In this document: positions 1 to 51,322 of the stretch, one piece after another
Layout of the letters: every line of letters starts with the position of its first letter
Numbering within the stretch: position 1 is the stretch's first letter
Assembly: GCA_007130245.1 (NCBI GenBank)
Contig: SLSW01000038.1
Location: forward strand, 1 to 51,322
DNA: 51,322 nucleotides
Direction: 5' to 3'
DNA from: Micromonosporaceae bacterium
Lineage (GTDB): Bacteria; Actinomycetota; Actinomycetes; Mycobacteriales; Micromonosporaceae
The notes under the pieces: model-generated
Database searches by the model: none
What the model was told of the DNA's origin: nothing
The model's input: the letters and a program-made list of their open reading frames with translations, nothing else
Translations under genes and position numbers: made by a program

Positions 1-28
1 GACTAGGTGCCGGGCAGACCGGCGTGGC

Positions 29-391
29 TCAGTAGACCAGCGCGCGGGCGTCCTCGGCGAGCGTCTCCTCCACGAACGCCGCGGCGCCGGCGATGCGGAT
101 CCCCGGCAGCACGTCGGCTCCGGTGATGTCGCGCCGGGCCGCGCACTGGGTGCAGACGGTCACCGTGCCGCCGGCCAGCACCGCCTCCAGCAGGTCGGCC
201 AGCGGCGCCGCATGCGGCAGTTCGAACTCGGCGGCGCGGCCGGGCAGGGCGTACCAGGTCGACTCGCCGGTCAGCCACAGCGACACCCGGGCACCGGCGG
301 CCAGCCCGGTCGCCGCCACCGTGAACGCCTGGGCACAGCGCTCCGGGGCGTCCGCGCCGGCGGTGGCCTTGATGACGAGTGAGGCGGCCAT
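29..391 (-). CDS. DsrE/DsrF-like family protein
   Basis: A 120-residue protein resembling the DsrE/DsrF sulfur-relay fold. It has a central CTQCAARR segment and a C-terminal GIRIAGAAAFVEETL stretch typical of this fold. The two Cys of CTQC could act in sulfur or redox chemistry, which is inference. I place the start at 391 because TATGCT (399-404, minus strand) lies 7 nt before this ATG, fitting a leaderless transcript; an upstream in-frame start at 403 would lie inside that box. It is divergent from the small membrane ORF and the nitrobindin-like gene. No pathway can be assigned from sequence alone. Confidence 0.75.
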   Translation of the reverse strand: MAASLVIKATAGADAPERCAQAFTVAATGLAAGARVSLWLTGESTWYALPGRAAEFELPHAAPLADLLEAVLAGGTVTVCTQCAARRDITGADVLPGIRIAGAAAFVEETLAEDARALVY

Positions 392-440
392 GCGCCACAG
401 CATAGGATCGCGGGGTCGCAGTTACGCGAGAGGGGCGTCG

Positions 441-542
441 TTGGTTACCGAGATCGGATTCGTCAGCCTGCTGGTGGCCGGCTTCGGAGTGCTGGCCGGC
501 GGGCTGGTCTACGCGGCCGTGCGCACGGGACGCGGGCGCTGA
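441..542 (+). CDS. Small single-span membrane protein (33 aa, TTG start)
   Basis: A short ORF starting with TTG at 441, with a GAGAGGGG ribosome-binding site 5 nt upstream. It encodes a few polar residues (VTEIG), one hydrophobic helix of about 20 residues (FVSLLVAGFGVLAGGLVYAA) and a basic tail (RTGRGR). Its TGA overlaps the ATG of the next gene (TGATG), so the two are probably translationally coupled. Hydrophobicity, RBS and coupling support it being real; the non-ATG start and small size keep confidence moderate. Function unknown. Confidence 0.5.
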   Translation: MVTEIGFVSLLVAGFGVLAGGLVYAAVRTGRGR

Positions 543-1135
543 TGAGCGGCGAGGAGCAGGCGCCGCCGCCGTGGCAGGACGCGCCGGAACCCACCCCGTA
601 CCCGTACTCCGACACCGATGATCCGCGCGCCGGCCCGGACCTGCACCCGGCGCTGCTGGGGCTGCTGCCGTTCATCGGCGCGTGGCGCGGGCGCGGGCGC
701 GGCGGCTACCCGACCATCGAGGACTTCGACTACGCCCAGGAGATCCGCATCAGCCACGACGGGCGCCCGTTCCTGTCGTACGAGTCGCGGGCGTGGCTGC
801 TCGACGCCGACTCGCGGCCGGTGCGACCGGCCGGGCGGGAGAGCGGCTGGATCCGCCCGGTGGCGAACGACGGCGGCCGGCCCACCGACGAGGTGGAGGT
901 GCTGTTGACCACCCCCACCGGGATCATGGAGCTGTACTACGGCCGGGTGGACGGGCTCAAGCTGGAGATTGCCACCGACATGGTGATGCGCACCGCCACG
1001 GCCAAGGAGGTCACCGCCGGGCACCGGCTGTACGGGATCGTCGAGGGTGCGCTGCTGTACGCGTACGAGATGGCTGCGGTCGGCCACGGCCTGACCCCGC
1101 ACCTGTCGGCCCGCCTGACCCGCGCGAGCTCCTGA
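542..1135 (+). CDS. Nitrobindin-like heme-binding beta-barrel protein (FABP/DUF1794 family)
   Basis: A 197-residue protein of the nitrobindin/THAP4 type. After a Pro-rich N-terminus (about 25 residues) comes HPALLGLLPFIGAWRGRG, containing the family GxWxGxG motif, then PTIEDFDYAQEI, alternating strands, and a C-terminal segment with AAVGHGLTPHLSARL whose His is the expected proximal heme ligand. Family members bind ferric heme and act on nitric oxide or peroxynitrite. It is cytoplasmic, with no signal peptide. Its start overlaps the stop of the small membrane ORF by one base. It converges on the DUF4352-like gene 11 bp downstream. Confidence 0.85.
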   Translation: MSGEEQAPPPWQDAPEPTPYPYSDTDDPRAGPDLHPALLGLLPFIGAWRGRGRGGYPTIEDFDYAQEIRISHDGRPFLSYESRAWLLDADSRPVRPAGRESGWIRPVANDGGRPTDEVEVLLTTPTGIMELYYGRVDGLKLEIATDMVMRTATAKEVTAGHRLYGIVEGALLYAYEMAAVGHGLTPHLSARLTRASS

Positions 1136-1146
1136 CACCCCAGGCG

Positions 1147-1743
1147 TCAGTCGGTCGGCGGCGTCAGCGGCAGCGGCGGGCCGCCGATGGTGACCGCTTC
1201 CCCGCGCGAGTACACGTCGAAGTGAACGCCGACGTGGGTCACGCGGCCGTGCGGCGGCAGGTCGTACTCGAACGTCGCGGTGGCGTCCTCGCCGGGCTCC
1301 AGGGTCCCGAACGGCTCCGGGTCGTCGAGCACCGGCAGGTAACGGACCCCGTCCGGGCCGTGCAGTACCTGCGCGGTGCCCGGGATGGTCAGTTCCTCCT
1401 CGCCATCGTTGCGGACGGTGATCTCCGTCGTGCAGCGTTGACCGTGCACCGTGTCGTCGTTCGCGCCGCACCGGACCTCGTGGACGACGAAGGTCGCGGT
1501 GCCCTCCCGTACCTCGGTCCCGATCGGGTTCCGGGTGGCCTCCTCGGCGATCCGGATCTGGTGCTGGGCGTGCCAGCCGATCGCGATCGCGGCCGGGCCG
1601 AGCGTGATCGCGGCGAGTCCGGTCAACGCCACCAGTCCGGCCGCGCTCGCGCGTCCGAACCGGGCGCCGCGCCCGTCCCGGGAACGGGCGGGCGCGCGGT
1701 GGCGACGGTGACGGTGACGGTGACGGTGAGTGGGTTCAGCCAT
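1147..1743 (-). CDS. Exported DUF4352-like protein with His/Arg-rich N-terminus
   Basis: A 198-residue protein: a cytoplasmic basic stretch THRHRHRHRRH (residues 4-14), one transmembrane segment (AAGLVALTGLAAITLGPAAI, about residues 33-52), then an extracytoplasmic beta-sandwich resembling DUF4352/telokin-like domains (TATFVVHEVRCG ... VRNDGEEELTIPGTAQVL ... LEPGEDATATFEYDLPP). Two Cys (RCG, RCTTEI) may form a disulfide. The start at 1743 is preferred over the longer frame (1821) because the upstream 26 residues look non-coding. The His/Arg stretch is encoded by a 6-bp tandem repeat. Function unknown; probably an envelope protein. Confidence 0.65.
   Translation of the reverse strand: MAEPTHRHRHRHRRHRAPARSRDGRGARFGRASAAGLVALTGLAAITLGPAAIAIGWHAQHQIRIAEEATRNPIGTEVREGTATFVVHEVRCGANDDTVHGQRCTTEITVRNDGEEELTIPGTAQVLHGPDGVRYLPVLDDPEPFGTLEPGEDATATFEYDLPPHGRVTHVGVHFDVYSRGEAVTIGGPPLPLTPPTD
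1704..1727. repeat. 6-bp tandem repeat (GACGGT x4) inside the DUF4352-like gene
   Basis: Four perfect copies of GACGGT on the plus strand. Read on the minus strand they encode alternating His-Arg residues near the N-terminus of the exported protein. Copy number could vary in frame. Confidence 0.85.
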
Positions 1744-1863
1744 GGACGTTCCCGCGGTAGAAATACCTGGAGGGCACAAAACGGACGTTACCCAGAAACC
1801 GAAGCAATATTCGGCTTTCACCCGAAATGCTCGGCCGGTGGGACGGGAATGTCGCCCGTACGG

Positions 1864-2790
1864 TCAGACCGGGTAACCCAGCAGCTGCTGGATGGCGGCG
1901 GTGTGCGCCGACTCCGGCAGCGGGGAACCGTCCAGCTGCCGGACCGGCACGCACCCGCGCACCGACGACGTGAACCACACCCCGTTGGTAGCCGCCAGGT
2001 CCTCCGGGCGCACCATCCGCTCGGCAGCCGTCAGACCGAGTGCACCGGCGTGCGCCAGGAGCCACCGTGCGGTCGTGCCCGCCAGGATTCCGGTATCCGC
2101 CGGCGGCACCGTGCACAACCGGGTGCCGTCCAGCCAGACCAGCGTCGAGGTCGGTGCCTCCAGCGCGTAGCCGTCAGCGGAAATCCACAGCACGTCGTCG
2201 GCGCCGTGGCGGCCGGCCCATCGTTGGGAAGCCATGTTCACCGCGTACGACAGCGACTTCGCTCCGCCCAACAACCACGGCGCATCCCGCCGCGCGTCCG
2301 CGGCCACTCCCAGCGTGGCGGTCACCACGCCGATGCCGTCGCGGCGCGCGGCCCGCATGTGCTCCGGGATCGGCCCGACGGTGGCGAAGACGGTGACCGG
2401 CCCACCCTGCTCGGGGCCACGGGTGCACACCAGTCGCAGCGCGCCTTCCACGTCCTGGCGCCAGGCCGTGCAGGCGGTGACGGCCAGATCGGTCAGGGCC
2501 GCGGCATCGGGCAGCTCCAGATCGAGCCGCGCGGCCGAGGTGGCCATCCGCGCCAGGTGCTCCGGCAGCAGCCAGGGCTTACCAGCACGTACGTGCAAGG
2601 TCTCGAAGATGCCATCCCCGCGCAGGACGCCGAGGTCGTCTGCCCGCAGCACCGGCGTGTCGACCGGCACCACGCCGCGCCCCAGCACCGCCACCACCCG
2701 CTCCTGCGGTCCTCGCGCGCTGCGGTCCTCGCTCACGCGGTGCTCGTTGGGCGTTCGCTGCGGTCCTCGCGCGCTGCGGTCCTCGCTCAC
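1864..2790 (-). CDS. pabC: Aminodeoxychorismate lyase / class IV aminotransferase
   Basis: A PLP-dependent class IV fold protein; the best guess is 4-amino-4-deoxychorismate lyase, which releases 4-aminobenzoate and pyruvate for folate synthesis. The catalytic Lys is in GGAKSLSYAVNMAS; the family signature region ALEAPTSTLVWL and the GDGIFET motif near the N-terminus are present. The family-like sequence begins at RVVAVLGRGVV; the about 29 residues before it come from two copies of a 54-bp-period repeat, each supplying GTG-SEDRSARGPQ. GTG at 2790 has TAGGCT 6 nt upstream (2797-2802, minus strand); GTG at 2736 is the alternative start. A branched-chain or D-amino-acid aminotransferase cannot be excluded. 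Confidence 0.8.
   Translation of the reverse strand: MSEDRSARGPQRTPNEHRVSEDRSARGPQERVVAVLGRGVVPVDTPVLRADDLGVLRGDGIFETLHVRAGKPWLLPEHLARMATSAARLDLELPDAAALTDLAVTACTAWRQDVEGALRLVCTRGPEQGGPVTVFATVGPIPEHMRAARRDGIGVVTATLGVAADARRDAPWLLGGAKSLSYAVNMASQRWAGRHGADDVLWISADGYALEAPTSTLVWLDGTRLCTVPPADTGILAGTTARWLLAHAGALGLTAAERMVRPEDLAATNGVWFTSSVRGCVPVRQLDGSPLPESAHTAAIQQLLGYPV
2704..2740. repeat. 37-bp direct repeat, copy 1 (start-codon repeat)
   Basis: Identical over 37 bp to 2758-2794. On the minus strand it contains GTGAGCGAGGACCGCAGC and a second GAGGACCGCAG, so it carries a potential GTG start followed by SEDRSARGPQ. Confidence 0.95.
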
Positions 2791-2794
2791 GCGG
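2758..2794. repeat. 37-bp direct repeat, copy 2 (start-codon repeat)
   Basis: Perfect copy of 2704-2740, offset by exactly 54 bp (18 codons), so the pabC frame is kept through both. Its right end supplies the GTG at 2790. Confidence 0.95.
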
Positions 2795-2832
2795 GCAGCC
2801 TATCGTCTGGGCACGTGAGCGAGGACCGCAGC
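2773..2832. repeat. 19-bp inverted repeat around a back-to-back -10 region
   Basis: Arms 2773-2791 and 2814-2832 are perfect reverse complements (CGTGAGCGAGGACCGCAGC) separated by 22 nt. Between them lie overlapping, opposite -10-like boxes: TAGGCT for the minus strand (2797-2802) and TATCGT for the plus strand (2801-2806). The plus arm is followed by a 13-codon ORF only (2815-2856), which ends over the stop codon of the next gene. Confidence 0.9.
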
Positions 2833-2852
2833 AGCGGCGAACCTCGCGGGAC

Positions 2853-3620
2853 CTAGGTGAGCGCGTCGACGATCTTGCGGGCCAGCGGCTCGTGCTTGGC
2901 GTAGTGGTTGGGAAACGCCGAGACCTGCACCCGCTGGGCGGCCACGGTGATGGGCATGTTCTCCCATCCCGGCACCCTCGCCAGCGCCTCGTAGAACTTC
3001 GTGGCCGAGTACGCCGGGTCCATGATCTGCGAGACGCTGCCCCATCCGGTGCTGGGTCGCTGCTGGAACAGCCCGACCGAGTCATGGTCGTAGCCGACGC
3101 CGTCGTTAGGGATGTTCAGCGACTGCGGATACACCGGGTTCCCGAGGTTGCGCAGGTAGGTCTCCTGCAGCGCGGTCGCGATCGCCACCACGTACGCGCG
3201 CTCGGGCAGCCCGGCCCGCTTGCCCATCGCCACGATGACCGCGGCGTGGTCCATCTGCTGCTGGGTCAGCCCGCCCACCGGCGTCGGCTTCGGCGGAGGA
3301 GCCGGCCGGGCGCTCGCCTCGACCGCCCGCGGCTGGGCCAGCGGCGGTGCCGGGGCTGGGGCCTGCGTCACCGCCTCCGAGGGCGGAGCGGCTTCCCGCG
3401 GCGCCCCCCGGGAGGACACCTCGGCTGCGGCCTCGCGGTCGCTGAGCCGGGCGCTGGCCGCAGAGGCCTCCGCGGTGAGCGCCACCGAGGACGCCCCGTT
3501 GTCCGGTGGTGGGGCGGCGGCGCTGCCGGAGACCGAGACCGTGGCGACGGCCATGACCATCAGCAGCGCGGCTGATCGCCGTCGCGTCGTCGTCCGGGGC
3601 CGGCGCGCGGCGGCTTCCAT
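2853..3620 (-). CDS. Exported transglycosylase-like protein
   Basis: A 255-residue protein. It has a basic N-terminus and a hydrophobic signal or anchor (SAALLMVMAVATVSVSGSAAA), an Ala/Pro-rich linker of about 85 residues, and a C-terminal globular domain starting at GGLTQQQMDHAAVIV. That domain has an SLT/lysozyme-like pattern: ALQETYLRNLGN (candidate catalytic Glu), GYDHDSVGLFQQRPSTGWG, and SAFPNHYAKHEP near the end. The expected role is peptidoglycan remodelling outside the membrane (inference). The start at 3620 (MEAAARRP) is chosen just before the basic/hydrophobic signal; an in-frame GTG at 3701 would add 27 Arg/Pro-rich residues. Confidence 0.7.
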   Translation of the reverse strand: MEAAARRPRTTTRRRSAALLMVMAVATVSVSGSAAAPPPDNGASSVALTAEASAASARLSDREAAAEVSSRGAPREAAPPSEAVTQAPAPAPPLAQPRAVEASARPAPPPKPTPVGGLTQQQMDHAAVIVAMGKRAGLPERAYVVAIATALQETYLRNLGNPVYPQSLNIPNDGVGYDHDSVGLFQQRPSTGWGSVSQIMDPAYSATKFYEALARVPGWENMPITVAAQRVQVSAFPNHYAKHEPLARKIVDALT

Positions 3621-3921
3621 GTGACGGTGTCGGGAGCGGTACGGTTCGGGCCGCCGGTGCCTGCCGACGCCGGGGGCCGCGTCGTTTCTGGGGGGATGCA
3701 CGCGGTCAGGTTAAACGTGGTTCCGGGGGCAAAACCGCAGGTCATAGCGTGTCCTCGGTCACTATCGGGCACCGGGTTCTGCGCGTTGGGTGCGATCCGG
3801 GCCCGCTCCTGCACCGTGGGCGATGAATCGGACTAGCCGGAAATGCCAGCCGAGTCGCCGGCAGACGTGGCCGAGCCGGGCAGCGCCCGGACCCTCGCGC
3901 GGACCGCATTATGATCGAGCG
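3621..3921. other. Divergent intergenic region between the transglycosylase-like gene and fur
   Basis: About 300 bp with no supported gene. The right end carries the fur -10 box (TATGAT, 3910-3915). An overlapping ORF on the minus strand (start about 3742) looks like chance. I looked for a cyclic-di-AMP riboswitch, common before actinobacterial cell-wall hydrolases, and did not find its conserved segments. Confidence 0.5.
3910..3915 (+). promoter_or_regulatory. -10 box of a likely leaderless fur promoter
   Basis: TATGAT is followed by CGAGCG and then the GTG start of fur. With transcription starting about 6-7 nt after the box, the mRNA would begin at the start codon. Confidence 0.55.
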
Positions 3922-4350
3922 GTGACGGACAGCTCGCTGGCCCAGGTGCTCAGGTCGCACGGGCTGCGGATGACCCCGCAGCGGCAGCTCGTGCTCGACG
4001 CGGTGCGGCAGCTGGGCCACGCCACCCCCGAGCAGGTGCACAACGCGGTGCAGCGGGTTGCCGACTCGGTCAACATCACCACCGTCTACCGGACCCTGGA
4101 GCTGCTGGAGGAGCTCGGTCTGGTCACCCACACCCACCTGTCCCACGGGGCTCCCACGTACCATCCGGCCGACGAGGACCAGCACATCCATCTCGTCTGC
4201 CGCGACTGTGGCACCGTGGAGGGCGTGGAACCGGAGCTGCTTGCTCCGCTGGCGCGGGAACTGCGGCGCCAGCGAGGCTTCGAAGTCGACATCGGTCACG
4301 TGGCGCTGTTCGGGCGCTGCGGGACGTGCGGAGGACGTGATGATCGCTGA
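3922..4350 (+). CDS. Fur-family metal-dependent regulator
   Basis: A 142-residue winged-helix repressor. The N-terminal DNA-binding part (HGLRMTPQRQLVLDAVRQLGHATPEQVHNAV, then SVNITTVYRTLELLEELGLV) is textbook Fur. The dimerisation domain has DEDQHIHLVCRDCGTVEG with the first CxxC, and the protein ends in RCGTCGG with a second CxxC, so a structural zinc site is expected. The GTG start at 3922 follows TATGAT by exactly 6 nt, suggesting a leaderless mRNA; a longer frame from 3790 has no family similarity. It overlaps ygfZ by 11 nt. The metal sensed (Fe, Zn or other) cannot be told from sequence. Confidence 0.9.
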   Translation: MTDSSLAQVLRSHGLRMTPQRQLVLDAVRQLGHATPEQVHNAVQRVADSVNITTVYRTLELLEELGLVTHTHLSHGAPTYHPADEDQHIHLVCRDCGTVEGVEPELLAPLARELRRQRGFEVDIGHVALFGRCGTCGGRDDR

Positions 4351-5419
4351 CAACGCGGTCGCGGTCGCGGCGGTCGACCCGGACTCACCGGACGCGGCAG
4401 TGGCCGCCCACTACGGGGACCCGATGAGCGAGCAGCGCACGCTGGTCACCGGCGCCGGTCTGGTCGACCGGTCCCACCGCGGCGTGCTCGCGGTGCCAGG
4501 GCCGGAGCGGCTGAGCTGGCTGCACAACCTGACCACCCAGCACCTGACCGACCTGGCGGCCGGGCAGGGCACCGAGACGCTGGTGCTGTCCCCGCACGGC
4601 CACATCGAGCACCACGCCCAGCTCACCGAGGACGGGACCACGACCTGGCTGGACACCGAGCCCGGTGCCGCGCCACCGCTGCTGGAGTTTCTGGAGCGCA
4701 TGCGGTTTCTCACCCGGGTGGAGCCGCGCGACGCCACCGGTGAGCAGGCGGTGCTGTCGCTGGTGGGCCCGCGGGTCGATGAGGCGCTCGATGTGCTCGG
4801 CGTCGAACCGCCGGCCGGGCCGGACCTGGTGCCGGTGCCGGGCCCGAAGTTCGCCACCGGCGCGGTGCCGCCGCGGCCCACCGGACGGTACGACGTCAGG
4901 TCGCTGCCGGGTGGCGGCTGGGCCCGCCGCGGCCGGCTCGGAGTGGACCTGCTCGTGCCCCGCGCACGGGTGGGCGAGGTCACCGGCGCCCTGGCCGGAG
5001 CCGGTGTCCCGGCGTGCGGGTTGTGGGCCTATGAGGCGGTGCGGGTGGCCGCCCGGGTGCCGCGGGTGGGTTTCGACACCGACCATCGCACCCTGCCGAT
5101 GGAGGTGGGCATGGTGGCGCCGGCGGTGCACCTGGAAAAGGGGTGCTACCGGGGGCAGGAGACGGTCGCGCGGGTGCACCATCTGGGCCGTCCGCCGCGC
5201 CGGATGGTGCTGGTGCACCTGGACGGCATGACCACCGATCAGTTGCCCGCACCGGGCACCGAGCTCACCACGGGCGGCCGTACGGTCGGCTTTGTCGGCA
5301 CCGCGGTGCGCCACGTCGAGCTCGGGCCCATCGCGCTGGCGGTGGTACGCCGTAACGTGGCCGACGACGCAGCGCTGCTGGTGGGCGACTCCACCGCCGC
5401 CATCGACCCGTCCGCCTGA
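4340..5419 (+). CDS. ygfZ: Folate-binding protein YgfZ (Fe-S cluster biogenesis)
   Basis: A 359-residue GcvT-like protein of the YgfZ/IBA57 family, which helps assemble or repair iron-sulfur enzymes using a folate. The diagnostic K-G-C-Y-x-G-Q-E motif is present as EKGCYRGQET near residue 270, together with WLHNLTTQHL near the N-terminus. The ATG at 4340 has GGAGGAC just upstream and lies inside the end of fur, so the two genes are co-translated; a GTG at 4337 is also possible. The pairing with a Fur regulator suggests control by metal or Fe-S status (inference). Confidence 0.9.
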   Translation: MIADNAVAVAAVDPDSPDAAVAAHYGDPMSEQRTLVTGAGLVDRSHRGVLAVPGPERLSWLHNLTTQHLTDLAAGQGTETLVLSPHGHIEHHAQLTEDGTTTWLDTEPGAAPPLLEFLERMRFLTRVEPRDATGEQAVLSLVGPRVDEALDVLGVEPPAGPDLVPVPGPKFATGAVPPRPTGRYDVRSLPGGGWARRGRLGVDLLVPRARVGEVTGALAGAGVPACGLWAYEAVRVAARVPRVGFDTDHRTLPMEVGMVAPAVHLEKGCYRGQETVARVHHLGRPPRRMVLVHLDGMTTDQLPAPGTELTTGGRTVGFVGTAVRHVELGPIALAVVRRNVADDAALLVGDSTAAIDPSA

Positions 5420-5465
5420 TCCTCCCTGGACCGGCGGGGTTGGGGGTGGCTGGGAGGATGAGCGC

Positions 5466-6338
5466 ATGAGCGCGGGAACCCTGATCACGGTGGCCCCGAC
5501 CGGGGCCGAGGCGGACAAGGCGGAGGTGCCGGCGCTGCCGGTGACCCCGGACGAACTGGTCGCCACCGCCAAGGACTGCCAGGCCGCCGGCGCCGGCATC
5601 ATCCACGTCCACATCCGCGACGACGACGCCCGACCGACCCTGGATCTGGGTCGGCTGCGCGACACCGTCGCGGCGTTGCGCACGGCGACCGACCTGGTGG
5701 TCCAGCTGTCCACCGGCGGCGCGGTCACCGACGCCGAGACCGACCGGTTGCGCGTGCTCGACGCGGCCCCGGAGATGGCCTCCTGCACCATGGGCACGGT
5801 CAACTTCGGCGACGAGGTCTTCTCCAACCGCTGGGACCTCATCGTCGCGCTGCACACCCGGATGCAGGAGCGCGGGGTGGTGCCCGAGTACGAGATCTTC
5901 GACCTGGGCCACCTGTGGTCACTGCAGCGGCTGCTGGAACGGTACGGACTGCCGGCCGGCGGGCACGTGCACGTCGACCTGGTGATGGGCGTACCGGGTG
6001 GGATGCCGGGCACCGCCGCGGCGCTGGTCGCCTGCCAGGCGGCCCTGCGTGCCCTGCCGGAGGGCACCACCTACTCGGCCACCGGCATCGGCCGCACCAC
6101 GCTGCCGGTGATGCTGGCGTCACTGTCGGCCGGTGGGCACCTGCGGGTGGGCATGGAGGACACGCTGTCGTACGCCCGCCGCCAGCCGGTCGAGTCGAAC
6201 GCGCAACTGGTCAGCCGGGCCGCCGAGCTGGCCCGGATCGCCCAGCGCCCACCGTTGACTGCCCACGAGGTGCGCCAGCTGCTGCGGATCCCGCCGGGCT
6301 CAGGCGTGCCCTCGACCGGGATCGGGCAGCAGCAGTGA
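5466..6338 (+). CDS. BKACE-type 3-keto acid cleavage enzyme
   Basis: A 290-residue TIM-barrel protein of the beta-keto acid cleavage enzyme family (DUF849), which condenses a beta-keto acid with acetyl-CoA using a divalent metal. Visible signatures: N-terminal ITVAPTGA, the metal-binding HVHIRDD, STGG, the EYEIFDLGHLW segment, and GGHLRVGMEDT near the C-terminus. The start at 5466 has GGGAGG upstream. The substrate is not predictable (3-keto-5-aminohexanoate is only the founding example). Its last 39 nt overlap the 3' end of lanM on the other strand. Confidence 0.85.
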   Translation: MSAGTLITVAPTGAEADKAEVPALPVTPDELVATAKDCQAAGAGIIHVHIRDDDARPTLDLGRLRDTVAALRTATDLVVQLSTGGAVTDAETDRLRVLDAAPEMASCTMGTVNFGDEVFSNRWDLIVALHTRMQERGVVPEYEIFDLGHLWSLQRLLERYGLPAGGHVHVDLVMGVPGGMPGTAAALVACQAALRALPEGTTYSATGIGRTTLPVMLASLSAGGHLRVGMEDTLSYARRQPVESNAQLVSRAAELARIAQRPPLTAHEVRQLLRIPPGSGVPSTGIGQQQ

Positions 6339-9263
6339 CGGCAACCGGCTGTCCGGATGCATCCGGAGCAGCTGGTACGCCACGCCGCTGAGCCCGTGCA
6401 TGAGGCCCGGGACGAACACATCGACGGTCGCGTGGCAGCGCGGCCCGTGTTCGGTCAGGCTGCTCAGCACCAGCCCGTCGAGCGTCGCGCGCTCGACGCC
6501 GTCCGGGCCGGCGCCAGCGGCAAGAGCCGAGGACATCAGCTCCCAGCTGCCGAGGTCGCCGTGGCACACCGTGTGGGTCAGTCCGAAACCGGTGCGCCAG
6601 CACAATCCCGCCGCCCGGCGCAGCGCGTCGTGCCAGCGCTGCCCGCCGTGGTGCCGCCACAGGTCGGCCGCCATGATCCCGATCCCGGCGGCGCCGTGGC
6701 ACCACCACTGCGACACCTCCCGCGGCTTGCGAAGGTCCCGCCAGCCCCCGAGATCCGGGGTGTACAGCGACTCCTCGTACCGCAGCGCCGCGTCCGCGAG
6801 CTCCGCGAACCGCGCCTGTCCGGTGGCGACCGCCAGCCGGTCGAGCGCCCAGCCGATACCCGAGACCCCGTGCGCGAACCCGCCGAGACCATCCGGTGCG
6901 CGTTCGCTCGGCCACCGCGCGCCGTGTTCGGAGTGCCGCGCCTGCGCAGCGAGGCGCTCGCCGATCTGTTCCGCTTCCCACCGCCAACGGTCCTTGCCGG
7001 TGAGGTCAGCCAGGCCCAACAGCGGCACCACCGCACCGGCCATCCCGTAGAGCACGTCGTATGTGTCGTCGACCGCGACCGATTCCGGTATCAGCTCCGC
7101 CAGCGCCTGCGCGTGGCCCAGCGCTTCGTCGACGTCGACGCCGCCGAACTCCCGCAGTAACAGCCAGCTCCAGATCCGGGACGCCAGCCCGACGTACGCG
7201 CCGGGGGGCTCCGGCCGCACCGCGGTTTCGGCACTCGCGCGCTGCTGCGCGGTCTGCTCCTCGTAGGTCCGCAACGTCCGCACCGCGTCTTCGAGCAGCG
7301 GCTCCACCTCCGGCACCGGGTCAGCCCGCCCGGCCAGCGACTCGGCCCGGTAGGCGGCCAGTGCGACCGCGACCCCGGCCACGCCACTGTAGAGATCGGC
7401 CGACAGCGGCCGGATCCGCCAACCCGTGGCGTCGAGCACCAGTGCCACCCAGCTCACGGTCCGGTCCTCGGCGCGCAGTGCTCCGTCGATGAGCCGGCGC
7501 ATGACCTGGGCGGCCGCCGTGCGACGACGCGGGTCATCGGGGTCGCTCACCACGTGGTCGGAGGGCAGCAGGTGGTGCTGGTCCTGCCTCCCGTGCTCGT
7601 CCAGAGTGCCCTGCGGGCCGCTGTCGTTGAGGTACGCGCTCACCACTGCGCTGCGGGTCACCACCCGGTCCACGGCCGGATCCAGCGCGCGCCACCGGCG
7701 CAGCGCGGTGTCGACCAGGTCCCGCGCCTGGCCCGTGGACACGCCGTGCGGCCCGGTCAGTCGCCCGTCGCGGGCGACGGTGGTGAAGACCGGGATGTCG
7801 CCGGTGAGCAGTTCGGTGACCTCCGCGTCGATGACCACTGGGTCGACCGAGGCCAGCGGCGCCGCCCGTCCCTGCTTGATCAGGACGTCGATCGCCCGTC
7901 GCCGGGCCCTCGCCTCGCGGTGCAGCGACACCGGATGCCAGAGCATCCGTGCAAGTTCGACATAGACCACCGTGTCGCGGGTGACCACCCGTATCTGGCA
8001 GTCCCGGAACGGCGTGAGCAGCTGCTCGAGCTCGCCCGAGCGGTCCAGCTCCTGCAGCCGGTCGGTGAGCGCGCCGAAGCCGTCGAGGACGTCGGTCCAG
8101 TGCCGGTCGAGTGCGGGTGTAGCGGCGGGATGGTTCGCGGCCGGCGGCACCGGCACCGTGGTGAAGTCGAGATGTGCCTCGTCCGTGCCGATGCCCACCA
8201 TGGTGGGCACCCGGAGCCGGGGCTGTTGCCCCGGCAGATGCCCGGTGGCGGAGATGTCCGCGCCCCGCAACGCCAGCGACTGTCCGCGCACCGGGAGCAG
8301 GCCCGTGCGGAGCACCGAATTGTTCACGAGTTGGGTGGCGCGGTCGGCCGCCGCGCCGAATCCCGACGCTGGCGGGGGATCCTGCGGGGTGAACAGTGTC
8401 TCGCAGTCCACCACGACCGGCACCGGGCCGGCGGCGATGACGTTGCCCGCGTGCAGGTCGCTGGCGCTGAGCAGTCGCATCAGGGCCAGCCACTGGCCGA
8501 TGCCGTAGTAGAACGCCCGCAGTTCGTCGTCGCCGGCACAGTAGCGGTGTGCGATGTGTTCGGCCCAGCCGTAGCCGTCGCGGCACACCACGCGGGGAAC
8601 GCGGAGGCGCGTCGAGTATGGCTGGTCGGCCAGGAGGCGGTTGAGCAGCCGACCCAGTTCGTGGTCCACCTCCAGCGGGCGGGGCTTGTAGTGCACGCGG
8701 CCGTCGACCAGTTCGAGGGTCATCACCGTCTCGCCGCCCTGGTGGCTGTCCCCCTCGCCAGGGGTGAGGCGGACCAGGCGCGGCGTGGCGCCGCTCAACT
8801 CCGCCACCGCGTCCCGGTCGGCCACGAACCGCTCCGCCATGCGCGCCGCCGCGGCGCACCGGTGGTCGATCATGCGGCGCAGCCGGGAGACCATGGTGGG
8901 ATAGCGCCCGGTCAGCGAGTCCCAGAACCCCGGCGTCGTCGCGGTGGTCAGCCACTCGTGCCAACGTTCCCGCGGTGTCGCGGCGGTCAGTTGGCCGGTG
9001 ACCCGCGCGGCGTTGAGTTCGAGCACCAGGACCCTGCTGACCTTGCGCCACACCTCCTGCCGCAGGGCGGCGGCGGTGCCCTCGGACACCGCCTGCCGCT
9101 CTGCGTCGCTCAACTGAGCGATGGAATCGAGCCGCCGGGCCAGGTCGGCCAGTCCCGGTCCGATCAGCTGTTCCAGGACCGGCGCCAGGTCGCTGTGCTC
9201 CAGATCGACGGGGTGGCCGTCCCCGGTGTCCGGGTCAACAGCGGGCTGGTCGTCGGTCAGCAT
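6300..9263 (-). CDS. lanM: Class II lanthipeptide synthetase LanM
   Basis: A 987-residue bifunctional enzyme that dehydrates Ser/Thr in a precursor peptide and then closes thioether rings. The N-terminal kinase-like dehydratase domain (about 60-560) keeps the expected catalytic residues: Lys193 in YKPRP, Asp269/His271/Asn274 in SDLHAGN, and Asp286 in VVDCE. The C-terminal LanC-like cyclase (about 610-987) has the zinc ligands Cys855 (WWCHGAAGIG), Cys900 and His901 (VCHGDLGS). I choose ATG 9263, which lies 7 nt after the lanA stop; the longer frame to 9347 would overlap lanA. Length is normal for LanM. The 3' end overlaps the BKACE gene by 39 nt. No LanT or protease is adjacent. Confidence 0.95.
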   Translation of the reverse strand: MLTDDQPAVDPDTGDGHPVDLEHSDLAPVLEQLIGPGLADLARRLDSIAQLSDAERQAVSEGTAAALRQEVWRKVSRVLVLELNAARVTGQLTAATPRERWHEWLTTATTPGFWDSLTGRYPTMVSRLRRMIDHRCAAAARMAERFVADRDAVAELSGATPRLVRLTPGEGDSHQGGETVMTLELVDGRVHYKPRPLEVDHELGRLLNRLLADQPYSTRLRVPRVVCRDGYGWAEHIAHRYCAGDDELRAFYYGIGQWLALMRLLSASDLHAGNVIAAGPVPVVVDCETLFTPQDPPPASGFGAAADRATQLVNNSVLRTGLLPVRGQSLALRGADISATGHLPGQQPRLRVPTMVGIGTDEAHLDFTTVPVPPAANHPAATPALDRHWTDVLDGFGALTDRLQELDRSGELEQLLTPFRDCQIRVVTRDTVVYVELARMLWHPVSLHREARARRRAIDVLIKQGRAAPLASVDPVVIDAEVTELLTGDIPVFTTVARDGRLTGPHGVSTGQARDLVDTALRRWRALDPAVDRVVTRSAVVSAYLNDSGPQGTLDEHGRQDQHHLLPSDHVVSDPDDPRRRTAAAQVMRRLIDGALRAEDRTVSWVALVLDATGWRIRPLSADLYSGVAGVAVALAAYRAESLAGRADPVPEVEPLLEDAVRTLRTYEEQTAQQRASAETAVRPEPPGAYVGLASRIWSWLLLREFGGVDVDEALGHAQALAELIPESVAVDDTYDVLYGMAGAVVPLLGLADLTGKDRWRWEAEQIGERLAAQARHSEHGARWPSERAPDGLGGFAHGVSGIGWALDRLAVATGQARFAELADAALRYEESLYTPDLGGWRDLRKPREVSQWWCHGAAGIGIMAADLWRHHGGQRWHDALRRAAGLCWRTGFGLTHTVCHGDLGSWELMSSALAAGAGPDGVERATLDGLVLSSLTEHGPRCHATVDVFVPGLMHGLSGVAYQLLRMHPDSRLPSLLLPDPGRGHA

Positions 9264-9270
9264 GTCGTGC

Positions 9271-9513
9271 TCAGCAGCACTGGATCCAGCCCCACTGGGG
9301 GTCCCAGGAGCCGGAGCACAGGCAACAGTCGCCGGTCCAGCCGCCACCGCCGCCGGTCATGGTGATCTCGAATTCGGTGTATCCGTCGGCGAACAGCGGC
9401 CCGGCCGGGTGCTCGAGACCCGCCACCGGATCGGCGCTGGTCAGCCAGCCGTTGACGATCGCTTCGGCCTGGTCAGGGGTGACCGTCGGCCGCTCGGGTG
9501 CAAGTGTTGACAT
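9271..9513 (-). CDS. lanA: Lanthipeptide precursor peptide LanA
   Basis: An 80-residue peptide directly upstream of lanM. The leader is acidic and contains HPAGPL (35-40) and an EFE segment, ending in TMTGGGGG (51-58), a plausible Gly-Gly-type cleavage site. The predicted core, 59-80, holds Thr60, Ser67 and Ser69 as dehydration sites, Cys63, Cys64, Cys66, Cys79 and Cys80 as thiols, and Trp59, Trp70, Trp74 and Trp76. A strong ribosome-binding site (AGGAGGAGG) sits about 6 nt before the ATG. Five Cys against three or four Ser/Thr means not all Cys can form thioethers. The exact cleavage site is uncertain. Confidence 0.9.
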   Translation of the reverse strand: MSTLAPERPTVTPDQAEAIVNGWLTSADPVAGLEHPAGPLFADGYTEFEITMTGGGGGWTGDCCLCSGSWDPQWGWIQCC

Positions 9514-9528
9514 GCTTTCCTCCTCCTA

Positions 9529-9596
9529 CGTTGGAGCCGGATAGATACACCGGACCATGCCAAAGATCGTTGGATACTCACTGGAAGATCGTTGGA
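9529..9596 (-). promoter_or_regulatory. lanA promoter region with direct-repeat operator
   Basis: AAGATCGTTGGA occurs at 9563-9574 and again at 9585-9596, a 22-bp period (two helical turns), and the 7-mer CGTTGGA occurs a third time at 9529-9535. On the minus strand the 12-mer pair ends at the position expected for a -35 element, upstream of a -10-like TATCTA (about 9542-9547). Repeats of this spacing next to a weak -35 are typical of activator sites such as those of SARP regulators (known of that family; the regulator is not in the window). Confidence 0.6.
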
Positions 9597-9631
9597 CGGC
9601 TACGCTCTGCAGTGCCAGGTAGGGTCTGGGC

Positions 9632-10591
9632 GTGTCCACGATCTATGGCGGTGGTGTGCCGCTCGCGCAGATGACCAGGTCCGGGTTCGTTGAGAGCCGC
9701 CACCACGGCTCGGTGGTGGTGCTCGACGGGAAGGGAGCGGTGGCCGAGGCGACCGGAGACGTGGTCGCGCCGGTCTTTCCCCGCTCGTCGAACAAGCCCA
9801 TGCAGGCCGTCGGAATGCTGCGGCAGGGCCTGCGGCCGGCAGACGCGGCCGACCTCGCGGTGATCTGCGCCAGCCACTTCGGGCAGGAGTGCCACCTGTC
9901 GCGGGTGCGGGCGATGCTGGCTGCGGCCGGACTGGACGAGGACACCCTGCAGTGCCCGCCCGACCTGCCGCTGGAGCAGGATGCGCGGGAGTCGGTGCTT
10001 CGCGCCGGGGGAGGTCCGGCGCGCGTGCAGATGAACTGTTCCGGAAAGCACACCGGCATGCTGCTCACCTGCCTGGCCGCTGGTTGGTCGTACGAGACCT
10101 ACCGCGATCCGGCGCACCCGCTGCAGCAGGGGCTGCGGGAGGCGGTGGAGGATCTGGCCGGCGAGCCGGTGACGGCCACCGGCGTGGACGGCTGCGGCGC
10201 ACCGTTGTTCGCGCTGTCGTTGACGGCGCTGGCCACCGCGTTTCTGCGCCTGGTGGACGCCGAGCCCGGCTCGCTGGAAAGGACCGTGGCCGACGCCATG
10301 CGCGCTCACCCCGACCTGGTGGCCGGCACCGGCGCGGCCGACACCCGGCTGATGGCGGGGATTCCGGGGCTGCTGGCCAAGAGCGGCGCCGAGGGGGTGG
10401 TGGCGGTGGCGATCCCCGAGGTCGGCGCGGTGGCCGTCAAGATCGACGATGGGGCGGCGCGGGCGCGCCTGCCGGTGCTGGTGTCGGCGCTGCGCCGGCT
10501 GGACCTAGGGGCGTCGGTGCTGGACGAGCTGGCCGAGACGGTGGTGCTCGGAGGCGGTGAACCGGTGGGCGCGGTCCGTCCGCTCTACTGA
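9632..10591 (+). CDS. Asparaginase (asparaginase II family)
   Basis: A 319-residue protein of the PF06089-type asparaginase family, predicted to hydrolyse L-asparagine to aspartate and ammonia. Recognisable segments are SGFVESRHHGSVVVLD, FPRSSNKPMQAVGML, NCSGKHTGMLLTCLAAGW and VDGCGAPLFALSL. No signal peptide is seen, so it is probably cytoplasmic. The GTG start at 9632 is preceded by TAGGGT (9620-9625) with 6 nt between, fitting a leaderless transcript. It is divergent from lanA and shares the 9514-9631 promoter region with it; there is no evidence of a role in lanthipeptide production. Confidence 0.88.
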   Translation: MSTIYGGGVPLAQMTRSGFVESRHHGSVVVLDGKGAVAEATGDVVAPVFPRSSNKPMQAVGMLRQGLRPADAADLAVICASHFGQECHLSRVRAMLAAAGLDEDTLQCPPDLPLEQDARESVLRAGGGPARVQMNCSGKHTGMLLTCLAAGWSYETYRDPAHPLQQGLREAVEDLAGEPVTATGVDGCGAPLFALSLTALATAFLRLVDAEPGSLERTVADAMRAHPDLVAGTGAADTRLMAGIPGLLAKSGAEGVVAVAIPEVGAVAVKIDDGAARARLPVLVSALRRLDLGASVLDELAETVVLGGGEPVGAVRPLY

Positions 10592-10661
10592 GGTTTGCCT
10601 GCCCGCCAACGGGGCGGGGCGTGGCGTGCGACTGGCCACCACATCGCTGTGCAGAAGATCA

Positions 10662-10700
10662 CGCTAGCTATAGCAAGCATTTCGCTTGCTATAGCTAGCG
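10662..10700. promoter_or_regulatory. 39-bp perfect palindrome, probable operator of the XRE gene
   Basis: Arms 10662-10678 and 10684-10700 (CGCTAGCTATAGCAAGC and its exact complement) flank a 5-nt loop (ATTTC). Each arm contains its own 8-bp palindrome GCTATAGC (10667-10674 and 10688-10695), 21 bp apart, i.e. on the same DNA face. It is strikingly AT-richer than its surroundings. It ends 9 bp before the -10 box (TACCGT, 10709-10714) of the downstream XRE regulator, so autoregulation by a pair of dimers is likely. Confidence 0.75.
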
Positions 10701-10721
10701 CACGCGGCTACCGTCAGAACC

Positions 10722-11105
10722 ATGAGCACCTCGGACAAGCCGCGCGAGATCGGCAAGGACATCGGATACTTCATCCGTGACCTGCGCCGCAACGCCGGCG
10801 TGTCGTTGCGCCAGCTCGCCGAGAAAGCCGGCGTCAGCAACCCGTACCTGTCGCAGGTCGAGCGCGGCCTGCGTAAGCCCAGCGCGGAGGTGCTCCAGCA
10901 GATCGCGAGTGCGCTCCGGGTCTCCACCCCTGTGATGTACCTGCGCGCAGGCCTGCTCGACGACCGGGACGGTCCCGGTGTGCTGGCCGCGATCGCAGCC
11001 GATCCCGATCTGACCGTCGCCCAGAAACAGACCCTGAGCCAGATCTACGAGACGTTCCGGCGGGAGATCACCCGCGACACGGACACCATCGAGGAGGAGA
11101 CATGA
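10722..11105 (+). CDS. XRE-family transcriptional regulator
   Basis: A 127-residue regulator with an N-terminal helix-turn-helix (IGYFIRDLRRNAGVSLRQLAEKAGVSNPYLSQVERGLRKPSAEVLQQIASAL, residues about 12-63) and a C-terminal helical region ending in FRREITRDTDTIEEET. It corresponds by position and type to M. tuberculosis Rv0474, upstream of hbhA (from memory). TACCGT sits 7 nt before the ATG, suggesting a leaderless mRNA. The large palindrome just upstream is its likely binding site. It overlaps the next gene by 4 nt (ATGA), so both are one transcription unit. Confidence 0.9.
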   Translation: MSTSDKPREIGKDIGYFIRDLRRNAGVSLRQLAEKAGVSNPYLSQVERGLRKPSAEVLQQIASALRVSTPVMYLRAGLLDDRDGPGVLAAIAADPDLTVAQKQTLSQIYETFRREITRDTDTIEEET

Positions 11106-11560
11106 ACAAGCGCGACCTTCCCACCGCATTCTACGCGGCGGCCGGCGCCGGCGACCTCGCGTACCAGCGACTGCGCAAGCTGCCGGATGCCACCGAGCGC
11201 GCGCTGCGGACCGCGGGCGAGACCGCCACGACCCTGCGCGAGCGCATGGCCGCCGGTGAGGCGCGGCTGCCGCGCGAGCGGATCGTCGCCGAGGCGGCCA
11301 GGCTGCGTGAGTCGGCGCAGCGCGGTGCCCACACGTTCGTGAGCGGCGCGGCCACGGCGCAGCAGAAGGCGGTCACCGGGTACCAGAACCTGGTTGCTCA
11401 CGGCGTCAAAGTGGTGGCGGCACGCAACGGCGAGGCCACCATCACGGTCGCACCTGCGGAGATCGACTCGCCGGCGGCCACCGATGTCAGCCCCGAAGCT
11501 GCCAGCGCCGAAGCTGCCAGCGCCGAAGCTGCCAGCGCCGAAAAGGCCGGCAGCTCATAA
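11102..11560 (+). CDS. HbhA-like helical surface/adhesin-type protein
   Basis: A 152-residue, mostly alpha-helical protein resembling mycobacterial heparin-binding hemagglutinin in layout: N-terminal helix (YAAAGAGDLAYQRLRKLPDATERAL), amphipathic Arg/Glu-rich helices (TLRERMAAGEARLPRERI...), and a low-complexity tail. The tail here is (EAASA)x3 rather than the Lys/Ala/Pro tail of HbhA, so heparin binding is doubtful. No signal peptide. It overlaps the XRE gene and precedes a DUF2516 gene, the same trio as Rv0474-Rv0476 (from memory). Family membership rests largely on this context. Confidence 0.65.
   Translation: MNKRDLPTAFYAAAGAGDLAYQRLRKLPDATERALRTAGETATTLRERMAAGEARLPRERIVAEAARLRESAQRGAHTFVSGAATAQQKAVTGYQNLVAHGVKVVAARNGEATITVAPAEIDSPAATDVSPEAASAEAASAEAASAEKAGSS
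11491..11535. repeat. 15-bp tandem repeat encoding (EAASA)n
   Basis: Three near-identical 15-bp units plus a partial fourth, in frame at the C-terminus of the HbhA-like gene. Confidence 0.9.
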
Positions 11561-11574
11561 CGGACGCCCCCTGG

Positions 11575-11609
11575 CGCCCCGCCGCGTGACGACACGCGGC
11601 GGGGCGTTT
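11575..11609 (+). terminator. Intrinsic terminator after the HbhA-like gene
   Basis: A perfect 14-bp stem, CGCCCCGCCGCGTG at 11575-11588 paired with 11593-11606, with a 4-nt loop (ACGA) and followed by TTT. It lies 15 nt after the stop codon. Confidence 0.85.
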
Positions 11610-11655
11610 CCATGTGGTTCGACGGATCCCGGCGTCACGACATAGGCTTCGGGGC

Positions 11656-11961
11656 ATGGAGTGGCACCTCGCGGTCGTGGAGGGGATCAACACCATCCTG
11701 ACCCTGTTCGTGCTGGTGATCGGCGTCATCGCGTTCATACACTGCGCCACCCAGCGCGCGGATGCGTTCCCGGTGATCGGCACCCTGCAGAAGCCGGCCT
11801 GGCTGGCCATCATCGGCGCCTCGACGGTGCTGGCGCTGCTGAGCGGCGTGGGGACCTTCGGGCTGCTGTTCAACCTGATCGCGTTGGCGGCCGCGGCCCT
11901 CTACCTGCTCGATGTGCGTCCCGGGCTGCGCGACATCGCCGACGGTCGCGGCTCCTGGTGA
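11656..11961 (+). CDS. DUF2516 family membrane protein
   Basis: A 101-residue protein with three hydrophobic spans (INTILTLFVLVIGVIAFI; AWLAIIGASTVLALLSGV; GLLFNLIALAAAALYLL) and a conserved DVRPGLRDIA end, matching the actinobacterial DUF2516 family that follows hbhA in mycobacteria (from memory). The ATG at 11656 is preceded by TAGGCT (11643-11648) with a 7-nt gap, so it likely has its own leaderless promoter after the terminator. Function unknown. Confidence 0.8.
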   Translation: MEWHLAVVEGINTILTLFVLVIGVIAFIHCATQRADAFPVIGTLQKPAWLAIIGASTVLALLSGVGTFGLLFNLIALAAAALYLLDVRPGLRDIADGRGSW

Positions 11962-11974
11962 CGGCACCGCGCCG

Positions 11975-12874
11975 ATGCCCGATTTCCGCTGGCCGCCGCC
12001 GCCCGAACGCGACCCACGCCGGGCGGGTGTGAGCCGCACGCCGCCACAGCCCGGCCGGCGGCCCCCGCTGCCGCCACCGCCGACCACCCTGTCGCCCACG
12101 CCCCACGGGGTAACGTTGGAGCAGGCGATCACCGGCGCGGGCGCGCCCGTGACCGTCTTCGCGCACGGCCTGGCGCAGGACATCACCCACACCCGCCCGC
12201 TCGGCAGCGCCGTGACCGGGCGGAAAGTGTTCTTCCAGTTCCGCGGGCACGGGCGTTCCGACGCGCCGGACGGCGAGTGGAGCTACGAGGACCTCGCCCG
12301 CGACCTGCGCGCGGTCGCCGACCTGGCGGCCGCCACCCGGGCGGTCGGTGCGAGCCTCGGGGCCGGCGCGCTGTGCCGGCTGCTGATCGACTCGCCCGAC
12401 CGGTTCGACCGGGTGGTGCTCTACCTGCCGGCGGTCCTCGACCAGCCGGACGGCCCGGCGGCCCGGCGGCTCGCCGCGCTGCTGACGGCGGCCCAGGCCC
12501 AGGACGTGGGGGTCGTCAGCGATGCCGTCTACCACGAGCTGCCGCCGCCAGTGCGCCACAGCCAACAGGCCTGGGACTACCTGAGCAGCCGGCTCGAGCA
12601 ACTGTTGCAGGACCCGTTGTCGCGCGGGTACGCCGGCCTGCCGGATCAGGTGCCGGTGCCGGACCTGGATGCGCTCGCGAAGGTGGACGTGCCGGCGCTG
12701 GTGATCGGCGCGGTCGCCGACCCGATGCACCCGGCGAGCGTGGCGCGCCGGCTGGCCGAGGCGTTGCCGCGCGCCAGACTGCACGTGTACGACAAGCCGG
12801 GCGCGTTCTGGTGCCACCGCGCCGACCTGCGCGAGCGGATATCGTCTTTCCTCAACGCTCCCGATCTCGACTGA
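11975..12874 (+). CDS. Alpha/beta-fold hydrolase
   Basis: A 299-residue protein with a Pro-rich N-terminus (about 35 residues) followed by an alpha/beta-hydrolase core. HGLAQDITHTRPLGSAV and QFRGHGRSDAPDGEWSYEDLARDL (oxyanion-side HG and the GHGRSD turn) lead to the nucleophile elbow GASLGAG (Ser). The acid is likely the Asp in GAVADPMHP, and a C-terminal His occurs in FWCHRADL. Substrate unknown. The start at 11975 is the first Met after the DUF2516 stop, 13 nt away; ribosome-binding signals are weak. Confidence 0.75.
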   Translation: MPDFRWPPPPERDPRRAGVSRTPPQPGRRPPLPPPPTTLSPTPHGVTLEQAITGAGAPVTVFAHGLAQDITHTRPLGSAVTGRKVFFQFRGHGRSDAPDGEWSYEDLARDLRAVADLAAATRAVGASLGAGALCRLLIDSPDRFDRVVLYLPAVLDQPDGPAARRLAALLTAAQAQDVGVVSDAVYHELPPPVRHSQQAWDYLSSRLEQLLQDPLSRGYAGLPDQVPVPDLDALAKVDVPALVIGAVADPMHPASVARRLAEALPRARLHVYDKPGAFWCHRADLRERISSFLNAPDLD

Positions 12875-12892
12875 CCGGTAGGCTTCCGCACT

Positions 12893-13624
12893 ATGGGTGT
12901 CGCGCATCACGGTCGTACTGAGCGGCTCGACCTGGCTGACCCGAGCCTGCGCGAGTGGCAGTGCACGGTGCTGCACTCCGGTGAGGACGGGATCGTGCTG
13001 GACCGTTCGGCGTTCTACCCCGGTGGTGGCGGGCAGCCACCTGACCACGGGGTCCTGCTGTGGCAGGGGGTGCAGACCCGGATCGTGGACACCCGCAAGG
13101 GCGACGACCTCTACCTGATCCCCGCCGAAGGTGATCCGGTGCCACCGGCCGGCACCGCGGTGACCGGGGCGGTCGAGGACGAGCGGCGCACCAGCCTGAT
13201 GCGCACCCACAGCGGCTTGCACATCCTGTGTGGAGTGGTGTTCCGGGACTTCGGCGCGCTGGTGACCGGCGGCAACATGCAGCCGGGCGAGGCGCGGATG
13301 GACTTCAACCTGCCGGAGATCCCGCCGGACTTCAAGAGCAGCCTGGAGGATCTGGTCAACGCGGAGGTCGGCGCGAACCGGCGCATCGACATCCGGGTGC
13401 TGCCGCGCGACGAGGCGCTGGCCGTCCCGGACATCGTGCGCACCCAGGCCAAGCTGATCCCGCACGACGAGCCGGAGATCCGGGTGGTGGACATCGTCCG
13501 GCTGGACGTGCAGGCCGACGGCGGTACGCACGTCGCCTCTACCGCACAGGTCGGTCGGGTGCTGGTCACGAAGGTCGAGAGCAAGGGCAGGGCCAACCGC
13601 CGGGTTCGACTGCGACTGGCCTGA
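12893..13624 (+). CDS. alaX: Alanyl-tRNA editing protein (AlaX type)
   Basis: A 243-residue stand-alone editing domain that removes wrongly attached amino acids (Ser, Gly) from tRNA-Ala. It has the N-terminal barrel motif FYPGGGGQPPD, the first zinc pair HSGLH, the GNMQPGEARMDF segment, and the C-terminal zinc motif. The latter reads DGGTHVAST, with Asp where AlaRS and many AlaX proteins have Cys (CGGTH). TAGGCT (12879-12884) lies 8 nt before the ATG. The next gene starts 4 nt after its stop, so they are probably cotranscribed. Confidence 0.88.
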   Translation: MGVAHHGRTERLDLADPSLREWQCTVLHSGEDGIVLDRSAFYPGGGGQPPDHGVLLWQGVQTRIVDTRKGDDLYLIPAEGDPVPPAGTAVTGAVEDERRTSLMRTHSGLHILCGVVFRDFGALVTGGNMQPGEARMDFNLPEIPPDFKSSLEDLVNAEVGANRRIDIRVLPRDEALAVPDIVRTQAKLIPHDEPEIRVVDIVRLDVQADGGTHVASTAQVGRVLVTKVESKGRANRRVRLRLA

Positions 13625-13627
13625 GCC

Positions 13628-14380
13628 GTGGTCCGCAGGTACGTCACCGGGGTCCGGATGCTGGGCCGCGGCCTGGCCCTGTACGCGCGTACCCCCCGAC
13701 TGCTCCTGCTGGGCCTGCTGCCGGCGGTGCTGGTCGCGCTGCTGTTCGCCGCCGCCCTGGTGGTCCTGCTGGTCTTCCTGGGTGATCTGGCCGCCGCGGT
13801 GACCTGGTTCGCCGCCGGCTGGTCGCCGGGGCCGCGGACAGCCGCGCGGGTGATCGCGGGCGTCGGGATCCTCGGCGTGGCCGCCCTGATCGGTGTGCTC
13901 ACCTACACCGCGGTGACCCTGTTCGTCGGCAACCCGTTCTACGACGCGATCTCGCGGCACGTCGAGGGCGACGTGCCCGACGAGGTGCCGGTCGGGTTCT
14001 GGCGCGGGCTCGGGCGCAGTGTCGCCGACTCGGCGCGGCTGCTGGCGGTCACCCCGCTGTTCGGGGTGCCGCTGTTCGCGGCCGGCCTGGTGCCGGGTCT
14101 CGGCCAGACCGTGGTGCCGGTGGCCGGCGTCGTCACCGGTGGGTGGTTACTCGCGCTGCAGCTGGTCGGGTCGCCGTTCGACCGCCGCGGCCTGCGCCTG
14201 GCCGACCGACGGCGGCTGCTGCGCACCCGCCTGCCGGAGACGCTCGGGTTCGGCACCGCGACGTTCCTGTGCTTCCTCATTCCCGGTGGCGCGGTGCTGG
14301 TGATGCCGGCCGCGGTCGCCGGCGGCGCGCTACTGGCCCAACTGGTCCTGCCCTCGTCCCACCCGGCCGCCGCCTCCTAG
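13628..14380 (+). CDS. EI24-domain membrane protein (CysZ-like)
   Basis: A 250-residue polytopic membrane protein of the EI24/CysZ family. Hydrophobic segments occur near 22-55, 78-100, 140-165 and 215-240, with the family region VTLFVGNPFYDAISRHVEGDVPDE between the second and third. CysZ transports sulfate in E. coli; for actinobacterial members the substrate is not known. It starts 4 nt after alaX and its stop lies about 46 nt before thiD. Confidence 0.75.
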   Translation: MVRRYVTGVRMLGRGLALYARTPRLLLLGLLPAVLVALLFAAALVVLLVFLGDLAAAVTWFAAGWSPGPRTAARVIAGVGILGVAALIGVLTYTAVTLFVGNPFYDAISRHVEGDVPDEVPVGFWRGLGRSVADSARLLAVTPLFGVPLFAAGLVPGLGQTVVPVAGVVTGGWLLALQLVGSPFDRRGLRLADRRRLLRTRLPETLGFGTATFLCFLIPGGAVLVMPAAVAGGALLAQLVLPSSHPAAAS

Positions 14381-14426
14381 AGTGGTCGGTGCCGAGGCGA
14401 AGCTCGCCGACGCGGAGGAGGACCAG

Positions 14427-15239
14427 ATGACCACCCCGGCACCGGTGTACCCGGTGGCGCTGACCGTCGCCAGCACCGACTCCGGCGGCGGCGCGGGCGT
14501 CCCGGCCGACCTGCGCACTTTCCACGCGCTCGGTGTCTACGGCACCTGCGCGATCGCGGCGACCACCGCCCAGAACACGGTCGGCGTGCACGCCATCGAC
14601 GAGCTGCCGGCACGGGCATTGACCGCCCAGATCGACGCGGTCTGCGACGACATTCCGGTGTCCGCGGCCAAGACCGGCGCCCTGCCCAGCGCCGCGCTGC
14701 TCGAGGCGGCCGCGGACGCGTTGCGCCGGCACGCGGTGCCATCGCTGGTCGTCGACCCGGTGGCGATCTCTAAGCATGGGGCGCCGTTGCTGGCCACGGA
14801 CGCGGTGGGGGTGCTGCGCGACCGGCTGCTGCCGCTGGCCGAGGTGGTCACCCCGAACCTGCACGAGACCGAGCTGCTCACCGGGGTGGCGGTGGCCACC
14901 GCGGCCGACCAGCGGCGCGCCGCCGAGGCGCTGCTCGGCTTCGGACCCCGCTGGGTGCTGGTCAAGGGCGGTCACCTGGAGGACTCCGCGCAGGCCGCGG
15001 ATCTGCTCACCGACGGCTCGCAGGAGATCGTGCTGGTGGCCGAGCGCATCGACAACCCGCACACCCACGGCACCGGCTGCACGCTGTCGGCGGCGATCGC
15101 GGCCTACCGCGCGAGCGGCCTGGACGTGCCGACCGCGGCGCGGCAGGCCAAGGAGTTCGTCACCGGCGCGATCCGGCACGGGTTCCCGCTGGGCCACGGG
15201 ATCGGACCGGTGGACGTCATGTGGCGTACCCGCATCTGA
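14427..15239 (+). CDS. thiD: Hydroxymethylpyrimidine/phosphomethylpyrimidine kinase
   Basis: A 270-residue ribokinase-fold enzyme that phosphorylates HMP and then HMP-P in thiamine synthesis. Diagnostic motifs: ASTDSGGGAGVPADLRTFHALGVYG (substrate end), AAKTGAL, LVVDPVAISKHG, VTPNLHETELLTG, LVKGGH, and the catalytic-Asp-region counterpart NPHTHGTGCTLSAAIAAY. The start at 14427 has GGAGGA 4 nt upstream; the frame open from 14382 is probably not translated. No TPP riboswitch is visible upstream. Confidence 0.93.
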   Translation: MTTPAPVYPVALTVASTDSGGGAGVPADLRTFHALGVYGTCAIAATTAQNTVGVHAIDELPARALTAQIDAVCDDIPVSAAKTGALPSAALLEAAADALRRHAVPSLVVDPVAISKHGAPLLATDAVGVLRDRLLPLAEVVTPNLHETELLTGVAVATAADQRRAAEALLGFGPRWVLVKGGHLEDSAQAADLLTDGSQEIVLVAERIDNPHTHGTGCTLSAAIAAYRASGLDVPTAARQAKEFVTGAIRHGFPLGHGIGPVDVMWRTRI

Positions 15240-15292
15240 GGCCCGCACGGACGGTACCGCGCCCGGCCGTCGAACGGCTATGGTGCTGGGCT

Positions 15293-17263
15293 ATGACACC
15301 CCCCTCGGTGCGCCGCGCCGCCCCCACGGTCCTGGTCGCCGCGGTCTTCCTGCTCACAGTGGAGCTGTTGCGCGCGGCCAGCCCGCTGCTGGACCGGGCC
15401 GCTGCCGACCTCGGCGTCATCGGCGCCGCGCAACTGGCCCTGGTCATCTTCATCGCGCCGGCGGTGGTCGGTGTCGCGGTCGCCCTGGCCGGCGCCGGCC
15501 GCACCGTGGTCGGTGCGGTGGCGGTGCTGGTCGCGTTGCGGCTGATCGCACAGGCCCAGGATCCGGCCTCGCTGCTGGTGGTCGGCGCCGGCGCCGCGGC
15601 GGCGGTCGCCGCGCTGGTGCTGGCGGTGCGGCAGGCGCCCTCCGGCGTGGCGGGTGCGGTCGGGGTGCTGCTGGGCACGGTGGCGGACCTGGCCATCCGC
15701 GCGGCGTACGGCAGCTGGGACCTGATCTTCCGGCCCGGCGCGCTGCCGTGGGCGCTGCTGGTGCTGATCTGTGCGGTGGCCCTCGCCGCGGCGGTGGTGG
15801 CGATCCGTCCGGCCCCGGCTCCGGAGGCGACGGTCCCGGAGCCGGCCCCGGCGACGGGCCGGGAGCCGGCCGCCACGGCCGCCACCCCGGCCGCACGGCT
15901 GGCCGCGATCGGGCCGTACCTCGCTCTCTACCTGATGCTCTTCGGCAGCGCGCCGATCGTGGCCGCGCACGCCGGCGTGTCCCTGCCCCTGGCCTCGGCG
16001 GCGCTGATCGCCACCGCGGTCGTCGGCATCGAAATAGTCCGGCGCATGCGGCTGCCCGGCGGCACCGGAGCGATCCCGGAGCCGGACCGCTGGTTCGCCG
16101 GTGCGCTCGCCCTGGCGGCGGCCACCGGTGCGGTGGTCGTGGCGTACTGGCTCACCGGGCCGGTGGTGATCGCGGCCGCCGCACTCGCGGGCCTTGCTGC
16201 CGCGGTGCTGCTGGCCCGGGCGTTGACCCCGGGCGACGGTGCCGCGCCGCGGCGTCCGGCGGTGCGGCTGGCGGTCGCGGCCGGGGCGGCCGGACTGGGG
16301 TACATCCTGCCGGTGATGATCTACCAGGTTCATTACGACCTGGAGTTCCCGTTCGACAACCGGTGGGCGCTGGTGGCCGCCGCGCTGCTGCTCGGCGCGG
16401 CCGGGCTCGGGGTGCGCCCGGGGCATCGCGACGCCGACCGGCGCAGCCTGCTCACCCGCCCCGCTCCGGTGTCCGTGGTGGCGGCGGTGGCGTTGCTGGT
16501 ACCGCTGGCGATGGTGGTCACCCGTCCGGCGGTGCCGGAACCGGATCAGACCGGCGCCACGATCCGGCTGATGAACTGGAACGTCATGTACGGCCGCGAC
16601 CACATGGGCGGGCACGTCGACCCGGAGTCGATCGCGGCGGCGATCGAGGCGGTCGACCCGGACGTGCTGGTGCTGCAGGAGGTCAGCCGGGGTTGGCCGA
16701 TCGGCGGTGGGATGGACATGCTCGAGTGGCTGTCGCGGCGCCTGGAGATGCCGTACGAGTGGGCGCCGGCCGCCGACGGGCAGTTCGGCAACGCGGTGAT
16801 GACCAGGCTGCCGGTCTCCGAGGTGGTCGCCGAGCGGTTCCCGTTCGTGCAGGGGCCGATGGAGCGCTCCTACCAGGCGGTCACGGTCGAGCTGGACAGC
16901 GGTCACCAGCTGCGGGTTTTCAACACCCATTTCCAGCACCGGCGGGAGAACACCCCGACCCGGCTGGTGCACAGCCAGGTGATGCTGGAGGCGTGGAACG
17001 GCCGCCCGCACACCATCATGGCGGGTGACTTCAACTTCTGGCCGAGCTGGGAAGAGGCGGAGGTGTGGGCCGCCGCCGGGTTCTCCTCCGCGCAGGACGA
17101 GGTCGGCGACCCGTTCGAGTTCACGGTGCCGAGCCACGATCCGGACAACCGGGTGGACTACATCTTCGGCACGCCGGACCTGACCTTCTCCGAGTTCGCG
17201 ATCCTGTCCGACGTGGTCAACTCGGACCACTTCCCGCTGGTGGTCACCGTCACGCTGGACTGA
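15293..17263 (+). CDS. Multi-span membrane protein with C-terminal endonuclease/exonuclease/phosphatase domain
   Basis: A 656-residue fusion. The first about 410 residues contain roughly ten hydrophobic segments; residues about 420-656 form an EEP (DNase I-like) domain: IRLMNWNVMYGRD, DPDVLVLQEVSRGW (catalytic Glu), FNTHFQHR, MAGDFNFWPS (Asp/Asn pair), NRVDYIFG and NSDHFPLVVTV (His). The catalytic core looks intact. Such fusions may act on phospholipid-like or glycosyl-inositol substrates at the membrane; this is inference. TATGGT (15279-15284) lies 8 nt before the ATG. Confidence 0.8.
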   Translation: MTPPSVRRAAPTVLVAAVFLLTVELLRAASPLLDRAAADLGVIGAAQLALVIFIAPAVVGVAVALAGAGRTVVGAVAVLVALRLIAQAQDPASLLVVGAGAAAAVAALVLAVRQAPSGVAGAVGVLLGTVADLAIRAAYGSWDLIFRPGALPWALLVLICAVALAAAVVAIRPAPAPEATVPEPAPATGREPAATAATPAARLAAIGPYLALYLMLFGSAPIVAAHAGVSLPLASAALIATAVVGIEIVRRMRLPGGTGAIPEPDRWFAGALALAAATGAVVVAYWLTGPVVIAAAALAGLAAAVLLARALTPGDGAAPRRPAVRLAVAAGAAGLGYILPVMIYQVHYDLEFPFDNRWALVAAALLLGAAGLGVRPGHRDADRRSLLTRPAPVSVVAAVALLVPLAMVVTRPAVPEPDQTGATIRLMNWNVMYGRDHMGGHVDPESIAAAIEAVDPDVLVLQEVSRGWPIGGGMDMLEWLSRRLEMPYEWAPAADGQFGNAVMTRLPVSEVVAERFPFVQGPMERSYQAVTVELDSGHQLRVFNTHFQHRRENTPTRLVHSQVMLEAWNGRPHTIMAGDFNFWPSWEEAEVWAAAGFSSAQDEVGDPFEFTVPSHDPDNRVDYIFGTPDLTFSEFAILSDVVNSDHFPLVVTVTLD

Positions 17264-17300
17264 TCCCCGCCGCCGGGACCGCTCCGGGACCGCGCCGGGG

Positions 17301-18083
17301 TCAGCCGGTGCGCAGCGCCGCCAGCAGGGCGGTCTCGCCGGAGATCTCCAGCACGTCGAACGGCACCCGCCCGAACAGGGCCAGCACCAGGTCGCTGGCG
17401 GTGCCACGGGCCAGTGCGCGCGGGTGGTGGTCGTCGTGATCGAGCCAGGTGTCGGTGTCCAGCAGCGCCACGCCCTCGCCGCGCAGTCGCACGAACCAGG
17501 TGTGTGCCGGGTCGGTCGCGACCAGTTGCATCCCCCCGGTGCGGTCGGTCGGGCCGCGACGCCGGCCCGCCGGCAGCAGCGTGTCCAGCACCTCGGCGAC
17601 CCCGTCGGCCGCCAGCTTCGCTTCGATCGGCTCCACCTGCCCGACGGCGGTCTGGGCGTCCCATCGGTGCACCGCGTTCTCGTGCGCCATCCGCCGGTGC
17701 CAGAATCCTGCCTGTTTGGCCTGCGGTGCCCAGTTCCACGCTGGTAGCTGCACGTCCAGCTTGTCGAGCAGGTCCACCAGCTGCTGGAACTCGTCCTCCC
17801 ACCACTGGATCGCCGCGGTCCCGGTGGGCAGCTGTTCCGGTGTGGGCTCGCCATGGCTCTCCGGCCGGCTGGTGACCCCGCGGCTGACGTGCGAACGGAC
17901 CCGCCGGTACTGCGTACCGAGGTGGTGGATCAAATCCAGCACGGTCCAGTCGGGGCAGGACGGCACCTCGGTGGACAGCCCGGAGGGGCTGCCGGAGGCG
18001 TGCTCGAACGCGACGCGCATGGCCGGCCCGTCGGCGCGCAGCGACGCCAGCCAGAGCTCCTTGCTGCCGTGCGCCCTTGACAT
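17301..18083 (-). CDS. Maleylpyruvate isomerase-like (MDMPI/DinB) family protein
   Basis: A 260-residue protein of the mycothiol-dependent-enzyme/DinB-like superfamily (TIGR03083 type). Typical features are the N-terminal SCPDWTVLDLIHHLGTQYRRV, the WHRRMAHENAVHRWDAQ segment with conserved His residues for a divalent metal, and a C-terminal SCP-like domain (VRLRGEGVALLD...GTASDLVLALFGR). Mycothiol dependence is plausible because mshA is nearby, but not shown. GGGGAGGGGGAAG precedes the start at 18083. It is divergent from murB. Confidence 0.8.
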   Translation of the reverse strand: MSRAHGSKELWLASLRADGPAMRVAFEHASGSPSGLSTEVPSCPDWTVLDLIHHLGTQYRRVRSHVSRGVTSRPESHGEPTPEQLPTGTAAIQWWEDEFQQLVDLLDKLDVQLPAWNWAPQAKQAGFWHRRMAHENAVHRWDAQTAVGQVEPIEAKLAADGVAEVLDTLLPAGRRRGPTDRTGGMQLVATDPAHTWFVRLRGEGVALLDTDTWLDHDDHHPRALARGTASDLVLALFGRVPFDVLEISGETALLAALRTG

Positions 18084-18143
18084 TCGCTTCCCCCTCCCCG
18101 GAGTCCGGTGAGACCCGGTCGACCTCCAGCCTAGGCTTGGTGC

Positions 18144-19223
18144 GTGCCTGACGTCAGTGCCGAACGGCCCGCAGGGGCCGCGCCGACCACCGCCACCTCC
18201 CTGGCCGCGTACACCACGCTGCGGTTGGGTGGGCCAGCCGCACAGGTGCTCATCGTCACCGATACGGATGAAATTATTCAAAGTGTACGAGCGAGTGCCG
18301 CGACCGGGGAACCCTCGCTCGTGCTCGGCGGCGGCAGCAACGTGGTCGTCGCCGATGAAGGCTTCCCGGGCACGGTGATCATAATCCGCACGAGCGGTCT
18401 GTGGGTGGTCGACACGGACGACGATACGGTCACGGTGCGGGTCGACGCGGGCGTGCCGTGGGACGAGGTGGTCGCCACCGCGGTCGCGGAGGGGTGGTCC
18501 GGGGTGGAGTGTCTGTCGGGTATTCCGGGTAGCGCCGGCGCCACCCCCATCCAGAACGTCGGTGCGTACGGCCAGGAGGTCGCCGAGACAATCACCGCGG
18601 TACGGGTGCTCGACCGGGTCACCGATGAGGTCCGCACGATGACCCCGGACGAGTGCGCGTTCAGCTACCGGATGAGCGTGTTCAAGCAGTACGACCGATG
18701 GGTGGTGCTGTCCACCGACTTCCGGCTGTGGCGTTCGACACACTCCGCGCCGGTGCGTTACCAGGAACTGGCGCGGGTGCTGGACGTGCCGATCGGCGGG
18801 CACGCGCCACTGGCGGCGGTGCGCGAGGCGGTGCTGGGCCTGCGCCGGGGCAAGGGCATGGTGCTCGATGCGTCCGACCACGACACCTGGTCGGCCGGGT
18901 CGTTCTTCCTCAACCCGGTGCTCGCCACCACCGAGTGGGAGGAACTGCGGGCCCGCCTTACTGACGCGCCGCCCTGCTGGCCGGCCGGAGACGGCCGCGT
19001 GAAGACCAGCGCCGCCTGGCTGATCGAGCGCGCCGGTTACGGCAAGGGCTACTCGGGGCGCGGGGTGGCGGTCTCGGCCAAGCACAGCCTCGCCCTGACC
19101 AACCGGGGTGACGGCACCACCACGGCGCTGCTGGCGCTGGCGCGCGAGATCCGCGACGGCGTCCACCACCGGTTCGGGGTCACGCTGCAGCCGGAGGCGA
19201 CGCTCATCGGCTGCGAGCTGTGA
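18144..19223 (+). CDS. murB: UDP-N-acetylenolpyruvoylglucosamine reductase
   Basis: A 359-residue FAD enzyme that makes UDP-MurNAc for peptidoglycan. It has the FAD-binding YTTLRLGGPA and LGGGSNVVVADEGF, SGIPGSAGATPIQNVGAYGQE, the FSYRMSVFK region, the catalytic Ser in SAGSFFLNP, and a C-terminal Glu in QPEATLIG. The GTG at 18144 is preceded by TAGGCT (18132-18137) with a 6-nt gap, a clear leaderless pattern. It stands alone, outside any mur cluster, as in M. tuberculosis. Confidence 0.95.
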   Translation: MPDVSAERPAGAAPTTATSLAAYTTLRLGGPAAQVLIVTDTDEIIQSVRASAATGEPSLVLGGGSNVVVADEGFPGTVIIIRTSGLWVVDTDDDTVTVRVDAGVPWDEVVATAVAEGWSGVECLSGIPGSAGATPIQNVGAYGQEVAETITAVRVLDRVTDEVRTMTPDECAFSYRMSVFKQYDRWVVLSTDFRLWRSTHSAPVRYQELARVLDVPIGGHAPLAAVREAVLGLRRGKGMVLDASDHDTWSAGSFFLNPVLATTEWEELRARLTDAPPCWPAGDGRVKTSAAWLIERAGYGKGYSGRGVAVSAKHSLALTNRGDGTTTALLALAREIRDGVHHRFGVTLQPEATLIGCEL

Positions 19224-19224
19224 C

Positions 19225-19267
19225 CGACCGCTGGCGGCCACCGCATCACGGCGGCCGCGCTGGTCGG
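19225..19267. terminator. Possible bidirectional terminator between murB and the SDR gene
   Basis: An imperfect GC-rich inverted repeat with outer arms CCGACC/GGTCGG in the 45-bp convergent gap. No T-tract, so this is a weak call. Confidence 0.3.
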
Positions 19268-19268
19268 G

Positions 19269-20042
19269 TCAGCCCCGGTGGACCTTGTGCTGGGCCGCTT
19301 GCGCCAGCGGGCGCACCACCAGCCTGTCCACGTTGACGTGATGCGGCCGGGTGGCGCACCAGGCGATGCAGTCGGCGACGTCCTCGGCCACCAACGGCTC
19401 CCTCACCCCCTCGTACACCGCCGCGGCGCGCGCGGCGTCGCCGCGGAATCGGTGCAGGGAGAACTCGTCGGTCTTGACCATGCCGGGATCGATCTCGATG
19501 ACCCGCACCGGGCGACCGCACAGCTCCAGGCGCAGCGTCTCGGCGACCGCCGTCTGCCCGTGCTTGGCAGCGGTGTAACCGCCGCCGCCCTCGTAGACGA
19601 TCAGGCCGGCGGTGGAGCTGACCACGACCACGGTGCCGGCGCCGGAGCGCTCCAGCGCGGGCAACAGCGCCTGGGTGACCCGGACCGTGCCGAGCACGTT
19701 CACCTCGTACATCCACCGCCACTCGTCGATGCTGCCGGTCTCGACCGGGTCCAGACCGAGCGCGCCACCGGCGTTGTTGACCAGCAGCGTCAACGGCCCC
19801 GGCACGGCCGCGGCCAGCTGTGCCACCGATTCGTCCGAAGTGACGTCACAGCGTACGGCCTGTGCCGTCCCGCCGTCGGCAGCGATGTCGGCGACCACCG
19901 CGTCGAGCTGGTCGGTGCGGCGCGCCGCGGCGATGACGTCAAATCCTTCGGCCGCCAGGCGGCGGGCGGTGGCCGCGCCGATGCCGCTGGACGCGCCGGT
20001 GACGACCGCGGTGGGCCTACTGGGGATAGCGGGGGCAGTCAT
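19269..20042 (-). CDS. Short-chain dehydrogenase/reductase
   Basis: A 257-residue classical SDR. It shows TGASSGIGAATARRLA (NAD(P) binding), LVNNAGGALG, the catalytic Ser in VVVVSSTAGL, and YTAAKHGQTA (Tyr/Lys). The start at 20042 (MTAPAIPS) is chosen because upstream residues in the same frame are translated simple repeats (VAHAVAHA). CAGGAT lies 6 nt before it. It corresponds by position to Rv0484c, upstream of and divergent from mshA. Substrate unknown. Confidence 0.88.
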   Translation of the reverse strand: MTAPAIPSRPTAVVTGASSGIGAATARRLAAEGFDVIAAARRTDQLDAVVADIAADGGTAQAVRCDVTSDESVAQLAAAVPGPLTLLVNNAGGALGLDPVETGSIDEWRWMYEVNVLGTVRVTQALLPALERSGAGTVVVVSSTAGLIVYEGGGGYTAAKHGQTAVAETLRLELCGRPVRVIEIDPGMVKTDEFSLHRFRGDAARAAAVYEGVREPLVAEDVADCIAWCATRPHHVNVDRLVVRPLAQAAQHKVHRG

Positions 20043-20083
20043 AACCGCATCCTGCACCATCGCGCTCCCGACCGCGATCACTT

Positions 20084-20143
20084 CCGCGTGCGCGACCGCG
20101 TGCGCGACCGCGTGCGCGACCGCGTGCGCTACCGTGAGCGCAA
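20084..20143. repeat. 12-bp tandem repeat between SDR and mshA
   Basis: Three perfect copies of CCGCGTGCGCGA (20084-20119), followed by one copy with one change and one strongly degenerate copy. It lies in the divergent promoter region and not in a supported gene. Confidence 0.9.
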
Positions 20144-20258
20144 CTGAGACGAAGGTCACGCATGCCGGCACCGGAGGTCTTCATGCCCCATCCGGGAACA
20201 TGCTGGTAGCCGCCGTGGTTGGTACCGGTAGCCCCCGTTCGTCGAGCGAAGGAGCGAT

Positions 20259-21548
20259 GTGCGGCGCATCGCCATCATCTCCGTGCATACGTCCCCCCTG
20301 GACCAGCCGGGCACCGGTGACGCAGGCGGCATGAACGTCTACATCGTCGAAGTGGCCAGACGCCTGGCGAGGGCCGGCGTGGAGGTGGAGATCTTCACCC
20401 GGGCCACGTCCAGCCACACCCCCCGTACGGTGGAGCTGGCGCCGGGGGTGTGGGTGCGCCACGTCGTCGCCGGCCCGTTCGAGGGGCTCGCCAAGGAGGA
20501 CCTCCCGGCGCAGTTGTGCGCCTTCACCCACGGGGTGCTGCGCGCGGAGGCTGAACGCGTGCCGGGTTGGTATGACCTGATCCACTCGCACTACTGGCTG
20601 TCCGGCCAGGTGGGTTGGCTGGCCAAGGACCGGTGGGGCGTGCCGCTGGTGCACTCTGCCCACACGCTGGCCAAGGTGAAGAACGCCCAGCTGGCCACCG
20701 GTGACCGGCCGGAGCCACACACCAGGGTCATCGGCGAGGAACAGGTCGTGGCCGAATCCGACCGGCTGGTGGCGAACACGCCCACCGAGGCACGGGAACT
20801 CGCCGATTTGTACGGTGCGCCGGCCGAGCAGGTGTCGGTGGTGGCGCCCGGAGTCGACCTGGAACGGTTCCGGCCGGCCACGGTCGGTTGCGAGAACGTG
20901 GTGCGGCGCCGGGCGCGCCGCGCGGCCGGGCTGCCCGAACGCGGCGCGCTGGTCACCTTCGTGGGTCGCATCCAGCCGCTCAAGGCACCCGACGTGCTGC
21001 TGCGCGCCATCGCGGAGCTGCGCGCGCGCGATCCGCAACGCGACGACGAACTGACCGTGGCCATCGTCGGCGGTCCCAGCGGCAGCGGGCTGGAGCAGCC
21101 GAGCGCCCTGATCGACCTGGCCGGCTCGCTGGGCATCGCCGACCGGGTGCGGTTCCTGCCACCGCAGAGCGCCGACGGGCTCGCGGACATCTACCGCGCG
21201 TCCGATCTGGTGGCGGTGCCCTCGTACAACGAGTCCTTCGGGCTGGTGGCCCTGGAGGCGCAGGCCTGCGGGACGCCGGTGGTCGCCGCGGCCACCGGCG
21301 GGTTGGTGACCGCCGTACGCGACGGCGTGTCGGGCGTGCTGGTGGACGGTCACGACCCGGCGGAGTGGGCCCGGGTGCTCGACGGCCTGCTGGCCACGCC
21401 AGCCCTCCGTGAACGCCTGGCCGCGGGGGCGGTGGCCCACGCCAGCGCTTTCTCGTGGGACCGCACCGCGGACCGGCTGCTGGCGGTCTACCGTGAGGCG
21501 GTGACCGCCAACCGCGCCCGGATCGCCGCCCAACTGGTCGGGTCATGA
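20259..21548 (+). CDS. mshA: D-inositol-3-phosphate glycosyltransferase (mycothiol biosynthesis)
   Basis: A 429-residue GT-B glycosyltransferase that transfers GlcNAc from UDP-GlcNAc to 1L-inositol-1-phosphate, the first step of mycothiol synthesis. Signatures: [78 protein letters not shown] and the E-x7-E region [19 protein letters not shown]. The GTG start at 20259 follows AAGGAG at a good distance. It overlaps ybjN by 4 nt. Its presence marks the organism as a mycothiol producer. Confidence 0.95.
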
Positions 21549-22060
21549 GCCCGCACGAGGTCGCGGCGCTGATCGAGTCGGTCTGTGCCGAACGTGAGCT
21601 GCAGTGGGAGTCGACCGGCGAGCGTTCGTACGCGGTCACCCTGCCCGGCACCAACAAGCTCACCACGATCTGCAACCTGGTGGTGGGCGAGCACGCGCTG
21701 CGGGTGGAGGCGTTCGTGATGCGTCAGCCCGACGAGCGGCGTGAACAGCTGTGGGAGTGGCTGCTGCGTCGCAACGCCCGGATGTACGCGGTGGCGTTCG
21801 CCATCGACGCGGTCGGGGACGTGTACCTGACCGGCCGCGTGGGGCTGGGCGGCATGACCGCCGACGAGCTGGACCGGATCCTTGGCGCGGTGCTGACCTA
21901 CGCCGACGAGTCGTTCAACACCATGCTCGAGATCGGCTTCTCCTCGGCGATCCGCCGCGAGTGGGCCTGGCGGGTGTCCCGCGGAGAGTCCACCGCCAAC
22001 CTGGAGGCTTTCCGTCACCTGGCCGAGAAGGGGTCCGCTCAACGCGAGGCCGATTATTGA
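21545..22060 (+). CDS. YbjN-domain protein
   Basis: A 171-residue cytoplasmic protein of the YbjN family (possible secretion-chaperone-like fold). It has the family-like segments [32 protein letters not shown] and [27 protein letters not shown]. The start overlaps the mshA stop (ATGA). The mshA-ybjN pair is conserved in mycobacteria (Rv0486-Rv0487, from memory). Role unknown. Confidence 0.85.
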
Positions 22061-22414
22061 CGGTAGCCGGAACACCTAAACCTCGGCGGGTGTGTGACGG
22101 TCGACGCACCTGTTTTCATTGGCGAACCGCCGTGGGGACGCGTACCGTTTCTTCCAGGAGATCGCTGCTCGATGCACTGATCGCTTCTGGGGTAGCAACC
22201 AGGTCGGCCGGAGGTTCTCCGGTTGGGCCGGGTGCGGGAGCAGCGGCCCGGGGGATGGGTGGCACCTTACGCCGTTGGGGGACGGCCGCCACCTTTGACC
22301 GCCGGTGGGCGGCGCCAACGGGGGTGGGCGCCGCCCACCGTTGCGGTTCCCGGCCCGCGATGGTCGCCGACACCGCCACGGCGTTGACTGTCCGCGGCGT
22401 TCTACAGTCCGTGC
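22061..22414. other. 354-bp intergenic region between ybjN and the CaiB-family gene
   Basis: No convincing ORF. It holds a small stem CCGGAG-gtt-CTCCGG near 22209, a perfect 14-bp hairpin (22303-22340) and the promoter of the next gene (TACAGT, 22403-22408, 6 nt before the ATG). It is one of three gene-free gaps above 300 bp in the window. Confidence 0.6.
22303..22340. terminator. Strong GC-rich hairpin, possible terminator
   Basis: CGGTGGGCGGCGCC (22303-22316) pairs perfectly with 22327-22340 around a 10-nt loop (AACGGGGGTG). No T-run follows, so its role as a terminator is uncertain. Confidence 0.5.
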
Positions 22415-23641
22415 ATGAACGAACGTGGACCGCTGGCCGGACTCGCAGTGGTGGAGCTCGCCGGCATCGGGCCGGCGCCGTTTGCCGGCATGGTGCTGGC
22501 CGACCTGGGCGCGGAGGTGCTCCGCGTCGACCGGCCCGGCCCGTCGCGGTACCCGGGTGACCCACGACACGATCTGCTCAACCGGGGCAAGCGGTCCGTG
22601 GCGCTGGACCTGAAGCGACCCGAGGGTGCGGCCACGGTGCGTGCCCTGGCCGGGCGCGCCGACGTGCTGCTGGAAGGGTTCCGGCCCGGGGTGGCCGAGC
22701 GGCTCGGGATCGGCCCGGCGCAGTGCCGGGCGGAGAACCCGGCGCTGGTCTATGGGCGGGTCACCGGCTGGGGGCAGGACGGGCCACTGGCCCACACCGC
22801 CGGCCACGACCTGACCTACCTCGCCACCAGTGGCGTGCTGCACGGCCTCGGGCCGCCCGCTGGCCCGCCCGTGCCGCCTGCCAACCTGCTCGGAGACTAC
22901 GGCGGCGGGGGGATGCTGCTGGTCGCCGGGGTGCTGGCGGCGTTGTGGCGCGCGCAGCGCACCGGCGCCGGCGAGGTGGTCGACGCGGCCATCGTCGATG
23001 GTGCGGTGCTGCTGGCCACCCAGCTCTACGGGCTGCGCCACGACGGGCTGTGGCACCACCACCGGGGAGCGAACCTGCTCGACGGCGGCGCGCCGTTCTA
23101 CTCGGTGTACGAGACCGCCGACCGGCAGCACGTGGCGGTCGGCCCGCTCGAGCCCGAGTTCTTCGCCGAGTTCGTGACGCGGCTGGGGCTGGACCCGGGC
23201 GCGGTGCCCGGGCAGTACGACGTGGCGCGGTGGCCCGAGCTGCGGGATCTGATCGCGCAACAGCTCGCGGGCCGCAGCCGGGACGAGTGGGCGGAGGTGT
23301 TCGCTGACTCGGACGCGTGCGTGGCGCCGGTGCTGACGCCGGACGAGGCGGCGTCGCACCCTCAGCTGGCGGCGCGGGGTGTGATCGTCGACGCGCACGG
23401 GGTGCGCCAGCCCGCGTCGGCGCCGCGGTTCGCCGAGGCGGCTGCCGGCGTGCCGGCACTGCCGCCGCCCTACCCGGGCGAGCACACCCGGCAGGCGCTG
23501 ATCGACTGGGGGGTCGACGACGTGGAGACGCTCATCGAGACCGGGGTGGCGGTGCCGGCGGGGGGAACGCGCCCGGTCCAAGATCGCCGAGCGATAGGAT
23601 GGACGCATGGTCGGAACTTTGGTGCTGCTGCGGCACGGTGA
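22415..23641 (+). CDS. CaiB/BaiF-family CoA transferase, alpha-methylacyl-CoA racemase-like
   Basis: A 408-residue class III CoA-transferase-fold protein. The [17 protein letters not shown] and [13 protein letters not shown] segments match alpha-methylacyl-CoA racemases, with the expected catalytic His (GHD) and Asp (GDYG). The N-terminus [27 protein letters not shown] is typical. Predicted role: epimerising 2-methylacyl-CoA esters during branched or sterol-chain breakdown. TACAGT lies 6 nt before the ATG. The last 35 nt overlap the start of gpm in another frame, so the last about 11 residues are encoded there. Confidence 0.85.
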
Positions 23642-24356
23642 GAGCGACTGGAACGCCAAGAACCTGTTCACCGGGTGGGTGGACGTCGACCTGACCCCGC
23701 GTGGGGAACAGGAGGCGCGCCGCGGGGGCGAACTGCTGACCGAGCACGACCTGCTGCCCGATGTGGTGCACACCTCGGTGCTCAAGCGTGCGATCCGCAC
23801 CGCGGACCTGGCGCTGGCCGCCTGTGACCGGCAGTGGATTCCGGTGGTGCGTTCCTGGCGGATCAACGAGCGGCACTACGGCGCGCTGCAGGGGAAGAAC
23901 AAGTCGCAGGTGCGCGAGGAGTTCGGCGACGAGCAGTTCATGACCTGGCGGCGCTCGTACGACACTCCGCCGCCGCCGATCGAGCCGGACGACGAGTGGT
24001 CGCAAGATGGGGATCCGCGCTACGCGGCGCTGCCGCCGGAGCTGATGCCGCGCACCGAGTGCCTTAAGGACGTGTTGGAGCGCACCCTGCCGTACTGGTA
24101 CGACGCGATCGTGCCGGACCTGCTGCTGGGGCGCACCGTGCTGGTGGCCGCCCACGGCAACTCGTTGCGGGCGCTGGTCAAACACCTCGACGGGGTCTCT
24201 GACCAGGAGATCGTCGGGTTGAACATTCCCACCGGCATCCCGTTGATCTACGACCTGGACCCGGTCGCGCTGCGGCCGGTTACCCCGGGCGGGCGCTATC
24301 TGGACCCGGAGGCGGCGGCCGAGGCGATCGCTGCGGTAGCCGCCCAGGGCCGCTGA
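23607..24356 (+). CDS. gpmA: 2,3-bisphosphoglycerate-dependent phosphoglycerate mutase
   Basis: A 249-residue glycolytic enzyme. It has the catalytic [24 protein letters not shown] (phospho-His), [12 protein letters not shown], and [19 protein letters not shown] (second His). The ATG is preceded by TAGGAT (23595-23600) with a 6-nt gap, so transcription probably starts at the codon itself, with the promoter inside the end of the CaiB-like gene. Order mshA-ybjN-(x)-gpm-senX3-regX3 matches mycobacteria. Confidence 0.95.
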
Positions 24357-24367
24357 CCCCGCCCCAC

Positions 24368-25030
24368 CTAGATGGGGGTCTTCGGGCCGGCCTCGACCTC
24401 GCCGGTGACCAGGAAGATGATGTGCTGGCTGGTGTTGACCGCGTGGTCGCCGTACCGCTCGTAGAACCGTCCGAGCAGCGCCATGTCCACCGCGGTCTCC
24501 ACCGAGTGCGTCCAGTCGCCGCCGATCACGGTCGCCAGCAGTTGCCGGTGCAGGTTGTCCATGGCGTCGTCGTCACGCTCGAGTTCAGCAGCGACCTCCG
24601 CGTCCGGCCTCGACAGGATCGCGCTGAGCTTGGCGGCCATCGTGTCCGCCACATCGCCCATCTCCCGGACCACACCGGTCAGGTCCTCCGGGACCACCGG
24701 AGCCGGATGGCGACGCAACGCGGTCTTGGCGACGTGGTCGGCGAGGTCGCCCATGCGCTCCAGGTCGGCGGCGATGTGCAGGGCGGTCAGCACCAGGCGG
24801 AGATCGGAGGCCACCGGGGCCTGCAGCGCGATCACGTCATAGATCCGTTCCTCGACCTCGTGATAGCGGGCGTCGATCGCGTCGTCGCCAGCGATCACGT
24901 CCTCGGCCAGCGCGGCGTCGGAGTGCAGCAGGGCCGAGGTGGCGCGGCGCATGGCCGCACGGACGTCGTCGGCCATGTCGACGAGCAGGCCGGCGATCTC
25001 GTCCAGGTCGCTCTGGAACTTCTCGCGCAT
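24368..25030 (-). CDS. phoU: Phosphate signalling protein PhoU
   Basis: A 220-residue all-helical protein with two PhoU repeats. Each has the metal-binding E/D-rich pattern: HIAADLERMGDLADHVAKTAL (first) and GRFYERYGDHAVNTSQHI (second). It couples the Pst transporter to the sensor kinase and represses it when phosphate is plentiful. It is divergent from senX3, as in Streptomyces phoU-phoRP (known arrangement). CAGGAT lies 6 nt before the ATG. Confidence 0.95.
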   Translation of the reverse strand: MREKFQSDLDEIAGLLVDMADDVRAAMRRATSALLHSDAALAEDVIAGDDAIDARYHEVEERIYDVIALQAPVASDLRLVLTALHIAADLERMGDLADHVAKTALRRHPAPVVPEDLTGVVREMGDVADTMAAKLSAILSRPDAEVAAELERDDDAMDNLHRQLLATVIGGDWTHSVETAVDMALLGRFYERYGDHAVNTSQHIIFLVTGEVEAGPKTPI

Positions 25031-25150
25031 AGTGCCATCCTGGCACGGGCGGTGAAGTTCGCCACGACCGGCGAGGACATATAGTGCCGGCTATTCATTT
25101 CGTGCTGGTTCGCGAAAATCACTGGCGACCGTTGCCCCTACGATCAGCAT
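25031..25150. promoter_or_regulatory. Divergent phoU / senX3 promoter region
   Basis: The 120-bp gap carries the senX3 -10 box TACGAT (25139-25144) 6 nt before GTG. It also has an inverted GGTGAAGTTCGCC (25051-25063) and a loose inverted repeat TTTCG/CGAAA (25098-25117). GGTGAA/TTCGCC resembles half of RegX3/PhoP sites, but a clean 11-bp PHO-box direct repeat is absent. Confidence 0.4.
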
Positions 25151-26431
25151 GTGGAGTGGGCGGGACTCATCGGGGCCGCAGGTGCCGGACTGGTGGTGGG
25201 CGCCATCGTGGGGCTGCTGGCGGCCCGCGGCCGCGCGGCTGTCGTCCGCCAGCAGCCGGGTGCCCCCGCGGACCGGGGCGCCACGGTCAACGGGAGGACG
25301 GCGACAGCCACGGGGGCGGACGATCCGCGGGCCGAGGCGGCTCGCCGGAGCCTGGACGCGCTCCGGGTGGGTGTGGTTGTGCTCGATCCACAGGACGAGC
25401 CGGTGCTGGCCAACCCGTCCGCGCGGGCGATGGGCCTGCTGCGCGCCGGGCCGCGACCCGGCACGGCGGCCGCGCATCCGATCGTGCGCACTCTCGCCGG
25501 ACAGGTGCGGCGCAGTGGCACCCGCCGCCAGGTCCAGCTCGACCTGCCCCGCAGCAGCGACGCCGGCGTGGCCGACCCGCTCGGGGTGCTGATGCACGCG
25601 GTCGCGCTACGCGGCGGGTACGTGGCGGTCGAAGCCGCCGACGCGACCGAGTCGCACCGGGTGGCGCGGATGCGCCGCGACTTCGTCGCCAACGTGGGCC
25701 ATGAGCTGAAGACGCCGATCGGTGCGCTGCAGCTGCTGTCCGAGGCGCTGCTGGACGCCACCACCGCGGCCGCCGCTGCGGAGGGTGAGACGTCCTCGAC
25801 CGACCCCGCCGAGGACACGGCCGCGGCCCGCCGCTTCGCCGAACGCATCCAGCAGGAGTCCGCCAGGCTCGGCAGCCTCGTCACCGATCTGCTGGAGCTC
25901 TCGCGGGTGCAGGGCGCCGAACCGCTGCCCGAGCCGACACCCGTATCGGTGGACGGGGTGATCGCCGAGGTGCTCGACCGGGCCCGTACCGGGGCCAGCG
26001 CCAAGCGGATCGACCTGACGGTGTCCGGCGAGCGCGGGTTGACCGCGTACGGCAGCGACGCTCAACTGGCGACCGCGCTGACCAACCTGGTGGAGAACGC
26101 GGTGGCCTACTCACCCGAGGACAGCCCGGTGGAGCTGACGACCCGCTCCTCCGACGAGTGGATCTCGGTCGAGGTGAGCGACCGCGGCATCGGGATCGCG
26201 GTGGAGGACCTGGACCGCATCTTCGAGCGTTTCTACCGCTCTGACCGGGCGCGTTCGCGTGCCACCGGTGGCACCGGGCTCGGGTTGGCGATCGTGAAGC
26301 ACATCGCCACCAACCACGGCGGACGTGTCGACGTGACCAGTGCGCCGGGCGAGGGATCGACGTTCACCCTGCGGCTACCGGCGCGTCCCCCGGTCGGAGA
26401 GGGCCCGGCTGGAGGGCGGCGTGCGGTATAG
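25151..26431 (+). CDS. senX3: Sensor histidine kinase SenX3 (PhoR-like)
   Basis: A 426-residue kinase. One N-terminal transmembrane helix (LIGAAGAGLVVGAIVGLLAA), a PAS-like region (residues about 65-165, SLDALRVGVVVLDPQDEPVLANPSA), a HisKA domain with the phospho-acceptor His in NVGHELKTPIGAL, and an HATPase domain (NLVENAVAYSP, SDRGIGIAVEDLDRIFERFYR, GGTGLGLAIVKHI). It senses phosphate status with PhoU and phosphorylates RegX3. The GTG start at 25151 follows TACGAT by 6 nt. regX3 starts 24 nt downstream. Confidence 0.95.
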   Translation: MEWAGLIGAAGAGLVVGAIVGLLAARGRAAVVRQQPGAPADRGATVNGRTATATGADDPRAEAARRSLDALRVGVVVLDPQDEPVLANPSARAMGLLRAGPRPGTAAAHPIVRTLAGQVRRSGTRRQVQLDLPRSSDAGVADPLGVLMHAVALRGGYVAVEAADATESHRVARMRRDFVANVGHELKTPIGALQLLSEALLDATTAAAAAEGETSSTDPAEDTAAARRFAERIQQESARLGSLVTDLLELSRVQGAEPLPEPTPVSVDGVIAEVLDRARTGASAKRIDLTVSGERGLTAYGSDAQLATALTNLVENAVAYSPEDSPVELTTRSSDEWISVEVSDRGIGIAVEDLDRIFERFYRSDRARSRATGGTGLGLAIVKHIATNHGGRVDVTSAPGEGSTFTLRLPARPPVGEGPAGGRRAV

Positions 26432-26455
26432 CGTTGCCCGCGGGAGGATGGTCAG

Positions 26456-27139
26456 GTGTCACGGGTACTGGTGGTCGAGGACGAGGAGTCGCTCTCGGAA
26501 GCCCTGTCCTTCATGCTTCGCAAGGAGGGCTTCGAGGTGGCGGTGGCCGGCACGGGACCGGAGGCGCTGACCGAGTTCGACCGGGCCGGCGCAGACGTCG
26601 TGCTGCTCGATCTGATGCTGCCGGAGATGTCGGGCACCGAGGTGTGCCGGCAGCTGCGTACCCGCTCGCAGGTGCCGATCATCATGATCACCGCCAGAGA
26701 CAGTGAGATCGACAAGGTGGTCGGGCTGGAGATCGGCGCAGACGACTACGTGACCAAGCCGTACTCAACCCGGGAGCTGGTCGCGCGGATCCGCGCGGTG
26801 CTGCGGCGCCGCGCGGGCGAGCCGGCGGCGCCGGGCGGGGCGGCCCTGGCCGGCGGGCCGGTGCGCATGGACGTGGACCGGCACGTGGTCACGGTCGACG
26901 GCGATCCGGTGCAGTTGCCGCTGAAGGAGTTCGAGCTGCTGGAGCTCCTGCTACGCAACGCAGGCCGGGTGCTCACCCGCGGGCAGCTGATCGACCGGAT
27001 CTGGGGCTCGGACTATGTCGGGGACACCAAGACGCTGGACGTGCACGTCAAGCGGCTGCGGGCGAAGGTGGAGCCCACCCCGTCCCGGCCCCGGCACATC
27101 GTCACCGTGCGAGGTCTCGGCTACAAGTTCGAGCCCTGA
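26456..27139 (+). CDS. regX3: Response regulator RegX3 (PhoP-like)
   Basis: A 227-residue OmpR-type regulator. The receiver domain has acidic DEE, the phospho-Asp in VVLLDLMLPEMSG, MITAR and the Lys of TKPYS. The C-terminal winged helix has LPLKEFELLELLLRNAGRVLTRGQLIDRIWG, LDVHVKRLRAKVE and TVRGLGYKFEP. It activates phosphate-starvation genes. The GTG start at 26456 has GGGAGG about 9 nt upstream. Confidence 0.95.
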   Translation: MSRVLVVEDEESLSEALSFMLRKEGFEVAVAGTGPEALTEFDRAGADVVLLDLMLPEMSGTEVCRQLRTRSQVPIIMITARDSEIDKVVGLEIGADDYVTKPYSTRELVARIRAVLRRRAGEPAAPGGAALAGGPVRMDVDRHVVTVDGDPVQLPLKEFELLELLLRNAGRVLTRGQLIDRIWGSDYVGDTKTLDVHVKRLRAKVEPTPSRPRHIVTVRGLGYKFEP

Positions 27140-27220
27140 GGCGTGACCAGGTGGTCGCCGCCGGCGACCTGGACGATGTCAGCGAGATAGCGAAGCGGCT
27201 GCGGGCGTTGCGCGGTAGCC

Positions 27221-27236
27221 GACCGGACCGCCGGTC
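27221..27236. terminator. Small hairpin between convergent regX3 and the Cys-rich gene
   Basis: GACCGG-ACCG-CCGGTC, a perfect 6-bp stem with 4-nt loop in the 110-bp convergent gap. No T-tract. Confidence 0.3.
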
Positions 27237-27249
27237 TCGCCGGCCTGAA

Positions 27250-28080
27250 TCAGCGGTCCGGCTGGTTGGCGGCCACGGTCGCCGGGTGGGGGGCCACCTG
27301 GCCGCGTTTCTCCCGCTCGGCGCACAGCTGGGCGAGCCGGTCGTAGGCCGCCTCCCCGATCAGCGCGGTCAGCTCCGGCCCGTTCGTCACGTACAGCGGC
27401 TCGGAGCCCACGTGGGCGTCCGGCGCCGAGCTGCACCACCAGTCCAGGTCGTGGCCGCCGGAGCCCCACCCCCGACGGTTGAACTCGCTCAGCGTGGTCA
27501 GCAGCACCTGCGTGTCGTCCGTGCGGGTGATCCACTCCTGGTCCCTGCGCACCGGCAGCTGCCAGCACACGTCCGGCTTGTACTCCAGCGGGTGCACCCC
27601 GTCGCGGATCGCCTGGTTGTGCAACGCACAACCGTGGCCGCCCGAGTGGTCACGGTCGTTATGGAACACGCACGGGCCGCCCTCGCGGATCGCGGTGCGG
27701 CGCGCCGGGTTCTCCCCGTCCACCGTGTCCATCTCGGTCCAGTTGTCGAACCCGCGCCGGTAGTGCTGCCAGGTCTCGCGGGTCAGCCGCTGGACCGCTT
27801 TGCGCACCCGCTTCTCGTCGTCGGTGTCGGTGAAGAACGCGCCGTGCGCGCAGCACCCCTCCTCGGCGCGCCCGGCGATGATGCCGTGGCACGAGGAGGT
27901 GCCGAACACGCACGTCCAGCGCGACAGCAGCCAGGTCAGGTCGGCGCGGATGATGTGCTCGGCGTCGGCGGGATCGGTGAACTCCACCCACTCGCGGTCG
28001 ATGTCCAGCCCGACCTCGCGGTCACGCGGCCGGGGATCGTTCAGCGGCACCGGCTGACGGGAACTTGGGTTGCGGGCCAT
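27250..28080 (-). CDS. Cys/His-rich conserved protein, possible metal-cluster binder
   Basis: A 276-residue soluble protein I do not recognise by function. It contains many Cys and His in conserved-looking blocks: [48 protein letters not shown] and [12 protein letters not shown]. The spacing suggests a bound metal or Fe-S cluster, similar in style to DUF3109/YkgJ-like proteins (inference). The start at 28080 follows TACGCT (28087-28092, minus strand) by 6 nt. It converges on regX3; a link with phosphate control is not shown. Confidence 0.65.
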
Positions 28081-28146
28081 CGGGACAGCGTACGCCGGCC
28101 TCGGCTGGATATGCACCGGGTCGGGTGACCCGGCGTGCCGGACCCG

Positions 28147-28320
28147 TCACTTCTTTCTGATGCCCACGGCAGCGACCACCACCGTGGCGGCGACCGCACC
28201 GACCAGGAACGCGTCGCCCAACGAGACCGTCTCGTCGGTGCGGGTGGTCACCCAGCCGGCGATGGACAGCATGACTACGCCCCAGACGACCGCCAGCACG
28301 ATCGCCCGACGCCTGGTCAT
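28147..28320 (-). CDS. Small two-span membrane protein (57 aa)
   Basis: Residues 1-5 are basic (MTRRR), followed by two hydrophobic helices (AIVLAVVWGVVMLSIAGWV and GDAFLVGAVAATVVVAAVG) and a basic end (IRKK). The start at 28320 has GGGAGGACC about 6 nt upstream. It is upstream of the Cys-rich gene on the same strand, 66 nt apart, and may share a transcript with it. Function unknown. Confidence 0.6.
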   Translation of the reverse strand: MTRRRAIVLAVVWGVVMLSIAGWVTTRTDETVSLGDAFLVGAVAATVVVAAVGIRKK

Positions 28321-28550
28321 CGGTGGTCCTCCCTGCCGCCTCGTGCTCTGCGCACACCGGTCAGCCCCCGGGCCGCGGGGGGCTTGACCGGTTCGGGTTC
28401 GCTCCCCCGGGATGCGCGGGTGATGGCGTCCGCGGCGGGAGTCAGGACTGGGCACCGCGTACCGACCGGGATCGCCGGTCGCGTGGCGCGGTTGATCGCG
28501 GTCACCTTACCGGGCGCGGTCCGGGCGCTGGCGGGGGTTACCGTGAATCC

Positions 28551-29474
28551 ATGCGGCTGGGGGTGCTTGACGTCGGCTCCAACACGGTGCACCTGCTGGT
28601 GGTCGACGCGCATCGTGGCGCCCACCCGTGGCCGGCCCACTCGGAGAAGGCCACGCTGCGCCTGGCCGAGGAGCTGGGTCCTGGTGGAGTGATCTCGGAG
28701 GCGAGCGCCGAGGCGCTGGTGGCGGCGGTGGCCGGGGCACGCGACGCCGCCCGCCGGTTGCGCACCGAGGAACTGGTGGCGTTCGCCACGTCGGCGGTGC
28801 GCGACGCGGTGAACGGCCCGCAGGTGCTGCGGCAGGTCCGCGAGGCCACCGGCGTGGACCTGCGGGCACTGTCGGGTGAGGATGAGGCGCGCATCACCTT
28901 CCTGGCAGCACGCCGCTGGTTCGGCTGGTCCGCCGGTCGGCTGCTGGTCCTCGACATCGGCGGAGGATCGCTGGAGATCGCCGCCGGTGTGGACGAGGAG
29001 CCGGAGCTGTCGCTGTCGCTGCCACTGGGCGCCGGGCGGCTCACCCGCGAGTACCTCGGTGACGACGACCCGCCCTCGCCCGCGGCGGTGGCTGCGCTCT
29101 CCGCACACGTGGAGTCCGCGCTGGAGCCGGCGGTCGAGAAGCTCACCCCGGTGCGCTGGGACCGGGTGGTGACCACCTCCAAGACGTTCCGCTCCCTGGC
29201 CAGGTTGGCGGGGGCGGCCCCCAGCAGCGCCGGACTGTGGCAGCCGCGCCAGCTGTCGGCGACCGGGCTGCGGCAGGTGCTCGGGTTCATCCGCCACATC
29301 CCCTCGGCGGCGCTGGGGACCATGGACGGCGTCAGCGCCGACCGCGCTCACCAACTGCTCGCCGGGGCGGTGGTGGCCGACGCGGTGCTGCGTCGGCTGG
29401 CGATCGAAGAGGTGGACCAGTGCCCGTGGGCGCTGCGGGAGGGTGTGATCCTGCGCCAGCTGGACGCGGCCTGA
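28551..29474 (+). CDS. Ppx/GppA-family exopolyphosphatase
   Basis: A 307-residue ASKHA-fold protein. It has [46 protein letters not shown] and [15 protein letters not shown], which are the phosphate-binding loops of Ppx/GppA enzymes that hydrolyse polyphosphate or pppGpp. It is short, lacking the C-terminal HD-like domain of E. coli Ppx, as in mycobacterial Rv0496 (from memory). TACCGT (28539-28544) lies 6 nt before the ATG. Confidence 0.9.
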
Positions 29475-29508
29475 GCTGCGGCGCCAGCGCTCGGGTAGGT
29501 TGGGCGGC

Positions 29509-30309
29509 GTGAGTCCTCCGGTGCTGCTGTCGACGTCGTCGGTGTTCCCGGAGCCGACGGCGGCCGCCTTCGAGGTGGCGGCCAAGCTCGGGTACGACGG
29601 CATCGAAGTGATGGTCTGGACCGACGCGGTCAGCCAGGATGCCGACGCGTTGCGCGCCCTGTCCACCCATTACGGCGTGCCGGTGCACTCGGTGCACGCG
29701 CCGTGCCTGCTGGTCACCCAGCGGGTGTGGAGCCCGGACCCGATGGTGCGGCTGCGGCGCTCGGCCGAACTCGCCGACGCCCTCGAGGCGTCAACGGTGG
29801 TGGTGCATCCGCCGTTCACGTGGCAGCGCGACTACGCCCGCGGGTTCTCAGGTCTGCTGTCCATGCTGTCCGGCCAGCATCCACGCCTGTGGTTCGCGGT
29901 GGAGAACATGTTCCCGGTGCGGCTGGCCGGGCGCGAGCTGGTGCCCTATGCCCCGGGCTGGGACCCGACCGCGGTGGGGTACGACGCGTACACCCTGGAC
30001 CTGTCGCACTGCGCGGCCTCGCAGGTGGACGCGATGGGGATGGCCGACACGATGGGCGCGAACCTGGCCCACGTGCACCTGGGCGACGGCACCGGTCTGG
30101 CACGCGACGAGCACCTGGTGCCGGGACGGGGCACGCAACCGTGCGGCAAGCTGCTGGCCTCGCTGACGGAGCGCGGGTTCCGCGGTTCGGTGGCCGTCGA
30201 GGTCGGCACCCGGCGCGCTGCCAGTCGCGAGGTGCGGGAGGCTGATCTCGCTGAGGCGCTCGCGTTCGCCCGTACCCATCTCGGCACCGCCACCGCCGCC
30301 TCCCGCTGA
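29509..30309 (+). CDS. Sugar phosphate isomerase/epimerase-like TIM-barrel protein
   Basis: A 266-residue xylose-isomerase-like barrel. It starts [32 protein letters not shown], with metal-site candidates [21 protein letters not shown] and VAVEVGTR along the strands. It lies directly after the Ppx gene, matching Rv0496-Rv0498 order (from memory). The GTG start at 29509 follows TAGGTT (29496-29501) by 7 nt. Substrate unknown. Confidence 0.85.
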
Positions 30310-30339
30310 GCGCGGCTCATCCCATCCCTCCCACTTCCT

Positions 30340-30405
30340 GCGTTGACCATGGCCTTTTCGCGCGACACGCCTGGTGACACGCGCGGAGAAGTCCATGATC
30401 AAGCG
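30340..30405. repeat. Imperfect inverted repeat of TTGATCATGGACTT type
   Basis: Arms 30340-30364 and 30381-30405 (about 25 nt each; roughly three quarters of positions pair) flank a 16-nt loop. The right arm read on the minus strand is CTTGATCATGGACTTCTCC, which I recognise as similar to intergenic palindromes dispersed in Micromonospora-type genomes. It sits in the convergent gap between the TIM-barrel gene and the CGNR gene and could act as a bidirectional terminator. Confidence 0.65.
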
Positions 30406-30426
30406 TGGTGGGCGGCGGTGGTGGTG

Positions 30427-30960
30427 TCAGCCGGAGACGGGCAGGGCGGCCCGCTTGCGGGCGCGGTGAGCGGCCACGTGGGAGCGGGTGGCGCACCGCT
30501 CCGAGCAGAAGCGCCGGCAGTTGTTCGACGAGGTGTCCAGATAGACGTTGCGGCACCGGGCGTCGGCACACACCCCGAACCGGGCGCTGCCGTACTGGCA
30601 GACCCACACCGCGAGGCCCCACACCGCGCGGCCCAGATACTCGGCGCTGACCGACGAGCCGCGGCCGGTCACGTGCATGTGCCACTCGGTGGCGTCATGG
30701 CCGGTGATGCGCGGCCGCACCGGGAACGCGTCGAGCAGCGTGTTGAGGTCGTTGACCACCTCGCTATCGCGACCGGCGGTGCCGGCGGCGAACACGTCAC
30801 GTAACCGGCGCTGTGCGCGCCGGAAGACGATCAGGTCACGTTCGGTCAAGCTGGCGCCGCGCCAGTTCACCAGCGCCAGCAGCGCGCGCAGATCCTCCTC
30901 GCCGGCCAACGGTGCGTTGACCAGGTCCACGGCGGTCTTCGCGTACGCGTCGAAATCCAC
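30427..30960 (-). CDS. CGNR zinc-finger protein
   Basis: A 177-residue protein with an N-terminal ABATE-like helical domain (TAVDLVNAPLAGEEDLRALLALVNW...) and a C-terminal zinc finger (CADARCRNVYLDTSSNNCRRFCSERCATRSHVAAHRARKR region: four Cys spaced CxxxxC...CxxxC, followed by a basic helix). Members are thought to bind DNA, possibly as regulators under stress. It is divergent from the proline dehydrogenase gene by 29 bp, which it might control (inference). Confidence 0.9.
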   Translation of the reverse strand: MDFDAYAKTAVDLVNAPLAGEEDLRALLALVNWRGASLTERDLIVFRRAQRRLRDVFAAGTAGRDSEVVNDLNTLLDAFPVRPRITGHDATEWHMHVTGRGSSVSAEYLGRAVWGLAVWVCQYGSARFGVCADARCRNVYLDTSSNNCRRFCSERCATRSHVAAHRARKRAALPVSG

Positions 30961-30989
30961 AGGTCAACCGTAGACGATACGCTCGTCGC

Positions 30990-31910
30990 ATGTTCCGTTC
31001 GGTGATCCTCGCCGCCTCCCGGTCAACCCGGCTCGAGCGGCTGCTGGCGACCACCCCCGTCTCCCGGCAGATAGTCGACCGGTTCGTCGCCGGCACCACC
31101 ACCACCCACGCGCTGGCGGTCACCCGCGAGCTGGTCTCGCGCGGCCTGACGGTGACCCTGGACTACCTCGGCGAGGACACCCTCACCGCCGACCAGGCCG
31201 CCGTGGCCCGCGACGAATACCTGCGTCTGCTGTCGTCACTGGGATCAGCGTCGCTGACCCCGGCGGCCGAGGTCAGTCTCAAGCTGTCCGCGCTCGGGCA
31301 ACGGTTCGACGAGAAGATGGCCCGCGATTACGCCGCGGAGATCTGCGCCGCAGCTGTCGCGGCGGGCACCACCGTCACTCTCGACATGGAGGACCAGACC
31401 ACCACCGATTCCACCTTGGACATCCTGACTCAGCTGCGGCAGGACTTCCCGGCGGTCGGGGTGGCGCTACAGGCGTACCTGCGCCGCACCGAGGCGGACT
31501 GCCGCGAGCTGGCCGGGCCCGGCAGCCGGGTGCGGTTGTGCAAGGGCGCGTACGCCGAACCGGAGTCGGTGGCTTACCAGAGCCGGCTCGAGGTCGATAA
31601 GTCCTACGTGCGGTGCCTGAACGTCCTCATGTCCGGCGAGGGCTACCCGATGCTGGCTACACACGACCCCCGGCTGGTGGCCATCGGGCAGGACCGGGCC
31701 CGGTGGTTCGACCGCGCCGAGGACGAGTTCGAGTTCCAGATGCTGTACGGGGTGCGGACCATCGAGCAGCAACGGCTGGTCGCCGAGGGTTACACCGTGC
31801 GGGTGTACGTGCCCTACGGCACCCAGTGGTACGGATACCTGATGCGCCGGCTGGCCGAGCGCCCCGGCAACGTGGCGTTCTTCGCCCGCGCGCTGCGCTC
31901 GCGCACGTAG
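30990..31910 (+). CDS. Proline dehydrogenase
   Basis: A 306-residue FAD-dependent TIM-barrel enzyme oxidising proline to pyrroline-5-carboxylate, the monofunctional type of Gram-positives. Motifs: VSLKLSALGQRFDEKMARDYA, VTLDMEDQTTTDSTLDI, VALQAYLRRTEADC, RLCKGAYAEPESVAY, ATHDPRLV, FEFQMLYGVR and the C-terminal VYVPYGTQWYGYLMRRLAERPGN with catalytic Arg residues. TACGCT (30978-30983) lies 6 nt before the ATG. No P5C dehydrogenase gene is in the window. Confidence 0.93.
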   Translation: MFRSVILAASRSTRLERLLATTPVSRQIVDRFVAGTTTTHALAVTRELVSRGLTVTLDYLGEDTLTADQAAVARDEYLRLLSSLGSASLTPAAEVSLKLSALGQRFDEKMARDYAAEICAAAVAAGTTVTLDMEDQTTTDSTLDILTQLRQDFPAVGVALQAYLRRTEADCRELAGPGSRVRLCKGAYAEPESVAYQSRLEVDKSYVRCLNVLMSGEGYPMLATHDPRLVAIGQDRARWFDRAEDEFEFQMLYGVRTIEQQRLVAEGYTVRVYVPYGTQWYGYLMRRLAERPGNVAFFARALRSRT

Positions 31911-31911
31911 C

Positions 31912-33279
31912 ATGTGGCCCGTGCGTCGCGTACCGGTCGTCCTCAGTGCTGCCGTGGTCCTGCTGTTGGCCCTGACCGCGGTGTCCTGCAACGACGACAC
32001 CGCGGACGTGGAGGTCGCCGAGGTGGACCGCGCCGACGTGGTGGAGACGGTCGACGCGCCCGCGACGGTGGTCGCCGCGGCCGCCGCGACGTTGACCGCG
32101 GCCGCCGACGGCACGCTGGCGGAGCTGCGGGTCGCCCCCGGTGACGAGGTCGCCGAGGGCGACGTCCTGGCCGTGATCGAGTCGCCGGGTGCGCAGCGCC
32201 GGTTGCAGCAGGCGGAGGAGGCACTCGCCGCCGCCGAGCAGGGCACCGCGGGCGGGCAGGTCGACAGCAGTGGTGAGCTGGTCGCTGCGCAGCGGGCCAC
32301 CGACGACGCCGCCGGGGTCGCCTTCGACCAGGCCCGCGAGGCCGCCGGCCTGATCGTCGAGCCGCAGGTGCGGCAGGCGATGCTGGCGCAGGTGGACGCC
32401 GCCGAGCAGCAGTATCTCGCGGCGTCGCGGGCCGCGCAGGAGGCGGTGCGCGCGGTGCAGGACGGCGTCGCCTCGCTGAGCGCCGCGGTCACGGCGCTGG
32501 GAACGGCGCAGCAACTGCAGGCGCAGCAAGCGTACGACCTGGCGGAGGCCACCGTGGAGGCGTTGACGCTGCGGGCGCCGTTCGACGGCGTGGTGCAGTT
32601 CGGTGGTGCCGCCCGGCCGGGAGCCGGCCTGGAGGACCTGCTCGGCGGCGCCGCGGGCCAGCTGCCGCCGGGATTCGCCGACGGCCTGCCCGACGTCGCG
32701 CCGGACGACGACGCGGGCCCGGGCGTCGATCAGTCGTTCACCGTCGGCACCCCGGTGCGGGCAGGCGCCGCGGTGCTCACCGTGGTGGACGTGACCGAGC
32801 TGGCGCTGCGCGCGGAGGTCGACGAGACCGACGTGCTGCTGGTGGCACCGGACGTGCCGGCCGAGGTGGAGCTGGACGCCGCTCCGGGGGCGGTTTACCA
32901 GGCGGTGGTGTCGGTGGTCGACGTCCTGCCGATGCCGTCGCCGCGCGGCGGGGTGGCGTACGGGGTGCGGTTGACTATCGCCGACGGCACCCTGGCCGAC
33001 GGCCGTCCTGCTCCGGAGCCCAAGCCGGGCATGAGCGCGATCGCGCGACTGCGGGTGCGCCAGGCGGAGGACGCCGTCGCCGTGCCGGCCGCGGCGGTGC
33101 TGCGCATCGACGGCGCCGACACGGTGTGGGTGGTGCGCGACGGCCGCGCCGAGCGCACCCTGGTCACCGTGGGTGCGCAGGGCCCGGACCTGGTGGAGAT
33201 CCGGTCCGGGCTGCGGGTCGGCGACCGGGTGGTGGTCCGCGGTGCGGACCTGGTCACCGAGGGCCAGCAGCTGCCGTGA
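31912..33279 (+). CDS. HlyD/MacA-type periplasmic adaptor of an ABC exporter
   Basis: A 455-residue membrane-fusion protein. It has an N-terminal signal with a possible lipobox (ALTAVSC), a biotinyl-like half (ADGTLAELRVAPGDEVAEGDVLAVIESPGAQ), a long coiled-coil hairpin rich in Ala/Glu/Gln (about 90-220), the second half (LTLRAPFDGVVQFGG) and beta-barrel domains with GMSAIARLRV and VWVVRDGRAERTLVTVG. It works with the downstream ATPase and permease. The ATG at 31912 is just after the previous stop; a GTG at 31921 with TAGCAT 7 nt upstream is an equally good start. Confidence 0.85.
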   Translation: MWPVRRVPVVLSAAVVLLLALTAVSCNDDTADVEVAEVDRADVVETVDAPATVVAAAAATLTAAADGTLAELRVAPGDEVAEGDVLAVIESPGAQRRLQQAEEALAAAEQGTAGGQVDSSGELVAAQRATDDAAGVAFDQAREAAGLIVEPQVRQAMLAQVDAAEQQYLAASRAAQEAVRAVQDGVASLSAAVTALGTAQQLQAQQAYDLAEATVEALTLRAPFDGVVQFGGAARPGAGLEDLLGGAAGQLPPGFADGLPDVAPDDDAGPGVDQSFTVGTPVRAGAAVLTVVDVTELALRAEVDETDVLLVAPDVPAEVELDAAPGAVYQAVVSVVDVLPMPSPRGGVAYGVRLTIADGTLADGRPAPEPKPGMSAIARLRVRQAEDAVAVPAAAVLRIDGADTVWVVRDGRAERTLVTVGAQGPDLVEIRSGLRVGDRVVVRGADLVTEGQQLP

Positions 33280-33319
33280 TCCCCGGCCCCGGACCACCGT
33301 CCCCGTGGGGGATTTTTTT
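33279..33319 (+). terminator. Possible T-rich terminator after the adaptor gene
   Basis: ATCCCC just after the stop codon can pair with GGGGAT around 33307-33312, and seven T residues follow (33313-33319). The long loop makes this a weak call. Confidence 0.4.
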
Positions 33320-33325
33320 GTATGG

Positions 33326-33365
33326 TTGGAGATCAACTCACGCGAACAATCCCTAGATCGACGGG
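33326..33365. repeat. Dispersed intergenic repeat, copy A
   Basis: The 27-bp end (33339-33365) matches 45858-45884 at 25 of 27 positions, both finishing in CCCTAGATCGACGGG. The stretch TTGGAGATCAA to TAGATC also matches the reverse complement of 45823-45856. Upstream GGGATTTTTTTG may be a decayed second arm. Confidence 0.85.
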
Positions 33366-33401
33366 ATGCGGGCCGGAAGTCGGGCCGGGAAGAGGGCTGA
33401 G

Positions 33402-34070
33402 GTGCTGGTCGAGGCCGAGGAGCTGACCCGCGTTTACGCCATGGGCGACACCGTGGTGGAAGCGCTGCGAGGGGTCTCCCTGCGCATCGCCTCCGGTGAT
33501 TACCTGGCGCTGGTGGGGCCCTCCGGCTCCGGCAAGTCGACCCTGATGCACCTGCTCGGCGGGCTGGACCGGCCCAGCAGCGGGCGACTGGTGATCGACG
33601 GCCAGGACGTGGCCAGCCTCAACCGCAACCAGCTGGCCCGGCTGCGCAACACCGCGATCGGGTTCGTCTTCCAGTCATTCCACCTGCTCCCGCGCACCTC
33701 GGCGGTGGAGAACGTGGCGCTGCCGCTGGTCTACCGCGGGGTGCCCGCGCGCACCCGGCGGCAGCGGGCGGCCGCGATGCTCGGACAGGTCGGGCTGGCC
33801 CACCGGCTGGACCACCGGCCGAGCCAGCTTTCCGGCGGTGAGCAGCAGCGGGTGGCGATCGCCCGGGCACTGGTCACCGGCCCGTCGGTGGTGCTGGCCG
33901 ACGAGCCCACCGGCAACCTGGACTCGGCGACCGGTCAGGCGGTGCTGCACCTGCTGGAGCAGCAGGGCGCCGCCTCCGGTGCGGCGTTGGTGCTGGTCAC
34001 CCACGATCACGAGGTCGCCGGCCGGGCGCACCGCCAGGTCATGCTGCGCGACGGCCTGGTGGTGAGCTGA
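33402..34070 (+). CDS. ABC exporter ATP-binding protein (MacB/LolD type)
   Basis: A 222-residue ATPase. It has Walker [11 protein letters not shown]-loop [21 protein letters not shown] signature LSGGEQQR, Walker [13 protein letters not shown] and switch His in LVTHDHEVA. The GTG at 33402 with GAAGAGG upstream is preferred; an ATG at 33366, directly adjacent to the repeat end, would add 12 residues. It overlaps the permease gene by 1 nt. Confidence 0.92.
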
Positions 34071-35257
34071 TGCGGCTGGCCGAGGCGTGGCGGGTGGCGC
34101 TGGGCGCGCTGCGGGCGAACCGCCTGCGCAGCGCCCTGACCATGCTCGGCGTGCTGATCGGGGTCGCCGCGGTGGTCGCGCTGGTGGCGATCGGCACCGG
34201 CACCCGCGAGGAGGTGGAGAGCCAGGTCGAGGGGCTCGGGTCGAACCTGCTGCTGGTCTTCCCGGGCGAGGCCGGTGTGGGCGCGGCCCCGGCGGTGTCG
34301 CGGCTGTCGCTGGCGGACGTGGACGCGGTCGTGCGGGTGGTCGGCGACCGGGAGCGGGTGGCGGTGCAGGTCACCTCCGGCGAGACCGTACGGGCCGACA
34401 CCGCCTCCCGCTTCACCAGCGTGCTGGGGGTGCTGGACACCACTCCGCAGGTGTTCACCCGGGACCTGAGCCGCGGCACCTACCTGACCCGTACCGACGT
34501 CGATACCAGCCGGCGGGTGGCGGTGCTGGGATCGACGGTGGCCGAGGACCTGTTCGCCGACCGGGACCCGATCGGGCGTCAGGTCACCATCGCCGGAGTG
34601 CGGTTCCGCGTGGTGGGGGTGTTCGCGCCGGTCGGCGGCCAGGGTTTCGGAGTGGACCGGGACGCCCAGGTGCACATCCCGGTGACCACCGCGCAACGCC
34701 TGCTGGGCACCGACCGCATCGACGCGCTGGCGGTGCGGGCGCCCGACCTCGACACCATCGATGAGCTGGGCGAACGGATCGTGGCGACACTGTCCGAGCG
34801 CCATCCGGACAGCGAGTTCTCCGCGGTGACCCAGGAGGAGATCATCGGCGTGCTCGGCGACATCCTCGGCATTCTCACCTGGGTGCTGGCGGCGATCGCC
34901 GGCATCTCGCTGCTGGTCGGCGGCGTGGGCGTGTCCAACATCATGCTCGTGTCGGTGCGTGAGCGGGTGCGCGAGATCGGCCTGCGCAAAGCGGTGGGCG
35001 CCCGGCCACGTGATATCGGGCTGCAGTTCCTGCTCGAGGCGGTGCTGTTGACCACGCTGGGGGGCCTGCTCGGGATCGCACTGGGGGTGGGCGGATCGCT
35101 GCTGGCGGCGGCCTACTCCCCGGTGCCGGCCACGATCACCTGGTGGTCGATCGCGCTGGCGTTCGGCGTGTCCGCGGCGGTGGGGGTGGCGTTCGGAGTG
35201 GTGCCGGCGTTGCGGGCGGGACGCCTCGACCCGGTGGTGGCGCTGCGGTCGGAATGA
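34070..35257 (+). CDS. ABC exporter permease (MacB/FtsX type)
   Basis: A 395-residue permease with an N-terminal membrane helix (SALTMLGVLIGVAAVVALVAIG), a large extracytoplasmic MacB-like domain (about 40-265), and three C-terminal helices (LGILTWVLAAIAGISLLVGGVGVSNIM; FLLEAVLLTTLGGLLGIALGV; WWSIALAFGVSAAVGVAFGVVPALRA), with the coupling segment VRERVREIGLRKAVGARPRDI. Together with the adaptor and ATPase it forms a complete MacAB-like exporter; substrate unknown. A role in exporting the lanthipeptide 25 kb away cannot be inferred. Confidence 0.9.
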   Translation: MRLAEAWRVALGALRANRLRSALTMLGVLIGVAAVVALVAIGTGTREEVESQVEGLGSNLLLVFPGEAGVGAAPAVSRLSLADVDAVVRVVGDRERVAVQVTSGETVRADTASRFTSVLGVLDTTPQVFTRDLSRGTYLTRTDVDTSRRVAVLGSTVAEDLFADRDPIGRQVTIAGVRFRVVGVFAPVGGQGFGVDRDAQVHIPVTTAQRLLGTDRIDALAVRAPDLDTIDELGERIVATLSERHPDSEFSAVTQEEIIGVLGDILGILTWVLAAIAGISLLVGGVGVSNIMLVSVRERVREIGLRKAVGARPRDIGLQFLLEAVLLTTLGGLLGIALGVGGSLLAAAYSPVPATITWWSIALAFGVSAAVGVAFGVVPALRAGRLDPVVALRSE

Positions 35258-35383
35258 TCACGCCGCCGCGGAGAGTGGCGCCGGAATCCGAGAACCGTTC
35301 GCGCAGGTCCCATACGTCCCGGTACCGTACTACTTGAACGCGTGTCAGCCGTACCAGGGCGGCGACAACCGGGGGGTGGAACC

Positions 35384-35596
35384 ATGAATGGATCGCCGCG
35401 GGAGGAAGCAGGCCTGCCGGAGATGCGATTTCTGACCGTCGCCGAGGTGGCGGCGCTGATGCGCGTGTCCAAGATGACCGTGTATCGGCTGGTCCACTCC
35501 GGCGACCTCACCGCGGTACGCGTGGGGCGGTCGTTCCGGGTGCCGGAGCAGGCCGTGCACGAGTACCTGCGACAGGCCTTCCGACAGACAGCGTGA
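35384..35596 (+). CDS. BldC/excisionase-type helix-turn-helix protein
   Basis: A 70-residue DNA-binding protein consisting almost entirely of a MerR-like winged HTH: FLTVAEVAALMRVSKMTVYRLVHSGDLTAVRVGRSFRVPEQAVHEYL. It matches the actinobacterial Rv0500A position (before bS22 and galE2; from memory). The ATG at 35384 has GGGGGGTGG upstream; the frame from 35342 is less likely. Confidence 0.88.
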   Translation: MNGSPREEAGLPEMRFLTVAEVAALMRVSKMTVYRLVHSGDLTAVRVGRSFRVPEQAVHEYLRQAFRQTA

Positions 35597-35713
35597 CCTC
35601 GGGTTTACGCCAACACGGAGGGGACGTTACCCTGACAGACGGCCGCGCGGGCCTCGCGCGCACATGCCATGGTCGTCGACGGACGGCGGCCGTACCGAAA
35701 GGGTTTGCTGTCG

Positions 35714-35815
35714 ATGGGCTCCGTGGTCAAAAAGCGCCGCAAGCGTATGGCCAAGAAGAAACACCGTAAGCTGCTGCGCAAGACCCGCGTCCAGCGTCGC
35801 CGTCTCGGCAAGTAG
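35714..35815 (+). CDS. bS22 / AURKAIP1-COX24-domain ribosomal protein (33 aa)
   Basis: A 33-residue peptide, [19 protein letters not shown] followed by a further Arg/Leu-rich half ending in RRRLGK. This is the actinobacterial AURKAIP1/COX24-domain protein found on the small ribosomal subunit in mycobacteria (bS22; Rv0500B by position, from memory). It is extremely basic, and conserved KKxHRKxxRKTRxQRR spacing is visible. AAAGGG about 10 nt upstream may be the ribosome-binding site. Confidence 0.92.
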
Positions 35816-35859
35816 CTCCGCGCGCGAGCGGGCGCCCGCACCGCCCTCGGAGGAGTAGC

Positions 35860-36957
35860 GTGAGCGCCGGTCCCCAGTCCACGGGTGTCGTCGTCGTGAC
35901 CGGCGTCGGCCGGTTCGTCGGCGCCCACGTCGCGTCCCGCCTCGCCGCGGACGCGCGGGTGGCGCATGTGATAGGGCTGGATGCGACGCCCCCACCCGCG
36001 GCGCTGGCGCCGCTGCTGCGGGACGTGGAGCTGATCCAGGCCGACCTGACCACCCTCACCAGCGCCATCGACCACCTGGACGCGCAGGCGGTGGTCCACC
36101 TGGGTGTGGTCACCGCACCGGAGCCGGGCACCGGCGGCCGGGCCGGCATGAAGGAACAGAACATCATCGGCACCATGCAGCTGCTGGCCGCCTGCCAGCG
36201 GGCACCGCGGCTGCGCAAGCTGGTGGTGCGTTCGTCGGCGGCCGCGTACGGCGCGTCGTTCCGCGACCCGGCGGTGTTCACTGAAGACACCGAGCCACGA
36301 GAGGTGCCGCGGGGAGGATTCGCCCGCGACATCCTGGACATCGAGAGCTACGTGCGCAGCTTCCGTCGCCGCTGCCCGGAGGTCACCGCCACGGTGCTGC
36401 GGTTCGTGCCGTTGATCGGGTCGGCGGCCGACACCACCCTGACCCGCTACTTCGCCCAGCCGGTGGTGCCGTCAGTGCTGGGACGCGACCCGCGGCTGCA
36501 GTTCGTACACGTCGACGACGCGCTCGACATCCTGCACCGTTCGGTGGTCGAGGACCACCCCGGAACCTTCAACGTGGCCGGCCCCGGCGTGCTCACCCTT
36601 TCGCAGGCGATCCGCCGCGCCGGCCGGGTCCCGTTGCCGATCGCCGAGCCGGGACTGTCGGCTGCGGCCGCCTTCGCCCGGGCGCTGCGCCGGCGGGGCT
36701 TCGGCTTCGACCAGGTGGACCTGTTTGTGCACGGTCGAGTCATCGACACCACCCGTCTGACCAAGCAGTACGGTGTGACACCGCGCACCACGGCCGAGGC
36801 GTTCGACGACTTCCTGCGTGCCCACCAGGACCGCGCGGTGCTCGGACGGTCCCGCCTGGCCGCCGCCGAGCAGGCGATCCTGGGCGGCATCCGCCGCGCC
36901 CGGCAGGCGCGCGCACGTCGCGGCGGTGTGGGGCCGGCAGACCGGGAGAGGCTATGA
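35860..36957 (+). CDS. NAD-dependent epimerase/dehydratase
   Basis: A 365-residue extended SDR (GalE2-like by position). It shows VVTGVGRFVGAHVASRLAADARV (modified Rossmann GxxGxxG), DLTTLTSAID, LVVRSSAAAYGA (Ser and Tyr region), FARDILDIESYV (the YxxxK Tyr is not obvious), FVPLIG and QFVHVDDALDIL. The atypical active site may mean a non-sugar or binding role. GGAGGAGTAGC precedes the GTG start. It overlaps the acyltransferase gene by 4 nt. Confidence 0.82.
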   Translation: MSAGPQSTGVVVVTGVGRFVGAHVASRLAADARVAHVIGLDATPPPAALAPLLRDVELIQADLTTLTSAIDHLDAQAVVHLGVVTAPEPGTGGRAGMKEQNIIGTMQLLAACQRAPRLRKLVVRSSAAAYGASFRDPAVFTEDTEPREVPRGGFARDILDIESYVRSFRRRCPEVTATVLRFVPLIGSAADTTLTRYFAQPVVPSVLGRDPRLQFVHVDDALDILHRSVVEDHPGTFNVAGPGVLTLSQAIRRAGRVPLPIAEPGLSAAAAFARALRRRGFGFDQVDLFVHGRVIDTTRLTKQYGVTPRTTAEAFDDFLRAHQDRAVLGRSRLAAAEQAILGGIRRARQARARRGGVGPADRERL

Positions 36958-37805
36958 GCGACATCCACGAGGACATCTGGGAGCAGCGGGTCGCCGCGGG
37001 CCTGGCATTCCTGCGGCGGCGGCTGGCCGGAGAGTACGAGGTCGACGAGTTCGGCTTCGACCGGGAGCTGTCCGACACGGTCTTCCACCCGACACTGCGC
37101 CAGCTCTACCACCGCTGGTTCCGCACCGAACTGTCCGGCGTGGAGAACCTTCCCACCAACGGGCCCGCGCTGGTGGTCGCCAACCACTCCGGCACGGTGG
37201 CGGTGGACGCGCTGATGCTGTCGACCGGGCTGCACGACGCCACCGGCCGGCACCTGCGGCTGCTCGGTGCCGATTTCGTGTTCCGGTGGCCGGTGGTCTC
37301 GGAGATCGCCCGCAAGTCCGGCGGCACGCTGGCGTGCCACCCGGACGCGGAGCGGCTGCTGCGCGCCGGGGAGCTGGTGGGGGTCTTCCCGGAAGGGGTC
37401 AAGGGGGTCGGCAAGCACTACCGGGACCGGTACCGGCTGCAGCGGTTCGGCCGCGGCGGGTTCGTGTCGGCGGCCGTGCACACGGGCGCGCCGATCGTCC
37501 CAGTGTCGATCGTCGGGGCGGAGGAGATCTACCCCAAGATCGGTGACATTCCGCCACTGGCGCGGTTGCTGGGCCTGCCGTACTTCCCGGTCACGCCCAC
37601 GTTCCCGTGGTTAGGGCCGCTGGGGATGATCCCGCTGCCGAGCAAGTGGCTGATCGAGGTGGGCGAGCCGATCGACCCCAGCCCCTGGGCGGGTCAGGCC
37701 GACGACCCGCTGGCGGTGTTCAACCTGGCCGACCAGGTCCGCGAGACCATCCAGGAGACGCTGCACCGCCTGCTCGAACGCCGGGGCGAACCGTTCGGCG
37801 ACTGA
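36954..37805 (+). CDS. PlsC-like lysophospholipid acyltransferase
   Basis: A 283-residue acyltransferase. It has the family motif as NHSG (VVANHSGTVAVDALML; His, Asp spaced HxxxxxD variant), the FPEGVKGVGKHYRDRYRLQRFGRGGF block and PIVPVSIVGAEEIYPKIG. Predicted to acylate glycerophospholipids or related alcohols at the membrane face. It corresponds to Rv0502 by position (from memory). The start overlaps the epimerase stop (ATGA). Confidence 0.88.
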   Translation: MSDIHEDIWEQRVAAGLAFLRRRLAGEYEVDEFGFDRELSDTVFHPTLRQLYHRWFRTELSGVENLPTNGPALVVANHSGTVAVDALMLSTGLHDATGRHLRLLGADFVFRWPVVSEIARKSGGTLACHPDAERLLRAGELVGVFPEGVKGVGKHYRDRYRLQRFGRGGFVSAAVHTGAPIVPVSIVGAEEIYPKIGDIPPLARLLGLPYFPVTPTFPWLGPLGMIPLPSKWLIEVGEPIDPSPWAGQADDPLAVFNLADQVRETIQETLHRLLERRGEPFGD

Positions 37806-37863
37806 ATCGGCGCGCCACCGGCGTGCCGACGCCGCGCGGCGGTAGCTCGCACGCTTCGGACGG

Positions 37864-38793
37864 TCAGCCGAACGGCCACCACGCGCGCCACCGCGGCGAC
37901 TGGGCCCGCCGGCGCCGGTGCAGGGCGATCGCGGTGGCCACCCCGCCGGCGACCGCGCCGGTGCCCAGGGCCGCCGGGACGCCGACCCGGGCGGCCCTGC
38001 GGGCGGTGCGGAAGTCGCGCACCTCCCAGCCGCGCCGCCGCGCCTCCCGGCGCAGCGCGGTGTCCGGGTTGACGGCGACCGCGTGCCCCACCGTTGACAG
38101 CATCGGCAGGTCGTTGACGGAGTCGCTGTAGGCGATGCACAGCGACAGGTCGAGGCTTTCGGCGGCGGCCAGGGCCGTCACCGCCTCGGCTTTGGCCGGC
38201 CCGTGCATGAGGTCGCCCACCAGCCCTCCGGTGTACACACCGTCGGTGACCTCGGCCATGGTGCCGATCGCCCCGGTCAGCCCCAACCGGGACGCGACCA
38301 CCTGGCCCAGCTCGACCGGGGCGGCGGTGACCAGCCACACCCGCTGACCCGCCTCCAGGTGCCGTTGGGCGAGCGCGAGGGTGCCGGACCAGATCCGCTC
38401 GGCGATCAGCTCGTCGTAGACCTCCTCGGCCAGCCGCTGCATGTCCGCCACCCGCCAGCCCTCGACAAAGGCGAGCGCGGCCTGCCGGGTGGCGTGCATG
38501 TGCCCGGTGTGCTCGGTAGCGAGCACCCGGAACCGGACCTGCCGGACACCGAACCGCAGCAGGTCACCGGCGGAGATGTACTTACGCGCGGCCAGCCCCC
38601 GGGCGAACCAGTAGATCGACGCGCCCTGCATGAGGGTGTTGTCGAGGTCGAAGAATGCGCCGGCGCGCGCGTCGGGTAGCGGCGTCGGCACCGGCGAGGC
38701 TGCGGCGGCCTCGCCCGGCGTGGTGCGATCAGGCGCGCCCTCGGGCCTGGCAGGCACCTCCGTGCGCGCTCGGGTCTGGCGTGTGAACGGCAT
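37864..38793 (-). CDS. HAD-IB family phosphatase (SerB1-like)
   Basis: A 309-residue hydrolase. Motif I is AFFDLDNTLMQG (nucleophile Asp), motif II TAAP, motif III Lys in HGPAKAEAV, motif IV AYSDSVNDLPML. The C-terminal about 50 residues hold a hydrophobic stretch (VGVPAALGTGAVAGGVATAIAL) and a basic tail, so it is probably membrane-tethered. Substrate (phosphoserine, lysophospholipid or other) is not predictable; SerB1 is by position. The start at 38793 (MPFTRQ) is chosen over 38913; AAAGGGGGGG lies about 10 nt upstream. Confidence 0.87.
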   Translation of the reverse strand: MPFTRQTRARTEVPARPEGAPDRTTPGEAAAASPVPTPLPDARAGAFFDLDNTLMQGASIYWFARGLAARKYISAGDLLRFGVRQVRFRVLATEHTGHMHATRQAALAFVEGWRVADMQRLAEEVYDELIAERIWSGTLALAQRHLEAGQRVWLVTAAPVELGQVVASRLGLTGAIGTMAEVTDGVYTGGLVGDLMHGPAKAEAVTALAAAESLDLSLCIAYSDSVNDLPMLSTVGHAVAVNPDTALRREARRRGWEVRDFRTARRAARVGVPAALGTGAVAGGVATAIALHRRRRAQSPRWRAWWPFG

Positions 38794-38924
38794 GAGATTC
38801 GGCCCCCCCTTTGCGGTCCACCCCAACGGCGAGGGTAGCCGAACCCTGGCCGGGCCGGTGGGTAGGCTGCGCGGGAACGTGGCAGCGTACGACGGGTGCG
38901 GCAGGTGCGGCATGGGAGGTGGCG

Positions 38925-39179
38925 GTGGGCGAGGCGAGGATCACACTGCTGACCAGGCCCGGATGCCACCTGTGTGAGTTTGCGCGCGAGGCGGTGGCCC
39001 GGGTGCACGCCGACACCGGCGCCGCGTGGGTCGAAGTGGACGTCGAGAGCGATCCGGAGCTGGAGCGGGAGTACGGTGGCCGCATTCCCGTGGTGCTGCT
39101 CGACGGGCGGGAGCACAGTTACTTCCGCGTGGAGGAGGACCGGCTGCGCCACGACCTGACCCCTGCCGAGCCCCGTTGA
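38925..39179 (+). CDS. Glutaredoxin-like family protein
   Basis: An 84-residue thioredoxin-fold protein, matching the DUF836/glutaredoxin 2-like family. It has ITLLTRPGCHLCEFAREAV with a CxxC redox pair and IPVVLLDGREHSYFRVEEDRL with the cis-Pro. The GTG at 38925 has GGGAGG 5 nt upstream. It corresponds to Rv0508 before hemA (from memory). Confidence 0.85.
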   Translation: MGEARITLLTRPGCHLCEFAREAVARVHADTGAAWVEVDVESDPELEREYGGRIPVVLLDGREHSYFRVEEDRLRHDLTPAEPR

Positions 39180-39197
39180 TACGGGTACGGTGATGCC

Positions 39198-39845
39198 GTG
39201 AGCGAGCGGCATCTGGTCTGGGACTGGAACGGGACCCTTCTGGACGATCTGGCGGTCGTGGTGCAGGCCACCAACACGACGTTCGCGCACGTGGGCGGTC
39301 CGGCCATCACCGCGGACGAGCACCGGCGCAGGTTCCGCCGCCCGATCGCCGACTACTACGCCGAAGTGCTGGGGCGCCCGGTCAGCCCGGAGGAGTTCGA
39401 GCAGCTCAACAAGGTCTTTCACGATGCCTACCAGGCGGCGCTGGGCGCGTGCGCCCTCGCGGTCGACGCGCGGGACGCGTTGCGCCGGTGGGCGGGCACC
39501 CAATCGCTGCTGTCCATGTGGTACCACCAGGAGCTGGTGCCCACCGTCGACGGGTTCGGCCTGACCGGGCACTTCGAACGCATTGACGGGCTTCGTCATC
39601 AACCGGGCGGCGCGGTCGATCACAAGGGTCCGTACCTGTCGGCGCACCTCGAGACACTGGGTATGGACCCCGCCTCGGTCGTGCTCGTCGGCGACAGCGT
39701 GGACGACGCGCACGCGGCCGAGGTGGCCGGCGCGTCCTGCGTGCTCTACAGCGGCGGGTTCACCGATGGGGCCGCGTTGCGCGCCACCGGCGCGCCGGTG
39801 GTCGGCTCGCTGCTCGAGGCCGTTACCCTCGCGCGTACGATATGA
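39198..39845 (+). CDS. HAD-superfamily hydrolase (Gph-like)
   Basis: A 215-residue HAD hydrolase. Motif I is VWDWNGTLLDD (Trp between the Asp residues), then a cap of about 70 residues, SLLSMWYHQE (motif II region), DHKGPYL (Lys) and VVLVGDSVDDAHAAEVAG (motif IV). The GTG at 39198 is preceded by TACGGT (39186-39191) with a 6-nt gap, a leaderless pattern. Phosphoglycolate-type substrate is a guess. Confidence 0.85.
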   Translation: MSERHLVWDWNGTLLDDLAVVVQATNTTFAHVGGPAITADEHRRRFRRPIADYYAEVLGRPVSPEEFEQLNKVFHDAYQAALGACALAVDARDALRRWAGTQSLLSMWYHQELVPTVDGFGLTGHFERIDGLRHQPGGAVDHKGPYLSAHLETLGMDPASVVLVGDSVDDAHAAEVAGASCVLYSGGFTDGAALRATGAPVVGSLLEAVTLARTI

Positions 39846-40157
39846 CTAACTCGTACGATTTAGCCGGGTTTCAGGTTGCCGGTGAGATTGGCGTAACTGG
39901 CGCGGTCACGGCGCATTAAGGGATAATCTGCGAACGGCTGGTCGGCACGGACAGAGTGCGGATGACGAGGTACGGAGACAACGGTGCGTCAACCGTTGCC
40001 GGGTGTCCCCGCCCAGGGGTGGCCCACATCAAGATCGCGATTTGTGCACGCGTTCACAAACGCCTACCCTGTGGGCGGTGGGGCCGCCAGCAGCACCGCC
40101 GGCGTCCCCGCTGACCAGCCACGTCCGCCGAGCAAGGCAACCTGGGCACGGAGACAC
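39846..40157. promoter_or_regulatory. rex-hem promoter region
   Basis: A 312-bp gap without a supported gene. It contains GGATAATCT near 39921, which may be an upstream -10, the Rex operator (40041-40060) and a -10-like TACCCT (40065-40070). An in-frame GTG at 39984 with GGAGAC upstream opens the frame early, but its translation has no Rex similarity and would run through the operator. Confidence 0.7.
40041..40060. promoter_or_regulatory. Rex operator (ROP)
   Basis: TTTGTGCACGCGTTCACAAA, an inverted repeat with a single mismatched pair, closely fits the Streptomyces Rex site TGTGAACGCGTTCACA (known). It lies 4 bp upstream of TACCCT, over the -35 position, so Rex would block the rex-hemACDB promoter when NADH/NAD is low. 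Confidence 0.9.
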
Positions 40158-41006
40158 ATGGACCACTATCCCCCAGTCCCGGAGCTACCGGATCTCCCGG
40201 AGGCGACCATCGCGCGGTTGCCGGAGTACCTCCGTGCGCTGCACCTGCTCGCCGAGACCGGCGCCGACACCGTCTCCAGCGAGGGCCTGGCCGCCGCGGC
40301 TGGGGTCAGCTCCGCCAAGCTGCGCAAGGACCTGTCCCAGCTCGGGTCCTACGGCACCCGTGGGGTGGGTTACGACGTGACGCGGCTGGTGGAGCACATC
40401 GAGCATGTGCTCGGGCTCACGAAGCGACGCAACGTGGCGCTGATCGGCATCGGTAATCTCGGCCAGGCGCTGGCGGGATATGCCGGGTTCGCCAGCCGCG
40501 GGTTCCGGATCTCCGCGCTCGTGGATGTGGACCCGGCCCGTGTCGGCCAGCGACTCGGTGGCCTGACCGTCACCCACCTCGACGACCTGCCCGAGACCGT
40601 GCGCACCGAACAGGTCGCCATCGGGGTGATCACCACCCCGGCGCCGGCGGCCCAGGTGGTCGCCGACCGTCTCGTGGCCGCTGGCGTCACCAGCATCCTC
40701 AACTTCGCGCCCTGCGTGCTGACCGTGCCGGACTACGTCGACGTGCGCAAAGTTGACCTCGCCATTGAGTTGCAGATCCTGTCATTCCACGAGCACCGCA
40801 AGTCCAGCGCCTCCGACCGCACCGGCGGCCGGGGGCCGGTCCTGCTGCCGGGCGCCGCGTTGCCGGGCGTCGGTGCGGTATCTGACCCCCCGGCGGCGCT
40901 GCCGGGCGTGATGCCGGACGCGCCCACACCACCCCGGGTGGCCCGTGGCGGCGCCCGGACCACCCGCCGGACGAAGCCCCCGGCGACGAAGGTGGTCGGC
41001 TCATGA
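40158..41006 (+). CDS. rex: Redox-sensing repressor Rex
   Basis: A 282-residue NADH-responsive repressor. The winged helix is PEATIARLPEYLRALHLLAETGADTVSSEGLAAAAGVSSAKLRKDLSQLGSYGTRGVGYDV; the Rossmann domain has VALIGIGNLGQALAGYAGF; the domain-swapped end has VDVRKVDLAIELQILSFHE. A Pro/Arg-rich tail of about 60 residues after it is longer than in S. coelicolor Rex. ATG 40158 has GGAGACAC upstream. It overlaps hemA by 4 nt, so it is the first gene of the heme operon. Confidence 0.95.
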   Translation: MDHYPPVPELPDLPEATIARLPEYLRALHLLAETGADTVSSEGLAAAAGVSSAKLRKDLSQLGSYGTRGVGYDVTRLVEHIEHVLGLTKRRNVALIGIGNLGQALAGYAGFASRGFRISALVDVDPARVGQRLGGLTVTHLDDLPETVRTEQVAIGVITTPAPAAQVVADRLVAAGVTSILNFAPCVLTVPDYVDVRKVDLAIELQILSFHEHRKSSASDRTGGRGPVLLPGAALPGVGAVSDPPAALPGVMPDAPTPPRVARGGARTTRRTKPPATKVVGS

Positions 41007-42328
41007 ACCTGTTGACTGTCGGCGCCTCCCATCACACCACCGACCTGGCACTGCTGGAGAAGCTGACGGTGCCGGTCCGCGAGGTCCCGCACATGCTGGA
41101 CCGGCTGCTGCGCCGCGAGCACGTCACCGAGGCGGTGGTGCTGTCCACCTGCAACCGGGTCGAGATCTACGCCGGAGTGGCCGCCTTTCACGGCGGGGTC
41201 GCCGACGTGTCGGCGGCGCTGGCCGAGCGGGTCGGCGTCGACCCCGGCGCGCTGGCCCCGCACCTGTACGTGCGCTGGGACGCCGAGGCGGTCACCCACG
41301 CGTTGCGGGTCGCGGCCGGACTGGACTCGATGGTGGTGGGCGAGGCGCAGATCCTCGGCCAGCTACGCGCCGCGTACAACAGCGCCACCGAGGCCGACGC
41401 GGCCGGTCGCCTGTTGCACGAACTGATGCAGCAGGCGCTGCGGGTGGGCAAGCGGGCCCAGGCCGAGACCGGCATCGGCGCGGCCGGCCGCAGCGTCGTC
41501 ACCGCCGCGCTCGACCTGGCCGCTGGACACAGCGGCGTGGGCGGCCTGACCGGCCGCCGCGGACTGGTGATCGGCGCTGGCGCCATGGGCGCGCTCGCGC
41601 TGACCGGGCTGTCGCGCGCCGGCGCCGGGCCGGTGCAGGTGGCCAGCCGCCGTCGGGAACGCGCCGCGCGGCTCGCCGAGTCGCACGGCGCCGAGCCGGT
41701 CGGCATGGCCGACCTTCCCGCGGTGCTACCGGAGATCGATGTGCTGGTGTCCGCTACCGCCTCGACCGGGCCGGTGCTGCACGCCCACACCGTGGCCAAC
41801 GCCGTGGCCAGGCGGCCCGCCGGGCGGCCGCTGGTGATCTGCGACCTGGCCGTCCCCCGCGACGTGGAACCGGCCGCCGCCGACCTGCCCGGTGTGGTCC
41901 TCATCAACACCGAGGGCCTCGCCGACATCGGGCCGGCGACGGCCGCCGAGGCGGTGGCCGCCGCCGAGAAGCTGGTCGCCGCGGAGGCCGAGGAGATCGG
42001 CCGCGCGCTGCGCGACGTGCGCATCGCACCGACGGTGGCCGCGCTGCGCACTCGCGCGGACGACGTGGTGGCGGCCGAGCTGGCGCGGCTGGCGCAGCGG
42101 AGGCCGGACCTCACCGACGAGCAGCGCGCCGAGGTCGCCCACGCCGTGCACCGGCTGGTGCAACGCCTCCTGCACCAGCCGACCGTGCGGGTGCGCCAGC
42201 TCGCGTCCCAGCCGGAGGGGGAGGCGTACGCCACGCTGCTGGCAGAGCTGTTCGACCTGCAGGTGCCGCACCGGTCCCGCGTCGACCAGGTGCCCCGGCC
42301 CGATCAGCCGCACGGGGGTGGGCAGTGA
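41003..42328 (+). CDS. hemA: Glutamyl-tRNA reductase
   Basis: A 441-residue enzyme reducing Glu-tRNA to glutamate-1-semialdehyde, the first step of the C5 heme pathway. It has LTVGASHHTTDLALLEKL, the catalytic Cys in LSTCNRVEIYA, DSMVVGEAQILGQLRAAY, GLVIGAGAMGALAL (NADPH) and DLAVPRDVEP. Overlaps rex (ATGA) and hemC (GTGA). Confidence 0.96.
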   Translation: MNLLTVGASHHTTDLALLEKLTVPVREVPHMLDRLLRREHVTEAVVLSTCNRVEIYAGVAAFHGGVADVSAALAERVGVDPGALAPHLYVRWDAEAVTHALRVAAGLDSMVVGEAQILGQLRAAYNSATEADAAGRLLHELMQQALRVGKRAQAETGIGAAGRSVVTAALDLAAGHSGVGGLTGRRGLVIGAGAMGALALTGLSRAGAGPVQVASRRRERAARLAESHGAEPVGMADLPAVLPEIDVLVSATASTGPVLHAHTVANAVARRPAGRPLVICDLAVPRDVEPAAADLPGVVLINTEGLADIGPATAAEAVAAAEKLVAAEAEEIGRALRDVRIAPTVAALRTRADDVVAAELARLAQRRPDLTDEQRAEVAHAVHRLVQRLLHQPTVRVRQLASQPEGEAYATLLAELFDLQVPHRSRVDQVPRPDQPHGGGQ

Positions 42329-43260
42329 CTCTCCGGATCGGCACCCGGGGCAGCGCACTGGCGATGGCCCAGGCCCGCACGGTCGCCGACGCGGTCGCGG
42401 CGGCCACCGGGACCCCGGTGGAGCTGGTGGAGATCTCGACCGCCGGCGACCGCTCCACCGCACCCGTGCCCGAGCTCGGCGTCGGCGTTTTCGTCTCCGC
42501 GCTGCGCGACGCGCTCGCCGCCAAGGAGATCGACGCAGCGGTCCACTCGTACAAGGACCTGCCCACCGCGGTGGTCGACGGTCTGCACGTGGCCGCGGTG
42601 CCCCCACGCGAGGACCCGCGGGATGCGCTGGTGTCCCGCGACGGCGCCACGCTGCGGCAGTTGCCCCCCGGCGCCCGGGTCGGCACCGGGGCGCCCCGGC
42701 GCACCGCGCAGTTGCGCGCGCTCGGCTTCGGCCTGGACGTGGTCGGGGTGCGCGGCAACGTGGATACTCGACTACGCAAGGTAGCCGACGGTGAGCTGGA
42801 CGCGGTGGTGCTGGCCTGCGCGGGACTGGCCCGGCTCGGTCGCGCCGATGAGATCACCGAGGTGCTCGACCCTGCGCAGGTGCTGCCCGCTCCGGCGCAG
42901 GGCGCGCTCGCGGTCGAGTGCCGGGCCGACGACACCGACCTGGTCGCGGCGCTCGCCACGGTCGACCACCCGGTCTCCCGGGTGGCGGTGACCGCCGAGC
43001 GGGCGTTGCTGGCCGGGCTGGAGGCGGGCTGCAGCGCACCGGTGGCCGGCTTCACCGAGATCTCACCGGCCGGAGCCGGGCTGGAGATCCGCCTGCACGG
43101 CGCGGTGATCAGGCCGGACGGCACCCGCACCGTCCGCCTGTCCCGCGCGAGCACGACGTCCGACGACAGCGCCGCGGCCGTCGCCGAGCAGCTCGGCCGG
43201 GACCTCGCCGCCGATCTGCTCACCGCCGGCGCCCGAACGATATTGGAGCACGACACATGA
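42325..43260 (+). CDS. hemC: Porphobilinogen deaminase
   Basis: A 311-residue enzyme joining four porphobilinogens into hydroxymethylbilane. It has RIGTRGSALAMAQA, the catalytic Asp region AAVHSYKDLPTA, TGAPRRTAQL, VRGNVDTRLRKV, and the dipyrromethane-cofactor Cys in GLEAGCSAPVAGF. GTG start overlapping the hemA stop; the stop overlaps the ATG of hemD. Confidence 0.96.
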   Translation: MTLRIGTRGSALAMAQARTVADAVAAATGTPVELVEISTAGDRSTAPVPELGVGVFVSALRDALAAKEIDAAVHSYKDLPTAVVDGLHVAAVPPREDPRDALVSRDGATLRQLPPGARVGTGAPRRTAQLRALGFGLDVVGVRGNVDTRLRKVADGELDAVVLACAGLARLGRADEITEVLDPAQVLPAPAQGALAVECRADDTDLVAALATVDHPVSRVAVTAERALLAGLEAGCSAPVAGFTEISPAGAGLEIRLHGAVIRPDGTRTVRLSRASTTSDDSAAAVAEQLGRDLAADLLTAGARTILEHDT

Positions 43261-44837
43261 CCCGCACCCGCAAATCCGTCGGCCGGATCACCTTTGTCGG
43301 TGCCGGCCCCGGTGACCCGGGGCTGCTGACCCAGCGCGCCGTGGACGCGCTCGCCGGAGCCGACCGGATCGTCTTCGACCGGGCCGTCCCGGAGGCGCTG
43401 CTGGCCGCGGTCCGTTCCACCGCCAAACCCGACACCGAGTGGAGTCCAGCCGAGGGAGCGCCAGGGGACGTGGCGAAAGTGCTGCTGTCCGCGGCGCGGT
43501 CCGGCAGCAACGCCGCCCACCTGGTCGTCGGTGACCCGTTCGCGCGCGAGCCCGTGGTCGAGGAGGTCCAGGCGGTGGCGCGTACCTCGGTGCGCTTCGA
43601 GGTGGTCCCCGGCGTCGGCGAGTCCGCCGGAGTGGCCGCCTACGCCGGTGTCCCGTTGACCGGGGTGCGCACGGTGGCCGACGTCGACGACGTGTCCACG
43701 CTCGACTTCGACGCCCTGGCGCACGCGGCGGCGCGCGGTTCGCTGGCCATCGCGGTCGACGCCGGCGCGCTCGGCGAGGTGCGTGACGGGCTGCTCGCCG
43801 CCGGGGTGAGTGGGGACACGCCGGTCGCGGTGACCGGTGACGGCACCGGCGACACCCAGTACACGACCACCTCGACGATGGACAACTACGTGGCCGCCGC
43901 ACTCGGCTTCACCGGCCGGGTGGTGCTGACGGCGGGACCCGACGTGGCCCAGCGCGAGAAGCTGAGCTGGTGGGAGAGCCGCCCGCTGTACGGCTGGAAA
44001 GTGCTGGTTCCGCGTACCAAGGAGCAGGCCGGCGCGATGAGCGCGCGCCTGCGCAGCTACGGGGCGATCCCGACCGAGGTGCCCACCATCGCGGTGGAGC
44101 CGCCCCGGACCCCGGCGCAGATGGAGCGCGCGGTCAAGGGTCTGGTGGACGGCCGCTACGCCTGGGTCATCTTCACCTCCACCAACGCCGTCCGGGCGGT
44201 GTGGGAGAAGTTCGCCGAGCACGGCCTGGACGCGCGCCACTTCGGCGGTGTGAAGATCGCCTGCATCGGTCCGGTGACCGCGGACGCGGTACGCGCGTTC
44301 GGTATCGAGCCGGAGCTGATGCCGTCGGCCGACCACACCACCGAAGGCCTGCTGCACGAGTTCGCGCCGTACGACGACCTGCTCGACCCGGTGGGGCGGG
44401 TGCTGCTGCCACGCGCCGACATCGCCACCGAGACGCTCGCCGCGGGTCTGCTCGAGAAGGGCTGGGAGGTCGACGACGTCACGGCGTACCGCACCGTGCG
44501 TGCCTCGCCGCCGCCCGCCGAGATCCGCGACGCGATCAAGTCCGGTGGCTTCGACGCGGTGCTGTTCACCTCCTCGTCGACGGTGCGCAACCTGGTAGGC
44601 ATCGCCGGCAAGCCGCACGCACGCACGGTGGTGGCGGCGATCGGGCCGAAGACGGCGCAGACCGCCACCGAGTTCGGCCTGCGGGTGGACGTGCAGCCGG
44701 AGCACGCCACGGTCGCCGACCAGGTGGAGTCGCTGGCGACCTACGCGGTGGAGTTGCGCGAGAAGCTGGCCGCCATGCCGGCCAAGCAGCGCCGCGGCTC
44801 CAAGGTGCAGGGCCCGACGGCGCTGCGGTTCCGCTGA
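43257..44837 (+). CDS. hemD: CobA-like/uroporphyrinogen-III synthase fusion
   Basis: A 526-residue fusion. The N-terminal half (about 1-235) has a tetrapyrrole-methylase fold: RITFVGAGPGDPGLLTQRAVDAL, EVVPGVGESAGVAAYAGVPLTG. But the usual RLKGGDPFVFGRG loop reads HLVVGDPFAREP, and other substrate residues are altered, so methyltransferase activity is doubtful. The C-terminal half (about 250-510) is uroporphyrinogen-III synthase (WWESRPLYGWKVLVPRTKEQAGAMSARL, FTSTNAVRAVWEKF, FTSSSTVRNLVGIAG, AIGPKTAQTATEFGL). M. tuberculosis HemD (Rv0511) has the same architecture, from memory. Confidence 0.93.
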   Translation: MTRTRKSVGRITFVGAGPGDPGLLTQRAVDALAGADRIVFDRAVPEALLAAVRSTAKPDTEWSPAEGAPGDVAKVLLSAARSGSNAAHLVVGDPFAREPVVEEVQAVARTSVRFEVVPGVGESAGVAAYAGVPLTGVRTVADVDDVSTLDFDALAHAAARGSLAIAVDAGALGEVRDGLLAAGVSGDTPVAVTGDGTGDTQYTTTSTMDNYVAAALGFTGRVVLTAGPDVAQREKLSWWESRPLYGWKVLVPRTKEQAGAMSARLRSYGAIPTEVPTIAVEPPRTPAQMERAVKGLVDGRYAWVIFTSTNAVRAVWEKFAEHGLDARHFGGVKIACIGPVTADAVRAFGIEPELMPSADHTTEGLLHEFAPYDDLLDPVGRVLLPRADIATETLAAGLLEKGWEVDDVTAYRTVRASPPPAEIRDAIKSGGFDAVLFTSSSTVRNLVGIAGKPHARTVVAAIGPKTAQTATEFGLRVDVQPEHATVADQVESLATYAVELREKLAAMPAKQRRGSKVQGPTALRFR

Positions 44838-44849
44838 GGGGGACGGCGT

Positions 44850-45824
44850 ATGACGTACCCGCAGGTGCGGCCGCGGCGGCTGCGGCGCAACGCGGCGGCG
44901 CGGCGGCTGGTGACCGAGACCCGGCTCAGCCCGGCGGAGCTGGTGCTGCCGTTGTTCGTGCGCGAAGGGCTGTCCGAGCCGCGTGCGGTGCCGTCGTTGC
45001 CCGGGGTGGTGCAGCACTCGCGCGACTCGCTGCGCAAGGCCGCGACCGAGGCGGTGGCCGCCGGGGTCGGTGGGCTGATGCTGTTCGGTGTGCCGCAGCG
45101 GCGCGACGCGGTCGGTTCGCCCGGCACCGACCCGCACGGGGTGCTGAACGTGGCGATCGCGGACGTGGTCGCCGAGGTGGGTGATGCCACCGTGGTGATG
45201 AGCGACCTGTGCCTGGACGAGTTCACCGACCACGGCCATTGCGGTGTGCTGGCGGGCGACGGCACGGTCGACAACGACGCCACGCTGTTGCGGTACGAGG
45301 AGATGGCGCTGGCGCAGGCGACCGCCGGCGCCCACATGCTGGGGCTGTCGGGCATGATGGATGGCCAGGTGGGCGCGGTCCGGCGAGCGCTGGACGCCAC
45401 CGGACACGCGGACGTGGCGATCCTGGCCTACGCGGCGAAGTACGCCTCGGCCTGCTACGGGCCGTTCCGCGACGCGGTCGAGGCGACCCTGCAGGGGGAC
45501 CGGAAGACCTACCAGCAGGACCCGGCCAACGCCCGGGAGGCGCTGCGTGAGGTGGCGCTGGACGTGGCGGAGGGCGCGGACGTGGTGATGGTCAAGCCCG
45601 CCCTGCCGTACCTCGACGTGGTCGCGGCGGTGGCCGGCGCCGTCGATGTGCCGGTGGCGGCCTACCAGGTCTCCGGCGAGTACGCGATGGTCGAGGCGGC
45701 GGCCGCCAACGGCTGGCTGGACCGGGAGGCCATGATGCTGGAGACGTTGACGGCCATCCGGCGTGCCGGGGCGCAGATCGTCCTCACGTACTGGGCTACC
45801 GAGGCCGCCCGCCATCTCCGCTGA
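44850..45824 (+). CDS. hemB: Delta-aminolevulinic acid dehydratase
   Basis: A 324-residue enzyme condensing two ALA into porphobilinogen. It has RPRRLRRNAAARRLV, the metal-site loop SDLCLDEFTDHGHCGVL, the Lys in AYAAKYASACYGPFRDA, the second Lys in VVMVKPALPYLD, and YQVSGEY. The loop carries Asp where zinc-dependent enzymes have the second Cys, so the Mg/K-dependent type is expected. It starts 12 nt after hemD with GAGGGGG upstream, completing the rex-hemACDB unit. A palindrome starts at its stop codon. Confidence 0.96.
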   Translation: MTYPQVRPRRLRRNAAARRLVTETRLSPAELVLPLFVREGLSEPRAVPSLPGVVQHSRDSLRKAATEAVAAGVGGLMLFGVPQRRDAVGSPGTDPHGVLNVAIADVVAEVGDATVVMSDLCLDEFTDHGHCGVLAGDGTVDNDATLLRYEEMALAQATAGAHMLGLSGMMDGQVGAVRRALDATGHADVAILAYAAKYASACYGPFRDAVEATLQGDRKTYQQDPANAREALREVALDVAEGADVVMVKPALPYLDVVAAVAGAVDVPVAAYQVSGEYAMVEAAAANGWLDREAMMLETLTAIRRAGAQIVLTYWATEAARHLR

Positions 45825-45878
45825 TCTAGGGATTGTTCACGCTATTTGATCTCCGATCACGTGAACTATCCCTAGATC
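45823..45878. terminator. Perfect-stem intergenic palindrome after hemB (dispersed repeat, copy B)
   Basis: GATCTAGGGATTGTTCACG (45823-45841) pairs with 45860-45878 at 18 of 19 positions around an 18-nt loop. It begins within the hemB stop codon and sits between the convergent hemB and GNAT genes, so a bidirectional terminator role is plausible. The right side plus GACGGG (to 45884) repeats at 33339-33365. Confidence 0.8.
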
Positions 45879-45893
45879 GACGGGCATAGGGGG

Positions 45894-46934
45894 CTAGGTC
45901 GAGGTAGGAGGAGACAGGCGGTCGAGCAGTTCGGGCACGTCCGCCTCGTACTCGCGCCATTCCCGGTCCGGACGGAACCCCAGGTCCGCGTTGACCCGCG
46001 CCATCGGGTCGTTCTCCAGCGCGTTCCACGTCTGCACCTCGGTCAACCGGGGCTCGGCCGCGCGCAGCTCCAGCAGCATCCGCGCCTTGATCGCCCGGTC
46101 CAGCCCCAGCCCCTGGTGCTCCGGGACCACAGTCGTGTCGTACTGGTCGGCCCGCGACGGGTGCTGCACCGGCGTGACCACCTCGGTCAGGGCGGCCACC
46201 TCCCCGCTGACCTCATGCACCGCCATCACCAGGTATGGCTTCATCCCGCGCCGGTTGAGCGTATCCAGGCTGGCGGCCAGCCGCTGCGCATCGTACGAGC
46301 TGGGGCGTAGCGCCAGGTCCGGCAACTCCACCTCGCGGCGCACCGCCTTGGCCGCGGCGTACGGCTCGAGCTGTTCGGCCGGCAGCATGCCGCGGTGGCA
46401 CTCGACCCGGTATCCAGCGGGTACGGAGGCTGCCAGGGCCTCCATCGCCGGCCAGTCCACCGCGGAGAAGTCCAGGACGCTGCGCATCTCCACGTACGCG
46501 CACCGGAAGCCCACTGCCTCCCAGAACTTCATCGCCGGCGTGCCACCGACCACCTCCACCCCGAGCGAGTCCAGGCCTTCGGCGTGGGCGCGCCGCGCCA
46601 CCTCGAGCATCAGCGTCCTGCCCACGCCGCGCTGCCGCGCGGACGGGTGCACCAGCAGCTCGACCACGCCGATATCGCCCAGCACGAGCAGGTTCGCGTG
46701 CCCGGTCACCGGCATGTCGGCCGTGTCGGCCGTGTCGGCCGCGTCGGCCGCGTCGGCCAGCCAGCAGATCCGACGCTCGCCCGGCATCGTCTCGGACAGG
46801 TATTCGCGCACGCCGACACCCTGCCAGTGCGGATCGGCGGGCAGATCCGTGTCGAGAGCCTCGTTGAGCGATGCGACGACCGACTCGATCTCCGCCGCTG
46901 GCGCGGCGTCGGGGTCCCACTCGCGAACTCTCAT
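45894..46934 (-). CDS. Tandem GNAT acetyltransferase
   Basis: A 346-residue protein with two GNAT domains. The first has VVELLVHPSARQRGVGRTLMLEVARRA (acetyl-CoA loop RQRGVG) and AMKFWEAVGFR; the second has TTVVPEHQGLGLDRAIKARML and WNALENDPMARVNADLGFR. This double layout resembles MshD (mycothiol synthase), but I see nothing that proves that substrate. A low-complexity stretch (ADAADAADTADTAD) in the first domain comes from a 9-bp repeat. Start ATG 46934; a GTG at 46940 is possible. Confidence 0.82.
   Translation of the reverse strand: MRVREWDPDAAPAAEIESVVASLNEALDTDLPADPHWQGVGVREYLSETMPGERRICWLADAADAADTADTADMPVTGHANLLVLGDIGVVELLVHPSARQRGVGRTLMLEVARRAHAEGLDSLGVEVVGGTPAMKFWEAVGFRCAYVEMRSVLDFSAVDWPAMEALAASVPAGYRVECHRGMLPAEQLEPYAAAKAVRREVELPDLALRPSSYDAQRLAASLDTLNRRGMKPYLVMAVHEVSGEVAALTEVVTPVQHPSRADQYDTTVVPEHQGLGLDRAIKARMLLELRAAEPRLTEVQTWNALENDPMARVNADLGFRPDREWREYEADVPELLDRLSPPTST
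46714..46758. repeat. 9-bp tandem repeat in the GNAT gene
   Basis: Five units of (G/A)(T/C)GTCGGCC in frame, encoding the ADx stretch between strands of the first GNAT domain. Confidence 0.9.
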
Positions 46935-47015
46935 CCTCACAGCTTGCCCCTTCCGGCACCACGGGCGAAAGTCCGGGACCTCGCGGGTGTGTTGATCTCG
47001 TTACTGTCGGCAGGC

Positions 47016-48146
47016 TCAGCCGTGGCTGGCCCGGCCGTACTCGTTCGCCGCCGTGAAGACCTCCTCGGCGTACGCCTGCACGTCGTTGTAGGCCAGCACA
47101 GCCTCCCACCAGTCGTCCGGGACGGACAGATCGCGGCCGTTTCGGCACAGGTAGTTCGCGGCCGCCAGCGCCGCGTCGTGGATGTTGTGCGGGTCGGCGG
47201 TCCCGTCGCCGGTGGCGTCGATCTGCTCGGCCAGCCACGTCTGCGGGATGAACTGCATCGGTCCCACCGCGCGGTCGTACACGTCGTCGCCGTCGATCTC
47301 TCCGCCGTCGGTGTCCTCGATCAGCCTCCGGTCGCCCTGGCCGTCCAGCGGCGGCCCGATGATCGCCGGCCATGCGCGGCCGTCCGCGCCGAGGGTGGCC
47401 CCGCCGGTGTGGCCGTGGTTGGACTCCACCCGTCCGATAGCGGCCAGGGTGGTCCAGCTCAGCTGGCAGTCCGGCGTGGTCTCGGCCACCACCAGCTCCG
47501 CGTAGCCGTACGCCTGCAGGGCCACCACCGGGACGCCCGTGCGCGCCGACATCTGCTGGGCCCAGCCGCGCAGCACGTCGGCGGGGATCCCGGTGTTCCC
47601 ACTGTCATCGGCCGGATTCCCGGTGGAGGTTAATGGCGGCGCTGCCACCGGGGTGTCGTCCCCCGCCGGAATGGTCGGGCGTGGAAGCTCGGCCGGCGAC
47701 GCGCCGGTGACGCCAGGGGGCGCGGCCGTAGGGATGACGACCGCGCCGGCGGTGGTCGCCACCGCGATCAGCCCCAGCACGGTCACCGACGGCACCGCCA
47801 GCCGGCCGGCCGGGCGTCGCGACCAGGCGGTCACGGCGCTCGCTATACGCCCGGGTCCGTGCCGCAGCACCCGCCCGGTGTGGCGCAGCCCGCGCATCGT
47901 GGCCCGGCCCGCCGCCGCCCAGGACACGGCGCTGGCCGGCGTCGCGGGTTCGGTGCCCGGCGCTGCCGTGGGAGCGGCGCTGCGCAACCGGCCTGCCGCA
48001 GCCCCGGTGGCCGGCCCGTCCGCGGTGGCCCACGCGTCCGCGGTGGCCGGCGCGTCCGCGGTGGCCGGCGCGTCCGCGGTGGCCGGCTCACACTCGTCCA
48101 GTGGGCGCTGTAGGTCGTTCCGGGGCGCCCCCGCCGCGTCCGTCAT
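47016..48146 (-). CDS. Membrane-anchored lytic transglycosylase (SLT_2/MltB-like)
   Basis: A 376-residue protein. A cytoplasmic Ala/Thr/Pro-rich N-terminus of about 110 residues, one membrane helix (VPSVTVLGLIAVATTAGAVVIP, about 117-138), a Pro/Thr linker, then an extracytoplasmic transglycosylase domain: CQLSWTTLAAIGRVESNHG (catalytic Glu), RAVGPMQFIPQTW, DPHNIHDAALAAANYLC, AVLAYNDVQAYAEEV. It cleaves peptidoglycan glycan strands. The long N-terminal region includes four 6-residue repeats (ATADAP-type). Confidence 0.88.
   Translation of the reverse strand: MTDAAGAPRNDLQRPLDECEPATADAPATADAPATADAWATADGPATGAAAGRLRSAAPTAAPGTEPATPASAVSWAAAGRATMRGLRHTGRVLRHGPGRIASAVTAWSRRPAGRLAVPSVTVLGLIAVATTAGAVVIPTAAPPGVTGASPAELPRPTIPAGDDTPVAAPPLTSTGNPADDSGNTGIPADVLRGWAQQMSARTGVPVVALQAYGYAELVVAETTPDCQLSWTTLAAIGRVESNHGHTGGATLGADGRAWPAIIGPPLDGQGDRRLIEDTDGGEIDGDDVYDRAVGPMQFIPQTWLAEQIDATGDGTADPHNIHDAALAAANYLCRNGRDLSVPDDWWEAVLAYNDVQAYAEEVFTAANEYGRASHG
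48016..48087. repeat. 18-bp tandem repeat in the transglycosylase gene
   Basis: Three perfect units (48034-48087) and one degenerate unit (48016-48033) of GCGTCCGCGGTGGCCGGC, in frame, encoding PATADA repeats in the cytoplasmic N-terminus. Confidence 0.9.
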
Positions 48147-48208
48147 GCCGATGAGTATCGCCTACGCCCGGCAGGTCGGCCACCTGGCCGTCGGCGTACC
48201 CTGAGGGC

Positions 48209-48424
48209 ATGCCTCGGTACGAGTTCCGTTGTCGCGCCTGTGGAGACACCTTTGAGGTGGAACGCCCGATGCGGTCAGCAGGTGAACCGGCGGACTGCCC
48301 CCGCGGGCACAGCGACACCGTCAAGCTGCTGTCGACCGTCTCGCTGTCCGGCGGCGCGGAAGGTGCACCGCCGGCGGCCACCGGCGGTGGCTGCTGCGGC
48401 GGCACGTGCGGCTGCGGCAACTGA
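48209..48424 (+). CDS. FmdB-family zinc-ribbon protein
   Basis: A 71-residue protein starting MPRYEFRCRACGDTFEVERPM with the first CxxC; the second pair is partly lost (ADCPRGHSD). It ends in a Cys/Gly-rich tail (GGGCCGGTCGCGN). Family members are small zinc-ribbon proteins of unknown role. The ATG at 48209 is preceded by TACCCT (48197-48202) with a 6-nt gap. Confidence 0.88.
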   Translation: MPRYEFRCRACGDTFEVERPMRSAGEPADCPRGHSDTVKLLSTVSLSGGAEGAPPAATGGGCCGGTCGCGN

Positions 48425-48487
48425 CCCGCCCCGCTTTCCGGCCGACACCCTCCGGCGCCGACCGGGCCTCGTCAACGGCCTGCTGGC

Positions 48488-49522
48488 TTAGTTGATCGTC
48501 CAGGTGTCGCCGGTGCCGAGCAGGGTGGCCAGCTGTTCCTCCGGGTTCCCGTCGGCCGCCGCCTTCGCCGTGTCGACCTGCTGGCGCACCAGCGAGTCGT
48601 AGCTCGGCCGCTCCACCTGCCGGAACACCCCGATCGGCGTGTGGCGCAGGTCGAGGTCGGGCAGGCGGGACAGCGCAAACGCGTACGCCGGCTCGGGCAC
48701 CGTGGCGTCGTGCGAGACGATCTCCGCCGCGTCAACCTCGGCGGTGCGCCGGACCTCCAGCCCGAACCCGCCCGGCGGATGCACCACGCACCACTGCCGG
48801 TCGGCGCCGAACGTGATCGGCTCGCCGTGCTCCAGCCGGATCAGGTAGTCGTCGCGGGAGCCGGCGTCCTTGAGCGTGTCGAACGCGCCGTCGTTAAAGA
48901 TGTTGCAGTTCTGGTAGATCTCCACGAACGCCGAGCCGTGGTGCTCGGCAGCGGCGCGCAGCACCGACTGCAGGTGCTTGCGGTCGGTGTCAATGGTGCG
49001 GGCCACGAAGGTGGCCTCGGCACCCAGCGCCAGCGACAGCGGGTTGAACGGCGAGTCGGCCGACCCGGCCGGCGTCGACTTTGTTATCTTGCCGAGCTCG
49101 CTGGTCGGCGAGTACTGACCCTTCGTCAGGCCGTAGATCCGGTTGTTGAACAGCAGAATCGTCACGTTGACGTTGCGCCGCAGCGCGTGGATGAGGTGGT
49201 TGCCACCGATCGACAGCGCGTCGCCGTCACCGGTGACCACCCACACCGACAGGTCCGGCCGGCTGGCCGACAGGCCGGTGGCGATGGCGGGCGCGCGACC
49301 GTGGATAGAGTGCATCCCGTACGTGTTCATGTAGTACGGGAAGCGCGAGGCGCAGCCGATGCCGGAGACGAACACGATCCGCTCCCGGTCGATGCCGAGC
49401 TCTGGCATGAACGACTGGACCGCGGCCAGGATCGCGTAGTCGCCGCAGCCCGGGCACCAGCGGACCTCCTGGTCGGACTTGAAGTCCTTGGTGGTGAGGT
49501 TGACGGGCACCGGGTTAGACAT
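48488..49522 (-). CDS. korB: 2-oxoglutarate:ferredoxin oxidoreductase, beta subunit
   Basis: A 344-residue TPP-binding subunit of a 2-oxoacid:ferredoxin oxidoreductase. It has VRWCPGCGDYAILAAVQ (cluster/TPP), GIGCASRFPYYMNTYGMHSIHGRAPAIATGL, VVTGDGDALSIGGNHLIHALRRN and FNNRIYGLTKGQYSPTS (TPP/Mg motif). With KorA it decarboxylates 2-oxoglutarate to succinyl-CoA with reduced ferredoxin. Start overlaps the korA stop by 8 nt, implying coupled translation and equal amounts. Confidence 0.94.
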   Translation of the reverse strand: MSNPVPVNLTTKDFKSDQEVRWCPGCGDYAILAAVQSFMPELGIDRERIVFVSGIGCASRFPYYMNTYGMHSIHGRAPAIATGLSASRPDLSVWVVTGDGDALSIGGNHLIHALRRNVNVTILLFNNRIYGLTKGQYSPTSELGKITKSTPAGSADSPFNPLSLALGAEATFVARTIDTDRKHLQSVLRAAAEHHGSAFVEIYQNCNIFNDGAFDTLKDAGSRDDYLIRLEHGEPITFGADRQWCVVHPPGGFGLEVRRTAEVDAAEIVSHDATVPEPAYAFALSRLPDLDLRHTPIGVFRQVERPSYDSLVRQQVDTAKAAADGNPEEQLATLLGTGDTWTIN

Positions 49523-51322
49523 TCTTGACCACTTCTTCCAGCATTGTTTCCAGCTCCGCGGCGGTGAACGGCAGGCCGCGGACCTGGTTGTAGCTCATGG
49601 CGTCGACCAGATAGCGGGCCCGGATGATGTTGGCCAGCTGCCCCAGGTTCACCTCCGGGATCACCACCTTGTCGTACCGGCCCAGCACCTCGCCGAGGTT
49701 GGCCGGCAGCGGCGCCAGGTGCCGCAGGTGGGCGTGGGCCACCGCGTGACCGTGTGAGCGCAGCGCCCGGCAGGCCGCCCCGATCGGGCCGTAGGTGGAA
49801 CCCCAGCCGAGCACCAGCACCTGCGCGGCGCCGCCCGGGTCGTCGATCTCCACGTCGGGCACATCGACCGCCTCGATGCGGGCGGCCCGGGTGCGCACCA
49901 TCAGGTCGTGGTTGGCGGGGTCGTACGAGATGTCGCCGGTGCGGTCGGCCTTCTCCAGCCCGCCGATGCGGTGCTGCAGGCCGGGGGTGCCCGGGATCGC
50001 CCACGGCCGCGCGAGCGTGACCGGGTCGCGCAGGTACGGCAGGAAGGTGCCGTCGTCGGTGTTCGGCTCGGTGGCGTCCTCCACCCGCAGGTCGGGCAGG
50101 CTGGCGACGTCCGGCAGCAGCCATGGCTCGGAGCCGTTGGCGATGTAGCCGTCGGTCAGCAGTATCACCGGGGTCCGGTAGGTCAGCGCGATCCGCGCCG
50201 CTTCCAGCGCCGCGTCGAAGCAGTCCGACGGCGAGCGTGCCGCCACCACCGCCACCGGCGCCTCCCCGTGCCGGCCGAACAACGCCATGTTGAGGTCGGC
50301 CTGCTCGGTTTTGGTGGGCATGCCGGTCGACGGCCCGGCGCGTTGCACGTCGACCACGACCAGCGGCAGCTCCAGGGCCACGGCCAGGGAGATCGTCTCG
50401 CTCTTGAGCGCCACACCGGGCCCGGAGGAGGTGGTCACGCCCAGGGCGCCGCCGTACGCGGCGCCCAGCGTGGCGCCGACCGCGGCGATCTCGTCCTCGG
50501 CCTGCATGGTGGTCACGCCGAACTTCTTGTGGCGGCTCAGCTCGTGCAGGATGTCGCTGGCCGGGGTGATCGGGTAGGCACCGACGAACACCGGCAGGCC
50601 GGAGCGCACGCCGGCGGCCACGACGCCCAGCGCCAGCGCGGTGTTGCCGTTGATGTTGCGGTAGGTGCCCGGCGGCATCGTCGCCGGGGCGACCTCGTAG
50701 CGCACCGAGAAGTCCTCGGTGGTCTCGCCGAAGTTCCATCCCGCCTTGAAGGCGGCCGTGTTGGCGGCGGCCAGCTCCGGCCGGGCGGCGAACTTGCGCT
50801 CCAGGAACGCCAGGGTCGAATCGTACGGCCGGGAGAACAGCCAGGACAGCAGCCCGAGGGCGAACATGTTCTTCGCCCGCTCGGCGTCCTTCTTCGAGAT
50901 GTCGTGCTCGGCCAGCGCCTTGACGGTCATGCTGGTCAGGCCCACCTCGTGCACCGCGTACCCGTCGAGGGTGCCGTCGGCCAGCGGGTTGTCGGTATAG
51001 CCCACCTTGGCCAGGTTGCGCTTGGTGAACTCGTCGGTGTTGACAATGATGTCCGCACCGCGCGGCAGGTCGGCCAGGTTCGCCTTGAGCGCCGCCGGGT
51101 TCATCGCCACCAGCACGTTGGGCGCGTCGCCGGGCGTGAGGATGTCGGTGTCGGCGAAGTGCACCTGGAAGCTGGAGACCCCCGGCAGGGTTCCGGCGGG
51201 TGCGCGGATCTCCGCGGGGAAGTTGGGAAGGGTTGAGATGTCATTGCCGAGCTGGGCGGTCTCGGAGGTGAACCGGTCGCCGGTAAGTTGCATACCGTCG
51301 CCGGAGTCGCCCGCGAACCGGA
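49515..51322 (-). CDS. korA: 2-oxoglutarate:ferredoxin oxidoreductase, alpha/gamma subunit (N-terminus cut by window edge)
   Basis: At least 601 residues, fused gamma-alpha type. The ATG at 51293 is not the real start: the frame runs on to the window end, reading RFAGDSGDGMQLTGDRF, the conserved start region of the gamma domain. Then GNDISTLPNFPAEIRAPAGT, SSFQVHF, and the alpha domain GAYPITPASDILHEL, TTSSGPGVALKSE, GPSTGMPTKTEQADLNMALFGRHGE. The C-terminus YNQVRGLPFTAAELETML is typical. Promoter lies outside the window. Confidence 0.94.
   Translation of the reverse strand, partial: RFAGDSGDGMQLTGDRFTSETAQLGNDISTLPNFPAEIRAPAGTLPGVSSFQVHFADTDILTPGDAPNVLVAMNPAALKANLADLPRGADIIVNTDEFTKRNLAKVGYTDNPLADGTLDGYAVHEVGLTSMTVKALAEHDISKKDAERAKNMFALGLLSWLFSRPYDSTLAFLERKFAARPELAAANTAAFKAGWNFGETTEDFSVRYEVAPATMPPGTYRNINGNTALALGVVAAGVRSGLPVFVGAYPITPASDILHELSRHKKFGVTTMQAEDEIAAVGATLGAAYGGALGVTTSSGPGVALKSETISLAVALELPLVVVDVQRAGPSTGMPTKTEQADLNMALFGRHGEAPVAVVAARSPSDCFDAALEAARIALTYRTPVILLTDGYIANGSEPWLLPDVASLPDLRVEDATEPNTDDGTFLPYLRDPVTLARPWAIPGTPGLQHRIGGLEKADRTGDISYDPANHDLMVRTRAARIEAVDVPDVEIDDPGGAAQVLVLGWGSTYGPIGAACRALRSHGHAVAHAHLRHLAPLPANLGEVLGRYDKVVIPEVNLGQLANIIRARYLVDAMSYNQVRGLPFTAAELETMLEEVVKNV

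Follow-up and report, generated by a model that had tools for sequence, protein, structure and literature searches.

A two-gene DUF6229 lanthipeptide cassette inserted in a conserved gene pair carries operator-like repeats shared with other lanthipeptide loci of its genus

We analyzed a 51,322-nucleotide stretch of DNA from a Micromonosporaceae bacterium (hereafter 'the window') that contains, on the reverse strand, a lanA gene at 9271..9513 (-), encoding an 80-aa class II lanthipeptide precursor of the DUF6229 type (PF19740 match and paralog alignment), and a lanM gene at 6300..9263 (-), encoding a 987-aa class II lanthipeptide synthetase (ATG at 9263, stop at 6300-6302). The gap between them, 9264-9270, is 7 nt, as an earlier, sequence-only reading had reported for a precursor and a full-length LanM. 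LanM comprises a dehydratase domain (residues 121-495) and a cyclase domain (residues 619-979), scores 543 bits against TIGR03897, a curated model for class II synthetases (cut-off 304), and gives complete matches to both DUF4135 (E 2e-93) and LANC_like (E 9e-42). The eight residues that the same reading had named as catalytic, Lys193, Asp269, His271, Asn274, Asp286, Cys855, Cys900, and His901, are all where it placed them and are conserved in 15-16 of 16 aligned LanMs. The phosphate-elimination set, Asp172, His174, Arg425, Arg429, and Thr431, is also present; kinase/lyase-site residues and cyclase zinc ligands are complete; and alignments to the solved LicM2 and CylM agree with the catalytic-residue assignments. 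The adjacent precursor has a leader and a core with Ser, Thr, and Cys, as a class II lanthipeptide locus requires. These features support the prediction that the window pair is a class II lanthipeptide locus having lanA and lanM only.

The PF19740 (DUF6229) profile matches LanA with an E-value of 9.4e-13 and 48.3 bits, above the curated cut-off of 25. Alignment with host-genome paralogs places the leader at about residues 1-54, ending ...EFEITMTG, and the core region is GGGGWTGDCCLCSGSWDPQWGWIQCC, with one Thr, two Ser, and five Cys. With three Ser/Thr and five Cys, the core could form a maximum of three thioether rings. A run of five Gly sits at the leader/core border; a double-Gly at the leader end is not kept across DUF6229 family members in the alignment with paralogs and relatives. 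Because DUF6229 has been published as a lanthipeptide precursor family, with 4 dehydrations and 3 (methyl)lanthionines obtained upon co-expression in E. coli of a Dyella DUF6229 precursor and its LanM, the product being named rhodanocin (PMC9576775), and with DUF6229 present in 21/27 unique class II precursors of Lysobacter (PMC11451712), the window locus is, judged by its leader, a member of an already known family, the DUF6229 class II lanthipeptides. The sequence-only reading had not recognized the product and had proposed that it might be new: as to kind this does not hold, the leader being that of a published family, but the window core itself was not found described, and no other record among those searched carries this core. 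A C-S-G-S ... C-C frame is common to the window core, cores of a congener (L038: ...CGTGCSGSYDPATGMHYFCC), and the G352 and G440 cores (...SGRCGTACSGSRTYMCC). Judged by the Dyella relatives compared, which end in ...STAGMNMFTSATTVSCGGFGGCDCC vs. GGGGWTGDCCLCSGSWDPQWGWIQCC for the window, the Ser/Thr/Cys pattern that rhodanocins sensu stricto of the Rhodanobacteraceae show in their core is absent.

DUF6229 is rare: 4 genomes among the 299 of the order have it, as do 6 among the 395 of the class (host genome counted in both). The host genome itself has DUF6229 at three loci, with a total of 7 precursors and 4 LanMs: the window (1 lanA, 1 lanM), contig C67 (2 lanA, 1 lanM), and contigs C106 and C52, which are joined by an exact 95-base overlap of their ends (4 lanA, 2 lanM). 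The sister LanM on C52 has lost catalytic residues. Local duplication in the recent past was rejected as the origin of the window pair: the LanM here shares no more than about 53% identity with host-genome paralogs and groups weakly (0.74) with LanMs from other orders of the same class. In every non-host locus examined (two in G299; G118, G058, G315, G593, G588, G352, and G440; two in Dyella and one in Luteimonas), lanA is next to lanM, and in some of the actinomycete relatives with DUF6229 loci C39 domains occur on contigs other than those with lanA-lanM. Since lanA and lanM are adjacent in relatives and C39 is either missing or on other contigs, we conclude that a lone lanA-lanM pair without a protease is the norm in the DUF6229 family.

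The window pair has housekeeping genes on both sides, as had been read from the sequence: upstream, a gene of the BKACE family (beta-keto acid cleavage enzyme) at 5466..6338 (+) and, downstream, an L-asparaginase II gene at 9632..10591 (+), the two partners of a split pair. The last 39 nt of the BKACE gene overlap the 3' end of lanM on opposite strands, a feature missed earlier, and the BKACE frame extends about 15 residues beyond the end seen in relatives, its stop being supplied by the antisense of the lanM tail. At asparaginase II loci fetched from 29 relatives in the family, BKACE directly precedes asparaginase in 24/29, the distance between the coding regions ranging from -28 to +121 nt and the genes often overlapping, like a coupled operon; the overlap is found also in congener G299. 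In the window the distance between the two genes is 3,293 nt, and the space is occupied by lanA-lanM on the opposite strand. We conclude that lanA-lanM is a 3.3-kb insert in the BKACE-asparaginase gene pair. The GC content of the insert is 0.723, vs. 0.724 for the window, and no terminal repeats, target-site duplication, or transposase stood out at the insert edges. Plasmid carriage was considered and rejected, a search for plasmid carriers having yielded a single LanA-bearing record, an 11.85-Mb, chromosome-sized Nonomuraea replicon.

The intergenic region at 9514..9631, between lanA (-) and the asparaginase gene (+), contains the lanA ribosome-binding site, AGGAGGAGG, and neither a sigma-70 consensus nor a terminator was found in it. 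At 9571..9597 (-), with its start about 86 nt ahead of the lanA gene, is a triple direct repeat, GTCCAACGATCTTCCAGTGAGTATCCA, with TCCA at 11-bp spacing and a repeat unit resembling CGTCCAG followed by four loosely conserved bases. TCCA-N7-TCCA precedes 8/8 DUF6229 lanA operons in the genus (six in the host genome, two in G299), the same promoters from whose comparison the motif was derived; the repeats lie at -68 to -121 from the lanA start and are triples in 5/8 operons. In 307,706 strand-bases of other host-genome DNA there are 1 TCCA pair and 0 triples; within the window the triple occurs once, and in 0 of 100 window shuffles. Upstream of DUF6229 lanA in five checked genomes of other genera, no TCCA repeats were found. 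Because the motif was derived from lanA promoters, the independent evidence is that of sites found afterwards, in a genome-wide pattern search in which the surroundings of all hits except one on contig C322 were examined. Triple/quadruple TCCA repeats are present upstream of a class III lanthipeptide locus on contig C123, where LanKC and an S9 peptidase accompany four small precursors, and, in G299, directly before lanKC of a class III locus. Four copies precede the gene for an ABC exporter without a peptidase domain that neighbors lanM on C67; these copies are inverted relative to the exporter gene. Among the hits examined, the only other site with at least three repeats is beside dnaA, with DnaA-box-like sequences (oriC). 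We conclude from the shared motif that the lack of cognate regulation at the window pair is only apparent, a putative operator common to the DUF6229 lanA operons of the genus being present.

These results bear on the label 'orphan', which the sequence-only reading had given to the pair. The label is right insofar as the pair has no adjacent gene for a transporter, a protease, or a regulator, but it is misleading: the pair is inserted in a conserved gene pair, and its promoter carries repeats shared with other loci. A stricter version of the label, according to which a pair lacking partners ended up in the BKACE-asparaginase operon and has decayed or fallen silent, being unexpressed or not matured, would fit the absence of an adjacent transporter or protease and of a recognizable sigma-70 promoter, and the loss of catalytic residues from the C52 LanM indicates that decay does occur in this genome. 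We nevertheless consider a silent pair unlikely: the lanM open frame is full-length with every catalytic residue in place, the leader encoded by lanA is intact, the gene is preceded by a strong ribosome-binding site and the triple operator-like repeat, and the two-gene architecture is normal among relatives.

The geometry of the repeats points to a candidate activator. The window promoter has 11-bp-spaced direct repeats upstream of the start, as SARP-controlled promoters require. In SARP promoters the 3' repeat is usually 8 bp from the -10 element; no clear -10 element was recognized 8 bp from the last window repeat, and one sister promoter, C52up, has TATGTT at about that distance, by eye. 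SARPs bind direct repeats 11 bp, or one helical turn, apart (PMC10936776, PMC5930380), and a 261-aa SARP, CinR1, activates the class II lanthipeptide cluster for cinnamycin (PMC6974636). The host genome has 14 SARP-like matches, one of them, also of 261 aa (BTAD and Trans_reg_C), beside the C67 lanM. G299 has a 62% ortholog of this SARP beside the corresponding lanM; in G300, which lacks DUF6229, the best match is 35%, there is no ortholog, and tandem TCCA repeats did not turn up in the pattern search. It is linkage and co-occurrence (3 genomes in the genus) that set the C67 SARP apart from the other matches. On this sequence evidence and by analogy with cinnamycin, we regard activation of the window pair in trans by the C67 SARP as most likely. 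A literature search of partial coverage found no published lanthipeptide SARP regulon.

The main rival to a SARP as the presumed binder of the TCCA repeats is a PhoP-type response regulator: the pair would be functional, but its repeats would be bound by an OmpR-type PhoP/RegX3 protein of the phosphate response, and control would be nutritional rather than exerted by a dedicated activator. PhoP boxes likewise are 11-bp direct repeats, and the window itself has, at about 24.4-27.1 kb, likely genes for such a system, which by their sequence read as a PhoU-like, a sensor kinase-like, and a response-regulator-like gene. AfsR and PhoP, moreover, bind overlapping sequences (PMC10936776). The distribution of the repeats argues against PhoP. 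The window TCCA pair is at lanA alone, with none in the PhoU/kinase intergenic region, the expected place for PHO boxes serving autoregulation, and the congener without tandem repeats, G300, is also the congener without a C67 SARP ortholog. We judge phosphate control to be quite improbable.

Export and leader removal must rely on genes elsewhere, as had been foreseen from the absence of transporter and protease genes beside the pair. Whether LanT or protease genes occur elsewhere in the genome had been raised as a point to check; for C39 the outcome is negative: no peptidase C39 was found in the host genome (94.8% complete, 377 contigs), in either of the congeners searched, including the one-contig G299 with two DUF6229 loci, or in G118 and G058. 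The host genome thus lacks the C39 transporter that would mark a C39-processed double-Gly lanthipeptide. Since the double-Gly is unconserved and C39 absent, leader removal would be performed by something other than C39. That the precursor is nonetheless processed in the classical way by a LanT (C39) transporter that escaped detection in an incomplete draft, as the five Gly at the leader/core border and the 377-contig assembly might suggest, is very improbable given the unconserved double-Gly, the absence of C39 also from G299, G118, and G058, and the failure of the C39 protease LahT150 to cleave a Dyella DUF6229 member (PMC9576775). In three non-host loci (G058, G352, and G440) a peptidase-less ABC exporter is directly 3' of lanM; the three are at least 55% identical to one another, and G118, G315, and G593 have 40-44% homologs located away from lanM. 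A dedicated exporter of this family acting in trans was rejected for the host, where the best match is only 34% and there is no close counterpart. The C67 exporter with the upstream repeats is a candidate only, because the orientation of its operator is reversed and no clear ortholog is seen in G299.

We propose, with a probability of roughly two in three, that the window pair is a two-gene DUF6229 cassette that was inserted between the BKACE and asparaginase genes, adjacent in relatives, is controlled in trans by an activator together with other lanthipeptide loci, and uses shared, unlinked functions for export and processing. According to this proposal, an activator from elsewhere, most likely the C67 SARP, would bind the TCCA repeats at about -86 and turn on the window pair at the same time as the remaining class II loci and the class III one; the cassette would carry no regulator because its activator is encoded elsewhere. 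LanM would bind the conserved NPAGPLFADGYTEFEITMTG-like leader, phosphorylate the core Thr and Ser and then eliminate water, and form a maximum of three (methyl)lanthionine rings. As the core has five Cys but only three Ser/Thr, two Cys would be left free or in a disulfide. Shared, unlinked, non-C39 functions would then export the peptide and remove its leader. The broader claim, that in this genus one small SARP runs a lanthipeptide regulon dispersed over the genome, in which several lanA-lanM cassettes of two or a few genes and with different cores, a class III locus, and perhaps an exporter have nothing but the 11-bp-repeat operator in common, we hold at slightly better than even odds.

In kind, the locus is ordinary, a further DUF6229 class II lanthipeptide; it is the organization that is unusual, an inserted two-gene cassette apparently connected to a dispersed lanthipeptide regulon. 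Lone lanA-lanM pairs are dismissed as orphans, or as unable to mature, because genome mining treats clusters as self-contained; here a shared operator would link them with further lanthipeptide loci and a candidate activator, and lanA-lanM is seen acting as a compact insertable cassette. If the regulon reading is true, a cassette dropped into a housekeeping operon would be controlled at once and would use shared export and processing, the operator would offer a computable route to unclustered parts (regulator, exporter, and protease), and expression of one SARP would be a simple way to turn on all of the silent peptides.

Three known systems provide comparisons. The rhodanocins and DUF6229 lanthipeptides (Dyella sp. 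333MFSha LanII, PMC9576775; Lysobacter, PMC11451712) have the same PF19740 leader and a LanM-type synthetase, and the related loci examined likewise lack an adjacent C39 protease. The window locus differs from them in that its host is an actinomycete, its LanM is only 39% identical, its core differs from Dyella and Luteimonas cores in sequence and in Ser/Thr/Cys spacing, and its operator repeats were not seen outside the genus. The cinnamycin-type clusters (cin, kya, and dur, with SARPs CinR1, KyaR1, and DurR1; PMC6974636) are likewise actinomycete class II systems with a 260-261-aa SARP and with SARP sites before biosynthetic genes, as proposed for the window; their leader and core are unrelated to the window precursor, and their SARP is in-cluster, whereas the one proposed here would work in trans, on class II and class III loci scattered over the genome. 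Class III lanthipeptides with unclustered proteases (PMC8960859) are an earlier case in which maturation relies on genes lying outside the cluster; their synthetase, LanKC, is of another class than the window LanM.

The ends of contigs C106 and C52 of the same genome share an exact 95-base overlap (12584-12678 at the end of the C106 stretch; 1-95 at the start of the C52 stretch). The overlap falls within a lanA gene, and joining the contigs yields a single cluster with four lanA genes and two lanM genes; two of these lanA genes have between them a fragment similar to the C-terminal end of a LanM. Residue comparison indicates that several catalytic residues are missing from the LanM encoded on the minus strand of C52 (241-3048), in which GDSH reads GVGQ, Lys193 is replaced by Arg, and Arg425 by Pro (numbering of the window LanM); the zinc ligands are retained, and the adjoining precursors are intact. 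The C52 LanM appears, as judged from its sequence, to be a decayed or cyclase-only LanM.

Contig C123 carries a class III lanthipeptide locus (4100-10215 of its stretch) encoding LanKC and four small precursors, together with a protein resembling S9 prolyl oligopeptidases and an oxidase of the berberine-bridge type; the locus is preceded by 11-bp-spaced TCCA repeats, as at the DUF6229 lanA operons. Contig C237 carries a gene set (1184-5302 of its stretch) in which genes for a 426-aa protein and for a 168-aa protein very rich in Cys come before a gene whose 801-aa product is both kinase-like and LanC-like; this set is possibly a further lanthipeptide-type locus, of a class that is not clear-cut.

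Four TCCA repeats also occur on contig C67 (3073-3110 of its stretch), ~100 nt upstream of the gene for an ABC exporter, on the strand opposite to that gene. The window itself contains a MacAB-like set (31912-35257), comprising an HlyD-type membrane fusion protein, an ABC ATPase, and a MacB/FtsX permease; no connection between this set and the lanthipeptide pair was found.

In Nonomuraea gerenzanensis, a LanM that is 50% identical to the window LanM and that lacks annotation adjoins a DUF6229-like precursor (NZ_LT559118.1, 8925773-8928988). This 11.85 Mb replicon is chromosome-sized, though filed in a plasmids collection.

Follow-up and report, generated by a model that had tools for sequence, protein, structure and literature searches.

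A possible disulfide in place of a lanthionine in a DUF6229-family class II lanthipeptide from a Micromonosporaceae bacterium

DUF6229 proteins are substrates of LanM synthetases, and one product, rhodanocin (the LanII product of Dyella sp. 333MFSha), has been produced and solved by NMR (PMC9576775). Rhodanocin contains the rings Thr6-Cys11, Cys8-Ser14, and Thr12-Cys23, plus Dhb18, and its authors state that the family spans at least two groups with differing rings (PMC9576775). In Lysobacter, DUF6229 proteins make up 21 of 27 unique class II precursors (PMC11451712). Disulfides have been described in bovicin HJ50-like peptides, in which ring C is a disulfide where lacticin 481-like peptides have a thioether, and in haloduracin alpha and plantaricin W alpha (PMC4018250). 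The ring C disulfide of bovicin HJ50 forms spontaneously and is required for activity, and changing Cys21 to Ser or Thr yielded no thioether (PMC4018250).

Here, we compare these systems with a locus in the window, by which we mean the whole stretch analyzed, a complete contig of 51,322 nucleotides from a Micromonosporaceae genome of 4.15 Mb in 377 contigs. The locus consists of a precursor gene, lanA, that adjoins a LanM synthetase gene, lanM (Table 1). The 80-amino-acid lanA product, which ends in GYTEFEITMTGGGGGWTGDCCLCSGSWDPQWGWIQCC (translation of 9271-9513, minus strand), passed the gathering cut-off of PF19740 (DUF6229) with 48.3 bits against 25. Moreover, lanA is preceded by the Shine-Dalgarno sequence AGGAGGAGG and ends 7 nt 5' of the lanM ATG at 9263. 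From the profile score, the ribosome-binding site, and the spacing to lanM, we conclude that lanA is a real gene, and its product belongs to a family already published as class II lanthipeptide precursors, that of the rhodanocins. The synthetase scored 543.1 bits against TIGR03897 (cut-off, 304) but only 74.9 bits, far under the cut-off of 575, against the LanKC model NF038151, which bears out the earlier, sequence-only reading of this DNA in calling the enzyme a LanM. It can be aligned with LicM2 and CylM, and the motifs YKPR, DLHAGN, and DCETLF and the zinc-site motifs WCHG and CHG, which we take to hold the catalytic residues, are intact.

Table 1. Features of the lanA-lanM locus, in window positions; bridge partners are predictions.
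Feature	Position	Strand	Basis
lanA, 80-aa DUF6229-type class II lanthipeptide precursor, stop included	9271..9513	-	translation, DUF6229 profile match
Leader, residues 1-54, up to ...EITMTG	9352..9513	-	alignment: conserved with DUF6229 relatives
Core proposed by the sequence-only reading, residues 59-80	9274..9339	-	translation, codons
lanA stop codon	9271-9273	-	
Shine-Dalgarno sequence of lanA, just 5' of ATG	9519..9527	-	sequence
Thr60: predicted Dhb, partner Cys66	9334..9336	-	analogy to rhodanocin Thr6-Cys11; inference
Cys63 (C1): predicted lanthionine with Ser69	9325..9327	-	as rhodanocin Cys8-Ser14; inference
Cys64 (C2-2): predicted disulfide with terminal Cys; Ser/Thr in 70/83 anchored relatives	9322..9324	-	inference
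Cys66 (C2): predicted methyllanthionine with Thr60	9316..9318	-	inference
Ser67 (C2+1): predicted lanthionine with Cys79 or Cys80	9313..9315	-	as rhodanocin Thr12-Cys23; inference
Ser69 (C2+3): predicted lanthionine with Cys63	9307..9309	-	inference
Trp-rich loop WDPQWGWIQ, residues 70-78	9280..9306	-	compared by eye with relatives' loops
Cys79-Cys80, C-terminal pair	9274..9279	-	translation, core comparison
lanM, LanM (class II) lanthipeptide synthetase with a DUF4135 dehydratase domain and a LanC-like cyclase domain	6300..9263	-	profile matches, alignment, motifs

The composition of the core is uncommon. Residues 59-80 (WTGDCCLCSGSWDPQWGWIQCC) hold five Cys (63, 64, 66, 79, and 80), three Ser/Thr (Thr60, Ser67, and Ser69), and four Trp (59, 70, 74, and 76), exactly as the sequence-only reading had counted them, and five Cys against three Ser/Thr support its inference that one or two Cys stay free or enter a disulfide. 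Of the 79,876 stretches of 22 residues without a stop that the six frames of the window contain, 13 held at least five Cys together with at least four Trp, those that overlap the lanA core being counted in. Relatives were gathered from the source genome, its family, 75 LanM loci of named genomes, the class, and the family of a Dyella genome; DUF6229 precursors were present in 6 of 394 genomes of the class and in 42 of 233 genomes of the Dyella genome's family. A first set comprised 73 distinct post-leader segments, after 4 of 94 matches had been dropped (two that were truncated or lacked PAG/PVG and two NTR-repeat open reading frames), and the pooled set comprised 131. In the first set, Cys outnumbered Ser plus Thr in three segments, the window's and two from Corallococcus, each with five against three; the excess was thus two in all three, and no segment had an excess of one. 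Four Trp, also singled out in the sequence-only reading, were found in the window alone, as one other segment had two and 58 of the 73 had none. The Trp-rich loop resembles, by eye, YDPATGMHYF of a congener (G023) and YDPVTGETYY of contig C67 in the same genome, and looks like a Trp-enriched version of a genus-wide loop.

Which Cys makes the excess can be seen from an anchored motif, C1-x(2,3)-C2-[ST]-x-[SC], that is present in 84 of the 131 pooled cores, the window's included. The other 47, among them all six paralogues of the source genome, were left out of the comparison, and one doubtful anchor (L212, loop length 0) was retained among the 84 and among the 70 cores discussed below. The sequence-only reading had made its case depend on conservation of the extra Cys among homologues, and the outcome is divided: Cys63, Cys66, and the terminal CC are common to many homologues, but Cys64 occurs only here. 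Because Cys64 alone is unshared, it is Cys64 that makes the excess. Three genomes of the genus, 300 of the family, and the 75 LanM loci yielded no other core with Cys64, such that the residue is known from one sequence. Its codon, TGC, is one base from TCC (Ser) and likewise one base from GGC (Gly).

The residues that form the three rings of rhodanocin can be located in the window core. Rhodanocin and the lanA product share a DUF6229 leader, a LanM, an upstream Thr, the motif C-x2-C-[ST]-x-S, and a C-terminal Cys, and with these features in common the three NMR rings can be mapped. The exact spacing T0-C2-C5-T6-S8-T12-C17, taken from the published rings rather than from the 333MFSha sequence, was found in five distinct cores of Rhodanobacteraceae. 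The window departs from it in that Thr60 stands at C1-3 instead of C1-2, one residue further from C1 than the Thr of rhodanocin, and in that the core ends in CC. Moreover, at C2-2 rhodanocin-type cores carry a residue without a hydroxyl group, and they end in one Cys, whereas the window has Cys64, CC, and the Trp-rich loop. Other DUF6229 cores, actinobacterial and otherwise, of the forms CGTxC[ST]xS....CC and CSxC[ST]xS....CC are like the window in leader, motif, CC, and a related LanM (up to 55% identical), but they carry Ser/Thr at C2-2, which would permit a fourth lanthionine.

The residue at C2-2 and the C terminus vary together. Among the 83 anchored cores other than the window's, Ser/Thr at C2-2 was accompanied by a terminal CC in 70 and by a single Cys in none, and another residue at C2-2 by a single terminal Cys in 13 and by CC in none. 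Of 17 columns from C2-8 to C2+8, C2-2 was the sole column that fully separated CC from single-Cys cores. The rule would be explained if the C2-2 Ser/Thr and a terminal Cys form a fourth lanthionine in these relatives. The window has Cys64 at C2-2 and has retained the terminal CC.

How many events underlie the covariation affects its weight. Four of the 13 cores that lack the C2-2 Ser/Thr come from one Micromonosporaceae genome (G037) and nine from Rhodanobacteraceae, and the tree places the LanMs of the two groups apart, each in a supported part, suggesting that the Ser/Thr was lost twice, independently. The look-alike cores of G037 and Rhodanobacteraceae could also reflect core exchange, which would cut the events to one. 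With so few lineages among the 13 cores, the covariation may go back to two events, and Fisher's p overstates its strength. Moreover, three of the four G037 cores bear a further Cys in the loop, beyond the rule, so their count departs from a plain three against three. The G037 cluster, whose cores show Gly/Ala at C2-2 and end in one Cys, also holds the closest LanM in the tree (UFB 99/SH-aLRT 96); the ancestry of Cys64 is therefore uncertain, and it may derive from Gly rather than Ser.

We propose that lanA and lanM form a two-gene class II cassette of the rhodanocin-related DUF6229 family. LanM would dehydrate Thr60, Ser67, and Ser69, and three thioethers would follow with the topology of rhodanocin: Thr60-Cys66, Cys63-Ser69 with the Cys N-terminal, and Ser67 to Cys79 or Cys80. 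In most motif-bearing relatives, a fourth lanthionine would join the C2-2 Ser/Thr to whichever Cys of the terminal CC is left. As the C2-2 residue of the window is Cys64 while the CC is kept, the fourth bridge would here be expected as a disulfide between Cys64 and Cys80 (or Cys79), closed by oxidation after LanM has acted. On the covariation in the cores and on analogy to rhodanocin, we consider a DUF6229 LanM product with three thioethers and a Cys64-Cys79/80 disulfide somewhat likelier to exist than not to. We infer every bond of the lanA peptide, and likewise the sequence of steps, its export, the removal of the leader, and its activity.

A disulfide in a LanM product is not new in itself, and the precedent of bovicin HJ50 makes the chemistry plausible here. 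The sequence-only reading had set the LanM in contrast to its labyrinthopeptin comparison, but a LanM is not odd in itself here, as bovicin HJ50, haloduracin alpha, and plantaricin W alpha are class II peptides that contain a disulfide. What bovicin HJ50 and lacticin 481 share with the window is the proposed logic, a ring closed by a disulfide in one peptide and by a thioether in another with no dedicated oxidizing enzyme. The ring and the peptide are different ones, however, the leader of the window is of the DUF6229 type, and we claim no kinship.

Perhaps the three thioethers form but the spare pair of Cys is a different one, for example Cys79-Cys80 oxidized to each other, or the rings are rewired. 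Ring patterns vary even inside DUF6229 (PMC9576775), Cys63/Cys64 and Cys79/Cys80 are adjacent so that the synthetase could use either member of each, and the stretch after the motif, 6 residues long in 68 of the 84 anchored cores, counts 11 in the window. The covariation of C2-2 with the terminal CC, however, indicates one specific pair. Vicinal Cys-Cys disulfides are, moreover, rare, and we regard a different pair as unlikely. Still less probable, in our view, is a product without an intramolecular disulfide, in which the extra Cys would be free thiols, bind metal, or form an intermolecular disulfide. Archangium LanII-2B did retain one free Cys when made in Escherichia coli (PMC9576775), and no disulfide oxidoreductase was found among the scanned neighbors of lanAM, but bovicin HJ50 oxidizes spontaneously with no dedicated enzyme (PMC4018250), and an excess of two Cys is what one disulfide requires.

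Cys64 might instead be a mutation, neutral or damaging, and lanA a paralogue that is decaying or has recently been altered. The source genome carries seven DUF6229 precursors and four LanM genes (on contigs C290, C67, C106, and C52), the LanM on contig C52 has lost catalytic motifs, and two congeners have no lanAM at the same site. Decay nonetheless seems improbable to us, as the reading frame, the ribosome site, and the LanM motifs of the window are intact and C1, C2, and CC are retained. Labyrinthopeptins, to which the sequence-only reading had likened the core, are class III peptides with carbacyclic rings, a disulfide, and Cys at both ends, and the window resembles them in outline, in its CC...CC layout and in a predicted disulfide besides enzyme-made rings. 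The labionin motif is S-(X)2-S-(X)2-5-C (PMC8960859), and the window core offers only S67-X-S69. With neither this motif nor a LanKC, and with a DUF6229 leader and a LanM in their stead, both motif and enzyme class speak against labionin rings, and we give a labyrinthopeptin-like product hardly any credence.

Replacement at a mapped crosslink position may have happened more than once. Corallococcus sicarius and C. llansteffanensis cores (TGCSACTGCAD.xCC; L113 and L115) have, like the window, five Cys, three Ser/Thr, and a Cys at such a position, but there the Cys takes the place of Ser at C2+3, in the C1-Ser ring, instead of standing at C2-2. The C2+3 Cys thus would be a second, separate instance of Ser/Thr-to-Cys exchange. 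We tentatively suggest, while leaning slightly against so broad a statement, that the DUF6229 scaffold is fixed and that one bridge, from C2-2 to the second terminal Cys, is modular: most members would close it as a lanthionine, rhodanocins and the G037 cluster would lack it, and the window would use a disulfide. Ser/Thr-to-Cys changes at mapped crosslink positions would then swap thioether for disulfide in nature, with no novel type of enzyme needed. If true, a simple sequence rule would give the ring topology of a large and mostly uncharacterized class II group, and the window would hold a natural thioether-to-disulfide exchange. Were the disulfide to close only after the peptide has left the reducing cytoplasm, the bridge could depend on redox state, as proposed for bovicin HJ50 (PMC4018250). 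Those parts of the literature on disulfides in LanM products, Micromonosporaceae, and Corallococcus that were at hand contain no account of such a bridge.

How the leader is removed bears on the mature N terminus, which is putative. The leader boundary at residue 54 follows conservation, and the core start at residue 59, after GGGGG, was a guess of the sequence-only reading. No C39 (LanT-type) peptidase was found in the source genome, which is 94.8% complete; cleavage at GG by a C39 transporter-peptidase was therefore rejected. LahT150 failed to cut the rhodanocin precursor despite its possible double-Gly motif (PMC9576775).

The scanned neighbors of lanAM are a YgfZ-like folate-binding protein, BKACE, and an asparaginase, with no transporter or tailoring gene among them. 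In all three genomes compared by tblastn, of which two belong to the genus and one to the family, BKACE and asparaginase are direct neighbors with 5 to 35 nt between them, and neither lanA nor lanM intervenes. In the window, the two-gene cassette sits between BKACE and asparaginase on the opposite strand. Thus, the cassette was either inserted here or lost elsewhere. Its G+C content (0.719) is close to that of the flanks (0.733 and 0.719). At the insertion border, about 39 nt (window 6300-6338) belong both to lanM and to the BKACE frame that converges on it.

Elsewhere in the source genome, the fourth LanM (L010 241-3048, on contig C52) has YRPR for YKPR, DCATLF for DCETLF, and a gap in the dehydratase domain, and is probably impaired in dehydration. 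The end of contig C106 (L008) is identical to the start of C52 (L010) over 95 bases, such that both contigs probably belong to a single larger cluster, which would hold two LanMs along with several precursors. Genome G037 (L068 8043-10139) has at least four tandem DUF6229 precursors followed by one LanM; their cores are related but nonidentical, and fragments are present as well.

Some LanM loci of other genomes are unusual in other ways. In Nonomuraea candida (L139 4274-4930) and N. basaltis (L136 4253-4930), a DUF6229-type leader is followed by a long Cys-free NTR-repeat tail with about 40 Thr, and a LanM gene lies next. The N. candida LanM has Cys changed to Ala in both zinc-site motifs of the cyclase (WAYG and AHGD); that of N. 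basaltis has WAYG at the first, the second lying beyond the examined stretch. These loci suggest a dehydration-only class II system, and full-length matches occurred in 2 of 341 genomes of the family. Cys-free precursors associated with LanM have already been mentioned (PMC7268733). Finally, at two loci (L070 2651-5874 and L072 1864-5322), a LanM is followed by an ABC transporter, with no C39 domain in that of L070, the one scanned, and then by a berberine-bridge-type FAD oxidase, an arrangement not present at the window lanAM locus. The FAD oxidase might act on the peptide.
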